A stretch of 64,000 nucleotides of DNA from Candidatus Paraluminiphilus aquimaris (GTDB lineage: Bacteria; Pseudomonadota; Gammaproteobacteria; Pseudomonadales; Halieaceae): contig NZ_CP036501.1 in assembly GCF_026230195.1 (NCBI RefSeq), positions 2,480,001-2,544,000 of the forward strand. Reading direction: 5' to 3'. This document shows, piece after piece, positions 1 through 64,000 of the stretch. Positions within the stretch are counted from its first letter, which is position 1. Every line of letters begins with the position of its first letter. A program made the position numbers and the translations under genes. A model generated the notes under the pieces. It searched no databases. It was not told where the DNA came from and worked only from the letters and a program-made list of their open reading frames with translations.

Positions 1-830
1 GCGTAAGCCCAGTAAAACTCGAGCATGGTGAATTCGGGATTGTGACGCGTCGATAACCCCTCATTACGGAAATTTCGGTTAATTTCATAAACCTTTTCGA
101 AACCACCCACTGTTAATCGCTTGAGATAAAGTTCAGGGGCGATTCGCATAAACATGGGCATATCGAGCGCATTGTGATGCGTCGCAAAGGGCCGCGCAGT
201 TGCACCGCCCGGTATGGGGTGAAGCATTGGCGTCTCAACCTCCATGAAACCCTCGGCATCGAGGAAAGAGCGCACAAAAGCGATGACTTTAGAGCGAATT
301 TGAAAGGTCTCTCGGACCTCGGGATTAGCGATAAGGTCCACATAACGCTGACGATAACGGGTCTCCTGATCCGCCAAACCGTGATATTTATCAGGCAGGG
401 GACGAAGTGCTTTGGTGAGAAGGTGAGCGGTTTCCATATTGATGTATAGATCGCCCTTTCCGCTCTTACATAGGACACCCGACGACGCCACAATATCGCC
501 CAAATCCCAGGTTTTTATGGCATCTAACAGCTCTGAACTTAAACCCTTTCTATCGATGTAAAGCTGGATCGTGTCGGAGCCGTCCTGAATCAGAAGAAAG
601 GCGCCTCGATTCCGGACCAAGCGTCCAGCGACGGCAAACGACTCACCCTTTTGAGCTAAGTCCTCTTTTGTCTCATGGCCATATTGCTGCTGTAAATCGC
701 CCGCTAACGCCGTTCGACGGAAGTCGTTTGGAAATGCGTTACCGCCTTCACGAAGCTTCGCAAGTTTTGCCCTGCGCTCTGCGATCAATTTGTTTTCATC
801 TTCAGCAGCTGCCGACACCGAATCAGTCAT
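1..830 (-). CDS. lysS: Lysyl-tRNA synthetase, class II (3' end outside window)
   Basis: Charges tRNA-Lys with lysine in the cytoplasm. Only the first 276 codons are present; the gene runs off the left edge. Reading from the ATG at 830, the N-terminal OB-fold anticodon-binding domain is visible (segment ending [18 protein letters not shown]), followed by the RYRQRYVDL linker and the class II motif 1/2 region ([20 protein letters not shown]). These are characteristic of LysS. The start lies 13 nt after the prfB stop, so it is probably co-transcribed with prfB, an order common in bacteria. Confidence 0.97.
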
Positions 831-843
831 AATAATTCCTAAC

Positions 844-1939
844 CTAAAGGCCTTTTTTCAGAGAGGCTTCGATAAAGGGGTCGAGCGCGCCATCCAGAAC
901 AGCTTGTGTGTTCCGGTTTTCCACCCCAGTTCGCAAGTCCTTAATACGCGAGTCATCAAGGACATAGGAGCGAATTTGACTACCCCAGCCAATATCCGCC
1001 TTACTGTCTTCCATTGCTTGCTTTTCAGCACTGCGTTTTAGCATTTCCAACTCATACAGCTTCGCCCGCAACTGCTTCATCGCATTGTCTTTGTTCTGAT
1101 GCTGTGACCGTTCAGTCTGACAGCTTGTAACCGTACCCGTCGGCTCGTGTGTGATGCGAACCGCGGAGTCCGTAGTGTTGACGTGCTGTCCACCTGCGCC
1201 AGATGAGCGGTACGTATCGATGCGCAAATCGGCGGGATTAATATCGATGTCAATGTTGTCGTCAATTTCTGGTGACACAAACACAGACGAAAAGGAGGTA
1301 TGACGTCGACCGCCGCTATCAAAAGGAGACTTCCTTACGAGTCGATGCACACCGGTCTCGGTTCTGAGCCAACCAAATGCGTACTCGCCCTCAAACTGCA
1401 CCGTTGCACTTTTTATTCCGGCAACATCGCCCGCCGAGGCTTCGGTAAGCGTTGCTTTAAAGCCTTTACTCTCACCCCAGCGCAAGTACATTCGGAGCAG
1501 CATCTCAGCCCAGTCCTGAGCTTCTGTACCACCAGACCCAGCCTGAATATCCAGAAATGCGTTATTGGGATCCATCTCACCAGAGAACATACGACGAAAC
1601 TCAAGCGTCTCGAGTTGCGCAGTCAGCTGATCAATATCACTTGCGACTTCGTCAGCGGTTTCCTGATCATCCTCAGCCTGTGCCATTTCGAGCAGATCAA
1701 CACCGTCTTGATGACCTGCGTCCAAGGCCTCAATCGTGTGAACGACTAACTCGAGCGATGAGCGCTCGCGGCCGAGACTCTGCGCTCGGTCAGGATCTTC
1801 CCAGACGCTCGGCTCCGCGAGCTCTAACTCAACCTCGGCTAGCCGTTCTTTCTTGTTAGCAAAGTCAAAGATACCCCCTGAGCACATCGGTTCGTGCACG
1901 AATTTCTTTCAGCTGATTGATAAGAGGGGCAATTTCCAC
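844..1939 (-). CDS. prfB: Peptide chain release factor 2, expressed by programmed +1 frameshift
   Basis: RF2 recognises UGA and UAA and triggers peptide release in the ribosome. The gene is in two frames. A 24-codon leader ORF starts at a GTG at 1939 ([20 protein letters not shown], then RGYL) and ends in an in-frame TGA at 1865-1867; the rest of the protein ([19 protein letters not shown] onward) is in the +1 frame. Total about 364 aa, the usual RF2 length. The GGQ motif region ([19 protein letters not shown]) that enters the peptidyl transferase centre is intact, as is the stop-codon-reading domain. A start inside the second frame (1899) would lose the leader and is not the real start. It lies between recJ and lysS. 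Autoregulation by RF2 level is the known consequence of this frameshift. Confidence 0.96.
1865..1879 (-). promoter_or_regulatory. prfB programmed +1 frameshift site
   Basis: On the minus strand the sequence reads AGGGGGTATCTTTGAC: an internal Shine-Dalgarno-like AGGGGG (1874-1879), three bases, then the slippery CTT codon followed by TGA and C. This is the classical RF2 recoding element, with the same spacing as in E. coli. When RF2 is scarce, the slow TGA lets the ribosome slip from CTT to TTT in the +1 frame. Confidence 0.95.
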
Positions 1940-2002
1940 GAGCGATACCAGTCGATTTATGGGCGGCGAGTTTAGCGGAGCGCGCTATTTTGTTCCAGCT
2001 CG

Positions 2003-3736
2003 TCAGGTTGTTATCAAGGGCCAGATAACATCGAGTTGGAGTTGAAGTCGGCGTTCACCCCGAAAGTCATTTATCGAAGGCTTATAGACGCAGGTCATAG
2101 CGGCTGGGCGTTCTTGAAGCCAGGTATCCACATCGGCGTTGAATGCAATGGCATCGATAACCCCTGCATCTGTTGCCAGACGAAATTTCAGATGTTTCTC
2201 CCCTACGACACGCATATCGTCAATGGCAAACGTTCCGTCAAATGAAGGCGGCTCAAAGCCCTGCCCCCATGGTCCGCCCGACGCTAGGGCCTCAGCAAGG
2301 CTCGGTGAGAGCTCTGCGTGGCTCAAGGAGCCATCGGTCAGGTATTCCTGATTGGGCGTCACGCCATGCAGCTCGTCGGCCACTGCCTGATTAAACGCTT
2401 CTCGAAATTCTGCCAATTTAACCTTGGCTAAACTGAGTCCTGCCGCCATGGCGTGCCCACCAAACTTCGTCACAAGGCCCGGATTTTGGGTTGCCACGCG
2501 ATCTAAAACATCCCGCAGGTGAACGCCGGGAATCGAGCGGCCAGAGCCCTTAAGCTCCTCGTCACCCGCTTCGGCAAAAATAATTGTAGGACGATGAAAG
2601 CGTTCTTTGATCCGGGAGGCGAGGATCCCAACCACGCCCTGATGCCAATCATCGCGATAAAGCGTGACCGCGAAGTCTTGGTCTCGGACTGCAAACTCAC
2701 CCGACTCAACCAGCGCCAGGGCCTCAGCTTGCATCGTGCCTTCGATATTGCGCCGCTCCTTGTTGTAGTCGTTAAGTTGCGCCGCGAAGGACCGAGCAGC
2801 CACTGTCGATTCGGCGAGTAAACATTCAATGCCTACGGACATGTCATCTAATCTCCCCGCGGCGTTGATACGAGGCCCAGCAACGAAACCTAGGTCAGTT
2901 GATGTGACAGACCGAATATCTCTGCCCGCCACTTCAAACAACGCTTCTATACCCGGTCGAGCCCTGCCCGCACGCATCCGTGCAATACCTGCCGCGACAA
3001 GTGTTCGATTGTTCTTATCAAGTGGAACGACGTCTGCGACAGTTCCAAGTGCGACCAAGTCCAAGGAATCAGCCAGGTTGGGGATCTCGATGTTCATCGA
3101 CTCAAACCAACCCCGACTCCGCAGCTCAGCGCGCAAGGCAGTAAGCACGTAAAACATGACACCCACGCCCGCTAACGCCTTACTTGGGAAGCGGCAACCC
3201 GGCTGATTGGGGTTTACGATGATATCGGCCTCAGGCAATACCTCACCGGGCAGATGGTGGTCCGTTATGATGACACTCATACCCAGCTGACGCGCAGCCG
3301 AAACACCGTCGATACTGGCAATACCATTGTCGACAGTCACCAAGACATCAGGCTGATACTGCGCCGCAATGCCTACGATTTCAGGTGTGAGTCCATACCC
3401 GTATTCGAAGCGATTGGGTACAAGGTAATAGACCTCTTCCAGCCCCATTTGTTTGAGAAGAGAAACCGCTAGCGCACAACTTGTCGCGCCATCGGCATCG
3501 AAGTCGCCGACAATGACGACGCTCGCCTGAAACTCAATGGCATCAGCAAGCATTTCAGCGGCCTCCTGCGCGCCTAAAAGTGCCGCTGGAGACAGCAACT
3601 GATTCAACGGTAGCGAGATCTCATCAAGACGTTGAACACCGCGGTGCGCGTAGATCTTTTTGATCGCATCCGGAATATTGGCCGCGGCGAGCTCGGGCGA
3701 GACTAAACCCTCGCGATGTTTAATGGCCGTCGTCAT
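2003..3736 (-). CDS. recJ: Single-stranded-DNA-specific 5'-3' exonuclease RecJ
   Basis: RecJ degrades single-stranded DNA 5' to 3' in RecF-pathway recombination, base-excision and mismatch repair. The 577-aa product shows the DHH-family metal-binding motifs in order: DFDADG (residues 78-83), VTVDNGIAS and the defining DHH in IITDHHLPGE, then a glycine-rich DHHA1 segment (FGGHAMAAGLSL) and a C-terminal OB-like domain. Length matches the family. The ATG overlaps the thrC stop by one base, and prfB follows downstream, so it is part of a thrC-recJ-prfB-lysS transcription unit seen in many gammaproteobacteria. Confidence 0.95.
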   Translation of the reverse strand: MTTAIKHREGLVSPELAAANIPDAIKKIYAHRGVQRLDEISLPLNQLLSPAALLGAQEAAEMLADAIEFQASVVIVGDFDADGATSCALAVSLLKQMGLEEVYYLVPNRFEYGYGLTPEIVGIAAQYQPDVLVTVDNGIASIDGVSAARQLGMSVIITDHHLPGEVLPEADIIVNPNQPGCRFPSKALAGVGVMFYVLTALRAELRSRGWFESMNIEIPNLADSLDLVALGTVADVVPLDKNNRTLVAAGIARMRAGRARPGIEALFEVAGRDIRSVTSTDLGFVAGPRINAAGRLDDMSVGIECLLAESTVAARSFAAQLNDYNKERRNIEGTMQAEALALVESGEFAVRDQDFAVTLYRDDWHQGVVGILASRIKERFHRPTIIFAEAGDEELKGSGRSIPGVHLRDVLDRVATQNPGLVTKFGGHAMAAGLSLAKVKLAEFREAFNQAVADELHGVTPNQEYLTDGSLSHAELSPSLAEALASGGPWGQGFEPPSFDGTFAIDDMRVVGEKHLKFRLATDAGVIDAIAFNADVDTWLQERPAAMTCVYKPSINDFRGERRLQLQLDVIWPLITT

Positions 3737-5139
3737 CAGGCGCGACAGTTAGCCACCATAAATTGGTGAACCTCAGCTAGGTCATTGGGCAAAACATCGA
3801 AAGCCTCTTCTCGCTCAAACAAGTCTGCCAGATGCGCAGGCAGTTGTGCCTGGGCGTCAATGCCTGCCGCGTCGATCGCTGAGGGGAACTTCGCCGGGTG
3901 TGCTGTGGCCAGGGTAACCATGGCCGCATCGCTGTCTTGCTGACAAACACGGGCCGCTTTTGTGCCGATTGCGGTATGGGGGTCGACCAGATAGCCCTGC
4001 TTGCGCCAAACAGCGGCAATTTCGGCGCAGGTCTCTTCGTCTGAACTGCGGTCACTGTCAAAAAGCGCTTTCGCTTTTTCTAAGGCCTCGTTAGAAAGCG
4101 TAAGGTCTCCTTCTGCGAAGGTCTCCATCCAGCCACGCAAAACGTCGCCATCGCGGTCTGCAAGATCAAAAAGAAGTCGCTCAAAATTAGATGAAACAGT
4201 GATGTCCATACTGGGTGAAAGCGACGCCTCAAGCGATAACTTAGCGTACACGCCCTCGGTCAGCACGCGATGCAGCACATCGTTACGGTTAGTGGCAATG
4301 ACTAACTTCTCGATCGGCAAACCCATTTGCTTGGCTAAGTAACCCGCAAAGATGTCCCCAAAATTGCCGGTCGGTACGGAAAAGCTCGTCGGACGGTCAA
4401 TCCGACCTAATGCGAGCCCCGAGTAAAAGTAATAAACAATTTGCGCCATAATTCGCGCCCAGTTGATCGAGTTAACCGCGACCAATCGGCGTCCATCGGG
4501 CAAAAAAGGTTCAGCGACGAAGCTTGTCTTCACCATCGCTTGGCAATCGTCAAAATTACCCTTAATGGCAATGTTGTGGATGTTGGGAGCTATGACGGTC
4601 GTCATTTGGCGCCGCTGAACATCGGACACGCGCTCGTGCGGATGCAGAATAAAAATATCGATGTTGTCGCAGCGCTTACAGCCCTCGATCGCGGCGCTGC
4701 CTGTGTCACCCGACGTTGCGCCCATGATGACGACTTTCTCCCCGCGGCGGGCCAACACGTAATCTAATAGGCGGCCAAGCAACTGAAGTGCAAAGTCCTT
4801 AAACGCCAGCGTGGGTCCCTGAAAGAGCTCCAGCACCCACTGGTTGTGCTCCAACTGAACGAGCGGTGCGACCGCCGGATGTCGGAAGCTTGAATAGGTG
4901 TCCTTAAGAATTGCTCGCAGGTCGGCTTCATTGATGCAATCGCCAATGAAGGGCGAGACGATTTCGTAAGCCAGGTCTGGATAAGACATCGTCTGCATTG
5001 CGCGCAGTTTTTCTGCGTCAAACTTCGGCAGATAGGTGGGAACATATAGCCCGCCATCCGAGGCTAAACCCGCTAGCAGAACGTCTTCAAAATCCAGCTC
5101 GGGGGCCTGTCCGCGAGTGCTCACGTAGCGAATAGTCAT
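3736..5139 (-). CDS. thrC: Threonine synthase
   Basis: Converts O-phospho-L-homoserine to threonine with pyridoxal phosphate, the last step of the threonine branch. The 467-aa protein belongs to the long (fungal/proteobacterial type) threonine synthase group. TLAFKDFALQLLGRLL contains the PLP lysine (K114), and GATSGDTGSAAIEG is the phosphate-binding loop. It begins 16 nt after the hom stop and its stop overlaps the recJ ATG by one base, so hom and thrC are likely co-expressed. The homoserine kinase gene is not in this window. Confidence 0.95.
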   Translation of the reverse strand: MTIRYVSTRGQAPELDFEDVLLAGLASDGGLYVPTYLPKFDAEKLRAMQTMSYPDLAYEIVSPFIGDCINEADLRAILKDTYSSFRHPAVAPLVQLEHNQWVLELFQGPTLAFKDFALQLLGRLLDYVLARRGEKVVIMGATSGDTGSAAIEGCKRCDNIDIFILHPHERVSDVQRRQMTTVIAPNIHNIAIKGNFDDCQAMVKTSFVAEPFLPDGRRLVAVNSINWARIMAQIVYYFYSGLALGRIDRPTSFSVPTGNFGDIFAGYLAKQMGLPIEKLVIATNRNDVLHRVLTEGVYAKLSLEASLSPSMDITVSSNFERLLFDLADRDGDVLRGWMETFAEGDLTLSNEALEKAKALFDSDRSSDEETCAEIAAVWRKQGYLVDPHTAIGTKAARVCQQDSDAAMVTLATAHPAKFPSAIDAAGIDAQAQLPAHLADLFEREEAFDVLPNDLAEVHQFMVANCRA

Positions 5140-5155
5140 ATTGGGTCAGGTCTCA

Positions 5156-6466
5156 TCAATCAAAATTTTCAACACGAAGGCAGGTCACACGTCCAACCAC
5201 CGATGACATTGCTTCAATCGTCGACACAGCATCATTTAGACAACGCGTCGTCGCTCTGTCGGTGACAATAATGACAGGCACGTCAGCGCTCGCACTCGCC
5301 TCAGGTTTCTGAATGAGCGACTCGATACCGATGCCTTTTTCACTCAGACATTTGGTGATCGATGCCATCACACCCGGCTTATCTTCAGCATCAAGTCGCA
5401 GATACCAGCCAGTTGAGACATCGTCTATGTGTGTAATCGAGGCAGAATCCAAGTCCGCTATCGGCACACCCATACTCGGTGTCGCTGGCGACTCATCACG
5501 CGCCAGCGAACCGGCGATGGACACTAGGTCACCACAGACCGCGCTAGCCGTGGGTCTGGAACCCGCTCCCGGGCCCACCAATAACAACTCACCCACACCC
5601 GTCCCATTAATCATGACGGCATTCAGAACGCCATCCACTTGGGCAATTGCCTTACCCTCAGGAATCAACGTCGGATGAACCCGTAGCTGTATCGTCTCTG
5701 CGTCGCGCTGGGCGATCCCCAAATGCTTTATGCGGTAGCCGAGCTCTTTTGCGAACTCAAGATCCTCAGGCGCTACGCTGTCGACACCTTGCTTAAACGG
5801 TGCATCCGCAGGAATCGCCGCACCAAAAGCCAGGGACGCCAGCAAAACGAGCTTTTGAGCGGCGTCGGTGCCGTCGACATCGAAGGTCGGATCCGCCTCG
5901 GCATAGCCCAGTCGTTGGGCCTCTTGGAGCACGTCATCAAAGGCGCGACCCTCAGAGGCCATCGCAGTCAAAATAAAATTACCCGTGCCATTGATAATAC
6001 CTGCCACAGATGTCACTTCATTAGCAGCAAGACTCGCTCTGACCGTCTCAATAATGGGAATACCGCCCGCCACAGCCGCCTCATATTTCAATGACACACC
6101 TTGCTGCTCAGCCAATGCAAACAGTTCTCCACCGTGATCAGCAAGTAGGGCTTTATTGGCGGTAATGACGTGTTTTTTCTGTTGCAACGCCTCGATTACG
6201 AGCTCTTTCGCAACCGTTGTTCCACCAATTAGCTCGATCAACACATCAACCTCGGGATCGCGCGCAACGGCGAACACATCGCGAGAGTCCTGCGCATCAC
6301 CGATATCAACCTCAGGTCTTGGCGTTCGTGTACCAATGTGTGTGACAACTAGGTGCGCAGCAGACCGCGCCGAAATTGCCGCATTGCCCTCGACCAGCAG
6401 TGCTAAAACACCCTGCCCCACCGTTCCAAGACCACACAGACCCACTTTTACCGTTCGCTTTGTCAC
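5156..6466 (-). CDS. hom: Homoserine dehydrogenase
   Basis: Reduces aspartate semialdehyde to homoserine at the branch to threonine and methionine. The 436-aa monofunctional enzyme has an N-terminal NAD(P)-binding Rossmann motif ([12 protein letters not shown]), a catalytic domain ([31 protein letters not shown]) and a C-terminal ACT domain ([20 protein letters not shown]) that probably senses threonine. I chose the GTG at 6466 because it overlaps the alaC stop as GTGA, a typical coupling arrangement; a TTG at 6478 would add four residues. It is translated between alaC and thrC. Confidence 0.94.
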
Positions 6467-7665
6467 GCTTGTCCCCAATCGCTGGGTAGTCCAGCACGCA
6501 ATACCTTTTTTATTCCTCGCAGTGCTTGTCGCGTTCTATGTTCATTCTCAATGAGACCAAAACGGACATAGCCCTCGCCATATTCGCCAAAGCCTATACC
6601 GGGCGACACAGCCACTCCAGCGTCCTTGAGCAAAAGCTTGCTGAATTCCAAAGAGCCCATCTGATCAAACGGCGCAGGAATCTTCGCCCAAACAAACATG
6701 GTCGCCTTGGGTGGCGTCACGGCCCAACCTGCTTTGTTAAGGCCTTCACACAGCACGTCGCGCCGGTCTTGATACATTTGTCGAATGTCTTCAACACATG
6801 ACTGATCGGACTCAAGTGCCGTAATGGCCGCGACCTGAACCGGCGTAAAGATGCCGTAATCCAAGTAAGACTTTATGCGAGTTAACGCTGCCACTAATTC
6901 TTTATTTCCACAGCAAAAGCCCACGCGCCAGCCTGGCATGTTGTAGCTCTTAGACAGAGTGAAAAATTCCACCGCGACATCGCGTGCTCCGGGCACCTGC
7001 AAAATACTCGGCGCCTTGTAACCATCAAAAACGAGGTCTGCATACGCGAGGTCGTGAACCACCCAAATATTATGTTCACGTGCCACGGCGACGACCTTCT
7101 CAAAAAAGTCGAGCTCGACACAGTCGCCAGTAGGATTAGAGGGAAAGTTGAGGACGAGCATCTTAGGCCGGGGGTAAGCTGTCCGGATCGCCTTATCGAG
7201 CTCCTCGAAAAAGTCGCCCTCTTCGGTCATCGGCACGTGGCGTAAGTCAGCACCTGAGATCACAAACCCGTAGGGGTGAATAGGGTAAGAAGGATTTGGC
7301 ACAAGGATTGTGTCGCCTACACCCGTAGTGGCTAGCGCAAGGTGCGCAAGACCCTCTTTAGACCCTAGCGTCACAATAGCTTCGGTTTCTGGGTCCAACT
7401 CCACGTCGTATCGCGAGGCATACCAATCGCACATAGCTTTTCGTAACCGCGGAATACCTTTTGATTGCGAGTAACGGTGCGTATCACCACGTTCAACCGT
7501 GTCTTTTAATTTGTCGACGATGTGCTGAGGCGTCGGTTGGTCGGGGTTTCCCATGCCAAAGTCGATAATATCCTCGCCACGTGCACGTGCCTGCTGCTTC
7601 AGTTCACCGATAATATTGAACACATAAGGCGGTAATCGCTCTATGCGTTGAAACTGCTGATTCAT
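6463..7665 (-). CDS. alaC: AlaC-type PLP aminotransferase (alanine transaminase)
   Basis: Fold-type I class I/II aminotransferase of 400 aa. It resembles AlaC, which makes alanine from pyruvate using glutamate. Visible features are the aromatic/cofactor region [10 protein letters not shown], the [13 protein letters not shown] loop that contacts substrate and PLP, the PLP lysine in [16 protein letters not shown], and the C-terminal arginine region ([19 protein letters not shown]). It lies between dsbC and hom and overlaps hom by 4 nt. Donor and acceptor specificity cannot be read from the sequence; a related role with 2-oxo acids from the aspartate family is possible. Confidence 0.85.
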
Positions 7666-7700
7666 CTGCTTCCCTTGAGATTTTGCTCAGGCTTACTTAA

Positions 7701-8468
7701 CTATTCGATCCCCAGCATGGCTGCAATATCAGCAGCCGGCTTGTACCCGGGTATCAACTGTCCGTCACTGGTTACGATAGCGGGCGTCCCTCGGACGCCT
7801 AACCGGTTGCCTAGCGCGTAGTGCTCGGAGACGGGGTTCCCCTCACACTCGTTGATCGGTAACTCAACACCGGATTTAAGCGATGTGAGCGTCGATTCCC
7901 GATTGCGCGAGCACCAGGCTGTCGCTAATTGCCGAGCACCGTCTGACTCCATACCGCCCCTTGGGAATGCGAGATAGCGGACCTCAACACCGCGGCGATT
8001 CAAGTCATCCATTTCTAAATGAAGCTTACGACAGTAGCCGCACGTGATATCTGTGAACACGTTGATGTAACCCTTGGCAGGCTCGGCTGGCGAAAATACG
8101 ATCATGTCATCAATGTCGACCTGAGCCAGGAGCTCAATGCGCTCTGTGGTCCGGCGTTGCTCCGTCCAATTCGATACGCTGGTCTCAGAGACGCTGAGCA
8201 AATCGCCGTTAAGCAATAAAAAACGACCGTCCCGCGTCGCATACAAAACAGGCCCATCTTGAATGGCTATCTCAATCAAGTCTTTGGACGGTGTCTCCTC
8301 AATGCGATCGATACTGATGGGGCTGCCTACCATGGCAGATAAGCCCGCCTCTAACCGCTGCCTGGCGTCTCCAAAAGACGAACTGTCCTGTGCTAGCGCA
8401 GGCCAACTGAACATTGCCAACGATGCAAAGGTCGCCGAGATGAGCTGTATTCGAAACGATTTCAACAT
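7701..8468 (-). CDS. dsbC: Periplasmic thiol:disulfide interchange protein DsbC
   Basis: Isomerises wrongly formed disulfides in the periplasm; it is kept reduced by DsbD. The 255-aa precursor starts with a Sec signal peptide (about residues 1-26, cleavage after ALA). The N-terminal dimerisation domain follows (VGSPISIDRIEETPSKDLIEI), then a thioredoxin domain with active site CGYC (143-146) and the cis-proline loop GVRGTPAIV. A second cysteine pair (C182 and C203 region) is also present, as in DsbC. It starts 3 nt after the xerD stop. Confidence 0.94.
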   Translation of the reverse strand: MLKSFRIQLISATFASLAMFSWPALAQDSSSFGDARQRLEAGLSAMVGSPISIDRIEETPSKDLIEIAIQDGPVLYATRDGRFLLLNGDLLSVSETSVSNWTEQRRTTERIELLAQVDIDDMIVFSPAEPAKGYINVFTDITCGYCRKLHLEMDDLNRRGVEVRYLAFPRGGMESDGARQLATAWCSRNRESTLTSLKSGVELPINECEGNPVSEHYALGNRLGVRGTPAIVTSDGQLIPGYKPAADIAAMLGIE

Positions 8469-8471
8469 GTA

Positions 8472-9371
8472 TTAACCTCTAGGGTGGTGCTTCTCGTGAA
8501 GCGCTTGCATCCGGCTGCGTGCCACGTGTGTGTATATTTGCGTCGTCGTCAGGTCGCTGTGGCCCAATAGCATCTGCACGACACGCAAGTCCGCACCATG
8601 ATTAATCAAATGCGTGGCAAATGCGTGCCTCAACGTGTGCGGAGAGAGACTGTCTTTAATTCCTGCCCGCTGCGCGTAAAGTTTAATACGATACCAAAAG
8701 GTCTGGCGAGTCATTGCCACACCCCGATTTGATGGAAAAAGCACATCGCTCTGTTTGCCACTGAGCAAGTCGATGCGAGAAGACCGTAAATAATCGCTCA
8801 CACTCTGAACAGCCGCCTCGCCCATGGGCACTAACCGTTCCTTACCACCCTTGCCCAAGACGCGAACCACCCCTTGATTCAGACTGAGCTGGGGAATGGT
8901 CAAAGACACCAATTCCGATACGCGCAGACCACAAGCGTAAAGCACTTCTAGCATCGCTGCATCGCGATGCTCAATGGCGACATCGAGATCAGGTGCGTTC
9001 AATAAAGCGTCTACTTGGGCCTCAGAGACTGTTTTAGGCAGTGGTCTGGAAGGCTTCGGCCGATCAAGGTGTTGTGTTGGGTCGACGGCTAGCTCGCCCT
9101 CTCTCACCAGGTATTGATAAAAACTACGCAGACTCGATAGGAGCCGAGAGATCGACCGATGAGAACTGCCGCCAGCAAGCCGCACCCCAAGGTAGGCTTG
9201 CACGTCTGATTCATCGGCAGTGAGGGCTGTGCTGTGTTTGTGCTCAGATAACCAACGGTCCAACCCTTCGACGTCTCGCCGATAGGCTTGGCAGGTGTTC
9301 TCGCTCAGACCGCGCTCGAGCCAGAGGGCTGTCGTAAACCGCTCAAGCTCTGGCTTGATAATGCGATCCAA
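8472..9371 (-). CDS. xerD: Tyrosine recombinase XerD
   Basis: XerD acts with XerC at dif to resolve chromosome dimers at the septum under FtsK control. The 299-aa product has the N-terminal SAM-like core-binding domain (ALWLERGLSENTCQAYRRD) and all catalytic residues: R150 (CGLRVSEL), K174, H245 and R248 (HTLRHAF), H271 (LGHSDL) and nucleophile Y280. The start is a TTG at 9371 preceded by AAGGA; length and N-terminus agree with XerD. The position next to dsbC and hom is the usual gammaproteobacterial xerD context, which favours XerD over XerC. Confidence 0.95.
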   Translation of the reverse strand: MDRIIKPELERFTTALWLERGLSENTCQAYRRDVEGLDRWLSEHKHSTALTADESDVQAYLGVRLAGGSSHRSISRLLSSLRSFYQYLVREGELAVDPTQHLDRPKPSRPLPKTVSEAQVDALLNAPDLDVAIEHRDAAMLEVLYACGLRVSELVSLTIPQLSLNQGVVRVLGKGGKERLVPMGEAAVQSVSDYLRSSRIDLLSGKQSDVLFPSNRGVAMTRQTFWYRIKLYAQRAGIKDSLSPHTLRHAFATHLINHGADLRVVQMLLGHSDLTTTQIYTHVARSRMQALHEKHHPRG

Positions 9372-9398
9372 ACGCGTCCTTACCCCAAAGGCTGAGCC

Positions 9399-9752
9399 TT
9401 AGGAGAGCTTTTCCTTGATGCGTGCAGCCTTACCGGAAAGCTCACGCAAATAGTAGAGCTTCGCCTGACGAACGTCACCGCGGCGCTTGACTGAAATCGA
9501 GTCAACCAAGGGGCTGTAAGTCTGGAACGTACGCTCCACGCCAACCCCGTGAGAGATTTTTCGTACAGTAAACGCTGAGTTCAAGCCACGGTTGCGCTTG
9601 CCAATGCAAACACCCTCGAACGCCTGAAGACGCTCGCGGTTACCTTCCTTTACTTTTACCTGAACGACAACGGTGTCTCCCGGCGCAAAGGCGGGAATTT
9701 CTTTTGACATTTGCTCAGCATCGAGCTCGGCAATAATTTTGTTGGCACTCAT
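9399..9752 (-). CDS. rplS: 50S ribosomal protein L19
   Basis: Large-subunit protein at the 30S-50S interface. 117 aa, normal for L19, with family signatures [36 protein letters not shown] and [21 protein letters not shown] strong GAGGAGAAAG ribosome binding site precedes the ATG at 9752. It is the last gene of the rpsP-rimM-trmD-rplS operon. Confidence 0.98.
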
Positions 9753-9832
9753 GGCTTTCTCCTCAGTCGGCCGCTATTCAACACAGCAACCCCGTTTCAA
9801 TCTCATATCGAGCGTTACCGCTCACTTTTTAC

Positions 9833-10597
9833 TCAGAGATGGGCGTTTAAATCCCACCGCGCGAGCATCACTCGCTGCTCATCTGTTAGGTCGGCCCAAT
9901 CGAGCAAATCTGGCCGCCGATCGAGGGTCCGTTTCAACGCCTGCGCCGCTCGCCAATCAGCAATGCGCGCATGGTCTCCGCTGAGCAACACCTCCGGCAC
10001 CGCTCGACCCTCAAAAATCTCAGGGCGCGTATAGTGAGGACAGTCGAGCAATCCGTCAACAAAAGAGTCTTGTTCTGCAGACATTTCATCGCCTAAAACA
10101 CCCGGAATGCGACGAATTAACGAATCCATCACCAACATAGCGGGCATTTCTCCACCACTGACCACCATATCGCCTACCGACAACTCCAGATCTACATCTT
10201 GCTCGAGAAAGCGCTCGTCAAATCCTTCATAGCGGCCCGCAACAAAAATAATCGCTTTATGGGCAACGAGACGAGCGATCATAGCCTCATCCACAGGCGC
10301 CCCCTGCGGACTCATCGCAACCACTAGGGCATCGTCACCCAGCAGCTGTTTCGCTTTGCGGACGGACTGACTCAGGATAGGCGCCTTCATAAGCATGCCC
10401 GGCCCACCCCCATAAGGTCGATCGTCAACCGTACCGTGCTTGTCGGTTGCAAACTGGCGGGGATCCACCGTCTCGACAGTGAAAAGCTGGTCTCGTGCCG
10501 CCCGGCCTGTCACACCCCATTCAGTCAGACCAGAAAGCATTTCAGGAAAAATGCTGATAAAACCAAATTGCTTCAAGGCAACGATTGATTCAGTCAT
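9833..10597 (-). CDS. trmD: tRNA (guanine37-N1)-methyltransferase TrmD
   Basis: Methylates G37 of tRNAs reading CNN codons using S-adenosylmethionine, preventing +1 frameshifts. The 254-aa protein is a SPOUT-family trefoil-knot enzyme: FISIFPEMLSG at the N-terminus, DDRPYGGGPGMLMK, the knot regions FVAGRYEGFDERF and LSVGDMVVSGGEMPAM, and EILEGRAVPEVLLSG-like TEIFEGRAVPEVLLSG. It overlaps the rimM stop by 8 nt, so translation is probably coupled. Confidence 0.97.
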   Translation of the reverse strand: MTESIVALKQFGFISIFPEMLSGLTEWGVTGRAARDQLFTVETVDPRQFATDKHGTVDDRPYGGGPGMLMKAPILSQSVRKAKQLLGDDALVVAMSPQGAPVDEAMIARLVAHKAIIFVAGRYEGFDERFLEQDVDLELSVGDMVVSGGEMPAMLVMDSLIRRIPGVLGDEMSAEQDSFVDGLLDCPHYTRPEIFEGRAVPEVLLSGDHARIADWRAAQALKRTLDRRPDLLDWADLTDEQRVMLARWDLNAHL

Positions 10598-11144
10598 CGG
10601 GATGCCAGTTCACTTCAATCAGCGCGTCGTCTAAATCGATTCGCGCGATAACCTCGGTCTCTATGTAAGGGATAAGGCGCTCGCGATCATCGATACTGCT
10701 CTCAGAGGCGCGAACGACCAGCACGTCGTTAGCACCTGTTTCAAGCAGATAATCGACGTCACCCAAGTAAAGAGGCGCTCCGTCATCACCGGGTGCCATG
10801 ACGCGACAGCCCACCAGGTCATCCCAGTAAAACTCACCTTCTTTGAGGGTTGGCAGCGCCGACTTGGGAACCACAATGCTGTAACCCCGCAGAAGTTCGG
10901 CTGCATTTCGGTCATCTACACCCTCCAACAGGGCGACATACCCCTTTCCCTGCGCGCGAATATTGAGCACGCGTACAGGTTTACGCCCCTGGTTCCGAGC
11001 GTCGACTAAAAATTGAGGTTGGAGAGAAGTGAGCGAGGCTGGCGACTCGAGGTTTACCTTGAGCTTTACCCAGCCTTTGATGCCGTATACGCCTACGATT
11101 TTGGCGGCGGCTATGTCGGGAGATGTGGCGTCAGAGCGCGCCAC
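10590..11144 (-). CDS. rimM: Ribosome maturation factor RimM
   Basis: Assists late assembly of the 30S head domain and binds S19. The 184-aa product has the N-terminal RimM beta-barrel (AKIVGVYGIKGWVKLKV) and the C-terminal PRC-barrel (FYWDDLVGCRV...LGDVDYLLETGANDVLVV, ending near LIPYIETEVIARIDL). The start is a GTG at 11144, 10 nt after rpsP; no better upstream start exists. It overlaps trmD by 8 nt in the ribosomal operon. Confidence 0.95.
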   Translation of the reverse strand: MARSDATSPDIAAAKIVGVYGIKGWVKLKVNLESPASLTSLQPQFLVDARNQGRKPVRVLNIRAQGKGYVALLEGVDDRNAAELLRGYSIVVPKSALPTLKEGEFYWDDLVGCRVMAPGDDGAPLYLGDVDYLLETGANDVLVVRASESSIDDRERLIPYIETEVIARIDLDDALIEVNWHPDD

Positions 11145-11154
11145 AAAAAATCAC

Positions 11155-11415
11155 TTAAGCCGCTGCGGCCGCTTGGCCTGCCGCTTCTTTTACCAAACTG
11201 GCGACGCGAGGTGACAACTGTGCACCCTTAGCTACCCATGCGTCGATACGGCCTGTATCGATGCGCAGTCGCTCTTCTTGACCGCGAGCAATGGGGTTAA
11301 AGAACCCAACGCGCTCGATAAACCGGCCATCACGAGACCTACGACTGTCGGTAACTGTCACGTGGTAAAAAGGGCGCTTCTTTGAGCCGCCGCGTGAAAG
11401 ACGAATTGTGACCAT
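11155..11415 (-). CDS. rpsP: 30S ribosomal protein S16
   Basis: Small-subunit body protein needed for 30S assembly. 86 aa, with the S16 signature at the N-terminus ([19 protein letters not shown]) and [19 protein letters not shown]. First gene of the rpsP-rimM-trmD-rplS operon; a leader with a stable hairpin precedes it (11437-11456). Confidence 0.97.
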
Positions 11416-11436
11416 TGCTTTGTCCTAAACGTTAAC

Positions 11437-11456
11437 CCTTGGGACATTTCCCAAGG
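11437..11456 (-). promoter_or_regulatory. Perfect 8-bp hairpin in the rpsP leader
   Basis: On the minus strand CCTTGGGA, a four-base loop AATG, then TCCCAAGG form a perfect stem-loop about 21 nt upstream of the rpsP start and after the ffh stop. It has no T-run behind it, so it is not a standard intrinsic terminator. It may be a processing or regulatory element of the ribosomal-protein operon. Function is inferred only from position and symmetry. Confidence 0.45.
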
Positions 11457-11522
11457 CAAAATTTGAGGTCGCGAAGACTACAGGAAGTCGTCCCGTCTTT
11501 AAAGTCCTGCAACACATAATAA

Positions 11523-12920
11523 TTACCGGCGCGGAAACCCGGGTGGCATACCACCACCAGGCGGCATACCTCCGCCACCGCCCATCATTCCACCCATGCC
11601 ACGCATCATGCGCTGCATACCGCCGCCTTTCATCTTCTTCATCATTTTTTGCATCTGCTTGTGTTGCTTCAACAGACGATTCAGATCAGGAACTGCCGTA
11701 CCTGATCCGGCCGTGATGCGACGCTTACGCGATGGGTTAATCAGATCGGGGTTTTTTCGCTCTTTCGGTGTCATGGAGTTGATAATCGCTTCCATGCGGT
11801 CAAATTGCTTGGTGTCAACTTGCGACTGCGCTGCCTGAGCCATGCCACCCATACCCGGCATTTTATCGAGCATGGCACCAATGCCACCCATATTTTTCAT
11901 CTGCTGAAGTTGGTCACGGAAATCTTCGAGGTCAAAGCGTCCGCCTTTTTCGACCTTTTTAGCGAGTTTTTGCGCCTTCTTTTTATCAACTTTCCGCTCA
12001 GCATCCTCGATAAGCGACAGCAAATCGCCCATGCCAAGAATACGCGACGCCAACCGATCGGGGAAAAACGGCTCAAGTGCCTCTGTCTTCTCGCCAACAC
12101 CCATAAACTTGATGGGCTTACCCGTAACATGACGCACCGAGAGCGCAGCACCGCCGCGCGTATCAGCATCCACCTTCGTCAAAATAACGCCCGTGAGTGC
12201 CAAGGCGCGATTAAACGCGGTCGCGGTGTGCACAGCATCCTGACCTGTCATGGCATCGATGACAAAGAGCGTTTCAACCGGGTTGATGGCCTTATGCAGG
12301 TCAGAAATCTCTGCCATCATTTCATTATCAATCGCAAGCCGTCCCGCCGTATCGACCAACAAAACGTCACTGAATGCGGTTTTTGCGTTCTTAAGCGCGC
12401 GATTAACAATGTCTACAGGGCGCTCTTCCACCGACGAAGGCTCAAAGCGCGCACCCACCTCGCTCGCTAGTGTTTCGAGCTGCTTAATAGCGGCCGGTCG
12501 ATAAACATCAGCACTGACGACCGTCACTTTCTTTTTCTCACGCTCCATGAGGTAGCGCGCAAGCTTGGCGACCGAGGTGGTTTTGCCCGCACCTTGCAGA
12601 CCGGCCACCATCACAACCGCTGGGGGTTGTGTCGCTAAATTGAGTTGCTCATTGGCTTCACCCATGACGCTTTGAAGCTCAGCCTGAACGATTTTCAAAA
12701 AGACCTGCCCCGGCGTGAGACTCGAGCTCACCTCAGTACCAACAGCGCGCTCTTTGACCCGGTCCGTGAACTCCTTAACCACCGACAGAGCAACGTCGGC
12801 CTCCAACAGCGCCATACGGACTTCCCGCAGCGTGTCTTTGATGTTGTCTTCAGTGAGGCGCGACTTGCCCGCCATTGCCCTCAAACTGGCGGATAAACGT
12901 TCGCTTAAGCTTTCAAACAT
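11523..12920 (-). CDS. ffh: Signal recognition particle GTPase Ffh
   Basis: With 4.5S RNA, Ffh binds signal sequences of nascent membrane proteins and delivers ribosomes to FtsY. The 465-aa protein starts at the ATG at 12920 (MFESLSERLSASLRAMAGKS); a 30-residue upstream extension in the same frame is not homologous and is left out. The N domain is followed by the G domain (GLQGAGKTT P-loop, DTAGRL, TKVDADTRGG) and a methionine-rich M domain ending in a Gly/Met/Pro tail (QRMMRGMGGMMGG...). Transcribed divergently from the CcsA-like gene. Confidence 0.97.
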   Translation of the reverse strand: MFESLSERLSASLRAMAGKSRLTEDNIKDTLREVRMALLEADVALSVVKEFTDRVKERAVGTEVSSSLTPGQVFLKIVQAELQSVMGEANEQLNLATQPPAVVMVAGLQGAGKTTSVAKLARYLMEREKKKVTVVSADVYRPAAIKQLETLASEVGARFEPSSVEERPVDIVNRALKNAKTAFSDVLLVDTAGRLAIDNEMMAEISDLHKAINPVETLFVIDAMTGQDAVHTATAFNRALALTGVILTKVDADTRGGAALSVRHVTGKPIKFMGVGEKTEALEPFFPDRLASRILGMGDLLSLIEDAERKVDKKKAQKLAKKVEKGGRFDLEDFRDQLQQMKNMGGIGAMLDKMPGMGGMAQAAQSQVDTKQFDRMEAIINSMTPKERKNPDLINPSRKRRITAGSGTAVPDLNRLLKQHKQMQKMMKKMKGGGMQRMMRGMGGMMGGGGGMPPGGGMPPGFPRR

Positions 12921-12967
12921 GTTCTTTCCTGTGTCAATTAACAGTGCCGCAAGCGCTGGAACCGCGT

Positions 12968-12973
12968 AGTATA
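12968..12973 (-). promoter_or_regulatory. Possible ffh promoter -10 element
   Basis: Minus-strand TATACT embedded in GCGTATACTACGC lies about 48 nt upstream of the ffh ATG in the ffh/ccsA-like divergent gap. It matches a sigma-70 -10 box; the -35 at 17-bp spacing is poor. The surrounding near-palindrome also offers GTATAC to the plus strand. Confidence 0.4.
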
Positions 12974-13015
12974 CGCCTACGGCAAAAAAATAATCAGGGG
13001 AGTTCTGCAATCGGC

Positions 13016-13831
13016 ATGGCAGGATTTGCGACCAATCAAGTTCTCGCAGTAGCGGCCACGCTCGCGGCCGCGCTCTATTTGTTTACAGCAGCTCAGCAGC
13101 TTTTGAGGCTCGAACGACGCGAGCAAAAACTGCCAAACGCTATCTTATTCCCGGCCATCGCGGCGCTCTTGCTCCATGGTTTTGTCATTTACGATAGCTC
13201 TGCGTCCGTGGGGGCCAATTTTGGCTTTTATCGTGTTGCATCGTTAACGTTCTGGCTGATGGGTGTCCTAAGCTTACTGATTCTCGCCTTCCGTCCATTG
13301 CAGACGTTACTCATGGGTATTTTCCCATTGGCAGCGATTGCCATATTGGTCGCGACACTGACGCCTGAAACGGCTCGGCCCATGACCGATACACCACGCG
13401 GCTTGCTGCTGCATATCTCGACCTCGATTATCGGTTATGCGTTGCTGGGACTCGCAACACTGCAAGGCTTGTTGGTGCTTCAACAAAGCCGGTTGTTGCG
13501 GCAACACAAGACACGCGGGCTTATTCGCTTGCTGCCGCCGCTTGATAGCACCGAGCAAGTCATGCACGAGCTAATTGCAATGGGGACGCTTGTCATGGCG
13601 ATATCAATCGTCGCCGGCTTCTACTATGTCGACGATTTATTTGCGCAGCACCTCATACACAAAACAGTGCTCACCATCATTGCATGGCTGCTGTTCGCGG
13701 TGGTCTCCATCCGTCATATACGTTATGGGTGGCGCGTAAACACCGCAGTGATGCTTTGCTGCAGTGGGTTTGCCTTGCTGACGCTTGGCTTTTACGGATC
13801 CAAACTCGTTCTAGAGCTTGTTTTAACCTAA
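13016..13831 (+). CDS. CcsA/YpjD-like cytochrome c assembly family membrane protein
   Basis: 271-aa polytopic inner-membrane protein of the CcmC/CcsA-related family (cytochrome c biogenesis heme-handling fold). About eight hydrophobic helices are visible, with a conserved histidine in ALLLHGFVIYD and further histidines in LLLHISTSIIGYALLG and QHLIHKTVLTIIAWLLF that could contact heme. The ATG at 13016 follows AGGGGAG; a longer upstream reading frame has no membrane-protein character. Located divergently beside ffh, where gammaproteobacteria usually carry this ypjD-type gene. Whether it truly acts on cytochrome c is unproven. Confidence 0.85.
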   Translation: MAGFATNQVLAVAATLAAALYLFTAAQQLLRLERREQKLPNAILFPAIAALLLHGFVIYDSSASVGANFGFYRVASLTFWLMGVLSLLILAFRPLQTLLMGIFPLAAIAILVATLTPETARPMTDTPRGLLLHISTSIIGYALLGLATLQGLLVLQQSRLLRQHKTRGLIRLLPPLDSTEQVMHELIAMGTLVMAISIVAGFYYVDDLFAQHLIHKTVLTIIAWLLFAVVSIRHIRYGWRVNTAVMLCCSGFALLTLGFYGSKLVLELVLT

Positions 13832-13904
13832 GTGAAATCTAGGGTTGCGGCCGGACACATTTTTCTCAACAATTGGCGTTCATGCTGACGCTTGCCCATA
13901 AAGT

Positions 13905-15188
13905 TTGAACGACGCCCCGCTGGGACTCCTCTTTGCCATTTTGGCAGCACTCATTCTGTTATCCGGATTTTTCTCGAGCTCAGAGACAGGGATGATGGCG
14001 CTCAACCGCTACCGGCTAAAGCATCTGCAGCAGCAGGGTCACAAGGGTGCGCTGCGAGCGGGAAAGTTACTTGCGCGTCCCGATAGGCTGATTGGACTCA
14101 TTCTAATCGGCAATAACCTCGTCAATATATTGGGCTCTTCCATTGCCACCGTTGTGGCGATTCGACTTTATGGCGATGCGGGTATTGCTATAGCCACCAT
14201 TCTTTTGACGATCGTCATTCTCATCTTTGCTGAGATCACCCCGAAAACGATTGCCGCTATCCACCCTGAAAAAGTGGCCTTCCCAGCAAGTATTATTCTG
14301 CTGCCGCTTATGAAACTCGCCATGCCACTCGTATGGTCGATTAACGCTATTACAAATGGTCTGCTGTCGCTCCTTGGCTTCAAAACCAATGCCGCAAATG
14401 AGGACGAACTTACTCAAGAAGAGCTTCGCACCATCGTCAATGAGTCGGGTGGACTCATACCGCGGCGACACCGAAGTATGCTGGTGAACATACTCGATCT
14501 CGAGCAAGTCTCAGTGAATGACATTATGGTGCCCCGCAACGAGATATACGGTGTCGACCTCGATGATGATGATGAGACGATACTCAAGCGACTCAAGTCG
14601 AGTACCCATACCTTAGTGCCCGTCTTTCGCGGCGATATCAACAAGATCGAAGGTATCCTGCACTTGCGAAATCTCGGCAAGTGCCTTGATGGCGACGGGC
14701 TCAATCGAACCTCATTGATCAGTGAGCTCCAAGAGCCCTACTTCACACCAGAGAACACAGCGCTACATATTCAGCTCCGCCATTTTCAGCAGCGAAAACT
14801 TCGACTCGGGATGATCGTCGACGAATACGGCGACATCATGGGCTTGGTGGCCCTTGAAGATATCCTCGAGGAGATCGTCGGAAACTTCACTTCCAATCTA
14901 GTAGAGGACCAAGAAGAGATTGCCACGATGGCAGACGGAGGTGCCTCCTGTACCGGCAGCATTCCGATCAGAGACATCAATCGACAGTTTGGGTGGTCGT
15001 TACCCACAGACGGGCCAAAAACTATAAGCGGGCTTGCTCTTGAGGCCTTGGAGGCCTTCCCAGTGGGCCCCGCGTCCGTTCGGATTGGTGCTTACCAACT
15101 CGACATAGAATGCGTCGAGGGCAATGCAATCACTCAGGTTCGCGTAACACCGATGACCGCCACACCGCCATCGGATGACGCCATCTAG
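13905..15188 (+). CDS. CorC/HlyC family transporter-associated protein (DUF21-CBS)
   Basis: 427-aa membrane protein of the CNNM/CorB type linked to Mg2+/Co2+ homeostasis. Order of domains: DUF21 transmembrane region with four helices (LLFAILAALILLSGFFSSSETGM onward to about residue 165), a CBS pair with MVPRNEIYGVDLDDDDETI and MIVDEYGDIMGLVALEDILEE, and a C-terminal CorC_HlyC domain (GSIPIRDINRQFGWSLPTDG). It starts at a TTG at 13905; no in-frame ATG gives a full DUF21 domain. It lies after the CcsA-like gene, as in Pseudomonas. Confidence 0.9.
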   Translation: MNDAPLGLLFAILAALILLSGFFSSSETGMMALNRYRLKHLQQQGHKGALRAGKLLARPDRLIGLILIGNNLVNILGSSIATVVAIRLYGDAGIAIATILLTIVILIFAEITPKTIAAIHPEKVAFPASIILLPLMKLAMPLVWSINAITNGLLSLLGFKTNAANEDELTQEELRTIVNESGGLIPRRHRSMLVNILDLEQVSVNDIMVPRNEIYGVDLDDDDETILKRLKSSTHTLVPVFRGDINKIEGILHLRNLGKCLDGDGLNRTSLISELQEPYFTPENTALHIQLRHFQQRKLRLGMIVDEYGDIMGLVALEDILEEIVGNFTSNLVEDQEEIATMADGGASCTGSIPIRDINRQFGWSLPTDGPKTISGLALEALEAFPVGPASVRIGAYQLDIECVEGNAITQVRVTPMTATPPSDDAI

Positions 15189-15238
15189 GATTCGCAAGTA
15201 CGGGGAAACACCTTGACACTTCGCAACGCGCTAAACCC

Positions 15239-16538
<1,300 letters not shown>

Positions 16539-17600
16539 TCAAGATTTGTGCGTGACAAACATCGCGTCACCGTAACTGAAAAAGCGGTACTCCTTGAGTA
16601 CAGCTTCACGGTAGGCCTTCATTGTTTCCTCATAGCCGGCAAAGGCAGACACCAGCATAATGAGTGTGCTTTCAGGCAAATGAAAGTTTGTGACCATTGC
16701 GTCTACCACACCAAACTCGCACCCCGGATATAAAAATATATCGCTGTCACCTTCGAAAGCCCGAGGGCAGCGCTCAGAGTCAAGACCTGCGGCCGCCGCA
16801 CTTTCGAGCGATCTAACAGAAGTCGTGCCAACCGCCACAACGCGACCCCCTCTCTTGCGGCACGCACGGATCGCGTCAACGCAATCCTGCCCAACCTCAA
16901 TCCATTCCCGGTGCATTTTATGATGCGTAATATCCTCAACGCGCACGGGTTGAAAGGTGCCTGCCCCCACATGAAGGGTTACAAACGCGGTCTGCACACC
17001 TTTGAGGCTGAGTCGCGAGAGCAGGGCCTCGTCGAAGTGAAGACCTGCAGTAGGCGCTGCAACAGCGCCCTCATGCTTTGCGTAGACGGTTTGATAACGC
17101 TCACGGTCTTGTGGTGTATCCGCGCGCTCAATGTACGGAGGTAGGGGCATATGACCGTACAACCGCATCATCTTTGCAACCGTGCCAGTTTCCGCTTGAA
17201 GTTCAAACAAACCGCCATCGCGACCACAGACCCTCAGCGTGAAGTCAGTAATATCTGAGTCCTGATCAGCTGTAATAAAGATGAGGGAACCCTCTTTCGG
17301 ACTCTTACTCGACCTGACGTGGGCCAAAACAGAGCCATCACCGCGCAATCGCTCAATCAAAATCTCAACACGCCCACCCGTTTGCTTTTGACCATAGAGC
17401 CGCGCGGGAATCACTCGCGTGTTGTTAAAAACAAGCAAGTCATTGGGGCTCAGCAACGCTTCTATCTCTAAGAACTGCCGGTGATCAAGGCTACCTGTGG
17501 CACCGTCCAGCGCCAGAAGACGGGAACCCGTCCGCTCCTCAAGTGGCGACTGAGCAATCAGGTACTCGGGTAGGTCAAAGTGAAAGTCAGCTGTCTTCAT
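16539..17600 (-). CDS. queA: S-adenosylmethionine:tRNA ribosyltransferase-isomerase QueA
   Basis: Adds the ribosyl part of SAM to preQ1-tRNA to give epoxyqueuosine-tRNA. 353 aa from the ATG at 17600 ([20 protein letters not shown]); a GTG two codons upstream is less likely. Typical segments: [62 protein letters not shown] and [19 protein letters not shown]. Transcribed ahead of tgt. Confidence 0.96.
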
Positions 17601-17628
17601 AGTCACGTTTAGTTAGTAACGCAGTCAT

Positions 17629-17652
17629 AAAAAAGCCGGCATACGCCGGCTT
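17629..17652 (-). terminator. Intrinsic terminator after the repeat protein gene
   Basis: On the minus strand AAGCCGGC, loop GTAT, GCCGGCTT forms a perfect 8-bp stem followed by TTTT. It lies 22 nt after the stop of the gene at 17675 and before queA, so it should end that transcript and separate it from queA-tgt. Confidence 0.85.
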
Positions 17653-17674
17653 CGTCGTTTCGTAAGAGCGACGA

Positions 17675-18139
17675 TTAGTCGTCGCTGGCTTCGCCATCCG
17701 CGGGTGCTTCCTCAGCGGCGGGCTCTTCTGCTGGTGCTTCCTCAGCTGCAGGCTCGTCTGCGGGTGCTTCCTCAGCGGCAGGCTCTTCTGCTGGTGCTTC
17801 CTCAGCGGCGGACTCTTCTGCTGGTGCTTCCTCAGCTGCGGGCTCTTCTGCTGGTGCTTCCTCAGCGGCGGGCTCTTCTGCTGGCGCTTCCTCAGCTGCA
17901 GATTCCTCCACAGCAACTTCTTCCGCAGCTGCTTCTGCAACGACCTCTTCTTCCGTCTCCACAACTTCGGGTTCGGGTGCGGGCGGCGCTGAAACCGTAA
18001 CGAGCTCTTCAGCAATCAGAATATTGACTTTTTCTTCGCCATTCACTGGCTTTCCTGCAGCATTTTGAACTGCATAACGGTTGTCACCGCGCAAGAAAAT
18101 TTTGTAGTCAGCGGTCTTACGGACAAGCTTCATCGCCAT
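17675..18139 (-). CDS. Small conserved protein with long acidic EEAPA repeat tail
   Basis: 154 aa. The first 48 residues (MAMKLVRKTADYKIFLRGDN then RYAVQNAAGKPVNGEEKVNI) form a compact, basic/mixed segment that resembles short conserved gammaproteobacterial proteins of unknown function. From about residue 49 the protein is almost entirely Glu, Ala and Pro: a transition EPEVVETEEEVVAEAAAEEV and then seven units of EEAPA(E/D)E(P/S)AA to the end. The tail should be disordered and strongly negative, with no signal peptide. A GAGGGAG site precedes the ATG; it has its own terminator. Function unknown; protein-protein or nucleic-acid mimicry roles are speculative. Confidence 0.8.
   Translation of the reverse strand: MAMKLVRKTADYKIFLRGDNRYAVQNAAGKPVNGEEKVNILIAEELVTVSAPPAPEPEVVETEEEVVAEAAAEEVAVEESAAEEAPAEEPAAEEAPAEEPAAEEAPAEESAAEEAPAEEPAAEEAPADEPAAEEAPAEEPAAEEAPADGEASDD
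17701..17896. repeat. Seven-copy 30-nt tandem repeat inside a coding region
   Basis: The string gcttcctcagc recurs seven times at exact 30-base intervals within the gene at 17675-18139, each unit encoding ten residues (EEAPAEEPAA or variants). Third-position differences (gcggcg, gctgca, gctgcg) show that copies have diverged silently while the protein repeat is kept. Confidence 0.9.
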
Positions 18140-18264
18140 GTCTTTTCTCCCTCAAGATACTCAGCAACAGCACAAAGCAGTGGGCTCTGCGCCAAATTGC
18201 GGCGTAGTATACGCGCAACTCAGAATTATAGCGATGCTTAGATTGCTGATTCAGCTCGACCTGA

Positions 18265-18270
18265 TATACT
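18265..18270 (+). promoter_or_regulatory. Possible tRNA-Leu promoter -10 element
   Basis: TATACT lies 26 nt upstream of the tRNA-Leu 5' end, with TTGCTG 16 nt before it as a weak -35. A GC-rich run follows the -10 box, as is common for stable-RNA promoters under stringent control. Confidence 0.5.
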
Positions 18271-18295
18271 CCGCCGCCTGCACGTTGCCGCACAT

Positions 18296-18382
18296 GCCAG
18301 AGTGGTGAAATTGGTAGACACAGGGGATTCAAAATCCCCCGCCCTTAAAAGCGTGCCGGTTCGAGTCCGGCCTCTGGTACCA
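18296..18382 (+). tRNA. tRNA-Leu (anticodon CAA)
   Basis: An 87-nt cloverleaf: acceptor arm GCCAGAG pairs with CTCTGGT, D-loop region TTGGTAGACA, anticodon stem GGGGA/TCCCC around loop TTCAAAA giving anticodon CAA (reads UUG), a long variable arm typical of class II tRNAs, T-arm GGTTCGAGTCC, and an encoded CCA end. Followed by no clear hairpin terminator. Confidence 0.95.
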
Positions 18383-18512
18383 CATAATTTTTCAAAGCAA
18401 AAAAAAACGCGAAGGTCTGCTATTGCGGCTGCCCGCCCTGGCCAAGACGCCGCCTTATTGGTCTGCCGACCATTGGGATGCCCGCGAGCAGCTAGAGCGA
18501 ATTCTGCGTAAG

Positions 18513-18788
18513 TCAGTAAACCGCTTGCTCAAATTCAAATAGCGCTTCAATGGTAATATCGTCATGAAAGGGCAGCTCCTGGGTGCCAAAAATGCCGTAT
18601 ATCCCCGCTTCTCGGTCTATCCAAAAACATGAGTTAAGTAATCCTGTCCAAGAGTCTGAAAATGGCTTTCTTCCCCCCTCGATACCGCCTGTATGGAGCA
18701 GCAAGCCGAAGCCGAACCTTGCTCCGTTACCGAAACTCAAATCCCCGTTGTTGCTGATATTAGGCATAACGGTATCAAGAGCACCCAT
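18513..18788 (-). pseudogene. C-terminal remnant of a beta-lactamase-family serine hydrolase
   Basis: The 91-codon frame reads like the end of class C beta-lactamase-related serine hydrolases/esterases: a glycine-rich FGNGARFGFGLLLHTGG strand, WTGLLNSCFWIDREAGIYGI (equivalent to the usual GxxxTxFWIDPxxxxxG strand) and the closing ELPFHDD...LFEFEQAVY. A TGA lies four codons upstream in the same frame, and the catalytic SxxK and YxN parts (about 300 residues) are missing. I read it as a decayed gene fragment beside tRNA-Leu; a transcribed short protein is less likely. Confidence 0.7.
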
Positions 18789-19611
18789 GATCGCACTTCA
18801 TGCTGAAAAACCGTAGGAACGTCATTCAGATACTCGTCCTAAATAAAGCACCAATTACGCTCTTTGGTGTCTAGCAGCCGACTACTGCCGCGGGACACAT
18901 GTGTTACCGTCGGAACTTCGAGCAATAGGATAAAAAATTTCTGCATTGAGAGCGTTTTAAAGCGATGGCAATCTCTTGGGAACCAGGCGAATTCGATAGC
19001 GTATACATGGTGTCGGGTAGTCTTTTAGTAACAACAGCTTCAGGTGACAGGGTGATCGGATACCCAAAACCCGTATCAGTCTCTGCCAGCAACCAAAGTG
19101 ACGCTAAAACCAAGGTCAAAATGATGCTCCTTTCGAGGCACGGACTCAAAGACGTTAGCGTCACTCAAGACTCTCTCAGAGCGACATTGAAGCAAGATTG
19201 AATTTAACATCTCTGACCCGTAGCGGTTATCAAACTCAATCGTATGGGATGACGCTCCGACAGGGTGCGATGTGCCGCTGATGTGCCCGGTGAGGTACTG
19301 CGCCGAACAGGCAAGTCCAGTCGTCACCCCCCGGTTTGGCTTCTGGATAACAGCTTAGCCGGTGCGCCCGTCGCTTCTCAGCACAACTCAGCGAACGCAC
19401 ATCTCACTCAAACGTTCTTATCTCGAATATCCGAGTGCACTTTGATGCGATAGAGTCATCGACAAGGGTTCATCCCCCGGCCTTGAAAGTATATTGGCGC
19501 GATTTGGGCCTCTGGCACTCGCCTTGCTTCATCACCAAAAACTCTGCGCGTAGCCAATGGGCGGCTTTATCGGTAGCGTATTGGTGGAAATCCCGACCCA
19601 GGAGCGAGTCT
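18789..19611. other. Decayed intergenic stretch with no convincing gene
   Basis: About 820 bases between the serine-hydrolase remnant and the PncC-like gene. Several short frames exist on both strands (for example plus 18965-19201, 78 codons; minus 19076-19327, 84 codons), but none has a good ribosome binding site or a sequence I recognise, and they overlap one another. Best explained as remnants of lost genes in a region next to a tRNA. Confidence 0.5.
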
Positions 19612-20100
19612 ATGTTCTCGGACATCAGCCAAACTGTTGCTAGGCAACTCATTACACACGGACACAGCGTCTCGGTCGCCGAGTCATCGACGGGCGGTCT
19701 TATCGCAGCGAATTTACTTTCCGTGGCCGGCGCCTCGAACTACTTTCGGGGCGGCAGCGTTATTTACACACGAGAATCGAGGTACGCCTTTCTCGATCTT
19801 GACCTCGTCAAGTTAAAAGGTCTGAAACCTTTGACCGAGCCTATGGTTGCCGAATTTGCCGATGCCGCACGATTGAAACTCGACGCCACCTGGGGTATTG
19901 CAGAACTGGGCGCCGCAGGCCCTAGAGGCACGCCCTACGGTCACGCCCCGGGGACAAGCGTCATAGGCATCAGCGGACCGATCAACGCTACGATTACTGT
20001 CGAGACGTCTTCGGATAGCCGCGAGGACAATATGGTGCGGTTTGCAGAAGCCGCACTATCACTCTTCAACGAGACACTGCGGAAATTCGATCAGGCTTAA
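19612..20100 (+). CDS. CinA C-terminal domain / nicotinamide-nucleotide amidase (PncC-like)
   Basis: 162 aa, a stand-alone CinA C-terminal (PncC) domain. Members hydrolyse nicotinamide mononucleotide to NaMN and ammonia in pyridine-nucleotide salvage. Signatures: VAESSTGGLIAANLLSVAGAS near the start, YFRGGSVIYTRESR, and AELGAAGPRGTPYGHAPGTS followed by VIGISGP. The usual LTGxAGPxGG loop is altered to LGAAGPRGTPYG, so activity may differ. The ATG at 19612 has AGGAG seven bases upstream; an upstream in-frame ATG (19435) would add 59 unrelated residues and is rejected. It converges with the sensor gene at 20104. Confidence 0.8.
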   Translation: MFSDISQTVARQLITHGHSVSVAESSTGGLIAANLLSVAGASNYFRGGSVIYTRESRYAFLDLDLVKLKGLKPLTEPMVAEFADAARLKLDATWGIAELGAAGPRGTPYGHAPGTSVIGISGPINATITVETSSDSREDNMVRFAEAALSLFNETLRKFDQA

Positions 20101-20103
20101 AGC

Positions 20104-21810
20104 TCAGCCGAAATCGTCGTGGGCTCGGCCATTACACAGCCGCAAATGGTACTCGTTTTGCTCATCACTCTCGTCAGTCAGAATAAGCCGAGTGCCTGAG
20201 TGCCGTAAGCAGGCGCGCAGCGCGCGTCGAGCAACACTTGATTCAGGCTCTAGCGTCTCGGTCGGCAGGTCATCGAATGACTCGGATGGTTGGTCATCCT
20301 CGGGCAGACCCCAGCCAACACCCGTGTCGATAATGCGTAGATTCACGCAGTTGAAACCGTCCACCTCCTCCGACCACAGTGAAACCTCGATGCGTCCCTC
20401 GTCTGTGGTTTCTGCCGACAGACTGACAGCTGCGACTAAGGCAGTCTGAACACTGAAACCAAAGCCAAGAAAGGTCTCAGGTAAGTCACCCGAATTCAGA
20501 AATTTGGCCTCGACCGGCGTATCGATTGTGGATACTTCCAGCACCATTTGGGCGAGCGCCACTAATTCGCTCGAATTTATTTTTTCAATAGTTGCCCGCT
20601 GGCTTGCCGCCGTAGGTGGGCTCTCTAGACGCAGGGTATTTAAGCTCAATGTTGCTTGCATAAATTCACTGACAGCAATATCAAAGTATCTGCGCTCACT
20701 TTCTGGGATATCGCCATCGCGCATAAGGAAGGCAAATTTGCTCATCTTCTCCAGCTGATGACTCAGAACATCATGAATTGACGTGTTGACAGAGTCTTTA
20801 ATCATTAGCGAATCGGCGAAAGACCTGAGAGTGTCAGTGCTCGTAGCGCGGTAACGAATATACGTAGCCGTTGTGACCAAGAGGAATAGTGCTAAAACGA
20901 TGGGGATCGCGATCCGCCAGCGGCCCTCGGCGTTAACACCCGACATCCCGAGCGCCTTGTACGCGTCATTAGGCTGATAGACACTGTAGGTTAACGCTCG
21001 CGACGCTTCGCTGCTAAAGTCGGTTCGATATTCCAATCCGCGTCCGAGTTCGGCCTCTGTACAATCGAGCTTGCCCTTGGGCACCTCCCAAACAAGTTGA
21101 CAATTACCCGTTCGCGCGTCCACGTTAATGACTCGCATTGGGGTTGTACCACCCACCATCTGTTGGCCAATAAGATCAATGGCTCGGTGCAAATCAGCAA
21201 TACCAACGCGATTGACCATGAACCATCGTGATAGCCCGTCGCCACCTTCAAAAACTAGTCGCGTGTGAATTATGACGGGCTGTTGGCCGGCAATACGCAG
21301 CAAAGAATCACTCTCAATTTCATAGATTTCGCTGGTGGATTCAAACAATTCCACCTTCTCCAGATCGACATGGGCGAAAAGTGATGTGTCTAAAACAGGC
21401 ACTCCCTCTAGCGCAGCTTCACTTGGGTAGCGCCCTCTGAGAAGTAATTCCCCCTGAGGCGTTTCTTGTACGAGAAAGGATTCAAAGAAATCGTAACGTG
21501 AATTTCGCAGCGCGAACGCAATCCGTGAAAAGGCCTCTTGCAGAATGGAGGCTCGGTCTTCATCGGAACCTGCCTGCTCAAGCTCAGGTAATCTGTAGAG
21601 CGCCAGCTGAACCGCACTTTGGACGTCCCGCGCCAGGAGATTTCGCATGCCCTCGCGACGAGACGCATCTTTTTCAAACGTCGATTCAAATTGCTCGGCT
21701 ATCGCGATTTGAGAGCCCTGCAGACGCGACGTGACATCCCACATTAACAGCATGAGGAGCAACGTAAGTGCAGCAATGTACCAACGGCCACTCGGTTTAA
21801 ATGTGTTCAT
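20104..21810 (-). CDS. Orphan sensor histidine-kinase-like protein, probably degenerate
   Basis: 568-aa inner-membrane protein. One TM helix near the N-terminus (WYIAALTLLLMLLMWDV), a periplasmic sensor region of about 280 residues without a recognised fold, a second TM helix (IAIPIVLALFLLVTTATYI), then a cytoplasmic part with a histidine region (IHDVLSHQLEKMSKFAFLMR) and a HATPase-like segment with a G1-type box LRIIDTGVGWGLPED. The N-box asparagine expected before it is not evident (SVQTALVAAVSLSAE), so ATP binding may be lost. No response regulator is adjacent. ATG at 21810 is chosen over a TTG at 21846. Ligand unknown. Confidence 0.65.
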   Translation of the reverse strand: MNTFKPSGRWYIAALTLLLMLLMWDVTSRLQGSQIAIAEQFESTFEKDASRREGMRNLLARDVQSAVQLALYRLPELEQAGSDEDRASILQEAFSRIAFALRNSRYDFFESFLVQETPQGELLLRGRYPSEAALEGVPVLDTSLFAHVDLEKVELFESTSEIYEIESDSLLRIAGQQPVIIHTRLVFEGGDGLSRWFMVNRVGIADLHRAIDLIGQQMVGGTTPMRVINVDARTGNCQLVWEVPKGKLDCTEAELGRGLEYRTDFSSEASRALTYSVYQPNDAYKALGMSGVNAEGRWRIAIPIVLALFLLVTTATYIRYRATSTDTLRSFADSLMIKDSVNTSIHDVLSHQLEKMSKFAFLMRDGDIPESERRYFDIAVSEFMQATLSLNTLRLESPPTAASQRATIEKINSSELVALAQMVLEVSTIDTPVEAKFLNSGDLPETFLGFGFSVQTALVAAVSLSAETTDEGRIEVSLWSEEVDGFNCVNLRIIDTGVGWGLPEDDQPSESFDDLPTETLEPESSVARRALRACLRHSGTRLILTDESDEQNEYHLRLCNGRAHDDFG

Positions 21811-21948
21811 GCTGGCTGACTCGTCATTCGGCGCCCAGACGGACAATTATCCTAACCCAGGGATTTGAGTAAGCAAAATCAACGCCCTCATCGGCCATCA
21901 CCCACTGAAGAGTTGAAGCCTGAGCGCACGTCCTTAAGTATCCGACCG

Positions 21949-22293
21949 CTATAAAACATTGCGGGCAATCACAACCGATGAAAGCCCAATCCACAGGGTA
22001 TTAAACGCCACCATTGTCGGAAGCAATTTACGCTCCGAGACCCAAATCAACAGTGCCGAAGTAACGAGCGTGATGATATGGAGCTGCCAAATCTCCTTTT
22101 GCCAAACTAAGCCTGGGATGATGACCGCCGCCTTGGCTATCCACGCTATCGCCTCAACCACATTGCAGTTAACCCAATAACCGTCCTGAAACCACATGCG
22201 GTAGCTCGCCATAATATTTGCGAAACCAACATGTGCGTATACCAGCGTTGTAAGGGCGATGAATAAACCGAGCGCAATGGCTATTTCAAACAT
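21949..22293 (-). CDS. Small integral membrane protein, unknown function
   Basis: 114 aa with four hydrophobic segments (IAIALGLFIALTTLVYAHV, AIAWIAKAAVIIPGLVW, IITLVTSALLIWVS, FNTLWIGLSSVVIARNVL). I do not recognise the family. The ATG at 22293 is preferred to a TTG at 22308, though neither has a strong ribosome binding site. It follows another small membrane protein gene on the same strand with about 150 nt between them. Confidence 0.55.
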   Translation of the reverse strand: MFEIAIALGLFIALTTLVYAHVGFANIMASYRMWFQDGYWVNCNVVEAIAWIAKAAVIIPGLVWQKEIWQLHIITLVTSALLIWVSERKLLPTMVAFNTLWIGLSSVVIARNVL

Positions 22294-22444
22294 GAGCGGC
22301 GACCGCAAGCTGTCTCGAGGCGTTTCAGTGTAGTGTTTACTGCTTTGCCGATATCGCGGTGCCTATGCTTCGTCCTTGTTTCTTGACGACTTATTGCCTG
22401 TGCTTTCACCGGCTTGAAATCGTTTGGATCGCTCTGTGACGGCG

Positions 22445-22714
22445 CTATGGGGTTTTCCGCTTGAATCGCCAAGGAAAAATAAGCAAGCGCCCTGTCGCCC
22501 ATCGCAAAGCGAAAAGCACCAGAGCCCATAGCAAAAAGATCCAGTGCGTATCGGAAATCAAATCCAGAGACCATCGCCAAGCCACGGTCGAATTCGACAT
22601 CAATGTCGATTGCATCGCCACCAGTACCAAAGGCAGAAACTTCAAGATACCAAGAAGGGCGAGCACAAAATTGGCCCAGGCAACACCTAAAACGAATCGA
22701 TTAGTTGGTTTCAT
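22445..22714 (-). CDS. Small membrane protein, unknown function
   Basis: 89 aa with two or three hydrophobic stretches (VLGVAWANFVLALLGILKFL then PLVLVAMQ; WIFLLWALVLFALRWA) and a basic C-terminus (FPWRFKRKTP). GGGAGG lies just upstream of the ATG at 22714. Not recognised. A competing minus-strand frame at 22281-22580 overlaps it and is considered its shadow. Confidence 0.55.
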   Translation of the reverse strand: MKPTNRFVLGVAWANFVLALLGILKFLPLVLVAMQSTLMSNSTVAWRWSLDLISDTHWIFLLWALVLFALRWATGRLLIFPWRFKRKTP

Positions 22715-22865
22715 CAGCCTCCCTCGCCCTCAGTCCCGACTCACCTTTTGCCTCTTTTTATCGTCGTTAGAGCACTCACCGATGCGAACTTGACTATCCG
22801 CAATGTGCGCCTCAAGGTGAGGACGCTCTGAAAATAAACGCTAACACGCAACGGCACGCGCTTGT

Positions 22866-23012
22866 ATGGATAAGAAAAAGGAAAAACGGCCCCAGGGCCT
22901 GTCACTCGGTCTAGGGTTGATTTTCGGCGTCACGCTCTATGTGCTAACCCGTGAGGTATTTTGGATACCCGTTGGTATAGCGCTCGGCGCAGCAAGGGAG
23001 ATGCGCTCCTAG
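22866..23012 (+). CDS. 48-aa glycine-rich small membrane protein
   Basis: A short frame starting MDKKKEKRPQGLSLGLGLIF and ending GIALGAAREMRS. A lysine-rich cytoplasmic head is followed by two glycine-spaced hydrophobic stretches, the glycine-zipper pattern common to tiny membrane proteins with GLGLIFGV/GIALGAA repeats. No strong ribosome binding site precedes the ATG, so expression is uncertain. Function unknown. Confidence 0.5.
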   Translation: MDKKKEKRPQGLSLGLGLIFGVTLYVLTREVFWIPVGIALGAAREMRS

Positions 23013-23115
23013 AGCTCGGCGGGTCATATTCATTGAAAAGTCAGCCAACTGTGCTTGTAACATTGACTAAAACCGCCAAAGATCAAGAACTATAGCAACC
23101 AATAAGGATCGGTAA

Positions 23116-24549
23116 ATGGACGCGCTCGCAGCTCTAATTGAAGGCTTTTTGTCACCTATCGCTGGGGCATTATCGAGCGTGGTTTTTTTCTCAGTGACGC
23201 TGTACGGCGTGAGCGTCCCCCTCGTGGTCGCTTGGCTTGCGGGGGGCGCGCTTTTTTTTACCGTATACCTAGGCTTCATCAATATTCGTGGCTTTTGGTT
23301 GGCAGTACGACATGTCAGAGGGGATTTTGCAGACCCGACGGCAAAAGGCGAAATCAGCCACTTCCGCGCGCTTGCCACCGCGATATCGGGCACGGTGGGG
23401 GTTGGAAATATTGGAGGGGTTGCGATTGCCATCAGTATCGGTGGAGCCGGTGCCGCATTTTGGTTATTTGTCGCCGGTTTCCTCTCTATGTCGACCAAGG
23501 CTATCGAATGCACACTCGGTGTTAAGTACCGACAAATCGGGGAAGACGGTCGCGTCCTCGGTGGACCAATGTTTTATCTTGACGCGTATTTCCGCGATCG
23601 CAAAATGCCCAAAATCGGTCGATCTATGGGGATGTTCTACGCATTAGCGTTAGTCATTGGCTGCCTTGGTACGGGCAATATGTTCCAATCAAACCAAGCC
23701 TATTCACAAATGGTTGTTGTCACAGGTGGTAGCGAAGGGTTTATCGGCGCCAACCCCATGCTCTTTGGCGCTGTCCTCGCCGCAATTGTGGGCGCTGTTG
23801 TCATTGGGGGCGTTAAATCGATCGCGCGCGTGGCAGGCGTCATCGTACCCGTCATGGCGAGCGTGTATATCGTTGGGTGCCTCTACGTGATAACCATGAG
23901 CTGGCAGAATATCCCCTTCGCCATTCAATCTGCTATTGGAAATGCGTTCGGGCTCGATGCAATGGCAGGCGGTGGCATTGGCGCGATGATCTATGGCTTT
24001 CAACGGGCGATCTTCTCGAACGAAGCAGGACTGGGAACGGCATCGATTGCCCATTCAGCGGTTCAAACCGACAAGCCTGCTTCTGAGGGTCTCGTTGCCC
24101 TATTGGAGCCCTTTATCGATACTGTGGTTGTCCTGACCTTGAGTTCACTTGTCATCCTCACCACGGCGATTCCAAACGGAATGATGGGCGGCGAACTCGC
24201 CGGAATTGAGCTGACATCTGCAGCTTTTTCTCACCATATTTCCTGGTCGCCCTACCTCATTGCCTTTGCCGCCTTTCTTTTCGCATTCTCTACCGCTCTC
24301 GCATGGTCATATTACGGACTCACGGCGTGGAACTATTTGGTGGGTGTGGGCCGCAAGCGAACCTTGTTTTTCCAACTGGTCTTCTTGGGCTGCTTGGTGC
24401 TCGGATGCATTCTAGAGTTGCGTGCCGTTTTGGACTTCTCCGACGCAATGATCTTTGTTGTCGCCATCCCCAACCTGATCGCGCTGTACCTGTTTGCACC
24501 GATGGTAAAGCGCGAGCTCAATGCCTACGTAGCATCACACACGTCTTGA
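23116..24549 (+). CDS. Alanine/glycine:cation symporter (AGCS family)
   Basis: 477-aa inner-membrane transporter taking up alanine or glycine with Na+. About ten hydrophobic helices; family signatures include LATAISGTVGVGNIGGVAIA near residue 90, GGPMFYLDAYF, FQSNQAYSQMV, and FSNEAGLGTASIAHSAVQTD in the second half. AAGGA lies eight bases before the ATG. Its stop abuts the stop of the convergent dioxygenase gene with no gap. No glycine riboswitch-like sequence was seen upstream. Substrate (Ala versus Gly) cannot be decided. Confidence 0.92.
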   Translation: MDALAALIEGFLSPIAGALSSVVFFSVTLYGVSVPLVVAWLAGGALFFTVYLGFINIRGFWLAVRHVRGDFADPTAKGEISHFRALATAISGTVGVGNIGGVAIAISIGGAGAAFWLFVAGFLSMSTKAIECTLGVKYRQIGEDGRVLGGPMFYLDAYFRDRKMPKIGRSMGMFYALALVIGCLGTGNMFQSNQAYSQMVVVTGGSEGFIGANPMLFGAVLAAIVGAVVIGGVKSIARVAGVIVPVMASVYIVGCLYVITMSWQNIPFAIQSAIGNAFGLDAMAGGGIGAMIYGFQRAIFSNEAGLGTASIAHSAVQTDKPASEGLVALLEPFIDTVVVLTLSSLVILTTAIPNGMMGGELAGIELTSAAFSHHISWSPYLIAFAAFLFAFSTALAWSYYGLTAWNYLVGVGRKRTLFFQLVFLGCLVLGCILELRAVLDFSDAMIFVVAIPNLIALYLFAPMVKRELNAYVASHTS

Positions 24550-25371
24550 TTAATAGGGTCTGTCGCCTTCGCTTACGACTCGGTGCAAAGCGCGATGTGC
24601 GGGTAAAAAGTCATTTACGGGCTTGTGCTGGGTACTTCTGTTATCCCAAAGCACCAAGCTATCGACGGCCCAGTTGAACCGACAGGTGTACTCCGGAAGC
24701 ACCGCATGCTTGTACAAAAAACTCAAAATCTCAGTGGATTCGAGTGCCGAAACCCCCTCGATATGCGACGTGAACAATGCATTTACGAAGATCACTTTTT
24801 TACCCGTCTCTGGATGAGTCTGGATGACGTTATGACGCACCGGTGGGTTATTGGCGAGTGCATCGGCTAGCCGCTCGCGGCCACCGGGCTCAGCTAGGCT
24901 CTCTTTAAAGCCCTGAGAAAAGTCATGCACGGCAACGAGCGGTTCAAGGTAGCGTTTCATGCCCTCAGAGAGACCCTCATAAGCCGCCGTCATACTCGCA
25001 AACAAGGTATCTCCGCCCACTTTGGGAATGGTGACGCCTTTTAAAACCGTAACCGACGGCGGATGCTGACGGAAGGTCATATCCGAATGCCACACTTCGA
25101 TTTTCGAGGGATTCTCGGGCGTACTCTCAAGGAGCATAACCTCAGGAATATTATCGACCGTGCCATAGGCTGGGTGTGTTTGGAGTGGACCGAAGAGCGC
25201 AGCGACATCGCGCTGCTCGCTGGGCTTGAGCTGTTGACTACGAAAAAACAGCACCTCGTACTCATTTAATAAGTCTCGAATGCATTGGCCTTCGCCTTTG
25301 GCTAATGCGGCACTCACATCGAAGTCGGTTACCTCGGCACCTAATGCGCCGGCTACTCGTGATAGTTTCAT
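24550..25371 (-). CDS. TauD/TfdA-family Fe(II)/2-oxoglutarate dioxygenase (first copy)
   Basis: 273 aa. Cytoplasmic non-heme iron oxygenase that hydroxylates small organic substrates, often releasing sulfite or an aldehyde. Metal triad H95-x-D97 (EVWHSDMTFRQ) and H249 (LVLWDNRSTQHKPVNDF); R264 in HRALHRVVSEGDRPY should bind 2-oxoglutarate. The ATG at 25371 follows GGGGGAA, whereas an upstream start at 25401 lacks a site. A paralogue lies at 47384. It neighbours a TSUP permease and a DUF2237 gene. Substrate unknown: taurine, aryloxy-acid or sulfate-ester types are all possible. Confidence 0.88.
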   Translation of the reverse strand: MKLSRVAGALGAEVTDFDVSAALAKGEGQCIRDLLNEYEVLFFRSQQLKPSEQRDVAALFGPLQTHPAYGTVDNIPEVMLLESTPENPSKIEVWHSDMTFRQHPPSVTVLKGVTIPKVGGDTLFASMTAAYEGLSEGMKRYLEPLVAVHDFSQGFKESLAEPGGRERLADALANNPPVRHNVIQTHPETGKKVIFVNALFTSHIEGVSALESTEILSFLYKHAVLPEYTCRFNWAVDSLVLWDNRSTQHKPVNDFLPAHRALHRVVSEGDRPY

Positions 25372-25520
25372 GCTTCCCCCACGTCTGACTTGGTCGGACA
25401 ATTTGCGCGACGCTAGACCAAGCAGAACGTCACTTTATCTAACCGTTCTAAACGCCGCGAGACTATCAGGACAACAGCAAGGCGCGCCATCCTCCAAATC
25501 GGTTAAGGTCAGGTCAACCG

Positions 25521-25910
25521 TCAAACAAGATCAAGGGCGTAGGGTTTTAAAACCTCTAATGGGATCGCTCTTAGCGTGACAATGTTGGTTGACCGCAAGA
25601 AGAGTTTTGGCGCCTTACCGGCTAAGTGTGCCTGCTCCCATCTTAAGGCGCACAAACACCACTTGTTTCCCGCAACCAAACCGGGGAATCCAAATTCTGG
25701 ACGAGGGGTACTGAGATCATTACCTGCGGAGGCTGAGAAAGCGAGAAACTCTTGCGTCATTAACGCACAAACTGTGTGCGTCCCCACGTCATTCGGACCC
25801 GTATTGCAGTGCCCATCTCTATAAAAACCCGTGAGCGGGTCCTCGCAGCAAAGTTCTATTGGCTCGCCAAATACATTTTGCTGTGATTTAGGCATACGCT
25901 CAGCTTTCAT
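25521..25910 (-). CDS. DUF2237 family protein
   Basis: 129 aa with the full DUF2237 pattern: NVFGEPIELCCEDPLTGFYR, DGHCNTGPNDVGTHTVCALM, TQEFLAFSASAGNDLSTPRP, EFGFPGLVAGNKWCLCALRW. Five or more conserved cysteines suggest a metal or redox role, but no activity is established. GGAG lies eight bases before the ATG at 25910. Stands alone between the dioxygenase and the TSUP gene. Confidence 0.9.
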   Translation of the reverse strand: MKAERMPKSQQNVFGEPIELCCEDPLTGFYRDGHCNTGPNDVGTHTVCALMTQEFLAFSASAGNDLSTPRPEFGFPGLVAGNKWCLCALRWEQAHLAGKAPKLFLRSTNIVTLRAIPLEVLKPYALDLV

Positions 25911-26322
25911 TGGCTTGTCTCCATAAAGGGAATTAATTCAATTTTCGGAAGTGACTCATCACTCCTTTCTCACTTTAAGTCGCCACGCTTTTACCAAGGC
26001 GCGGGTGGTGACTAACTCATTCATCGAGGTTAGCAGATGATCGTTTCATCAAAGGGGTCGTGGGGATTAGCGATCTCTAAGACTCACATCGACACGCTAA
26101 AATAGTGAATCACAAACAACCATCGAGATCTGCGCCTGGTTTTACCCTCCGCCCTACCACATGACTCCAGACCAACAGCCAGCACTCAAAACCTACAAGC
26201 GCTGCGCATCTCCACCGTGGTAAGTGAGTGAGCATAAAACCAAAGAGAGGCGATTGAAAAGGCATTTGGGGCTCCCCTTAGAAATGGCCGCGGCCCCCCT
26301 CCCCGACCTGCTCGATTACAGG
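25911..26322. other. 412-bp intergenic gap without a convincing gene
   Basis: Lies between the TSUP permease and DUF2237. It contains only very short frames, such as a 20-codon plus-strand frame at 26161 and the N-terminal part of a GTG-initiated frame at 26224 that runs antisense into the permease. No hairpin-plus-T terminator or tRNA-like fold was found by eye. Confidence 0.5.
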
Positions 26323-27075
26323 CTAAATCAACCCGTAGGGAGTCCAAGTCCAGAGGATTCGAAGCCCTACCAAAAGTACCAAAGCGCCTGTGAGTTGGGC
26401 CACACGCTGATGCGCTACACCTTCGATAACGAACCGCCCGCCTATCACACCCCCCAAAAGAACAGCCCCCAGTAACGGTAGTGCAGACATAACCTGAAGA
26501 AATGCTTCATCAGCGCCACTTTTTAGAAGCTGACCGGCGAGTCCACTAAACGAGTTAATGAGAATGAAGAAACTACAAAGGGCAGCGATGGTTTTACTCG
26601 ATGCCCATCTCAGGTAATGCAGGATGGGAGCGAGGAAAATTCCGCCACCAATCCCAACCATTCCAGAGAGCAGCCCAAGGCCCCCTCCAATAATCGCCGC
26701 GAGCCGCCAAGATTTGGCACCGACAATCGATTCATCCGGCGCGCGCCGAATACACAGGCTTACACCTGCGAGGGTGAGGCTCGACCCAAGAACCAAAAAA
26801 TAAAATCGCTCATCGATGGGGATAATTCCGCCCAAAAATGCCATTGGCACCGATGACGCCAAAAACGGAATCGCCATCCGCCAATCAAAGTCTCGCCGGT
26901 TCACTGCGAAATAACTGCCAAGACTCACGACAAGAATATTGCAAGGCAAGGCCACGAGCGGAATCAGCTCCGCCGGTTGCCCGCTTAGGGCGAGCAGAGC
27001 AATGTAAGTGGATCCCCCACCGAAACCAACGGCTGAGTAAATGACGGCGACAAAGAAAAAAGCGACAGGGAGCAT
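26323..27075 (-). CDS. TauE/SafE (TSUP) family permease
   Basis: 250-aa membrane protein with the two-repeat TSUP layout of about eight helices. Repeat 1 begins FFFVAVIYSAVGFGGGSTYI, and repeat 2 has GGGLGLLSGMVGIGGGIFLA then PILHYLRWASSKTIAALCSF. Family members export sulfite or sulfoacetate or take up organic anions. Being near a TauD-like dioxygenase hints at sulfite export after sulfonate cleavage, but the two genes are about 950 bp apart with DUF2237 between them. Confidence 0.88.
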   Translation of the reverse strand: MLPVAFFFVAVIYSAVGFGGGSTYIALLALSGQPAELIPLVALPCNILVVSLGSYFAVNRRDFDWRMAIPFLASSVPMAFLGGIIPIDERFYFLVLGSSLTLAGVSLCIRRAPDESIVGAKSWRLAAIIGGGLGLLSGMVGIGGGIFLAPILHYLRWASSKTIAALCSFFILINSFSGLAGQLLKSGADEAFLQVMSALPLLGAVLLGGVIGGRFVIEGVAHQRVAQLTGALVLLVGLRILWTWTPYGLI

Positions 27076-27298
27076 GGCTAAATCATCACATAAACTCCTC
27101 TCACTGCACCACTACGAGTCACTTAAAGCCTAAAAAGCGCAGTCTCAGTAGACTATTAAGGCAGGAAATCCCAGCGCGATGGCAATAAAAGCCAGCTTTC
27201 ATTTGATGCCCTGTCTGAGGAATTTGCGCGCCGAGACGCGTTTAACTGTAAATGCCCTCTCTCACTCTGACTTTTACTCCACCTCGTTAGGCGCCGCT

Positions 27299-29041
27299 TC
27301 AGGCCTCGCCATCTAAATTACTCAGCCAAATGGCTTGGTAGGGTGCCATGCTCAAATTTTGGGTGTCGGGCAAACAGGCCTCTCCTGTCATAAGGTCTGT
27401 CCAGCTATCGCCGCCTGTCAGGTTCAACGACGCCATCGGCACCGATGCCTCAAGGGCACTTATGTTGTAAAGACAAAAAATGCTCTGGCGCCGATCCTGG
27501 CTTTGTCGCCAAAAGGCAAATATCGCTCGACCGCAATTGAGCGTAAATTGGGTGGCATTCGGATGAAAAGCCGGTTGGCGCCGGCGAATACTTATGAGGA
27601 ACTTAATGCGCTCGAGACATTTTGAATGCTCACTTGCCGGATCGCTCAACTTAGATGAAAGGGCTTTCAGATCCCATTGATGGCGGTTGATTGCTCGGTT
27701 ATGACCGGTATGGAGCACTCGCTGCTCATCGTTCGGTGTGGCCAAAAAACTATGGAGGTAAATGGCAGGTATTCCCTCCAGTCCGAGTAGTATCGCGTGC
27801 GCCAGCACCATTCGATCCAACGTTTCGGTGGGCCCGCCCTCTTGACACCTCAGTGCATCAACCAGGGAGACATTGACCTCGTAGATACTCTTGTCCCCGT
27901 CTGGCAACTCGCGCCATGACAAGAGCGCGCCGTTGGCTTGGAGCTTGTCGCGCATGGATTCAAGCTCGGCTGTGCTCAACAGACCTTCCACCGGCCGAAG
28001 TCCAATCCCATCGTGTGATGCGAGAAAGTTAAAATACGTTGTTCCCAAAACCGCGGGAGGCATGCTCATCAGCCAGCGAGTCATGCGAGATGAATCGCCT
28101 TCGAGCAAGGTGTGAATCAACAGCGGTGGCAGCGCAAAGTTGTAAATACAGTGCGCCTCATCACGCTGACCAAAGTAGGCCAAGTTTTCAATGTTGGGTA
28201 CATTGGTTTCAGTAATAATGATGGCGTCGGGCTGCACCAGTTCAATAAGCGCGCGTAGCAAACGCACCAAGTCATGGGCTTCCGGTAAATTAATGCAGGT
28301 CGTGCCCGACCGTTTCCACGTAAAGGCCACTGCATCTAACCTGAATACCCTCACTCCTTGGTCAAGGTATATCCGAATAATCCGTGTAAATTCGAGTAAT
28401 ACTTCAGGGTTTGAAAAATCAAAGTCAATTTGGTCATGACTAAAGGTGCACCACACTTTTGCAGTACCCGAAGTCGTGTCGACCGCCTGTAGTAAGTCAC
28501 TGGTTCGTGGACGCACAACTTGCGAGACGTCGAAGGCCTCCGTGGCGGTAAAGAAAAATCCAGCTCCGGGTTTGACGTCCTGCTTGAAGTTCTCAAACCA
28601 CACTGACCGGCTCGAGCAATGGTTAAGCACGAGATCGGCCATCAACTTAAAGTCGCTACCAATCGCTCGGATATCATCCCAGTCACCGAGGGCTTGATTA
28701 ACCGTCGAGTAATCTAATACGGAAAAGCCATCATCCGATGTCCAGGGAAAAAACGGCAGTATGTGCACCCAGCTCACACAGTCAGAGAAGTGCGTTAAAC
28801 AAAAACGATGCAGCACACTCAGCGGCTTTTCATCCTCACATAAAATTGAGTCGCCGTAGGTAATCAGCGCAATATCCGACTCACTCCAGAGCCTCGTGTC
28901 CACGACCTCCCGTTCTGAGCCAGCGCCGTCCAGTCCTATCGCATTGAGTAGACTGACGCAGACCTCATCGACGTTGGTCTCTTGACGAGAACCGTATAGC
29001 GTACCGAGTAGGTGCTTTATTTTACTGTGGCTCTTACTCAT
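27299..29041 (-). CDS. GH13_18 glycoside phosphorylase, probable glucosylglycerate phosphorylase
   Basis: 580-aa GH13 enzyme of the sucrose-phosphorylase type. The TIM-barrel motifs are clear: LMADLVLNH (region I), GVRVFRLDAVAF with nucleophile D236, IITETN with acid/base E278, and FLASHDGIGLRP with D344. Subfamily 18 includes sucrose, glucosylglycerol and glucosylglycerate phosphorylases (E. coli YcjM is a glucosylglycerate phosphorylase). It would split the glucoside with phosphate into glucose 1-phosphate and, in this context, D-glycerate. It is the last gene of the operon with a GpgS-like synthase, 21 nt downstream of it. Sequence alone does not prove the acceptor. Confidence 0.82.
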   Translation of the reverse strand: MSKSHSKIKHLLGTLYGSRQETNVDEVCVSLLNAIGLDGAGSEREVVDTRLWSESDIALITYGDSILCEDEKPLSVLHRFCLTHFSDCVSWVHILPFFPWTSDDGFSVLDYSTVNQALGDWDDIRAIGSDFKLMADLVLNHCSSRSVWFENFKQDVKPGAGFFFTATEAFDVSQVVRPRTSDLLQAVDTTSGTAKVWCTFSHDQIDFDFSNPEVLLEFTRIIRIYLDQGVRVFRLDAVAFTWKRSGTTCINLPEAHDLVRLLRALIELVQPDAIIITETNVPNIENLAYFGQRDEAHCIYNFALPPLLIHTLLEGDSSRMTRWLMSMPPAVLGTTYFNFLASHDGIGLRPVEGLLSTAELESMRDKLQANGALLSWRELPDGDKSIYEVNVSLVDALRCQEGGPTETLDRMVLAHAILLGLEGIPAIYLHSFLATPNDEQRVLHTGHNRAINRHQWDLKALSSKLSDPASEHSKCLERIKFLISIRRRQPAFHPNATQFTLNCGRAIFAFWRQSQDRRQSIFCLYNISALEASVPMASLNLTGGDSWTDLMTGEACLPDTQNLSMAPYQAIWLSNLDGEA

Positions 29042-29062
29042 GGCGCTTACCTCTACCTTGCA

Positions 29063-30295
29063 TTACAGCCCTCGCGATGAAAATTCCCGGTGATCCTCCT
29101 CAACAGCATCGATGAGTTGCTCAAAAATGTCGGGGACTGCACTCACCACACGCGACCATGTGGGCATGAAAGGTGCGTCCAGTGGACGCTCAAGAAATTG
29201 CTTACCCGCCTCTAAAATATTGGTAGCAAATAACTCCACCGCTTGCTCTTCAGCATGGGTGTCAAAATCCAGGCCGTTCATGATCGCGTCGCGGCGAAAA
29301 CTCTCAACGTAATCGAGCGCAACACGGTAGTACGTTGCCTTGAGTGTTCTGAACGTCTCTTGATTAAAAACCGTCCCTTGAATAGCCAGCTTCCGAATCA
29401 AAGATTTCGTGATATCCAGCGACATTCGTGACAGCCCGTGACCCGCGTCATTAGCGGATAACTCCTGATGCTTGTGATCATAATTGTCGGTGAGCTCGAC
29501 CTGACATATGCGATTAGTGCTGTTGTTTCGGTACATCTCCGACGCGACACCCATTTCTAATCCCCAGTCACTGGGCACCCGCATGTCGTTCAATAGGTCT
29601 TTACGAAACGCAAATTCTCCGGCCAATAAGTAGCGAAAGCTGTCGAGGTAATTCAGGAAATCGTTCTCGCCCAAGACGCGTTTTGTGGCGTGAATTAAAG
29701 GCCCAACTAAAAGTCGGCAAGCGCGTCCATTGAGCTTCTCATTTGCCACACGGGCGTAATATCCCTTGCAGAAATCAAAACTGAATTGTGGATGCGCAAC
29801 CGGGTAAATCAATCTTGCAAGTAGGCTTCGGTCGTAGGTCAGAATGTCGCAATCGTGAAGGGCAACCGCATCCACCTTGGACGTCGCTAAGGCATAACCC
29901 ATGCAGTACCAAACATTCCGCCCTTTACCGGGTTCATGGGGAGCAAGCCCTCTGATCGCGAGTTCGGAGTGAATGGCGCGCAGGCGTGGGCCGTCGTGCC
30001 ACATCACTCGATGCTGCTGCGGTAAGCCTTTAAAAAAAGAGAGAGCCGACTCGTACTGGCTCTGATCAGCTCTGTCGAGTCCAATAACAATTTGGGATAG
30101 ATAAGGGACTTTTTGGAGCTCTGAGCGAATGAGGGGCATCGCGTCAGTTTCGAGCTCTGAGTAGAGCGAGGGAAGAATCAGCCCCAAAGGTCGCGACGCC
30201 GAAAAATTAACGAGCTGGGCCTCAAGCTCCTCAACGGAGCGGTTTCGTAGGTTATGCAAAGTGGCAATGTGCGGGCTTTGATAAAAATCAGCCAT
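29063..30295 (-). CDS. Glucosyl-3-phosphoglycerate synthase-like glycosyltransferase
   Basis: 410-aa GT-A fold, inverting/retaining class resembling GT81-type GpgS. N-terminal nucleotide-sugar binding LGLILPSLYSELE, IVIGLDRAD, the GKGRNVW segment (123-129), then the metal-binding DCD (148-150) in VALHDCDILTYDRSLLARL and KGYYARVANEKLNGRACRLL. Expected reaction: NDP-glucose plus 3-phosphoglycerate to glucosyl-3-phosphoglycerate. The ATG at 30295 forms TAATG with the preceding phosphatase stop, so I prefer it to the ATG at 30307. A mannosyl-3-phosphoglycerate synthase activity is the main alternative. Confidence 0.8.
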   Translation of the reverse strand: MADFYQSPHIATLHNLRNRSVEELEAQLVNFSASRPLGLILPSLYSELETDAMPLIRSELQKVPYLSQIVIGLDRADQSQYESALSFFKGLPQQHRVMWHDGPRLRAIHSELAIRGLAPHEPGKGRNVWYCMGYALATSKVDAVALHDCDILTYDRSLLARLIYPVAHPQFSFDFCKGYYARVANEKLNGRACRLLVGPLIHATKRVLGENDFLNYLDSFRYLLAGEFAFRKDLLNDMRVPSDWGLEMGVASEMYRNNSTNRICQVELTDNYDHKHQELSANDAGHGLSRMSLDITKSLIRKLAIQGTVFNQETFRTLKATYYRVALDYVESFRRDAIMNGLDFDTHAEEQAVELFATNILEAGKQFLERPLDAPFMPTWSRVVSAVPDIFEQLIDAVEEDHREFSSRGL

Positions 30296-31125
30296 TAAAT
30301 TCTCCAACCGTTCGATTTAAAGATTTCGCGTATGCCGGCAGCCCATGCATTGGGCCCGGAGCCGTCTGAGACATAAGTTGAACCTGAGCGCTCGAGCACA
30401 AGTGGTGTGCCACGGTCATTTCGCATAACGAGTGCAAAATCAGCGCCCTCCAACATCTCTCGATCATTGGGTGCATCGCCAGCGGCGATGGAAATGAGGT
30501 CAGGTGTCCACTCACGTTTCAATAAATTTTGAAACCAACGAGCAGCAATGCCTTTGTTGTTTGGTCCCATTAAGTGAACAAAACGACCCCCGTGCGACAC
30601 CGCAAACCCTATATCGGTCAGCACCGTTTTGAATTTCTGAAGCGCGTCGCTCGAATCTCGCCAGTCTATTGTTTCCGAATACAAACGCATCTGAGCACGC
30701 TTCGCAGATTCAAGATCGAGTCCTGTAATGTCCGCCACCTCGGCCGCGCGCATCTCGTTAAGAGACTTAAACGCGAATTGGCTGGACATATCGAGCGCTT
30801 CAATCACGTCGCAAAGAGCCTGGCGTCTCACTCCGAACTCTCGAACCCAGTAGTCCTCAAAGATCTTGCTTCCCATTGGACAGCGGATATTCAGACTCAT
30901 TGGTACGTAGACGGCCGCGCCATTCTCCACAATGAAGGCATGGTCTAAGGACATCTGCTCCCTGAAATCAGCGACCTCCGCATACGTTTTACTCGTAGCT
31001 GGAATGACCGGGACATGACTCGCCGATAACTGCCCCAATATCTCCTTGGCCTCGTGAGCCGAGTACGTGTCGTGATCAAGGAGTGTCCCGTCTAAATCCG
31101 TATAAATGACCGGCGAGCTGCTCAT
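30295..31125 (-). CDS. HAD phosphatase, glucosyl/mannosyl-3-phosphoglycerate phosphatase family
   Basis: 276-aa HAD-superfamily IIB phosphatase. Motif I is IYTDLDGTLLDHDTYS (nucleophile D9, general acid D11 by my count), motif II PATSKTYAEVADF, and motif IV AAGDAPNDREMLEGADFALV. The family (MPGP, TIGR-type mannosyl-3-phosphoglycerate phosphatase-related) removes the phosphate from glycosyl-3-phosphoglycerate. Its start overlaps the kinase stop by ATGA and its stop overlaps the synthase start, so the three proteins are likely made in fixed proportion. Confidence 0.85.
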   Translation of the reverse strand: MSSSPVIYTDLDGTLLDHDTYSAHEAKEILGQLSASHVPVIPATSKTYAEVADFREQMSLDHAFIVENGAAVYVPMSLNIRCPMGSKIFEDYWVREFGVRRQALCDVIEALDMSSQFAFKSLNEMRAAEVADITGLDLESAKRAQMRLYSETIDWRDSSDALQKFKTVLTDIGFAVSHGGRFVHLMGPNNKGIAARWFQNLLKREWTPDLISIAAGDAPNDREMLEGADFALVMRNDRGTPLVLERSGSTYVSDGSGPNAWAAGIREIFKSNGWRI

Positions 31126-32042
31126 TTAGACGTCACCTCCGAAAGGATCAATCTATCGGCTTGCAACTCCCAAGTTTCATTGGCCAAATCGGGGAGAACC
31201 GTCATAGCGTGACAAGTGAGCCTACGAAAGTTCTCTACAAACTCCGCAACCTGTTTAACATTCATTCCCTTAATCGCGTTGTCATTCGCCACTTCACGCC
31301 GTTTCGCGATTAAGCGCACCTCCTGCTCCACACGCCAGTCTAATACCGCCTCAAAACAGGGCGGTTTCAACATACTGAGATAGTCGAGCTTCTTAAAAAT
31401 ATCCACGTAAACGGTCGCAAGCTGATCGTTCACGTACCCTCGCCACGTCCCTAAATTATCGTTTGAGAACTCGAAGCTGCTTGCCGGGACGGCCAGATCT
31501 AGGGGTGCTTGGGCGGGAATTCCAACGCACCACCCCTCGAGCAAAACAATTGTGGGCTTTGCACCAACTCTGATCTTTCGCACCTTTCTGGTGCGATCGT
31601 CTTTGAGCTTGTCAAAAATAGGCAGTGCGATGTCGCCAGATGAATATTCAGAACAGGCGGCGAGGGCATCGTTCAACCGAGGACAATCATGCGTTCCCGG
31701 GACACCCCGCGTTGCTAAAAGAGGATGCACGGCCGCACCTAATTTTCGACGTTGCGCCTTAGACAAATAAAAATCGTCAATGGACAACACGTGACAGTCT
31801 ACTTCGAAGAATCTGGGTAACAGTTCGGCCAGCAACTCACTCAGCGTTGACTTTCCAGACCCCTGTGCACCGTTTAAACCAACAACAACCGGTCTATTTG
31901 AAGCGTGTGCACGCTGGCTGAGCCGCGCCGCATAGTCGAGAAAATACGACTCGGCATTGCGCATAAATATGCTGTTCAAATCTCGTGCCGCGCAAAATTC
32001 GTCCATGAACTGACGAGTAGATCGTTTAAATGTCGACACCAT
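31122..32042 (-). CDS. P-loop D-glycerate 3-kinase (GLYK-like)
   Basis: 306-aa P-loop kinase related to plant-type D-glycerate 3-kinase rather than to GarK/GlxK. Walker A is GLNGAQGSGKSTLSELLAEL (G58-S65 core), followed by the DDFY segment (VLSIDDFYLSKAQRRKLGA) and the GTHD / FDKLKDDR / LLEGWCVG motifs seen in that family. It would phosphorylate D-glycerate with ATP to 3-phosphoglycerate, the substrate of the synthase in this operon and of lower glycolysis. First gene of the operon. Panthothenate-kinase- or uridine-kinase-like P-loop families are less likely alternatives. Confidence 0.8.
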   Translation of the reverse strand: MVSTFKRSTRQFMDEFCAARDLNSIFMRNAESYFLDYAARLSQRAHASNRPVVVGLNGAQGSGKSTLSELLAELLPRFFEVDCHVLSIDDFYLSKAQRRKLGAAVHPLLATRGVPGTHDCPRLNDALAACSEYSSGDIALPIFDKLKDDRTRKVRKIRVGAKPTIVLLEGWCVGIPAQAPLDLAVPASSFEFSNDNLGTWRGYVNDQLATVYVDIFKKLDYLSMLKPPCFEAVLDWRVEQEVRLIAKRREVANDNAIKGMNVKQVAEFVENFRRLTCHAMTVLPDLANETWELQADRLILSEVTSK

Positions 32043-32190
32043 TTACTTTCGGAAACCTTTCAAAGCCTGTCTATCCCTTCTGTGCCTGCAAACACCGTGC
32101 CGATTTGCTAATTCTGCTCGTTTATTTCCACCGGCCAGCGAATGTGATATCCACTTATCTGGCCATAGGGCAAGGTGAGGAGCTAACACA

Positions 32191-33192
32191 ATGTTTAACA
32201 ATACAGCATGGCTTGCGCAGGTCATTGAGGAGATTGTCGATCCGGACCGCGATATTGTTGATCCTCATCATCATCTCTGGCCAGAGCCGAGTATGGCCTA
32301 CAACCTCACAGAACTACTTGGTGACACAACCGATGGTCACAAGGTGTCGCAAACGGTCTATATGGAATGTGGTGCAGCCTACTATAAAGAGGGTCCAGAG
32401 CACCTCAGAAGCGTTGGCGAAACTGAATTCATTGCTCAGGCAGCCACCAGGGCTAAAGAGCAAGGTAGCCGCACACAAATAGCTGGAATCGTCGCGCGCG
32501 CTGACCTACGCGATACGCAACTTGAGGGTGTCCTAGACGCGCATGACGAAACCGCCAATGGCTTGTTTAAGGGTATTCGTCAGGCGGGCGCTTGCTCGGA
32601 GGGTATCGAAGGACTCCTTATTCCCGGTGGTGCTGAGGCGAAGCTGTTTGAGCAAGACCTATTTCGACAGGGGGTCGAACAGCTGGGAAATCGAGGACTT
32701 ACCTTTGACACATGGCTCTACCACTTTCAACTACCCGAATTTATAGCCCTTGCACGCGCAGTGCCAAGCACCACCATGATTCTCGATCATTTTGGAACGC
32801 CACTCGGTGTTGGGCCTTTTGCCGATCATCGAGAAGCCATTTTCGAGACCTGGAAAGTCCACATTGCCGAGCTGGCTGAATGCCCAAACGTTTATATGAA
32901 ACTCGGTGGTCTCGCCATGCCCGACAACGGCTTTGGTTGGGATGGACGAGAACGACCTCCAACTTCTGACGAATTTGTCCAGGCGCAGGCCCGATACTAC
33001 CGCCATACAATTGACTGCTTTGGCCCCGAGCGATGCATGTTTGAAAGTAACTTCCCCGTTGACCGTCTGTCCTTGGGGTACCACGTACTCTACAACGGCT
33101 TCAAAAAGATGACGTCGCACTATGCAGAGGAAGACAAAAATCTTTTATTTTCAGGGGTCGCCAGACACGTCTATCGTTTGGAAGCACCCTAA
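32191..33192 (+). CDS. Amidohydrolase-family (PF04909-type) TIM-barrel hydrolase
   Basis: 333-aa cytoplasmic metal-dependent hydrolase. IVDPHHHLWPEP gives the first HxH metal ligands, TTMILDHFGTPLG carries a later histidine, and CMFESNFPVDRLS the last-strand aspartate. Members include 2-pyrone-4,6-dicarboxylate hydrolases, lactonases and decarboxylases of catabolic routes. GAGGAG lies eight bases before the ATG. It is divergent from the glucosylglycerate operon across a 148-bp gap and two bases ahead of an exported protein of unknown function. Substrate unknown. Confidence 0.85.
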   Translation: MFNNTAWLAQVIEEIVDPDRDIVDPHHHLWPEPSMAYNLTELLGDTTDGHKVSQTVYMECGAAYYKEGPEHLRSVGETEFIAQAATRAKEQGSRTQIAGIVARADLRDTQLEGVLDAHDETANGLFKGIRQAGACSEGIEGLLIPGGAEAKLFEQDLFRQGVEQLGNRGLTFDTWLYHFQLPEFIALARAVPSTTMILDHFGTPLGVGPFADHREAIFETWKVHIAELAECPNVYMKLGGLAMPDNGFGWDGRERPPTSDEFVQAQARYYRHTIDCFGPERCMFESNFPVDRLSLGYHVLYNGFKKMTSHYAEEDKNLLFSGVARHVYRLEAP

Positions 33193-33194
33193 AC

Positions 33195-34076
33195 GTGCTG
33201 TGCGCCAAACGCAGTTTACTCCTCGGATTACTACTCGTTGCATCGCAGCCGTTCGCATCTGTGCCCGACACCGGTAAAAGCGATAGTCATTTAAGTATCG
33301 TCGATGACGGGCGTGTATATGCGTACAAAAAAGGTTCAGGAAGCTACCGAGTTGCCTTCAACTATACGGGTGAAGATTGGACCCACGCCGATGTCGCCGC
33401 TATAAAAATAGCGACTCGCCAGCCCATCGCAATTTTGCCCATGCAATACACAGAACCGGGTGGCTTGCAGCCGGGAGCATCAGTCGACGACAGAAGTATA
33501 GGAAAGCGCTGGAATACCATCACACAAACAGCCATGGCAGAGCGACTGCGAGATCGTGGCTTCTTCGTGCTCACACCGAGCATTACGCACTATGGTGAAA
33601 ACCTACCGGGATTTCAGGCCTTAGAGCACTTCATAGCGGGCGTGCACAAGGGCAATAACAATGTGCAAACAGTCGTACTAACCGCCGATGCCCATATTGC
33701 GAATGCACAAAACCCTACTCCCGGAGCGCAAATGTTGGTAACTGGCACAAACGCTCGCGACCGAGAATGGGAGTCGCTCATTCAAGACCATATTCAGCCG
33801 TTTTATGAGGCGGTTAATCTGGGCAATATAGGTCCTAGGGTTCGCGGTGGTTTATCCAATAAAGAAGGCGCTTCAGCCGCGTGGCACCCCCTGATCGAGC
33901 GCGCCGCAGAATATGGCCCCCACGTCACTATCATAGAGGTAGCGCGGGCCATCGATATCGTAGAAAAAGCAGGAAGCATCGAAGCGGGCGGCGAGTGGGC
34001 AGCCCCCCTTTTTGACGGACTAGCTGATGGAATGCGTATCTGGGCCACACAACACAACGCTCAAAATAGTCCTTAA
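33195..34076 (+). CDS. Exported protein of unknown function
   Basis: 293 aa from a GTG at 33195, two bases after the amidohydrolase stop. A Sec signal peptide is clear (KRSLLLGLLLVASQPFAS, cleavage near residue 20-25), so it acts in the periplasm or outside. The rest has no motif I can name: an IAILPMQYTEPGG stretch, TPSITHYGENLPG, and a C-terminal YGPHVTIIEVARAIDIVEKA helix. Loose similarity to amidase-like folds can be imagined but not supported. Co-transcribed with an amidohydrolase, which suggests linked substrate handling. Confidence 0.7.
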   Translation: MLCAKRSLLLGLLLVASQPFASVPDTGKSDSHLSIVDDGRVYAYKKGSGSYRVAFNYTGEDWTHADVAAIKIATRQPIAILPMQYTEPGGLQPGASVDDRSIGKRWNTITQTAMAERLRDRGFFVLTPSITHYGENLPGFQALEHFIAGVHKGNNNVQTVVLTADAHIANAQNPTPGAQMLVTGTNARDREWESLIQDHIQPFYEAVNLGNIGPRVRGGLSNKEGASAAWHPLIERAAEYGPHVTIIEVARAIDIVEKAGSIEAGGEWAAPLFDGLADGMRIWATQHNAQNSP

Positions 34077-34114
34077 TCGTTGCGCGCAAGCAAGGGTATC
34101 GCCCCGCATTTCGT

Positions 34115-35797
34115 CTAGGTGTTTTGGTTTAGCGATGCAAGCATTTCGTCACGCATAACAAACTTCTGAATCTTACCCGTTACGGTCATGGGGTATTCGC
34201 TCACAAACCGAATATGCCTTGGGATCTTAAAGTGCGTAATCTGATCTTTGCAGAAGGCTTTTATATCATCAGCTGAAAGCGTTGCCCCCTCGTTAAGCTG
34301 GACCCAGGCGCACACTTCCTCACCCATTTTTTTATCGGGTATACCGAACACCTGAACTTCAGAAATCGCTGGATGCTGATACAGAAATTCCTCAACCTCC
34401 CGCGGATAAACATTCTCCCCCCCGCGGATAATCATGTCCTTTATCCGACCCACAATTCGCACATATCCACAGGCGTCCATTGTGGCAATATCACCGGAGT
34501 GCAACCAACCAGCGGCATCAATCGTCTCCGCGGTTTTTTCGGGATCGTTCCAGTATCCCTGCATCACCGAATATCCACGCGTACATATCTCGCCCTTTTC
34601 CCCCACCGGCACAACGTGTCCTGCATCATCGATCACCTTGATCTCGACCCACGGCATCGCACGCCCTACCGTCTCAGTTCGGCGCTCGAGTGAATCATCA
34701 GGCAACGTTATATTGTTGATGGGACTGAGCTCTGTTTGTCCGTAGGCAATGAGTATGTCCCGCATGTGCATTTCTGAAATAACGCGCTTCATCACTTCAA
34801 TTGGACACGGCGCACCCGCCATTATTCCCGTCCTGAGGCTCGAAAGATCAAAACTTGAAAAATTGGGGTGATCAAGCTCGGTGATGAACATTGTCGGCAC
34901 ACCGTGAAGGGCAGTGCATCGCTCGTCCTGAACAGTTTGTAATGTCTGCTGAGGGTCAAAGGCCTCACCAGGGAACACCATAGTAGCGCCATGAGAAACA
35001 CAGGCGAGAACTGCAAGCACCATACCAAAACAATGATACAGCGGGACCGGAATGCATAACTTGTCAGCGGGAGTCAGCCGCATCGCCTCGCCCGTTAGGT
35101 AGCCGTTGTTAAGAATATTACAATGCGAGAGCGTTGCCCCTTTCGGATTGCCCGTGGTCCCGCTCGTAAACTGAATGTTAATCGCATCATCGGGCTTTAA
35201 TTGAGTTTGAAGACCCACGAGCGCGGCGCGATCTGCGTCCGTTGCCAGTTCACAGACCTGGTCAAAGTTGTGCATACCCGCACTTGATGATGACCCCATT
35301 CGAATGACGTGCTTGAGCTTCGGCAGTTTAGTCGACGCCAGTGCTCCCGGCTCACAATATTCAAGCTCGGGCGCTAACGTGTTCAACATGCCTAAGTAAT
35401 CGCTGGTTTTAAAAGACTCGTCGGTTATCAGCGCCTTGCATTCAACTTTGTTGAGGGCATATTCGAGTTCATACAGTCGGTATGCGGGGTTAATACACAC
35501 CATAATCGCGCCGAGCTTGGCAGTGGCGAGCTGGGTCAACACCCACTCAGCACTGTTGGGGCCCCAAATACCTACCCGGTCCCCGGGAACAATACCCAGA
35601 GCAAGTAAGCCCGCAGCGAGTTGATCTACACGACGCTGTAGCTCGGCGTATGTCCATTCGACGCCCTGATGTCGGAGTATCAAGGCCTGGCTGTCAGGAT
35701 GTTTCTCAGCTACCCGGTCGAAGAACCCACCAATGGTCTCGTAAATAATTTGAGTCGTTGACGCACCGCAGTAATAACTCTTTTCGATAGCAGTCAT
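34115..35797 (-). CDS. AMP-dependent acyl-CoA synthetase
   Basis: 560-aa ANL-superfamily ligase that activates a fatty or aromatic acid to its CoA thioester. Motifs: [19 protein letters not shown] (A3, AMP binding), AYGQTELSP (A5), [20 protein letters not shown] (A7-A8) and a C-terminal lid lysine in [22 protein letters not shown] precedes the ATG at 35797. It resembles medium/long-chain acyl-CoA synthetases of catabolic clusters. Preceding and following genes on the same strand are oxidative, which fits a degradative role. Confidence 0.9.
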
Positions 35798-35974
35798 CAG
35801 GGTCTCCCCCTAGTGAATTTAACAAAAGATCGCCGCCAGCCTTGAACGCTAGCACAGTAAAACCGTTACGCACCTATACCTACTTAAAAAGTCTGATGCT
35901 CACTAAACGGCTAACCCAGGAGTGAAAGCGCCTCCACACCGTTCGGAAAGTTCCAAGGTGGTATTTTAGTTTGG

Positions 35975-37171
35975 CTAGTTCGAAGACCGCGCTTTGAAGC
36001 GCTTACCGCGCTCTGAGGCAAGTTTGAAGGCGGCTTGCGTCTCTGCTTCGACCTCCTTGCGCTGCTGTTCGCTCAAGGCCTCAAATTCATCAACCCACCA
36101 TCGACGTGTAACCTGTGGAAAAGTTCCCATGCGGTTAACACAGGCGTTGGCGCCTCGGTCGCGTCCCGCTTCGTAACCAGCGGCACCGGATTTATCGGCC
36201 GCTGATCTCCCAAAAGGCACTAAGTCACCCTCCATTTTGGGCAGCAAAAAATAGGGCATGGAGACACGTGTTTCGCCCTCTGGAATCAACAACGTATTGA
36301 CCCGGTGCAATGTCGCCGCGTATCGCCCCTCACTCAGATGCATGAGCGTACCACCCGTATTCACGATAACCGACCCCTCAATGACAGGCACATCGTACTC
36401 TCCCGAAGCGGTTCGACAGGTAACGGGCGCATTCACCCAATCACCCTCTCCCGCCACCACCTGCAGGCCCGGACGGTCATTAATCAACAGCGCAATGAAA
36501 GGCGGGCCGTCAATGTGCGCACCGACATTATCCGCGTCGAATCGCGCATACGAGTCGCGAACCGCCTTTTTTGCCTCATCAGAGAAAACCTCAAGGCTAT
36601 AGTTATGATTGAGGCTCGCCGCAAGGTATGGCTCTTCAAGATCAAAATAACGCCGAAACTCGGCTGGGTCCTCACCCAAAGATTCAACAATGAGTTCGCC
36701 CAGTTGATGCGTTAACTGGTGATAAACCTCTGTTAATTGCTCAATGAGTGGCCTGAATTCAGGCATTGAATCTGTTTTGGGCCAAGTATTAGGACCGACA
36801 AAAAGTCGCTTGTGAATCGGTTGAGACGCATCGTCGTGCGCGCACAAAGGCGCTTGCTCAAACCCATATTGGAAATTTTCAATAACTTGCCCTTGGCCAC
36901 GATCGGCAGGCGTCGGTAGCGTATAACCTCGAAAATACGGCGTGTTCGATATATGTGCGGTTTTCTTGACGTCCATGGGCGCATCAAAAAACTGACGAAC
37001 CTCTTGAAAGGCTTTCTGCTGGAATGCATCGTCCAGTCCTGGCGCGTTTTTGAGCACCAAAAAACCACACTCCGACAGCGCGTACCGCAGATCGCTCATG
37101 AACTTGTCACGATCCGCGTTGAGGTCGAGCCAATCGACTGTTGGAATTTCGTTCAATGTCTCTGAGTTCAT
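35975..37171 (-). CDS. Isopenicillin N synthase-like Fe(II)/2OG oxygenase
   Basis: 398 aa, with an N-terminal DIOX_N-like region (IPTVDWLDLN, ALSECGFLVLKN) and the 2OG-FeII_Oxy core: H219-x-D221 (GAHIDGPPF), distal H289 (YAATLHRVN) and the R302-x-S304 pair (TRVSMPYFLL) that binds 2-oxoglutarate or substrate carboxylate. Cytoplasmic. The 40-60 residues beyond usual IPNS length include a charged C-terminal helix. Substrate is not predictable; it sits with an acyl-CoA synthetase and a DUF1254/1214 protein. Confidence 0.87.
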   Translation of the reverse strand: MNSETLNEIPTVDWLDLNADRDKFMSDLRYALSECGFLVLKNAPGLDDAFQQKAFQEVRQFFDAPMDVKKTAHISNTPYFRGYTLPTPADRGQGQVIENFQYGFEQAPLCAHDDASQPIHKRLFVGPNTWPKTDSMPEFRPLIEQLTEVYHQLTHQLGELIVESLGEDPAEFRRYFDLEEPYLAASLNHNYSLEVFSDEAKKAVRDSYARFDADNVGAHIDGPPFIALLINDRPGLQVVAGEGDWVNAPVTCRTASGEYDVPVIEGSVIVNTGGTLMHLSEGRYAATLHRVNTLLIPEGETRVSMPYFLLPKMEGDLVPFGRSAADKSGAAGYEAGRDRGANACVNRMGTFPQVTRRWWVDEFEALSEQQRKEVEAETQAAFKLASERGKRFKARSSN

Positions 37172-37240
37172 GGGGGCGCCTGCACTTATTATCTCATTAG
37201 CACTCGATCCAATCGCAGAGCTTAAACCTAAATTGCGCGC

Positions 37241-38473
37241 TTAACGAGTCAGAGGTGGAGGAAACCAATCGCAATCGAGCACCGAGGAATGTCCTTCGTA
37301 AACGCGCATCCCAAGCATGTAGGGACCGTCGGGTACTGGCAGCCAGTTTCCAGCCCGCTGAGGTCTTTGCGCAGACAAGATAACCGTCAGCCCCCCATCA
37401 TCATCGCGGTGCAAATTGGGGGTTCGATCACCAATGGAGTAACGGTTAATCTCGTTTTCAACGAGGTAGAGGTCCATGCCATAGGCGGTCAGTGACCAGA
37501 AGGCATCACACGGCGGTAAGTTGTCGGCATCAAACTTCATACAAAGCTCGTGCTTCCCACTCAATGCCCCTCGTTGGGAGTCCGACAACGCCATATACGA
37601 TCTATTTTCGACCGCATAATGCCCCCCAAGTCCGAATTTGGCGCCCACCGCCCGCTTCAAAATATCATCACCGGGGCCGCCCGCAGCCCTGCCTGTACTC
37701 CAGCCATTTTGAAAGACCGTATCGGTGGTTCTACCGGACTTAATCAACGTCTCTGCTTCTTGAATACCTGCCTCTAACTCGGCGTCCGTTAAACACGACG
37801 GGTCATCCAATATTGCCTTAGCGGCGGGGGACAAGGCTGGGTGCCATGGCGCCGGGGGCGAGTGCGCGACGTAGCCTCTGAGTTCCGTGAAAAATGGCGC
37901 GCCCGACTCCGCGATTTTTGCAGCGCGGCCCGCAGGCTCCATTCTAATATGTGGGTGGTCAGGGGCAGGTCTAACACTGAATTGTCGTTGTAGTACTCTC
38001 GCTTGAGCGACGTCTTCTGGGGACTCGACTAGAACTCTAATAATGATCCAAGCCGTCCGTGTACCCAGTCGAATTGTGGTGGCTCCGTCATCCAGTGGTT
38101 CGGCTTTTGGGTCGAAAGTAACGCGAGCAGACACCCCCGACACACCGTGGTGCCGACGTGACACATAGGCAACATGGGTATACGCATCGACCACCATAAG
38201 GTTCCAGTACCGATCGGGCTTATCCATGGGTGGGACGTCGATCATCACATCGCCGTACGATAAGTCGTACCACCCCGATGAGTACAAGGTGTCGTTGTTA
38301 ATGGCCACGATGGCTTTATCGCTCGGTGTCGCCAAGGACTCAATGTGGCGCAAGGTACCGGTGTCATGGTGAGACGACAGCATGAGTCGAGTGCGGTGCA
38401 CTGATACGGTGGGAAATCCCCACAAATAAAGTTCTGCAGCGGGCGACACCGGTTTTCTTGGCGACTCACTCAC
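37241..38473 (-). CDS. DUF1254/DUF1214 domain protein
   Basis: 410 aa. N-terminal DUF1254 (AAELYLWGFPTVSVHRTRLM, NNDTLYSSGWYDLSYGDVM, MDKPDRYWNLMVVDAYTHVA) and C-terminal DUF1214 (DAFWSLTAYGMDLYLVENEI, GNWLPVPDGPYMLGMRVYEG). No signal peptide is visible, whereas many relatives are exported. No activity is established for the family; members are frequent beside catabolic oxygenases. Lies 69 nt upstream of the IPNS-like gene on the same strand. Confidence 0.88.
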   Translation of the reverse strand: MSESPRKPVSPAAELYLWGFPTVSVHRTRLMLSSHHDTGTLRHIESLATPSDKAIVAINNDTLYSSGWYDLSYGDVMIDVPPMDKPDRYWNLMVVDAYTHVAYVSRRHHGVSGVSARVTFDPKAEPLDDGATTIRLGTRTAWIIIRVLVESPEDVAQARVLQRQFSVRPAPDHPHIRMEPAGRAAKIAESGAPFFTELRGYVAHSPPAPWHPALSPAAKAILDDPSCLTDAELEAGIQEAETLIKSGRTTDTVFQNGWSTGRAAGGPGDDILKRAVGAKFGLGGHYAVENRSYMALSDSQRGALSGKHELCMKFDADNLPPCDAFWSLTAYGMDLYLVENEINRYSIGDRTPNLHRDDDGGLTVILSAQRPQRAGNWLPVPDGPYMLGMRVYEGHSSVLDCDWFPPPLTR

Positions 38474-38523
38474 AGGACAAACCTGCCGCCATAAACAGCT
38501 CCCTCACCCCATCGACTCACAAC

Positions 38524-39696
38524 TTAAGCCCTGAGACCGAGGTAGTCCTCGAAATTCCAACGATAAAACCGATCGAGCTCTTCTTTAGTGGGCTCAACTG
38601 CGTCCAAACTGCGCTCAAAATCGCCATAGGGATCACTGCCACCCTCAGGGTGAGGGTAGTCGGTGTTGAACATCAAAATATCCTTACCCACATTTCGAAG
38701 AATCCATCCGGTATTTTCAGTGTGCATAGGCGCCACACGAATTTGCCGCTGAAAATACTCCGAGGGTTTCATGGAGAGCTTTTTCAGCCCTTGATCAAAT
38801 TTACCTAACAGCGAGACACCCATATCCAGATTCATCAACGTAGCGGGAACCCAATTGGCACCCAGTTCAATGATCCCGATTTTGAGCTCAGGGAAACGCT
38901 CTAATACACCGTCATAAATCATGCAGGTAATCCAGCGCTCGATGCTGTGGTGGACCACGGGAAGATCTTTTGGCTTCGTTGTCTCGATGTTACCAATATT
39001 GCCCTCAAGCACACGCTCCACTCCGGTGTTCATGTACACCGATGGCATATTTTGACCGCTGCCAATGTGCAGTGTGACGGGCACACCCGCATCTTGCATC
39101 ATCGACCAGAGAGGATCGTAGGCGATGTGCGATGGTGCTCTCCCTTCAACCGCGTCACTCCCTATCCAAATCGCATTAACCCCTAAATCCAAGGCAAGTT
39201 TGAGCGATGTAAGCGCACGCTCAGGATCACGCAAGGACAGATAGCCCACTGAAAGTAGTCGTGGATCATCCGCACAGAAGTCTGCCATTCCACGATTAAG
39301 TGCATCGCAACCGCCGTACACCACATCCATATCGCTTGAGCGCGCAAACCGCGCAGCACCCACCGAGGGAAAGATCAATTGCGAGCTGACACCCATGATG
39401 TCCAACGCAGCACTGCGCTCAACTTTCTCGACAGCGCCATAAGCACTCCACATATTACGCTTGCCGGGGTGCGCAAAAATATTTGAACGAAGCGCCTCGG
39501 TCAGGTCCGGATCAGCGCCAGCTAAACGTTTGTTAGCCGCGTTCATGAGGGGATCCAGCGCTGACATGTTTAGATCAAACGCTCCCGTCTCCAAGTTATT
39601 TTTAACGTACTCAGACGCATAGCTTTCAAGCCAACCACGAGCCTCAATAATGTGACTGTCAGCATCGTGAATAATTCGACCTTCTTTGTGTGACAT
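38524..39696 (-). CDS. Amidohydrolase-family hydrolase/decarboxylase (second)
   Basis: 390 aa from the ATG at 39696 (MSHKEGRIIHDADSHIIEAR), which follows GAGGTCC; the longer frame to 39888 is not homologous. DADSHI (DxH) gives the N-terminal metal ligands, then TLHIGSGQN, VHHSIERWITCMIYDGVLER and the C-terminal aspartate in MFNTDYPHPEGGSDPYGDF. It resembles PF04909 members of ring-cleavage pathways (decarboxylase or hydratase-like). Divergent from the GPH-type transporter gene, suggesting a shared regulatory region at 39697-39838. Confidence 0.87.
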   Translation of the reverse strand: MSHKEGRIIHDADSHIIEARGWLESYASEYVKNNLETGAFDLNMSALDPLMNAANKRLAGADPDLTEALRSNIFAHPGKRNMWSAYGAVEKVERSAALDIMGVSSQLIFPSVGAARFARSSDMDVVYGGCDALNRGMADFCADDPRLLSVGYLSLRDPERALTSLKLALDLGVNAIWIGSDAVEGRAPSHIAYDPLWSMMQDAGVPVTLHIGSGQNMPSVYMNTGVERVLEGNIGNIETTKPKDLPVVHHSIERWITCMIYDGVLERFPELKIGIIELGANWVPATLMNLDMGVSLLGKFDQGLKKLSMKPSEYFQRQIRVAPMHTENTGWILRNVGKDILMFNTDYPHPEGGSDPYGDFERSLDAVEPTKEELDRFYRWNFEDYLGLRA

Positions 39697-39838
39697 AAGG
39701 ACCTCGCTAATGTCGGTAAGTAATGCAATTGACCATTGTTGTCTGTAAGCTAACGCTTTTATTAAAGTCTGACAATAATAAGTTTTCGAGAACATCGTCA
39801 TTTTGGTGTGACGAGGGTCTTGGCTAAGGGTCTTCATT

Positions 39839-41386
39839 TTGAACAACACAGACACAGCAGGCAGCCTGCGCCTGAGCTTTGGAACCAAGCTTGCCTTTGG
39901 CTCCGGCGCGATGGCGGAAGCTGTCTACATGGGGCTTTTCAACACATTTATCACCATTTTTTACAATCAAGTCATAGGCTTATCGAATACTTTAATCGGT
40001 ATCGCCATCATGCTGGCCCTCGTGGGCGATGCGCTTACCGACCCTGTTGTCGGCATACTTTCTGATCGGTGGCGTGGAAGATATGGTCGCAGACACCCCT
40101 TCATGTTTGTCGCGCCTGTGCCACTTGCCTTAATGGTTTACTGTATTTTTAATCCGCCCGAGGGCCTCGTTGAGGGCAGCCACCAGCTCGGTTTGTTTCT
40201 CTGGCTGGCCCTAACCACCATCTTAAGTCGGGCATTTCTAACGCTGTACAGTGTCCCGCACCTTGCGCTAGGCGGTGAACTATCCAAGGACCAGTTTCAA
40301 CGCTCGCAACTGTTCAGCGCCAATACGATGATTGGTGCTGCATCCGGTGCACTCGTGGCGATTTCCACCTGGGGTTATTTTTTTGCAGGAGAGCGAGTAC
40401 GAGCAAGCGATGGGCAACTGGTACCCGGTCACCTCGACCCAGCCGCCTATGGACCCATGGTCATCTGTGCCTGCGCTGCGATCGTCATCGCCGTTTGGGG
40501 GTGTGCGCTACTGACACTCAAGCATGTCGAACGGTTGACCGAGGCACCTGCACCCACAGAGCGATTCACCATCATCATGCTCTTTCGAGAAATTCTTGGC
40601 ACCTTCAAAAACCGCAACTACCTCATTCTCATGGTCGGCTATTTTTTCTTCATGATCACGAGCGGAATTTATGACACCTTTAACGTCTTCATAAATACGT
40701 ATTTCTGGGAGCTTGCTCCCGAAGAGATCAAATACTTTGGCTTCATAGCCTTACCCATGATTATCGTCGGGGCGCTCGCCTCGCCAGTGCTTCAGAAAAA
40801 GTTCGATCGTAAGCCAGTCATTGTGACAGCGCTGATTTTCATGACCATCTTTGCGCAATTAGTGATTGATCTTAGGCTTCTTGGATTACTGCCCGCCAAC
40901 CACGATGAGAATTTACTCCCCATTCTTATCGCCAATGCTGGCGCATTCGCCCTGACGATTGGCGTTGGAGGGGTGGCGATCATGGGCATGATTGGCGATC
41001 TTATCGATGAAAACGAACTCACCACGGGGCTTCGACAAGACGGTTTGTTTTTCTCCGCTCGCGCCTTCTTTGCAAAAGCCTCTTATTCTGTAGGCCACCT
41101 ATTTGCAGGCATTGCCTTAGATCTCTACGTCCGACTACCTTTCGAGGCTGTGCCTGGCCAACTAGAGGAGGCCATACTCACGCGAATGGGCATCGTTGCG
41201 GGCCCCGCTATGGCGGTCTCAGCGGTCATAGCGGTGTTTGTGTACAGCCGTTATGACCTCACCGCCGCGCGACACCGAGCAATAGTCGCCGAATTAGACA
41301 AACGTAATAGTGAATCGCGATCTGATCAAAAAAGGCCAGAAATGGAAGCCCGCCTATCCGATAACGATACGGGATTCGATGCCTGA
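39839..41386 (+). CDS. GPH-family (MelB-like) MFS symporter
   Basis: 515-aa inner-membrane transporter with twelve predicted helices. GPH signatures: KLAFGSGAMAEAVYMGLFNT and DALTDPVVGILSDRWRGRYG then RRHPFMFVAPVPL (the DxxTDPxxGxxSDR loop). Family members move sugars, glucuronides and also steroids, aromatic or terpenoid compounds with Na+ or H+. Start is a TTG at 39839 preceded by AAGGG; no in-frame ATG gives the complete first helix. Placed beside the amidohydrolase cluster it probably imports its substrate (inference). Confidence 0.88.
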   Translation: MNNTDTAGSLRLSFGTKLAFGSGAMAEAVYMGLFNTFITIFYNQVIGLSNTLIGIAIMLALVGDALTDPVVGILSDRWRGRYGRRHPFMFVAPVPLALMVYCIFNPPEGLVEGSHQLGLFLWLALTTILSRAFLTLYSVPHLALGGELSKDQFQRSQLFSANTMIGAASGALVAISTWGYFFAGERVRASDGQLVPGHLDPAAYGPMVICACAAIVIAVWGCALLTLKHVERLTEAPAPTERFTIIMLFREILGTFKNRNYLILMVGYFFFMITSGIYDTFNVFINTYFWELAPEEIKYFGFIALPMIIVGALASPVLQKKFDRKPVIVTALIFMTIFAQLVIDLRLLGLLPANHDENLLPILIANAGAFALTIGVGGVAIMGMIGDLIDENELTTGLRQDGLFFSARAFFAKASYSVGHLFAGIALDLYVRLPFEAVPGQLEEAILTRMGIVAGPAMAVSAVIAVFVYSRYDLTAARHRAIVAELDKRNSESRSDQKRPEMEARLSDNDTGFDA

Positions 41387-41453
41387 GCAATAACGCAGTA
41401 CAGGACGTTGAGACAGACGGCGCTCCCGCACTGAGGGCGCGGCCTCAGCCGAC

Positions 41454-42515
41454 CTACTTGAGGACCGGTTGCACACCGCCAATGGTAATCAGCGATTCAA
41501 CACAATCGCGAATAGATTCGTCGAGCGACCGAAACTCCATGCCCAAGGCATCTTTAATTCGATCATTTCGCAGCTCACATCCGCCCCATATAGCTCTAAA
41601 TTGAGCTTCTCGGGCCTTAACCTTGTCGGGCAATGGATCAACTAACGTCGCGCCCGCAAACCCCAACTCGGGCAAGAGCCGATCAATACTCGCGCACACA
41701 TCTTCCACATTGCGGGTCTCCGTCGACCACGCAATAAACCGCTCCCCATTCTTCAAACCATCTCGCTCGAGCATCCGGATGTGCGCCTCAGCCACATCGC
41801 GCACGTCGACCGTATACCAAGGACGATAGGCCCCCACGATATTTTGACTGTAACGACCGAGCAGCATCGTCTCGATATGGTGTTGCCAGGGCCCTCGCTC
41901 CTTCTGATGGCGTGCCAAGATAGGTCCCACGTTGTCGCCAGGGCAGCAGGTGATTGCATCCCATCGTCCACTCGCATGAGCCGCGTCGGAAAAGGCACGT
42001 TCAGCAATGACCTTGCCTATAGAGTATCCCTGACCACGCGCCGTCGTACGGTTTGGGTTTTGCTCATCGGGGTACCGGCCCTCAAAGAGAACCGGCCGTC
42101 GCACGAGCTCCTGCATATCTTGTTCTGAGATGACGGCGGCTATGCTGGAAGTGACCACCACACGATTGACCGAACCGGATCGATTGACACTGTCGATGAT
42201 GTGATCACAAACACGTTTCACATAGCCTTCATCGTCATAGCTGGACACGTGCGAGAGATGCGCAACGCCGTGACACCCTTGAAATATCTCATCAAAGCAT
42301 CCCGGCGTGTCAAGATCCGCGGCGTGCAGGGTCAGGCGGCCACTTGCATGACCGGGCATGGACGTTAAAAAGCCCGTCTTCTCTTCATCAGAAACGTCGC
42401 GGACACAGGCGCGAACACGATAACCTTTATCCAGTAACTGTTTGACGACCCAGCCACCAATAAAGCCAGCGCTTCCTGTTACGGCTACAGTGCCACCCTT
42501 TGGAATTGGCGCCAT
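41454..42515 (-). CDS. NAD(P)-dependent epimerase/reductase, dihydroflavonol-reductase-like
   Basis: 353-aa extended SDR. Rossmann motif TGSAGFIGGWVVKQLLDKGY, catalytic Tyr/Lys in GQGYSIGKVIAERAF, and a CCPGDNVGPILARHQKE loop as in DFR/cinnamoyl-CoA reductase-like enzymes. Reduces carbonyls or isomerises hydroxyls of unknown substrates with NAD(P)H. GGGGGGAG precedes the ATG. It may share a transcript with the VOC gene (18-nt gap). Confidence 0.85.
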   Translation of the reverse strand: MAPIPKGGTVAVTGSAGFIGGWVVKQLLDKGYRVRACVRDVSDEEKTGFLTSMPGHASGRLTLHAADLDTPGCFDEIFQGCHGVAHLSHVSSYDDEGYVKRVCDHIIDSVNRSGSVNRVVVTSSIAAVISEQDMQELVRRPVLFEGRYPDEQNPNRTTARGQGYSIGKVIAERAFSDAAHASGRWDAITCCPGDNVGPILARHQKERGPWQHHIETMLLGRYSQNIVGAYRPWYTVDVRDVAEAHIRMLERDGLKNGERFIAWSTETRNVEDVCASIDRLLPELGFAGATLVDPLPDKVKAREAQFRAIWGGCELRNDRIKDALGMEFRSLDESIRDCVESLITIGGVQPVLK

Positions 42516-42533
42516 GAGTCTCCCCCCTTATCG

Positions 42534-43484
42534 CTACCACGTTTTCTGTTTTAAATGACTAACGGAAAAATCGTCTTGTGTTTTTGGTTGAATCAAACTG
42601 ATGAGATTGCCATCAGGGTCTCTTAAACAGACCTCCCAACCATCAACAGACATAGCGGGCGACGATAAAAATGCGACACCCAGACCCGTCAAACGCTCAT
42701 ATTCTTTTTGTAGATCCGAGACCTCAAAAGCAACTTTGTTGTACCCGAGATCTTCGATTGCTGCCGTTCGCTGAGGCTCCGGCGTCACTGGATTCACAAA
42801 TTGCCACATCTCCAAAATCATGTTGCCAATATCAAACCAAGCGGCTCGGATCATGACATTGTCGTACCCGGCAACCTCGTCAAACCGAGGCCCGGATGCC
42901 CGATCCGTCCGTCGATTGGGCTTGGCATCAAACAAAAGAGAATAAAACTCAACCAAACGATCAAGATCGGGCGATACCAACGCTGCATGTGAGAACCAAA
43001 TAGGCCCCTCAAATGGCGTGTGATCGAGGTGCTCGGTTTCGTACATGATGCCGTCGTGATCTCTGGCGTACGCGTAGTAGACGCCCTGCCCTAACAAATG
43101 AACGGGCTGTTCTCCGCGACTAACCGACGTAGCGCCCCCATCCATTAGACGCTGATAAATATCTTGGGAGGTCGGCGACTGATAGCAGACATGCGTGATG
43201 CCCGGTCCTTTTACAGGCAGGACGGCAGAAGGTGGAAGATCAGATCGGTCGTACTCAGAGAGCTTCAAATAACCATTGGGGAATGCCAGTACAGCGCTAC
43301 TACTCGGCGTTGAGAACCCCAGACTGCCGTCCTCGATCTGCATCGTTTCGGGCGTGCTATGCAGGTCTACACCGAGGGCTTCTGAATAAAATTCAACCGA
43401 TGCCTTTAAATCGCTGACTGACATACCAACGTGGTGGATGCCGATAACGCTTGACGTGCTTAACTCAGATTGACCACTACTCAC
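42534..43484 (-). CDS. Two-module VOC (glyoxalase/dioxygenase superfamily) protein
   Basis: 316 aa with two vicinal-oxygen-chelate modules. Module 1 (about 15-155) keeps all four candidate metal ligands: H18 (IGIHHVGMSV), E77 (YLKLSEY), H98 (ITHVCYQS) and E149 (MYETEH). Module 2 (about 162-300) keeps H166 and E225 but has K250 and S296 at the other two. This differs from classical type I extradiol dioxygenases, whose metal sits in the C-terminal module. It may be an epimerase, isomerase, thiol transferase or dioxygenase. GTG start at 43484; between SDR-type genes. Confidence 0.8.
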   Translation of the reverse strand: MSSGQSELSTSSVIGIHHVGMSVSDLKASVEFYSEALGVDLHSTPETMQIEDGSLGFSTPSSSAVLAFPNGYLKLSEYDRSDLPPSAVLPVKGPGITHVCYQSPTSQDIYQRLMDGGATSVSRGEQPVHLLGQGVYYAYARDHDGIMYETEHLDHTPFEGPIWFSHAALVSPDLDRLVEFYSLLFDAKPNRRTDRASGPRFDEVAGYDNVMIRAAWFDIGNMILEMWQFVNPVTPEPQRTAAIEDLGYNKVAFEVSDLQKEYERLTGLGVAFLSSPAMSVDGWEVCLRDPDGNLISLIQPKTQDDFSVSHLKQKTW

Positions 43485-43507
43485 AACGCTGTGTCCTCGC
43501 TTATGTA

Positions 43508-44314
43508 TTATTTTCGAGTATTCAAAAGCTCATCTCGCCGCTTTTGGTAGTCGGCGGAGGTGGCCTTATCGCTGCGCTCGAGCTCCTCGGGCACATACCA
43601 GTGCAAGCGGTCACCGTGATAGGCGCTCCAAACGGCTCTCGCAACTTCGATAGGCGCAATGGTTCTCCTCTCGTCGGTTAGATCTGCATTCAACTTCGGT
43701 ATCTTTTCGTAGGTACCGGCCACCTCTCCATTCTTATAGCGTGCACCGGCCCATAAAGGCGTATCGATAATCCCTGGCATGACGTCTGCCACACGAATAC
43801 CGAGTCGCGAGAGTTCGACACTCATAGCGTGCGTAAACCCCTTTATGGCGTACTTGGTCGCTGTGTAAGTAGCCATTCCTGCCGCGCCATAGATTGCGGC
43901 CGACGAAGACGTGCTGATGCACAGCGCACCGTTGGTGTTTTTTAAGTAGGGAATCGACGCATGAAAACCATTGAGAACACCCACTAGATTGATGTCGACC
44001 ATGTCCCGCGTCTTCTGCATTGGTAAGTCCTCAAAATACCCACCAATTGCAATGCCCGCGTTATTGAACATGATGTCTAACCGACCGCTGCTCTGCGAGC
44101 AAAAGTCTGCGATCGCAGCCTCAAGCTCGCTTGAATTACGAACATCCACACAGTACGTGGGGCAGCGCTCTGTCAACTCATTGGACAGCACGTCCAAGGC
44201 GTCTCGACTCGCATCGCAAGCACCTACAATCCACCCCTGGCTGTGAAACAGCAACGCTGTAGCCTTACCAATGCCGCTCGCCGCACCCGTAATAAAGATA
44301 GTTTTATTGTCCAA
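43508..44314 (-). CDS. Short-chain dehydrogenase/reductase
   Basis: 268-aa classical SDR. Cofactor motif TGAASGIGKA (10-19), NNAG (84-87), catalytic Ser near 138, Y150 and K154 (YTATK), and the GIIDTPLW segment following a PG. NAD(H)/NADP(H) preference is not clear. TTG start at 44314. It is divergent from the TetR regulator across 160 bp, which suggests direct regulation of SDR-VOC-epimerase by that regulator. Confidence 0.88.
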   Translation of the reverse strand: MDNKTIFITGAASGIGKATALLFHSQGWIVGACDASRDALDVLSNELTERCPTYCVDVRNSSELEAAIADFCSQSSGRLDIMFNNAGIAIGGYFEDLPMQKTRDMVDINLVGVLNGFHASIPYLKNTNGALCISTSSSAAIYGAAGMATYTATKYAIKGFTHAMSVELSRLGIRVADVMPGIIDTPLWAGARYKNGEVAGTYEKIPKLNADLTDERRTIAPIEVARAVWSAYHGDRLHWYVPEELERSDKATSADYQKRRDELLNTRK

Positions 44315-44400
44315 TGTCCTTATTCTTCCTTCTTATAGGCCTTTTTGCAGGCTCACCTTTCGAACCCATCGACCACATTGAGTATGCCATAGAGGTTAGG

Positions 44401-44449
44401 GGTATCATCGCAACTATTAGGTATTGCCTCTGATAAAGTGGTGGTATCA
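44401..44449. promoter_or_regulatory. Repeated GGTATCA elements in the SDR/TetR divergent gap
   Basis: GGTATCA occurs at 44401-44407 and at 44443-44449, 42 bp apart (four helical turns), the second within the near-palindrome GTGGTATCAC; a GGTATTGCC variant lies between them. TetR-family regulators usually bind palindromes next to their own gene, so this is a candidate operator. Inferred from position and repetition only. Confidence 0.35.
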
Positions 44450-44474
44450 CGTTGTTTCATGTACAACCCTATTT

Positions 44475-45083
44475 ATGTCGCAAAAAAGAGCCACTAACGC
44501 CCCGAAGAGAACTCGCTTAAGTCCCGACGCTAGACGCGATCAGATATTGGATGTTGCGAAAAACTTGGTCGTTGCGCACGGACTGCAGTTGTTCTCAATA
44601 AAGAAGCTCGCGGTCGAAGCCGAGGTGAGTGAACCGCTTCTTTTTCATTACTTTTCATCGCGAACAGCGCTGCTACAACAGCTTCTTCGTCGTGAATTTA
44701 CACGCCTAGTAACTGGCTTGAATGCATCTTTAAATGGCGCTGACACCTTGGATGCAGTTTTGCGTGTATACGTCTCAATGAACTACGACCAGTGTGTCGA
44801 AGAAAGCGTCATCAACCTGCTGCTTTCTGAGCCAGATATCGCGGAAGCGGTTGAGGCGGACGTGTCCGAGAACCGTGAAATACGGGAAAAAATGCTGGTC
44901 TCGACCATCGCAGGTAACCTCAACGTCAGTAAAAAGACGGCGGCAATGTTCGCGCTTATGGCATCGGCAGCATCGCTCTCCGCGGCAAGATTTGCGCATA
45001 AGTACGGTATCGATCGCCACAATTCCGTCGAGACAACGATTAACTTTATTAAAGCGGGATTCGAAGCACATCGCGCGCATTAG
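44475..45083 (+). CDS. TetR/AcrR-family transcriptional regulator
   Basis: 202 aa from the ATG at 44475 (MSQKRATNAPKRTRLSPDAR). The N-terminal helix-turn-helix region is RRDQILDVAKNLVVAHGLQL, FSIKKLAVEAEVSEPLLFHY, FSSRTALLQQLL, typical of TetR repressors. The C-terminal ligand-binding half is all-helical and not assignable to a ligand. It is divergent from the SDR gene and 29 nt upstream of the hydrolase gene, so it likely controls both sides. Earlier in-frame start codons give an unlikely N-terminus. Confidence 0.9.
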   Translation: MSQKRATNAPKRTRLSPDARRDQILDVAKNLVVAHGLQLFSIKKLAVEAEVSEPLLFHYFSSRTALLQQLLRREFTRLVTGLNASLNGADTLDAVLRVYVSMNYDQCVEESVINLLLSEPDIAEAVEADVSENREIREKMLVSTIAGNLNVSKKTAAMFALMASAASLSAARFAHKYGIDRHNSVETTINFIKAGFEAHRAH

Positions 45084-45112
45084 TGCGATTTTTGAGGGAC
45101 GTTTAACTAACC

Positions 45113-45988
45113 ATGGAAGACTACCAACACGGTTACTTCGAAACCGGTGGGTGCCGCCTTCACTTTGTGGAAGCGGGTGCCGGCCCGCTTCTGATTCTGT
45201 ACCACGGCTTCCCCATGTTTTGGTTCTCGTTTTACCCGCAAATTGAAGCACTCAAAACGCAATTTAGGGTGGTTGCCATTGACGGACCGGGCGTAAACTT
45301 GTCGTCGAAGCCAGCCAACATCGAACTCTACAAACTGGAAAATCTCGCGCTTCAGATCGATGAACTCGCGCAACACCTTCATGGCGATGAGCCCTTTTAC
45401 CTCGTAGGGCACGATTGGGGTGGTGCGTTAGTCTGGGCGTATGCTCAGCACTACCCTCATCGATTGCACAAGGTTGTTGCGATCAATGCGCCGCCCGCGA
45501 ACCAGCTCATCGAGCTACTCGCCTCTAACAGCGAGCAACAACGCCGCTCCAGTTACATGTGGTCAATGCGAGAGGGTGAACTCCACACGTCAATGACAGA
45601 AAATGGGGCTGCACGCGTCTGGGAACGGGCTTACGCGCCGTTTAGAGGCCGCCCCCACTACACCAAAGAGCATGACGAAATCATGCGCATAGGCCTCGCC
45701 CAACCAGGTGCAATTGACGGTGGTATCAATTGGTATCGGGCCAATATTCCGCCTCTAGGTGGCATTACCGATGCTGACTTCTGGCCGTCAAGAGATGCGA
45801 AGACAGATGTGCCCGCGTTGCTGATCTGGGGTGAGAAGGATCAAACATTCATTCCCCAGTTCATTGATGACCTACACCGCTATGCGACCCAGCTGTCAGT
45901 TGAAATTCTGCCAGGCGTCGGGCACACACCCATGCTGGAAGTGCCTGAGATCACGAACAAGACGTTAAGCGATTTTCTAAGCGCCTGA
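45113..45988 (+). CDS. Alpha/beta hydrolase, epoxide-hydrolase-like
   Basis: 291 aa. Oxyanion motif HGFP (31-34), nucleophile D101 in VGHDWGGALVW, acid D243 (LLIWGEKDQTF) and base H271 (GVGHTPMLEVPE) form the complete triad of epoxide hydrolases/fluoroacetate and haloalkane dehalogenases. A cap region lies at about 145-215 (a WYRAN stretch could hold one lid residue). Follows the TetR gene by 29 nt on the same strand. Substrate unknown. Confidence 0.87.
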   Translation: MEDYQHGYFETGGCRLHFVEAGAGPLLILYHGFPMFWFSFYPQIEALKTQFRVVAIDGPGVNLSSKPANIELYKLENLALQIDELAQHLHGDEPFYLVGHDWGGALVWAYAQHYPHRLHKVVAINAPPANQLIELLASNSEQQRRSSYMWSMREGELHTSMTENGAARVWERAYAPFRGRPHYTKEHDEIMRIGLAQPGAIDGGINWYRANIPPLGGITDADFWPSRDAKTDVPALLIWGEKDQTFIPQFIDDLHRYATQLSVEILPGVGHTPMLEVPEITNKTLSDFLSA

Positions 45989-46019
45989 ACATCATGAGAA
46001 TCAAGGTGGTTTCCTCTAT

Positions 46020-46727
46020 TTAGGATCCGCTCCGGGCAGCCGCCTGTTTCATCGCCTCTGCCACCATACGTTGCTCTGAACCATCAAGGCGCGCTTTAAG
46101 ACCGCGATCCATTTCAGCTATAACGCGCGCTGCATGCTCATTCTGTTGTATCCGACCCCAATAAGCCTCGGTTTTCACCAGTCCCAAAACAGGATTACTG
46201 ATACCCAGTCGAGGCAGTGTCCGGTCACACATATAGAGCGCGGGAACTAGACTGCAGTCTGCGCGAGTGAGTTCACTGCCTCCGGCGGCATATCCATCGG
46301 CCGTAAGATATTCTTCCAGAGCAGTCACACCGCGTACGACTTGAGCGGTCAGTAGATCAATGATCGCTTGATTAGGCTCTGGCACCCGCATTTGACCAAG
46401 CGCCAGGAAAATATTGTCCATCAGATAAGTGTCTGCGATTCGGCTCAATACTCGAATATTCGCACGCTCGATAGGCGTGTTACCGACGAGTGACTGCTGC
46501 GGGTACAACTCGTCAATATACTCAGCGATTACCTCTGACTCAGGAATAAGACCCTCGTCGGTTTTCAAAATAGGAATTCGCCCTATAGGAGATACCTCTT
46601 TCAGCTTCCCGGAGAAAAATTGAACCACCGGCAACTCGAAGCTAAAGTCATCAGAAACCCCCATAGCGTAAATTTGCATGCGCACTTTTGCGCTGTAAGG
46701 ACTTAAATCACCGCTGTAAAGTATCAT
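46020..46727 (-). CDS. Glutathione S-transferase family protein
   Basis: 235 aa. Thioredoxin-like N-domain MILYSGDLSPYSAKVRMQIY (S9 near the thiol site), cis-proline and ESEVIAEYIDELYPQQ glutathione loop, then an all-helical C-domain. Resembles bacterial stringent-starvation-protein A/GST-like proteins. I start at the ATG at 46727, with AAGGA at a proper distance, instead of 46739 or 46778. Convergent with the hydrolase gene. It may conjugate glutathione or act as an isomerase in the neighbouring pathway. Confidence 0.83.
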   Translation of the reverse strand: MILYSGDLSPYSAKVRMQIYAMGVSDDFSFELPVVQFFSGKLKEVSPIGRIPILKTDEGLIPESEVIAEYIDELYPQQSLVGNTPIERANIRVLSRIADTYLMDNIFLALGQMRVPEPNQAIIDLLTAQVVRGVTALEEYLTADGYAAGGSELTRADCSLVPALYMCDRTLPRLGISNPVLGLVKTEAYWGRIQQNEHAARVIAEMDRGLKARLDGSEQRMVAEAMKQAAARSGS

Positions 46728-46802
46728 TGCTACACTCATCCTTTTTATAGTAAATCTATAATAGCAGAGGAAACGCACCCGAGTGAGTGTTTAAGGAGCT
46801 AT

Positions 46803-47030
46803 TTGAAACGGTTAGCCATCATTTTAGGGTACTGCGCTGGCACTGCGTTTTTGCTCGGAGGTACAGGGTTTGTTGTCGGATTCTTCGGACCACTACTGAT
46901 CGGATTACTGATCGGCTCTGAACCCAATCAAGGCCCGTTATGGGGAATATTTATTTTGGGACCGGGTGGAGTGATTCTTGGATTTTTCTTTGGCGCGTTT
47001 GTTGGCTACAAGAAAACTCGACATAAATGA
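46803..47030 (+). CDS. 75-aa membrane protein with glycine-rich helices
   Basis: Starts at a TTG (46803) just after AAGGAG. Two hydrophobic helices (AIILGYCAGTAFLLGGTGFV then VGFFGPLLIGLLIG; WGIFILGPGGVILGFFFGAF) and a basic tail (YKKTRHK). Glycine spacing suggests tight helix packing. No family recognised. A terminator follows at 47127. Confidence 0.65.
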   Translation: MKRLAIILGYCAGTAFLLGGTGFVVGFFGPLLIGLLIGSEPNQGPLWGIFILGPGGVILGFFFGAFVGYKKTRHK

Positions 47031-47126
47031 AGACAGTCAGGTCCAGTGCATGCGGGCTATAGCCAGTCGCTTTCGGGTGATGCGCGATAACTTTTTTCCA
47101 ACCCACCATTGAGCAGGATAAAAAAA

Positions 47127-47148
47127 GGACTCAGCGAGTCCCTTTTTT
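47127..47148 (+). terminator. Bidirectional intrinsic terminator
   Basis: GGACTC, loop AGC, GAGTCC forms a 6-bp stem with six T after it (47143-47148) and six A before it (47121-47126). It can stop plus-strand transcripts from 46803 and minus-strand tRNA-Ser transcripts. Confidence 0.85.
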
Positions 47149-47153
47149 ATTAG

Positions 47154-47244
47154 TGGCGGAGAAGGAGGGATTCGAACCCTCGATACGCGATTAACGTATA
47201 CTCCCTTAGCAGGGGAGCGCCTTCAGCCACTCGGCCACTTCTCC
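47154..47244 (-). tRNA. tRNA-Ser (anticodon GCT)
   Basis: 91-nt minus-strand class II tRNA. Acceptor GGAGAAG pairs with CTTCTCC, D-loop GAGTGGCTGAAGG, anticodon loop CTGCTAA (GCT, reads AGC/AGU) between CTCCC and GGGAG, a long variable arm (TACGTTAATCGCGTA), T-arm GGTTCGAATCC and encoded CCA (47154-47156). Part of the alaS-lysC-csrA-tRNA-Ser neighbourhood. Confidence 0.96.
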
Positions 47245-47383
47245 GTATTCTGGCGCGTGTCGTCGTTAAAATAACGCTGCGAAACCCCCGGTTTAAGGGC
47301 ATCGCTCAACAAGCGCGCGAGAATATCACAATCGATACGAATTGCGATATCTCGAGCCCACAAAATGCCGAGCAACGAATCTC

Positions 47384-48217
47384 TTAAGGTGAACGCCAAA
47401 AGGGCCGATCACCAGCGATCGTTACGCGCTCCATCTTTCTCACTTGCGGAAAATAATCTGAACTTGCGAAGTGCTGCGAGGCTCTATTGTCCCAAAAAGC
47501 CAAAGAGCCCTCTTTCCATCGGAATCGACACTGTATTTCGGGATTAGCGGCCGTTAGATACAGGGTGCGCAGCAACTTTGAACTCTCGTCTCTGTCCATG
47601 CCTTTAATATGACTGGTAAAAGCCGTATTCACGTACAAAACAGACTCGCCCGTCTCAGGGTGTGTCCTCACAATTGGGTGCTCCACCGGGGGATAACGCT
47701 CGCGCAACTCCTCAGCAGACTTATTGAGTCTTTGAGCAAAGACCCGCGCAATATCGTGAACGGCGACTCGCCCTGTTATTGCCTCTTTCATATTTTCGGG
47801 CAAAAGTTCGTAGGCCAAAACCATATTGGCGAACAGGGTGTCCCCCCCCACCGCGGGCACCTCTACCGCCTTTAGAATTGAGCCCAGTGACGGTTTTTCA
47901 CGCCAAGTCACGTCGGAGTGCCAAAAGTTTTCTTGCCCTTTAGATTCAGGGCCATGAGCGATATGCAGGACCTCGGGATTGGACTGAGAGCGAGGTGTTG
48001 CCGGGTGGATTTCGAGTTCACCAAACCATCTTGCGAGGCTAATGTGCTGTGCCTGCGACAGCGCTTGTTCTCTAAAAAACACCACTTTGTATTTGAGTAA
48101 CGCAGCGCGGATATCAGCTATTTCTTGCTCCGTCACCTGCCCCAAGTCGACATTGCCAATCTCCGCCCCAATTGCGGGCGTCAGGGGTGAAACAGTGATA
48201 TTTGAAGTCGTCATCAT
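47384..48217 (-). CDS. TauD/TfdA-family Fe(II)/2-oxoglutarate dioxygenase (second copy)
   Basis: 277 aa. Triad H100-x-D102 (ENFWHSDVTWREKP) and H249 (LAFWDNRASQHF); R264 for 2-oxoglutarate. The two genes at 24550 and 47384 are clear paralogues: same motif spacing and a common C-terminal GDRP(Y/F). It lies between csrA and tRNA-Ser, where other gammaproteobacteria usually have nothing, so probably a lineage-specific insertion. Substrate unknown. Confidence 0.87.
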   Translation of the reverse strand: MMTTSNITVSPLTPAIGAEIGNVDLGQVTEQEIADIRAALLKYKVVFFREQALSQAQHISLARWFGELEIHPATPRSQSNPEVLHIAHGPESKGQENFWHSDVTWREKPSLGSILKAVEVPAVGGDTLFANMVLAYELLPENMKEAITGRVAVHDIARVFAQRLNKSAEELRERYPPVEHPIVRTHPETGESVLYVNTAFTSHIKGMDRDESSKLLRTLYLTAANPEIQCRFRWKEGSLAFWDNRASQHFASSDYFPQVRKMERVTIAGDRPFWRSP

Positions 48218-48402
48218 TTCTTATTCTCAGTCATCCCGACCCAGAATAACCAAGCGTGCAGAGTACGTAAACGACACGCATAGGGAATGGAAAGGTTGCA
48301 GATTGGAACGACCCCAGTGTGGCGGTGCAGGGCACTTGAATTAGGTGCACAGTACCTTTTTTTGAGATGCCATTACCCGATATATCAGCTTACGTTAGGA
48401 CC

Positions 48403-48597
48403 TCAGTCGCTTGGATCCTGTGACTGTGACGCCTCACCACGACCTTGCTTTTGGGCAAGTTCCTCACGATGAACAGTGACGTCACGGGGCGCATCGACGC
48501 CTATGCGCACCTGGTTGCCCTTAACACCTAATATGGTCACGGTGACGTTGTCACCGATGACAAGCGACTCATCGACTCTGCGGGTCAATATCAGCAT
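48403..48597 (-). CDS. csrA: Carbon storage regulator CsrA
   Basis: 64-aa RNA-binding post-transcriptional regulator that binds GGA-containing loops in mRNA leaders. Standard core [43 protein letters not shown] with key R44-type region (VHREEL) intact. C-terminal tail [16 protein letters not shown] is longer and more polar than in E. coli (61 aa). Start at the ATG at 48597. Follows lysC in the same direction. Confidence 0.97.
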
Positions 48598-48639
48598 CAC
48601 TAACGTCCTTGTTTGTCAGTCCCGGAGTCACCCTACACC

Positions 48640-49881
48640 TCAGGCGTCAGTATCTCCAGCCTCGTCGGCGTCCAAACCGAACGCAGAGTGCAGCGCTCGT
48701 ACAGCCAGCTCGAGAAACTTTTCCTCGATGATGACCGAGATTTTGATTTCGGAGGTACTGATCATTTGCATATTTACGCCTACCTCAGATAAAGCTCGGA
48801 ACATGGTGGCCGCAACACCCGCGTGTGAGCGCATTCCTACGCCCACGACTGAAACCTTGGCAATCTTGCTGTCTGACCGCCACTCCATAGCACCCAGCTC
48901 AGAAATATGGGTCTCTAATATCGCTTCTGCCCGCGACAAATCGTTACGGGAAACCGTAAACGTAAAGTCTGTTTTTCCTTCATCACCGACGTTTTGAAGA
49001 ATGACATCAACCTCAATATTTGCTTCACCGATTGGGCCGAGTATCTGATAAGCGATGCCTGGCGTGTCAGGAACGCCAACCATGGTCAGCTTTGCCTCGT
49101 CGCGATTGAATGCTATGCCTGCAATGGTGGGCGCTTCCATGAGATTGTCCTCGTCAACGGAGATGAGCGTTCCCGGCCCATCTTTGAAACTACTTAGTAC
49201 CCTCACCGGTATACCGTACTTCCCGGCAAACTCGACCGATCGAAGATGCAATACCTTAGACCCCATGCTCGCCATTTCGAGCATCTCTTCAAATGTGATG
49301 CTATCCAAACGCTTCGCGCCGTCAACGACACGTGGATCAGTTGTGTAGACACCATCTACGTCAGTATAAATCTGGCATTCAGCTGCGTTAACCGCCGCTG
49401 CCAACGCCACAGCGGAGGTATCTGAGCCGCCACGTCCAAGTGTCGTGGTCTCACCTTGATCATCGACGCCCTGAAAACCTGCGACAATGACAACCTTACC
49501 TGCTGATAGCTCGGCGTGTAGCCGCGTGCTGTCGATATCTTTGATTCTGGCCTTGCTGTGAAAGCTATCGGTCTTTATCGCGACCTGACTGCCTTTGAGA
49601 GAAATGGCATCAACCCCACGCTTTTGAAGCGACATGGCAAGTAATGCCATCGAAACTTGCTCTCCGGTTGAAACCAGCATGTCGAGTTCTCTGGGACAAG
49701 GCTCGTCTGAGATCTCACTCGCCAAACCGATCAACCGATTGGTCTCTCCCGACATCGCAGAAACAACGACAATGAGCTGATCACCACTCGCGTGATGTTT
49801 GGCAATACGATCGGCTACGGCTTCAATACGCTCTATCGAGCCGACCGACGTGCCACCAAATTTTTGGACAATAAGTGCCAT
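48640..49881 (-). CDS. lysC: Aspartate kinase
   Basis: Phosphorylates aspartate, the entry to lysine, threonine, methionine and diaminopimelate synthesis; together with hom and thrC in this window it covers three steps of threonine synthesis. 413 aa. Kinase domain FGGTSVGSIERIEAVADRIA, GFQGVDDQGETTTLGRGGSD, then two ACT domains in the last 150 residues (AKLTMVGVPDTPGIAYQILG; SVVGVGMRSHAGVAATMFRA) for feedback inhibition by lysine and/or threonine. Sits between alaS and csrA as in Pseudomonas. Confidence 0.96.
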   Translation of the reverse strand: MALIVQKFGGTSVGSIERIEAVADRIAKHHASGDQLIVVVSAMSGETNRLIGLASEISDEPCPRELDMLVSTGEQVSMALLAMSLQKRGVDAISLKGSQVAIKTDSFHSKARIKDIDSTRLHAELSAGKVVIVAGFQGVDDQGETTTLGRGGSDTSAVALAAAVNAAECQIYTDVDGVYTTDPRVVDGAKRLDSITFEEMLEMASMGSKVLHLRSVEFAGKYGIPVRVLSSFKDGPGTLISVDEDNLMEAPTIAGIAFNRDEAKLTMVGVPDTPGIAYQILGPIGEANIEVDVILQNVGDEGKTDFTFTVSRNDLSRAEAILETHISELGAMEWRSDSKIAKVSVVGVGMRSHAGVAATMFRALSEVGVNMQMISTSEIKISVIIEEKFLELAVRALHSAFGLDADEAGDTDA

Positions 49882-49982
49882 GAGAAGAAAAAGGGCCGTC
49901 GAAAAGTCGCGTATTAAACACGGTTTACGCCATCACTTAAAGGCGATATGACCGTGCAAAGTGCTCATATCGCATTGTGCGA

Positions 49983-52586
49983 CTAACCGCCAAGCCGTTC
50001 AGAAACCCATTCGGGAAGGTCAGCAAGCGCCGGTTTCAGGGCGCTCACATCGGTGCCTCCACCCTGTGCCATATCGGGTCTACCGCCCCCTTTGCCACCG
50101 ACGCGACCTGCAAATTCCTTCATCACATCGCCTGCTCGAACCCTGTCGGTCAGATCTTTGGTAACACCGGCAACCAGTGAAATCTTGTCACCCTCGACAG
50201 CGGCGAGAAGCACAACGCCCGAGCTGAGTTTATTCTTACAATGATCGAGTGTTTGCCGGAGTGTGGACGCATCTGCACCGTCAACAACGGTGGCTAAGAC
50301 GTTGGTATCACCGACCTGCACAGCCTCTTCCGTAAGATCTGAGCCAGCACCGGTCGCCAGTTTCTGCTTGAGCTGGGTTATTTGCTTCTCGAGGTCCCTG
50401 ACTTCTTTTCGGAGATTAGAAACCTTCTCAGCGGCTAATGCGGGCGACGCTTTTACAACGTCACACACTTCGGCGAGCGCTTGATCAGCTTTTGCAATAT
50501 CCGCGAGCGCCCCGACACCCGTGACCGCTTCGATACGACGAACACCTGAGGCAACGCCCGCTTCGGTCAGAATTCGAAAAATGCCTATATCGCCCGTCCT
50601 ACTGACGTGAGTACCCCCACAAAGCTCTACCGAAAATCGATCCGTACCCATGGTGAGCACACGGACTTCATCGCCGTATTTCTCTCCAAATAAAGCCGTC
50701 GCACCAGCAGCAACCGCCGACTCCATATCCATCTCTTGCGTAAGGACCTCGCCATTACTCTGCACTTGCTGGTTCACGATCGAAGCGACCTGCTGAAGCT
50801 CTTGTGCAGTCAGTCCCTCAGAGTGCGAAAAATCAAATCGTAATTTATCGGCATCTACCAATGAGCCTTTTTGCTGGACGTGCTCACCCAAGACTTGCCG
50901 CAATGCTTCGTGCATTAAATGTGTCGCGGAGTGGTTGGCTTTGATTCGCGTTCGCAGCGAAGCATCAATTGCTGCTTTTACCTCGTCACCCGAGGCAAGC
51001 TCTCCCTCTATCACAACGACATGGTGCAAATGATGGCCTTGTGCTTTGGTGGTGTCGCGAACTTCAAGCTTCGCACTGTCAGAGACGATATATCCCGTAT
51101 CGCCCACCTGACCGCCGCTTTCGCCGTAGAACGGTGTCCTATCAAGGATTACAACCGCGCTATCACCGGCGGAAATAGCCGTTCGCGCATCCCCGTCTAC
51201 AAACAACCCTCGAACCTTCGCCGTCGACTCAACGTCGCCATACCCTAAGAACTCAGTTTCACCCGCCACGTTGATAACGTTGTTGTAGTCGACCTGAAAC
51301 GAGCCGCTTTCCTGTGAACGCTTGCGCTGCGCCTGCATCTCCGCTTCGTATCCCTCGATATCCAGCTCAAGGCCTCGCTCTCGCGCAATGTCATTGGTCA
51401 GGTCGACTGGAAAACCAAATGTATCGTAGAGGCGGAAGACAACATCACCCGGGATTTGATTGCCATCGAGCGAAGCAAGTGCCTGCTCCAAAATATCCAT
51501 ACCCTTATCAAGAGTACGCGCAAACTGTTCTTCCTCTGACGCAAGGGCTTTGATAATTGCACCCTCCTGCCTCACCAATTCAGGGTAAGCGGTACCCATT
51601 TCACTAACCAAGGCCGGCACGAGACTCGCAAAAAACGGTTCAGTGGCACCCAGTTTGTTACCGTGGCGAATCGCGCGTCGTAAAATACGGCGCAGTACGT
51701 AGCCTCGACCTTCATTACTTGGCAGCACGCCATCGGTTATAAGGAAGGCGCAAGAACGCAAGTGATCAGCCACGACACGCAGCGACGTGTGACTGTGGTC
51801 CTCAACATCTAATTTCTCAGCCGCCGCGGCAATCAGGGCTTTGAAGAGATCAATATCGTAGTTGTTGTGTTCGCCTTGCAGTACCGCAGAAATCCGCTCC
51901 AGCCCCATACCGGTGTCGACAGAGGGCGCCGGCAGAGGGTTCAAGACCCCCGCGCTATCGCGGTTGTACTGCATGAACACGAGATTCCAGATTTCGATGT
52001 ATCGATCGAGATCATCATCAGGCGATCCCGGTGGGCCGCCAGGTACATCCGGACCATGGTCGTAAAAAATTTCCGACGAAGGTCCACAGGGGCCTGTGTC
52101 GCCCATCTGCCAGAAGTTGTCTTCGTCAAGGCGCGACAGACGGTTGGGATCCACACCAATCTCATCGACCCATATCTGTGCCGCTTCATCATCGGAAATA
52201 TGGACCGTTACCCAAAGCTTATCTTTCGGAAGCTGAAGTTCCTCCGTCAAAAAGGTCCATGCAAAATTAATGGCTTCGCGCTTGAAGTAATCACCAAAGC
52301 TGAAGTTTCCCAGCATTTCAAAAAACGTATGGTGTCGCGCGGTGTAACCAACATTCTCAAGATCGTTGTGCTTACCGCCCGCGCGAACGCAACGCTGACT
52401 TGATACTGCGCGGTTGTAGTCACGCACCTCCAACCCAAGAAACGTATCCTTAAACTGGTTCATTCCCGCGTTAGTGAATAGCAACGTCGGGTCGTCGTGA
52501 GGAACCAATGAACTGGAGTCCACACGGGTATGCCCTTGGCGCTCAAAGTAGGAAAGGAAAGCCTCTCTAATATCAGCGGTTTTCAT
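49983..52586 (-). CDS. alaS: Alanyl-tRNA synthetase
   Basis: 867-aa class II synthetase. N-terminal catalytic core ([40 protein letters not shown]), editing domain with [16 protein letters not shown] and the zinc motif [13 protein letters not shown], and the C-terminal C-Ala region ([15 protein letters not shown]). ATG at 52586 is used; a TTG two codons upstream is possible. Length agrees with the family (E. coli 876). Confidence 0.97.
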
Positions 52587-52638
52587 GGTCAAATCTCTAA
52601 ATATGTTTTTTGGAGGACGTCGACTAGTAGCTCAACTA

Positions 52639-52995
52639 TTAGCTCAAGCCCTGAGCAAGCTCACCTTCTTTCATGTCGCGTCCCGCTAAAATATGCAAGT
52701 GAAGATGGAAGACGGTCTGACCCCCTCCCTCTCCGTTATTAATAACTAGCCGAAAAGCATCCTCGACTCCCAGCTGATTTGCGACTTTACCCGCCACCAC
52801 TAAGAGGTGTCCGAGAAGTGCTTGATCTTCCTCATCCGCCACAGACAACATCGGTATGGGTTTCCGCGGAATAATCAAAACGTGTGTTGGCGCTTGGGGA
52901 TAGATATCTTTGATGACAACACATTGCTCGTCTTGGTAGAGAAAATCCGTCGGAATTTCACCCCGGGTGATTTTTCCAAATATCGTGTCTTCCAT
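52639..52995 (-). CDS. HIT-family nucleotide hydrolase (HinT-like)
   Basis: 118 aa. MEDTIFGKITRGEIPTDFLY start, HVLIIPRKPIPMLS, and the histidine triad HLHLHILAGRDM near the C-terminus. HinT hydrolyses AMP/GMP phosphoramidates. It stands between the Trm112 protein and alaS. Confidence 0.94.
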   Translation of the reverse strand: MEDTIFGKITRGEIPTDFLYQDEQCVVIKDIYPQAPTHVLIIPRKPIPMLSVADEEDQALLGHLLVVAGKVANQLGVEDAFRLVINNGEGGGQTVFHLHLHILAGRDMKEGELAQGLS

Positions 52996-53000
52996 AGCGA

Positions 53001-53186
53001 CTACCCAAGCTTTTCGTCTGCGGTGAGCACCCTCGCCTCACCCTCGAGTAACACGGGAATGCCGTCTCTCACCGGATAAGCAAGTCCACTCGCTTTGCAG
53101 ACGAGCTCTTGAGCTGCCTCGTCAAAATCGAGCGGGGCCTTCGTCACAGGGCAAACCAAAATTTGCAGTAATTTTTTATCGAGCAC
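53001..53186 (-). CDS. Trm112-like small zinc protein
   Basis: 61 aa with the Trm112/UPF0434 pattern: [40 protein letters not shown]. In eukaryotes and archaea Trm112 partners methyltransferases; bacterial members often lie beside kdsB, which is absent here. Only two cysteines remain (C12 and C31), so zinc binding may be lost. Five nt upstream of the HIT gene. Confidence 0.88.
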
Positions 53187-53230
53187 GTCTTTCTCCTTTG
53201 GCGCGCGCTGAGTATACGCTCTAATCAGTG

Positions 53231-54052
53231 TCAGGGCATGGCCGGTACAAGTAATTGCGGGTCAACTCTCTGGTTGAACCAACTCATTCGCCAGTCTAAA
53301 TGAGGGCCCGTAGCGCGACCCGTTGCGCCAATCGCCCCAATGGGATCACCTGTGCGCACTTCCTCCCCCACTTGCACGTCAATGCGACTCATGTGAAGAA
53401 ACGAAGAACTGAGGCCAAAACCATGATCGAGGATGACGGTACCCCCTGAGTAAAAAAGATCGGGCTCTGCCAGTGTGATAACGCCCGGCCCGGGCGACAG
53501 AACAGGTGTTCCGGTAGGTCGAGCGACATCGACACCATAATGAGGATTACCCGGTTTTCCGTTATAGAACCGCTGGCTGCCATAGACACCACTGATTCGC
53601 CCTGTCACGGGCCACGCTAACCCCGACTTAACCGCGAAGAGGAACTCCTCACGTTTTACACGCTTTGCTTTGGCGGACCGAACGCGCCGTCGCTCCTCAC
53701 GAATCCGCACGAGCTGCTCCTCAGGCGGTGTCACGGTTCTTTGCGGTACGCCCTCAACACGCGAAATACGATACTGCCTTGTCTGAAGCTCGATAGGGCA
53801 CAGGCTCGTCTCATTTACCCGCAGCTCGAGCTTGTTTGGCGCATCACGCCCGAGACCTAACAGGAATGTGCCATCTTCTAGTACGGGCACTTGGACATCA
53901 TTGAATTCCAGCCGTGCATTGGGTTCTGTCTTACCCCAAAGCAAACCACCCGGTTGAAAATTCCCCTCCAACACCGGGCAACCCTCGCTCGCCGACACAA
54001 AGGGATTCACGCCAAAAACGAGGCAAAATATAAAGGTCAGCTTTGGACGCAT
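53231..54052 (-). CDS. Secreted M23-family (LytM-type) metallopeptidase
   Basis: 273 aa with a signal peptide (about 1-21, cut near VSA). The region 100-135 is basic and coiled ([20 protein letters not shown]). LytM core: H171 and D175 ([13 protein letters not shown]), H220 (FLHMSRI), and H251 with D253 at the usual HxH ([12 protein letters not shown]). The last histidine is replaced by aspartate, which may or may not keep zinc. It should bind or cut peptidoglycan in the periplasm. ATG at 54052 has AGGGAG; divergent from greB. Confidence 0.87.
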
Positions 54053-54161
54053 GTGACTCCCTAATTTTCTTTGAATCTGCTTTACTCGCTCATTAGAGAT
54101 GATGGCGCAGCATGGCATTCAAATCTACAAGGACATCCACGAAAACACAGAAGGAGCATTC

Positions 54162-54659
54162 ATGTCGCGGTATCGCCCGCCCCGTGCCAAAGGCTCACCC
54201 TACATTACACCGGAGGGAGCCCAGCGACTGCGTGACGAACTCAAAATGCTCTGGAAAGATGAGCGACCTAAAGTAACGGCCGTCGTGCATGCAGCGGCGC
54301 TCAATGGCGATCGCTCAGAGAATGGCGATTACATTTACGGAAAAAAGCGGCTCCGAGAGATCGACTCCCGCGTGCGTTTCCTTCAAAAACGTCTAGACGA
54401 GCTCACTGTGGTGGATACTTCCCCAACCGACCCCTCTAAAGTCTATTTTGGTGCTCGAGTCACTCTCGAGGGTGGCGATGGGCGGTTACAAGAATTTAAA
54501 ATTGTTGGTCCTGATGAATTTGACCTAAGTCTGGGCCTTCTAAGCTGCGATTCCCCCCTTGGACGGTCTCTTCTTGGAAAGACCGCAGGCGATACCGTCG
54601 TTGTGCAAACGCCTGAGCAGGAAACTGAGTGGTTTATTGACGCGATCGCGTATCAATAG
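54162..54659 (+). CDS. greB: Transcription elongation factor GreB
   Basis: 165 aa. Coiled-coil N-domain (GAQRLRDELKMLWKDERPKV, ERSENGDYIYGKKRLREIDS) that enters the RNA polymerase secondary channel, then the FKBP-like C-domain (ARVTLEGGDGRLQEFKIVGP; SPLGRSLLGKTAGDTVVV). The acidic tip NGDRSENGDYIYGK is typical for GreB/GreA factors that rescue backtracked RNA polymerase. AAGGAG precedes the ATG at 54162. Confidence 0.94.
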   Translation: MSRYRPPRAKGSPYITPEGAQRLRDELKMLWKDERPKVTAVVHAAALNGDRSENGDYIYGKKRLREIDSRVRFLQKRLDELTVVDTSPTDPSKVYFGARVTLEGGDGRLQEFKIVGPDEFDLSLGLLSCDSPLGRSLLGKTAGDTVVVQTPEQETEWFIDAIAYQ

Positions 54660-54776
54660 CACTAACAAATCAGCTTAAATGACGACAATTCCCACGTCGC
54701 CAACTCCGGATTTACGAGCCAAGTGTTATTATTGTCGCAACACGAAATTTGTCATTAATTCTTAGGAGAGAGAGCA

Positions 54777-57641
54777 TTGAATCAGGGCGTCACGGACCAT
54801 TTTCAGCAGCGTCACATTGGAACGACCAAAGCCCAACAGCAAGAAATGGCGTCAAGCGTCGGCTTTGAAAGTGTTGAGCAGCTGATCGAGACCGCGATTC
54901 CTGACAATATCAAAGCCAAGGCGTCACTTCGTTTGCCCCCAGCCCTAAGCGAGGCTCAAGCACTGAAGCGACTCCGTAACTACGCAGACCAAAATACCGT
55001 CATGCGCAGTTGTATCGGGATGGGGTATTACGACACGCTCACGCCAGCTGTGCTCCTTCGAAATGTTTTCGAAAACCCCGGTTGGTACACGGCATACACA
55101 CCTTACCAGCCCGAAATATCACAAGGGCGTCTAGAGACCCTACTGACATTTCAGCAAGTCATTATTGATCTTACAGGCATGCCGCTTGCCAATGCCTCGC
55201 TCCTTGATGAAGCCACCGCTGCTGCCGAAGCCATGACACTCATGCATCGGATGAATCGAAAATCCAAGTCATCGACCTTTGTCGTCGCTGAGGACTGTCA
55301 TCCACAAACCATCTCGCTCATTCAAACACGAGCAGAGCCGCTGGGCATTGAAGTTCGACTTGTTGACCCTGAATCCCTCGAGAATGTCGACGACGCCTTT
55401 GGGCTTCTAGCGCAGTATCCGGGCACATTTGGCGATGTGCGAGACTTGAGCGACGTCATCAAAACGTCTCATGAAAAAAATATCCTAGTCGGCGTCGCAA
55501 GTGACCTTCTCGCACTTACGTTACTCAAGTCGCCAGGCTCCATGGGGGCAGACGTTGTCGTGGGTAGCTCGCAACGCTTTGGCGTTCCAATGGGGTTCGG
55601 TGGTCCCCACGCCGCATTTTTCGCGACCCGCGATGAGTACAAGAGATCGATGCCGGGGCGGGTTATTGGTGTGTCGATTGATAGCCGCGGACGTCAAGCC
55701 CTTCGCATGGCAATGCAGACACGCGAACAACACATTCGACGAGAAAAAGCGACGAGCAACATCTGCACAGCACAGGCCCTGCTTGCGATTATGGCCGGCC
55801 TGTACGCCATGCATCATGGCCCCGAGGGCCTACGAGCCATTGCAACACGGGTGCATCACTTAACAACACAACTGGCTAGCGCCCTAGGCGGCACAGCACA
55901 CACGGTCGTAAATAACAGCTGGTTCGACACACTCACCATACAAACCGGGTCAGCTGATGCCATCCACACCCTCGCCGAATCGCGCGGCTTTAACCTGCGT
56001 CGTATTAATGACACCCATGTTGGTATCTCACTTGATGAGACCACCACGGCTGAGGAACTCGAGTCACTCGTTGAACTCTTCGGCGGCGTCTATTCGGCGG
56101 AGGGCACCGAAGAAAAAAGTGACAAGCCATCGTCAGTGAGTCCGCTACTCATTCGTGAGATGGATTATCTTCAGCACCCGCTGTTTCACGACTATCGAAC
56201 AGAAACGGAAATGCTGAGGTACCTAAAGCGCTTGGAAAACAAAGATATCTCGCTGACTCGCGCGATGATTCCACTGGGTAGCTGCACGATGAAGCTCAAC
56301 GCGGCGGCAGAGATGATCCCTGTCTCCTGGCCTGAGTTTGCTCGAATGCATCCGTTTGCTCCCGCCCATCAGACTGTTGGTTATCTGGCGATGCTGGAAG
56401 AGCTGTCTCAATGGTTAACAGAGTGCACCGGCTACGACGCGATGTCGCTACAGCCAAACTCGGGCGCACAGGGAGAATATGCTGGGCTCATGGCAATTCG
56501 TCGATACCACCGCGCACGCGGTGAATCGCACCGAAATATTTGTCTAATACCCACATCCGCACATGGCACCAATCCGGCCAGTGCCGTGATGGCGGGAATG
56601 AAAGTTGTGCTCGTTAGCTGCGATGACAGCGGCAACGTCGACATACAAGACCTCAAAGCGAAGGTCGATGCACACTCCGCTGACCTTGCGGCGATCATGG
56701 TCACCTACCCATCTACACACGGCGTATTTGAAGCCTCTATTGTCGAACTCTGTGAGCTAATCCACGAACACGGTGGCCAAGTCTACGTCGACGGCGCAAA
56801 TCTAAACGCGCTGGTTGGCTTGGCAGGACCCGGTAAATTTGGAGCCGATGTCTCTCATCTGAACCTACACAAAACATTCTGCATTCCTCATGGTGGCGGA
56901 GGGCCAGGTATGGGACCGATAGGCGTTGGTGAACATCTTGCACCCTATCTGGCCTCGTCGGTTGTTGTGCCACAAGACGGTCTCGACGCCACAAACAATG
57001 TCATCAGCGCGACGCCGTTTGGTAGCGCCTCTATCCTCCCCATTTCGTGGATGTACATCGCCATGATGGGTCCGGATGGCGTGACAGACGCAAGTCGTAT
57101 TGCGATCGTTCATGCCAACTACATCGCCAAGCGCCTGCGAGGACACTTTGACGTGCTCTACACAGGACGCAATGACACAGTGGCGCACGAATGCATCATC
57201 GATATTAGACCCCTCAAAGAGCGCTGTGGCATTTCAGAAGAAGACGTAGCAAAAAGATTAATCGATTACGGTTTTCACGCCCCCACGATGTCATTTCCAG
57301 TTGCCGGCACGCTAATGATCGAGCCAACTGAATCAGAGTCCCTCGCCGAGATTGATCGCTTTTGTGACGCAATGCTGTGTATTCGAGATGAAATCAGGGC
57401 GGTGGAAGACGGTCGTCTCGACCCCATTAATAACCCGCTCAAAAACGCGCCACACACCTTGGACGAGGTGACCGCGACAAACTGGGACAGGCCTTACTCG
57501 CGCGAGCAAGCCGTTTGGCCGGTTGACTCGTTAAGGTCGGACAAATACTGGCCACCGGTTAACCGAGTGGATAACGTTTACGGAGATCGAAACCTCATTT
57601 GCTCGTGTCCGAGTATCGAGTCTTACCTAGAAACGGCCTGA
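54777..57641 (+). CDS. gcvP: Glycine dehydrogenase (decarboxylating), P-protein of the glycine cleavage system
   Basis: 954-aa long-form P-protein (N and C halves fused). Decarboxylates glycine with PLP and passes the aminomethyl group to the H-protein lipoyl arm. [20 protein letters not shown] start, [20 protein letters not shown]-half [21 protein letters not shown]-half [19 protein letters not shown] and the PLP lysine in [21 protein letters not shown] start at 54777 with AGGAGAGAG upstream. No gcvT or gcvH beside it and no glycine riboswitch-like leader. Confidence 0.95.
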
Positions 57642-57674
57642 CGTAAGGTGGCTACGTGAACCACTTCGTGTGAT

Positions 57675-57688
57675 GTAGCTTCGGCTAC
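57675..57688 (+). terminator. Short UUCG-tetraloop hairpin after gcvP
   Basis: GTAGC, loop TTCG, GCTAC, then TTATT, 34 nt after the gcvP stop and just before the convergent DUF1244 stop. The stem is short and the T-run imperfect, so it is a weak candidate terminator for gcvP. Confidence 0.35.
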
Positions 57689-57937
57689 TTATTCAGCGAT
57701 GGGGGTTTGGTAACGGGTTTTCCATTCCTCGTAAGGCATACCGTAGATGAGCTCGCGAGCAGCATCTTTAGTCATTGAGTCACCTGCCTCGCTGGCTGCT
57801 TCTGCGTACCATTTAGAGAGACAATTTCGACAGAAGCCGGCGAGCTCCATGAGATCGATGTTCTGAACGTCCGTGCGCTCTTGCAAATGACCGACGAGGC
57901 GCCTAAACGCTGCCGCCTGCAACTCAACCTCTGTCAT
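57689..57937 (-). CDS. DUF1244 family protein
   Basis: 82 aa matching DUF1244: AAAFRRLVGHLQERTDVQNI, DLMELAGFCRNCLSKWYAEA, AARELIYGMPYEEWKTRYQT. The C-x2-C pair (FCRNC) may bind a metal or act in redox; no function is established. Its ATG overlaps the Nudix gene stop by 4 nt, so the pair is co-translated. Confidence 0.9.
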   Translation of the reverse strand: MTEVELQAAAFRRLVGHLQERTDVQNIDLMELAGFCRNCLSKWYAEAASEAGDSMTKDAARELIYGMPYEEWKTRYQTPIAE

Positions 57938-58392
57938 GATTCACTACCCTGAACTAATCGCTGGATAATACTACCCTGCTCTGGGTATCGCCAACGCAAC
58001 TGGCTGAGCTGCTCATCCGAGAACCAATCTGCGTCTTTAATTTCTAGCGGCCGCGTTATATTGATGTCTCTGCCGGAGACGGACTCACACGAATAAAGTT
58101 GGAACCCGTTCTCAAACGTTTTCGCCAACTCCCCAGCACGGACTTCTACTCCCGTTTCTTCCCAGGTTTCTCGCTCCGCCGCACACTGTGCCGATTCACC
58201 TTTATTGACTGAACCGCCCGGAGGACCGTAACTACCACCCATGATCTTTACGAGCAGAACGTCTCCCTGATCAACGACAAGACAACCCGAACTGGGTGCC
58301 AACATATTCCCACCAACGTTAACACTGCACTCGGGCTGCTTGGAGCACGCGCTGATTAACGCCGCTAAGAATAAGACCGTTAAATGTTTCAT
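57934..58392 (-). CDS. Predicted lipoprotein Nudix hydrolase
   Basis: 152 aa. A lipoprotein signal peptide (MKHLTVLFLAALISAC; lipobox ISAC, lipidated C16) precedes a Nudix domain with the box from G60 to V82: PPGGSVNKGESAQ, then R74E75-T-W-E78E79-T-G81. All acidic metal-binding residues of the GX5EX7REUXEEXGU pattern are kept. Nudix enzymes cleave nucleoside diphosphates linked to X and are normally cytoplasmic; membrane-anchored, periplasmic-facing ones are uncommon. Overlaps DUF1244 by ATGA. Confidence 0.85.
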   Translation of the reverse strand: MKHLTVLFLAALISACSKQPECSVNVGGNMLAPSSGCLVVDQGDVLLVKIMGGSYGPPGGSVNKGESAQCAAERETWEETGVEVRAGELAKTFENGFQLYSCESVSGRDINITRPLEIKDADWFSDEQLSQLRWRYPEQGSIIQRLVQGSES

Positions 58393-58411
58393 TTGTCATA
58401 TTTATTATGGA

Positions 58412-58438
58412 ACTTATGCCGCATCGTGTCATAAGTTG
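58412..58438. promoter_or_regulatory. Palindrome between dnaE and the Nudix gene
   Basis: AACTTATG at 58412-58419 (plus strand) and its inverted copy CATAAGTT at 58431-58438, with 11 bases between. It lies 20 nt upstream of the Nudix start on the minus strand and could be an operator or an RNA hairpin. A second small inversion (TTGCC/GGCAA) follows toward dnaE. No T-run, so not a standard terminator. Confidence 0.4.
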
Positions 58439-58461
58439 CCATTTTTAGGCAATTGGTAATA

Positions 58462-61400
58462 CTAACGCTCGTAGACGAGCTCGACGGCATCCTGTCCAAC
58501 CAACTCTTTAAGCTGATCAAGCAATGTATCGGTAGGTGTGACACGCCATCGCTCGCCAAATCTCAGCATTGCTGACCCCGCAGGCTGCTTGTACTCGACA
58601 ACAATTGGACAGTCACCCGAGTGCGCTGAAAAGGCACGCTTCAGTTCAGACGAAACCCCACGTTTAACTGCATCAGTGCTCAACCCGACTTTAAGTTCAC
58701 GAACGCGTGAGCTGCGAGCCGCTTCGAGCGTTGTAAATGATTTAGCACGCAGAGAAAGCTGCCCTCTAAAGTCATCCATTTGCAGTCGGCCATCTGCGAG
58801 CACAATTTGATCCTTTACCAGTAAGTCACGATTCTGCTCATAAACCTCACTGTAGGCCGTCGCTTCAATTTGACCTGTCCCGTCATCCAGCTGCAGCACA
58901 GCCATGGTCCCGCGCTGAGTTTTTACGAGTCGAACGTCCACAATCAAACCTGCCACCCACTGTTTACTGCCTGCCGTCAGCTCACGTATCGAACGGGGTG
59001 AAAACTTACGCACTTCTTGTTGGAACTCATCCATTGGGTGGCCGCTAAGGAAGCTCCCTAAGCTTTCTTTTTCACCGGCGAGGATATCTCGGAGTGTCCA
59101 AGCACGCGCACGTCGATGATCGCGATAGGGGTCGCCGTTTTCTGCGGAGGGAACAACCTCACCAAATAAATCACCCATGCCGGCTGCCTCATTGGCCGCC
59201 GACTGCTCAGCGGCGCGAAGCGCATCGTCCAACGCTGACATCAGCACAGATCGCTCCGCACCCAGCTCATCAAGGGCCCCGCTCTTTATTAACGCTTCAA
59301 GCGCTCGGCGATTCACCTTCCTGGGATCAGTCCGGCTACACAGGTCGAAAAGGTCACTAAAAGGCAAGTTACCTCTCGCCTCCAGCAAGTCATCAATAGG
59401 CCCCTCACCCAGCCCCTTGATGCCGCCAAGACCGTAAATAATGTGGCCGTCTGCGTTCACAGAAAAATGTAATTTTCCTTCAAGAACATTAGGGGCTTTA
59501 ACGGTTAAACCCATGCGCTTACATTCATCGCGAAGGCTCAGCAATTTATCTGTGTTATCAATCTCAGAACTCATTACCGCCGCCATGAATTCAGAGGGGT
59601 AGTGCCGCTTCAACCAAGCTGTTTGGTAGCTGACCAATGCATAAGCAGCGGAGTGCGACTTGTTAAAGCCATAGCCCGCAAACTTTTCAACCAGATCAAA
59701 AATCTTCATAGCAAGTGTTGGATCAACACCTTTGTCTTTAGCCCCGCCCTCAAAAACAGAGCGCTGCTTTGCCATCTCCTCGGGCTTTTTCTTACCCATC
59801 GCGCGGCGCAAGAGATCAGCCCCACCGAGGGTGTAGCCGGCCAGCTCCTGCGCGATTTGCATCACCTGCTCTTGATACAGAATGATGCCGTAAGTGGGCT
59901 CTAATATTGGCTGTAACCACTCGTGCTGATACTGCGCATCCGGGTAGGAAACCTGCTCTCTACCGTGCTTTCTGTCGATGAAGTTTTCGACCATACCCGA
60001 CTGGAGTGGCCCCGGCCGGAACAGGGCCACTAAAGCGATGATGTCTTCAAAACAGTCTGGGCGAAGACTCTTGATCAGCTCCTTCATACCTCGGCTTTCC
60101 AACTGAAATACAGCCGTGGTCTCTGCGCTTTGCAACAAACTATAGACCGCACCATCATCAAGCGGTATCTGATTGATATCGACAGGCGATGCAATGTCCT
60201 CGCGCTCATTGATCATCGCGACGGCCCAATCAATGATGGTAAGGGTTCTCAAACCTAAGAAGTCAAACTTTACGAGACCCGCATCCTCAACATCGTTCTT
60301 GTCGTATTGAGTGACGAGCCCATGCCCCTCTTCATCACAAAACAAGGGCGAGAAATCTGTTAGCTGTGAGGGCGCAATGACGACACCACCTGCGTGCTTG
60401 CCTGCGTTTCGGGTCAATCCCTCGAGCTGGACCGCCATATCCCAAATCTCTTGGGCAGCGCCGTCTTCTTCGAGAAGGTTGACTAATTGCTCTTCCTGCT
60501 CAAGCGCCTTTTCCAGCGTCATACCCACCTCAAAGGGTATGAGCTTGGACATCTTATCGGCCAATGCGTAAGGCTTGTCCTGCACACGCGCAACATCTCG
60601 TACAACCGCCTTTGCCGCCATGGTGCCGAATGTGATGATCTGAGATACGGCGTTTCGACCGTATGTTTCCGCAACATAATCGATCACTTCATCCCTGCGA
60701 TCCATACAGAAATCGACATCAAAATCGGGCATGGAAACCCGTTGCGGATTCAAAAATCGCTCAAAAAGGAGATCGTATTCGATCGGATCCAAGTCGGTAA
60801 TTTCGAGCGCATAAGCGACAAGAGATCCTGCACCAGAACCCCTGCCTGGCCCCACCGGTATGCCGTTTGCCTTACCCCAGCGGATGAAGTCCATAACAAC
60901 CAAAAAGTAGCCCGGGAACCCCATTTGATTGATGATATCGAGCTCAAATTTGAGACGCGCACGATACACTTCATCATCGTCAATATTGAGCGCTGCCAGC
61001 CGCTTATCGAGTCCCTCGTTAGATAAATCTTCGAGGTGCTGCTCGATACTTACCCCTTCAGGTGTTGGGAAATCAGGCAAATACGCTTTACCCAGTTCTA
61101 TTTCAGTCGAGCAACGAGCCGCGATGTGAATCGTATTCTCGATTGCCTCTGGAATATCGGCAAATAACGCAATCATCTCATCGGGAGATCGAAGGTACTG
61201 CTGATCTGAAAAGTGCCGTGGCCGGCGCGGATCATTTAGCGTTCGACCATCACCGATACAGACTCTCGCCTCGTGGGCATCATATTCCTCTGGCGTGAGA
61301 AAGCAGACTTCGTTTGTCGCCACCACCGGGCAGTTTTCTTCAGCTGCCAGTGCCACCGCTGCGTGAAGATAGTCCTCTTCGTTCTCTCTACCCGTTCGCT

Positions 61401-61902
61401 GAAGCTCAACGTAATAACGATCCGGGAACAGCGACATCCACCACTCAAGTGCGGCTTTTGCCTCTTGGCGTCTTCCTGCAACCAGATGCTGACCCACGTC
61501 ACCTAGCCTGCCACCAGACAATGCAATCAAACCCTGACTTCGCGCTTGAATCCAATCACGTCTTAGCAAAGGTCGACCCAAGATCTGACCTTCCTGATAA
61601 GCCTGAGAAATAAGAAGTGTGAGGTTTCGATAACCCTCTGCGGACTGTGCTAAAAACGTCGCCTGATAACGGCGCTCATCGTCCTCGAGTACCTCAAAAT
61701 CGGCCCCTATAATGAGCTTTACGCCTTCACGCTCAGCGGCCTTATAAGCCTTAATCAACCCAAAGAAATTAGTCCGATCCGTCACAGCCACCGACGGCAT
61801 ATCCGCTGCGGCCACCGACTTCATCAGAGGCCCTACACGCACCAAACCGTCGGTGAGCGAAAACTCTGAATGAACACGAAGATGAACGAATTTGGGATCC
61901 AT
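58462..61902 (-). CDS. dnaE: DNA polymerase III alpha subunit
   Basis: 1146-aa replicative polymerase. N-terminal PHP domain (FVHLRVHSEFSLTDGLVRVG), the C-family polymerase core with catalytic carboxylates in MPDFDVDFCMDRRDEVIDYV, fingers region (GRGSGAGSLVAYALEITDLD), the helix-hairpin-helix part, then OB-fold (GLIVDVRLVKTQRGTMAVLQ) and tau-binding C-terminal domain. Follows rnhB in the lpxB-rnhB-dnaE order. accA, which usually follows, is not here. Confidence 0.97.
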   Translation of the reverse strand: MDPKFVHLRVHSEFSLTDGLVRVGPLMKSVAAADMPSVAVTDRTNFFGLIKAYKAAEREGVKLIIGADFEVLEDDERRYQATFLAQSAEGYRNLTLLISQAYQEGQILGRPLLRRDWIQARSQGLIALSGGRLGDVGQHLVAGRRQEAKAALEWWMSLFPDRYYVELQRTGRENEEDYLHAAVALAAEENCPVVATNEVCFLTPEEYDAHEARVCIGDGRTLNDPRRPRHFSDQQYLRSPDEMIALFADIPEAIENTIHIAARCSTEIELGKAYLPDFPTPEGVSIEQHLEDLSNEGLDKRLAALNIDDDEVYRARLKFELDIINQMGFPGYFLVVMDFIRWGKANGIPVGPGRGSGAGSLVAYALEITDLDPIEYDLLFERFLNPQRVSMPDFDVDFCMDRRDEVIDYVAETYGRNAVSQIITFGTMAAKAVVRDVARVQDKPYALADKMSKLIPFEVGMTLEKALEQEEQLVNLLEEDGAAQEIWDMAVQLEGLTRNAGKHAGGVVIAPSQLTDFSPLFCDEEGHGLVTQYDKNDVEDAGLVKFDFLGLRTLTIIDWAVAMINEREDIASPVDINQIPLDDGAVYSLLQSAETTAVFQLESRGMKELIKSLRPDCFEDIIALVALFRPGPLQSGMVENFIDRKHGREQVSYPDAQYQHEWLQPILEPTYGIILYQEQVMQIAQELAGYTLGGADLLRRAMGKKKPEEMAKQRSVFEGGAKDKGVDPTLAMKIFDLVEKFAGYGFNKSHSAAYALVSYQTAWLKRHYPSEFMAAVMSSEIDNTDKLLSLRDECKRMGLTVKAPNVLEGKLHFSVNADGHIIYGLGGIKGLGEGPIDDLLEARGNLPFSDLFDLCSRTDPRKVNRRALEALIKSGALDELGAERSVLMSALDDALRAAEQSAANEAAGMGDLFGEVVPSAENGDPYRDHRRARAWTLRDILAGEKESLGSFLSGHPMDEFQQEVRKFSPRSIRELTAGSKQWVAGLIVDVRLVKTQRGTMAVLQLDDGTGQIEATAYSEVYEQNRDLLVKDQIVLADGRLQMDDFRGQLSLRAKSFTTLEAARSSRVRELKVGLSTDAVKRGVSSELKRAFSAHSGDCPIVVEYKQPAGSAMLRFGERWRVTPTDTLLDQLKELVGQDAVELVYER

Positions 61903-61922
61903 AGAACTTATTTAAACCTGAT

Positions 61923-62483
61923 TTACGTTTGTAGCAAACGGGCGATTGGACCAAAACTACGGCGATGTATGGGCAAGACACCGTGTGCTTTAATTGCCGC
62001 GATATGCTGTGCGGTAGGGTAGCCCTTATGCTTAGCAAAACCGTACTCAGGGTAGTGTTGATCCAGTGCAATCAACTCCTGATCACGTGTCACCTTGGCG
62101 AGAATTGAAGCCGCACTGATAGACGGAATCAACGCGTCACCACCTACCACCGCCTCAGCACTGTACTCCCAGGTAGGAAGCTTGTTGCCGTCAACAAGCA
62201 CGTGGTCGGGTTTAATACCCAGGGCTTCGACCGAGCGCTTCATGGCGAGCAATGAGGCATTTAAAATATTGAGCTCATCAATTTCACTTACACTCGCCCG
62301 GCCGATACCGAACGCAATTGCGTGATTTTCAATCTCAGAATACAAACGCAGCCGTTTTTTCTCCGACAGTTTTTTAGAGTCTGTGAGTCCTTCAGGCGTG
62401 TACTCACCAAGAATAACGGCCGCAGCGACGACATCGCCGGCTAGGGGGCCTCGCCCGACTTCGTCGCATCCCGCTACGATCAT
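61923..62483 (-). CDS. rnhB: Ribonuclease HII
   Basis: 186 aa. Removes ribonucleotides misincorporated in DNA and RNA of RNA-DNA hybrids. Catalytic D7/E8 in [15 protein letters not shown], with the later [10 protein letters not shown] (D) and [20 protein letters not shown] segment. Its ATG overlaps the lpxB stop by ATGA; dnaE follows. Confidence 0.96.
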
Positions 62484-63625
62484 TCAAAGCCCTCGCCAGC
62501 CATAAGCGCCTCTAATGCATCGGCTGAGCGCACAGCATAGTCATCGCCAATAGTTTGGCGAAGCTCGCTAAAGGTCGTCTTTTGCTCATCACCCTGACGA
62601 GAGAAGCTCTCGAGTACCGATTGGTAAAGGTTTTCAACCGTTGCATTTCCCTGCAAAAACTCAGGCGCGACTGCCCTACCCGCAATAACATTAGGCAAGC
62701 CCACAAAAGGCGAAGTGACCATGCGACTCAGAATCTGCCAAGAGAACCAGCTCATTTTGTAAGCTATTGTCATTGGCTTGCCAATCAGCATCGCTTCCAG
62801 TGTTGTTGTACCGGACGCACACAGCACAGCATCCGATGCCGTCATTGCCAATCGACTCTGACCTTCGATGACTAAAAAGCGCTCATCATCAATTGGCATG
62901 AGCCGGTTTATTTGATCCATGCGCTCCTCCGAGGAAGCCGGAAGGATAACGCGCATTTCACTGTCTGACGCAAGCAGTCGCATTACAACCTGCGTAAATG
63001 TAGGACCAATATGTTCGATTTCGCCCGATCGACTCCCAGGGAGGCATGCAAGAACCGGCGCATTCTGAGGAAGTCCAAGATAGTGCTTTGCCGTCGCCTG
63101 ATCCGGCAGGGCCGAGAACTCCTCAATAAGGGGGTGACCCACACACACCGCTTCAACACCGTGCTGCGCGTAAAAGTCTTTCTCAAACGGGAGCAAGCAC
63201 AACATCAAATCTACCGCTTTTTTAATCTTATTGATTCGTCCGGGTCGCCATGCCCACACCGAGGGACTCACTAGGTGCGCAGTTTTAAGACCTTTGGCAC
63301 GCAGCTGCTGTTCCAGTGTGAGATTAAAATCAGGGCTATCAACACCGAGAAAAACATCTGGACGCTCCAGCAACATATGCTGACGAATACCGCGCCGCAT
63401 AGATAAGAGCTCGGGAAGACGTTTTAGCGGCTCGGTAAAGCCAAAGACAGCAAGACGGTCCATGTCGTAGAGGCTCTCAAGCCCATGAAGTGCAGTAGCT
63501 TCGCCGCCAATACCGGTAACGCGTAATGTTTCGTTGCGGCGTTTGAGTTCACGAAGCACCGATCCGGCTAAAATATCGCCGCTCTTTTCACCCGCTAAAA
63601 CACCAAGGTATGGCGCACTCGACAT
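62480..63625 (-). CDS. lpxB: Lipid-A-disaccharide synthase
   Basis: 381-aa GT19 enzyme joining UDP-diacylglucosamine to lipid X in lipid A synthesis at the inner membrane. Signatures [65 protein letters not shown] and [17 protein letters not shown]. The start overlaps the lpxA stop by TAATG. Confidence 0.97.
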
Positions 63626-64000
63626 TACCGGACGATACCGCGCTCGGACGCCTCAAGTGACTCAATCAGCGGAAGGATTTCAGGTGTTTCTGTCGTCATG
63701 GTGGAGAGGCGTTCCATTGCAACGTCCAACGTCAGCCCCTGCCGATATATCAACTTAAACGCGCGGCGCAGGTTGGAAAGTGTGGATTCTGAAAATCCTC
63801 GGCGCCGGAGGCCTTCGGCGTTAATCGTTCTTGCTTCGGCAGGGCTACCCGATACGGTGACATAGGCAGGCACATCCTTACCAATCGCTGTGCCCATACC
63901 ACTGAAACTGTGAGCGCCAATTTTGCAAAACTGATGCACCAAGGTGTAGCCGGATAAAATCGCCCAGTCGTCAACGACAACGTGCCCAGCTAACGCCGTA
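63625..64000 (-). CDS. lpxA: UDP-N-acetylglucosamine acyltransferase LpxA (5' part outside window)
   Basis: First step of lipid A synthesis, adding 3-hydroxyacyl to UDP-GlcNAc. Only the C-terminal ~125 codons are present. End of the left-handed beta-helix (AGHVVVDDWAILSGYTLVHQ, FCKIGAHSFSGMGTAIGKDV) and the helical C-terminal domain (GLRRRGFSESTLSNLRRAFK) are visible. Runs off the right edge; start beyond 64000. Overlaps lpxB by TAATG. Confidence 0.95.
   Translation of the reverse strand, partial: TALAGHVVVDDWAILSGYTLVHQFCKIGAHSFSGMGTAIGKDVPAYVTVSGSPAEARTINAEGLRRRGFSESTLSNLRRAFKLIYRQGLTLDVAMERLSTMTTETPEILPLIESLEASERGIVR

Follow-up and report, generated by a model that had tools for sequence, protein, structure and literature searches.

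A conserved gene unit for probable glucosylglycerate turnover in Candidatus Paraluminiphilus aquimaris and a recurrent kinase-phosphatase fusion in related bacteria

Four adjacent genes on the minus strand at positions 32042 to 27299 of the window, the whole stretch of 64,000 nucleotides of Candidatus Paraluminiphilus aquimaris DNA that was analyzed, very probably encode a unit for the turnover of the nitrogen-free osmolyte 2-O-alpha-glucosyl-D-glycerate. The unit is supported by gene order, protein families, diagnostic residues, and conservation, and from these we infer the substrates, the direction of flux, the single transcript, and the use as an osmolyte. It is proposed that the synthase GpgS would glucosylate 3-phosphoglycerate, with a nucleotide sugar, probably UDP-glucose, as the donor, and that the phosphatase would then release glucosylglycerate and Pi. 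The phosphorylase (GGaP) would convert glucosylglycerate and Pi to alpha-glucose 1-phosphate and D-glycerate, the kinase (GLYK) would convert D-glycerate and ATP to 3-phosphoglycerate, and GalU, whose gene lies elsewhere, could return glucose 1-phosphate to UDP-glucose. By the textbook reactions, each full turn would consume one ATP, convert one UTP to UDP and PPi, and be neutral in Pi. The enzyme assignments and closed loop proposed in the initial annotation are supported by motifs, tree, profiles, and folds, the loop being the best explanation of the data and the activities being predicted.

The first gene of the operon encodes the GLYK-like D-glycerate 3-kinase (32042-31122, minus strand, 306 amino acids [aa]). 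It is followed on the same strand by the HAD-IIB phosphatase of the MPGP family, probably GpgP (31125-30295, 276 aa), the GT81-type GpgS (30295-29063, 410 aa), and the GH13_18 protein GGaP (29041-27299, 580 aa). The kinase and phosphatase genes overlap by 4 bases (ATGA), the phosphatase and GpgS genes overlap by 1 base (TAATG, with GGAG upstream), and a 21-base gap separates the GpgS and GGaP genes. These coordinates and junctions confirmed the earlier description of four codirectional genes with overlaps or short gaps, and the minus-strand coding order agreed with its placement of the kinase first and the phosphorylase last. The overlaps and gaps point to a single-direction unit, putatively a single transcript. 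The open reading frame listing opens gpgS at an alternative TTG (30307); the ATG at 30295 is the likelier start because it is coupled to the phosphatase stop and because the alignment with homologs begins at the first residue of the ATG form. The operon promoter is expected, by position only, in the divergent gap of 148 bases upstream of the GLYK gene (32043-32190). A sigma-70 scan of 26200-32400 gave 1 site compared to a mean of 5.0 in shuffles, with no sigma-70-type site in this gap; Rfam gave no match at gathering score in 25900-32400, and nothing usable was obtained from the terminator scan.

The assignment of the GH13_18 protein as a GGaP (EC 2.4.1.352) is supported by sequence motifs and by the tree. 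The residues reported as diagnostic for GGaP, TETN and the loop-A Glu (PMC7178133), were found by alignment at residues 277-280 and at Glu388 (YEVN), respectively, and did not vary among the 18 aligned rows, one of which is E. coli YcjM. The window protein is 39.8% identical to YcjM over residues 52-574. Where the window protein has TETN and YE, the four gtfA references have VEIH (three) or PEIH (one) and YQ, with Gln in place of the loop-A Glu. In the tree, these four formed one clade (100) apart from YcjM, the window protein, and the other TETN rows; the tree was built without glucosylglycerol and sucrose-6-phosphate phosphorylases, and its root and the joining point of YcjM are provisional, with a long-branch warning there. 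The possible clustering with sucrose phosphorylases, raised in the initial annotation, was thus not observed, as the protein stayed apart from the four gtfA references. Identity as a sucrose phosphorylase was ruled out by the motifs and the tree and identity as a glucosylglycerol phosphorylase by the motifs (none of these enzymes being in the tree). That the protein is one of these two enzymes, present here by chance, is therefore extremely improbable. The best-scoring NCBIfam model was sucrose_gtfA, and solved glucosylglycerol phosphorylases also matched the protein, but the sucrose_gtfA score of 187 bits is below the cut-off of 334, as is the score of the characterized GGaP YcjM (221 bits). 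The position after GpgS, conserved across loci, also argues against this identity, as do the TETN and YE residues and the separation from the gtfA clade.

The glycosyltransferase assignment as GpgS is supported by predicted fold and by a profile match under its cut-off. The protein matched NF040724 with 353 bits (E 1.8e-105; residues 7-409 of the TTG form against positions 2-402 of the 402 in the profile), below the cut-off of 700, and the only family models matching at E 0.001 were two GpgS models. The best fold matches of the structure model (pLDDT 86.2) were mycobacterial GpgS structures. Ranks 1-22 were all mycobacterial, 19 titled GpgS and 3 titled only as a mycobacterial protein, with TM values near 0.5 for the query and of 0.63-0.73 for the target, while structures of Rubrobacter MpgS, a GDP-mannose enzyme, were found at ranks 23, 36, and 39-41. 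The concern of the initial annotation that the enzyme might prefer GDP-mannose was answered in part: the nearest folds are GpgS, but the Rubrobacter enzyme is close behind, and the glucose donor is likely but unproven. Use of GDP-mannose or of both donors, making the solute mannosylglycerate or a mixture, is considered very unlikely. This reading draws on the Rubrobacter structures and on the family name of the phosphatase (mannosyl-3-phosphoglycerate), but it is opposed by the 22 leading mycobacterial folds, by the exclusive match to GpgS family models, by the partner phosphorylase with its glucosylglycerate phosphorylase motifs, and by a galU gene annotated next to gpgP-gpgS in a relative, Qingshengfaniella. 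In the window genome, one galU was over its cut-off, encoded outside the operon.

The phosphatase scored 205.3 bits against TIGR01486 (HAD-IIB MPGP subfamily; cut-off, 164.75) and did not reach the cut-offs set for the MPGP equivalog models. It contains the HAD motifs DLDGTLL, TSKT, and GDAPND and is probably GpgP, the preference for glucosyl- over mannosyl-3-phosphoglycerate being suggested by context only. For the kinase, the best solved match was the D-glycerate 3-kinase 6ckg (phmmer, E 4.5e-16), and the AlphaFold2 model (pLDDT 93.7) matched 1odf, 6ckg, and 7xpc first and pantothenate kinases next. The Walker A motif is GAQGSGKS, and Pfam gave no match at E 0.001. Sequence and predicted fold together support a D-glycerate 3-kinase (GLYK, class III) with 3-phosphoglycerate as the predicted product.

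Of the named loci, the 80 closest by GpgS comprised 38 with the GLYK-GpgP-GpgS-GGaP order of the window, 9 with the same order but with the kinase and phosphatase fused, 32 with three genes and no kinase, and 1 cut by a contig end. The order GpgP-GpgS-GGaP was present in 79 of the 80, the remaining locus being the one that was cut. Chance neighbors were ruled out because this order is kept while the flanking genes vary between taxa (27 loci without GLYK compared). In 299 Pseudomonadota genomes drawn evenly, GpgS (called at E 1e-30) was found in 29. GpgP immediately precedes GpgS in all 28 other GpgS genomes, with gaps between the matched domains of up to 313 bases, and GGaP (called at E 1e-80) was found in 25 of these and at that threshold not in the other 3. 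In picocyanobacteria, a glucosidase gene, gmgG, has been named (PMC9361551).

With the same four enzymes, GLYK might be mainly a general glycerate kinase or a supplier of 3-phosphoglycerate for synthesis rather than the enzyme closing the loop, which we regard as possible but not probable. This would fit with a search of three families (GLYK, PF02595, and PF05161), in which no other glycerate kinase was found in the window genome, with its occurrence in 46 of 270 genomes without GpgS, and with its fusion partner being the biosynthetic phosphatase and not GGaP. Conversely, a clustered GLYK was found only where GGaP was present (14/25 GpgS genomes, versus 0/3 without GGaP, three genomes being too few to decide). 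In favor of the main reading, GLYK was commoner with GpgS (17/29) than without it (46/270; Fisher p 3e-6, kinship not corrected). In the 28-genome set, the cluster lacks GLYK in half of the cases, and the kinase is therefore optional. All 30 GpgS genomes examined had a glycerate kinase of one family or another; this was dropped as proof of the loop because 17 of 20 GpgS-negative genomes (a subset of the 270 and not a random draw) have one too, so that its presence proves little. In one genome without GGaP, a MOFRL kinase gene lies about 2 kb before gpgS, between genes judged by eye to resemble argH and lysA, and its position is taken as coincidental. GGaP might alternatively be mainly synthetic and provide a second route to glucosylglycerate, starting from glucose 1-phosphate and glycerate; GH13_18 reactions are effectively reversible (PMC6720575, PMC11009771). 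This is considered unlikely, as the operon already holds two dedicated synthesis genes. Cellular Pi, moreover, normally favors phosphorolysis.

The two-step pathways of MpgS/MpgP and GpgS/GpgP consist of a synthase and a phosphatase with the same chemistry as the window pair, to which the window adds a phosphorylase and a kinase and in which some relatives fuse the phosphatase to the kinase. The initial annotation had regarded the arrangement as not commonly described, which did not hold: it is found in outline in PMC7178133 and PMC11631117 and is frequent among the marine Gammaproteobacteria sampled. The gene set is widespread and largely described already. GGaP genes are reported to occur often together with genes for glycerate kinase, GpgS, or GpgP, while the exact metabolic function of GGaP is described in the same account as still lacking experimental confirmation (PMC7178133). 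The Prochlorococcus NATL2A operon, compared by its description, has both arms, synthesis as well as a return to glucose 1-phosphate and 3-phosphoglycerate, as in the window, but it is cyanobacterial and has a transporter gene in or beside it, whereas the window unit has none (PMC11631117). In Synechococcus sp. PCC 7002, A2021-A2023 (GPGS, GGAP, and GPGP) have consecutive tags, like the window neighbors, but their order by tags differs, and the passages available of PMC10873239 name no kinase. The characterized GGaPs of Meiothermus silvanus and Spirochaeta thermophila and E. coli YcjM share the GH13_18 subfamily, TETN, and the loop-A Glu with the window protein (PMC7178133, PMC8950772), only YcjM being compared by sequence. 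Unlike the window genes, E. coli ycjM has ABC transporter and sugar genes as neighbors, and the annotation of the 16-kb region examined includes neither gpgS nor gpgP. The four-gene unit, in a marine genome of 2.7 Mb where just one glycerate kinase was found, offers a clean system for testing glucosylglycerate turnover.

The GLYK-GpgP fusion in several related bacteria is the least described part of the gene set, and no report of it turned up in a single literature search. It was present in 14 of 79 distinct loci, the fusions retain the kinase P-loop and the three HAD motifs, and at least 5 changes are forced by well-supported branches. This recurrence is further evidence that the kinase and the pathway belong together. 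More speculatively, and with considerable doubt, the four enzymes may act as a unit in which glucosylglycerate, instead of being a static osmolyte, is a nitrogen-free buffer under constant turnover that stores glucose 1-phosphate and 3-phosphoglycerate together, with selection for coupling having repeatedly fused the kinase to the phosphatase to give a bifunctional protein. Both annotated fusion cases examined are named only HAD-IIB hydrolase in public annotation, and recognizing the fusion would set right the annotation of marine proteins of about 580 residues labeled "HAD-IIB hydrolases."

The candidate glucosylglycerate operon comprises four consecutive genes on the minus strand, encoding in order a GLYK-like kinase (D-glycerate 3-kinase type; 32042-31122), an MPGP-family phosphatase (probable GpgP; 31125-30295), a GpgS-like glycosyltransferase (30295-29063) and a GH13_18 phosphorylase (predicted GGaP; 29041-27299). 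Successive genes meet at ATGA, at TAATG and across a 21-base gap, and third-position G+C (0.54 to 0.57) was similar to that of the neighbors measured (0.51 to 0.59; n = 7). A divergent amidohydrolase gene lies 148 bases upstream, and a gene for a TauE/SafE-like membrane protein (26323-27075, minus strand) lies 223 bases downstream of the phosphorylase gene. The latter position was kept in nine congener genomes (L006, L022 to L027, L053 and L060), two of them cut by a contig end. The source genome is a single contig of 2.72 Mb (completeness, 98.7%), and the closest named loci by GpgS, among the matches listed, were Halieaceae bacterium AG-901-J11 (89%) and a Luminiphilus sp. MAG (88%).

Glucosylglycerate had initially been assigned as the phosphorylase acceptor from gene context only, and this predicted assignment is now backed by diagnostic residues. 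The protein matched solved GH13_18 phosphorylases and was 39.8% identical to E. coli YcjM, a characterized GGaP. The sequence marks of GGaP according to PMC7178133 are (T/S)ETN and a loop-A Glu, and the same two marks were used to call GGaP in a marine alphaproteobacterium (PMC10608839). Both were present in the window protein and in 18/18 rows of a first alignment. In a second alignment they were found in every row except four gtfA (sucrose phosphorylase) references, one Enterococcus amylase gene and two amylosucrase-like rows. The gtfA references (Agrobacterium, Rhizobium, Saccharobesus and Enterococcus) had VEIH or PEIH, and YQ, at these marks, and that from Saccharobesus was close to solved sucrose phosphorylases. 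A phylogenetic comparison of the kind proposed in the initial annotation separated the window protein from the sucrose phosphorylase references: in a 35-row tree, in which the root and the joining point of YcjM were not fixed and the long gtfA branch was flagged, the four gtfA references formed one fully supported clade apart from the window protein, YcjM and the other TETN proteins.

The glycosyltransferase matched the GpgS profile over its full length (E value, 1.8e-105), although it stayed well below the cutoff of that model. The best matches of its predicted structure were mycobacterial GpgS and then a Rubrobacter mannosyl enzyme; the donor is therefore probably, though not certainly, an NDP-glucose. 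The phosphatase scored above the MPGP subfamily cutoff and kept all three HAD motifs tested. The kinase gave weak family matches, and none in a Pfam search; its best solved matches, by sequence and by fold (ranks 1 to 4), were D-glycerate 3-kinases. These ranks include 1odf, filed as YGR205w, the yeast glycerate kinase. The closed loop suggested earlier, in which glucosylglycerate would be made by GpgS and GpgP and split by GGaP, and glycerate returned to 3-phosphoglycerate by GLYK, is retained as the most likely mechanism.

The suggestion that such an arrangement is not commonly described did not hold. The specificity of GGaP has been deduced from neighboring genes that encode glycerate kinase, GpgS or GpgP (PMC7178133); a Prochlorococcus operon combines de novo synthesis with recycling to glucose 1-phosphate and 3-phosphoglycerate (PMC11631117); and consecutive GPGS, GGAP and GPGP tags are given for Synechococcus PCC 7002, the three occurring together in 198/250 Marinobacter isolates (PMC10873239). 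The window operon is therefore a further, well-conserved case of an already known operon type.

A GpgS profile scan of named genomes matched at least 593 stretches, at least 564 of them encoding relatives, of which the best 80 were analyzed. Since this set was selected for closeness to the window, its counts are no estimate of frequency in all bacteria: the order GLYK-GpgP-GpgS-GGaP was found in 38, the same order with GLYK and GpgP joined in a single frame in 9, and GpgP-GpgS-GGaP without GLYK in 32 (including L149, which ends too near GpgP to judge GLYK), while a contig end cuts 1. The taxa include Alteromonas, Glaciecola, Vibrio, Shewanella, Hahella, Marinobacter, Methylophaga, Pseudoalteromonas and MAGs labeled Verrucomicrobiota. 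In an even draw of Pseudomonadota, GpgS was detected in 29/299 genomes (E value, 1e-30). With the window genome left out, GpgP directly preceded GpgS in 28/28, GGaP was present anywhere in the genome in 25/28 (E value, 1e-80), and GLYK lay inside the cluster in 14/28, one of them fused; GLYK was in the cluster in 0/3 genomes without GGaP, a sample too small for a conclusion. In the initial search of 58 genomes (that of the window and 57 relatives), 38 had a GGaP match with an E value below 1e-80 and 4 more had weak matches only.

In four congeners (L029, L030, L034 and L036), the GLYK place upstream of gpgP was taken by a different block that all four have in common, by eye a Gfo/Idh-like oxidoreductase, an aldo/keto reductase and a TauD-like oxygenase, preceded in L029 by a symporter; GLYK was elsewhere in the genome for 3/4. 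Two Rhodobacterales plasmids, from Leisingera (L062) and Qingshengfaniella (L063), carried gpgP-gpgS with convergent ggaP, and GLYK was not found near gpgP-gpgS; the Leisingera set sits between urease and conjugation genes. galU adjoined glucosylglycerate genes at L063:6233-7123 (annotated) and, by eye, at L055:8765-9595 and L056:7475-8314; its product would complete the sugar side of the loop. In three draft genomes (L049, L050 and L180), ggaP was broken across frames or stops, as were other cluster genes in L049 and L050, representing either assembly errors or decay.

Glycerate kinases were counted in 30 GpgS genomes (the 28 of the even draw, the window's and one congener). GLYK occurred in 18/30, GarK-type (PF02595) in 11/30 and MOFRL-type (PF05161) in 4/30, so that each genome had at least one family (30/30) and three genomes had two. 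In the window genome, the operon GLYK was the only glycerate kinase found among these families. The presence of a kinase in all GpgS genomes is weakened as evidence because 17/20 GpgS-negative control genomes also had one. GLYK itself was enriched with GpgS (17/29 versus 46/270 without GpgS; P = 3e-6, a statistic that ignores kinship). Eleven further relatives were searched for GLYK and GarK, 10 selected because no GLYK had been observed next to gpgP and one (G047) because no cluster had been observed; in 7/11, GLYK lay at another place in the genome or just beyond the stretch analyzed, and GarK was found in 2 others.

Loci with GLYK, GpgP and GpgS side by side numbered 83, or 79 after removal of 4 identical ones, and 79/79 had an intact P-loop in the kinase and intact copies of three HAD motifs. 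GLYK and GpgP formed one open frame in 14/79 (L054:4165-6138, minus strand; L061:5266-7005 and L064:5263-7005, plus strand; L045, L116, L119, L121, L136, L137, L138, L143, L146, L150 and L162), with linkers of 12 to 20 residues by domain boundaries. The hosts are three Pseudoalteromonas, five Methylophaga, Glaciecola sp. HTCC2999, an Alteromonadaceae MAG, an Oleiphilaceae MAG and three further genomes; two Pseudoalteromonas fusions, on plasmids, were annotated as a single CDS, only as "HAD-IIB family hydrolase." In literature searches covering mainly open-access papers, no description of the fusion was found in the titles, abstracts and passages of PMC10970406 examined. On a joint GLYK, GpgP and GpgS tree, the fusion label needed 6 changes by a quick method, and well-supported branches require at least 5 of these, each being either a gain or a split. 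In G047, GLYK lies within a 635-residue open frame, which may represent a further fusion.
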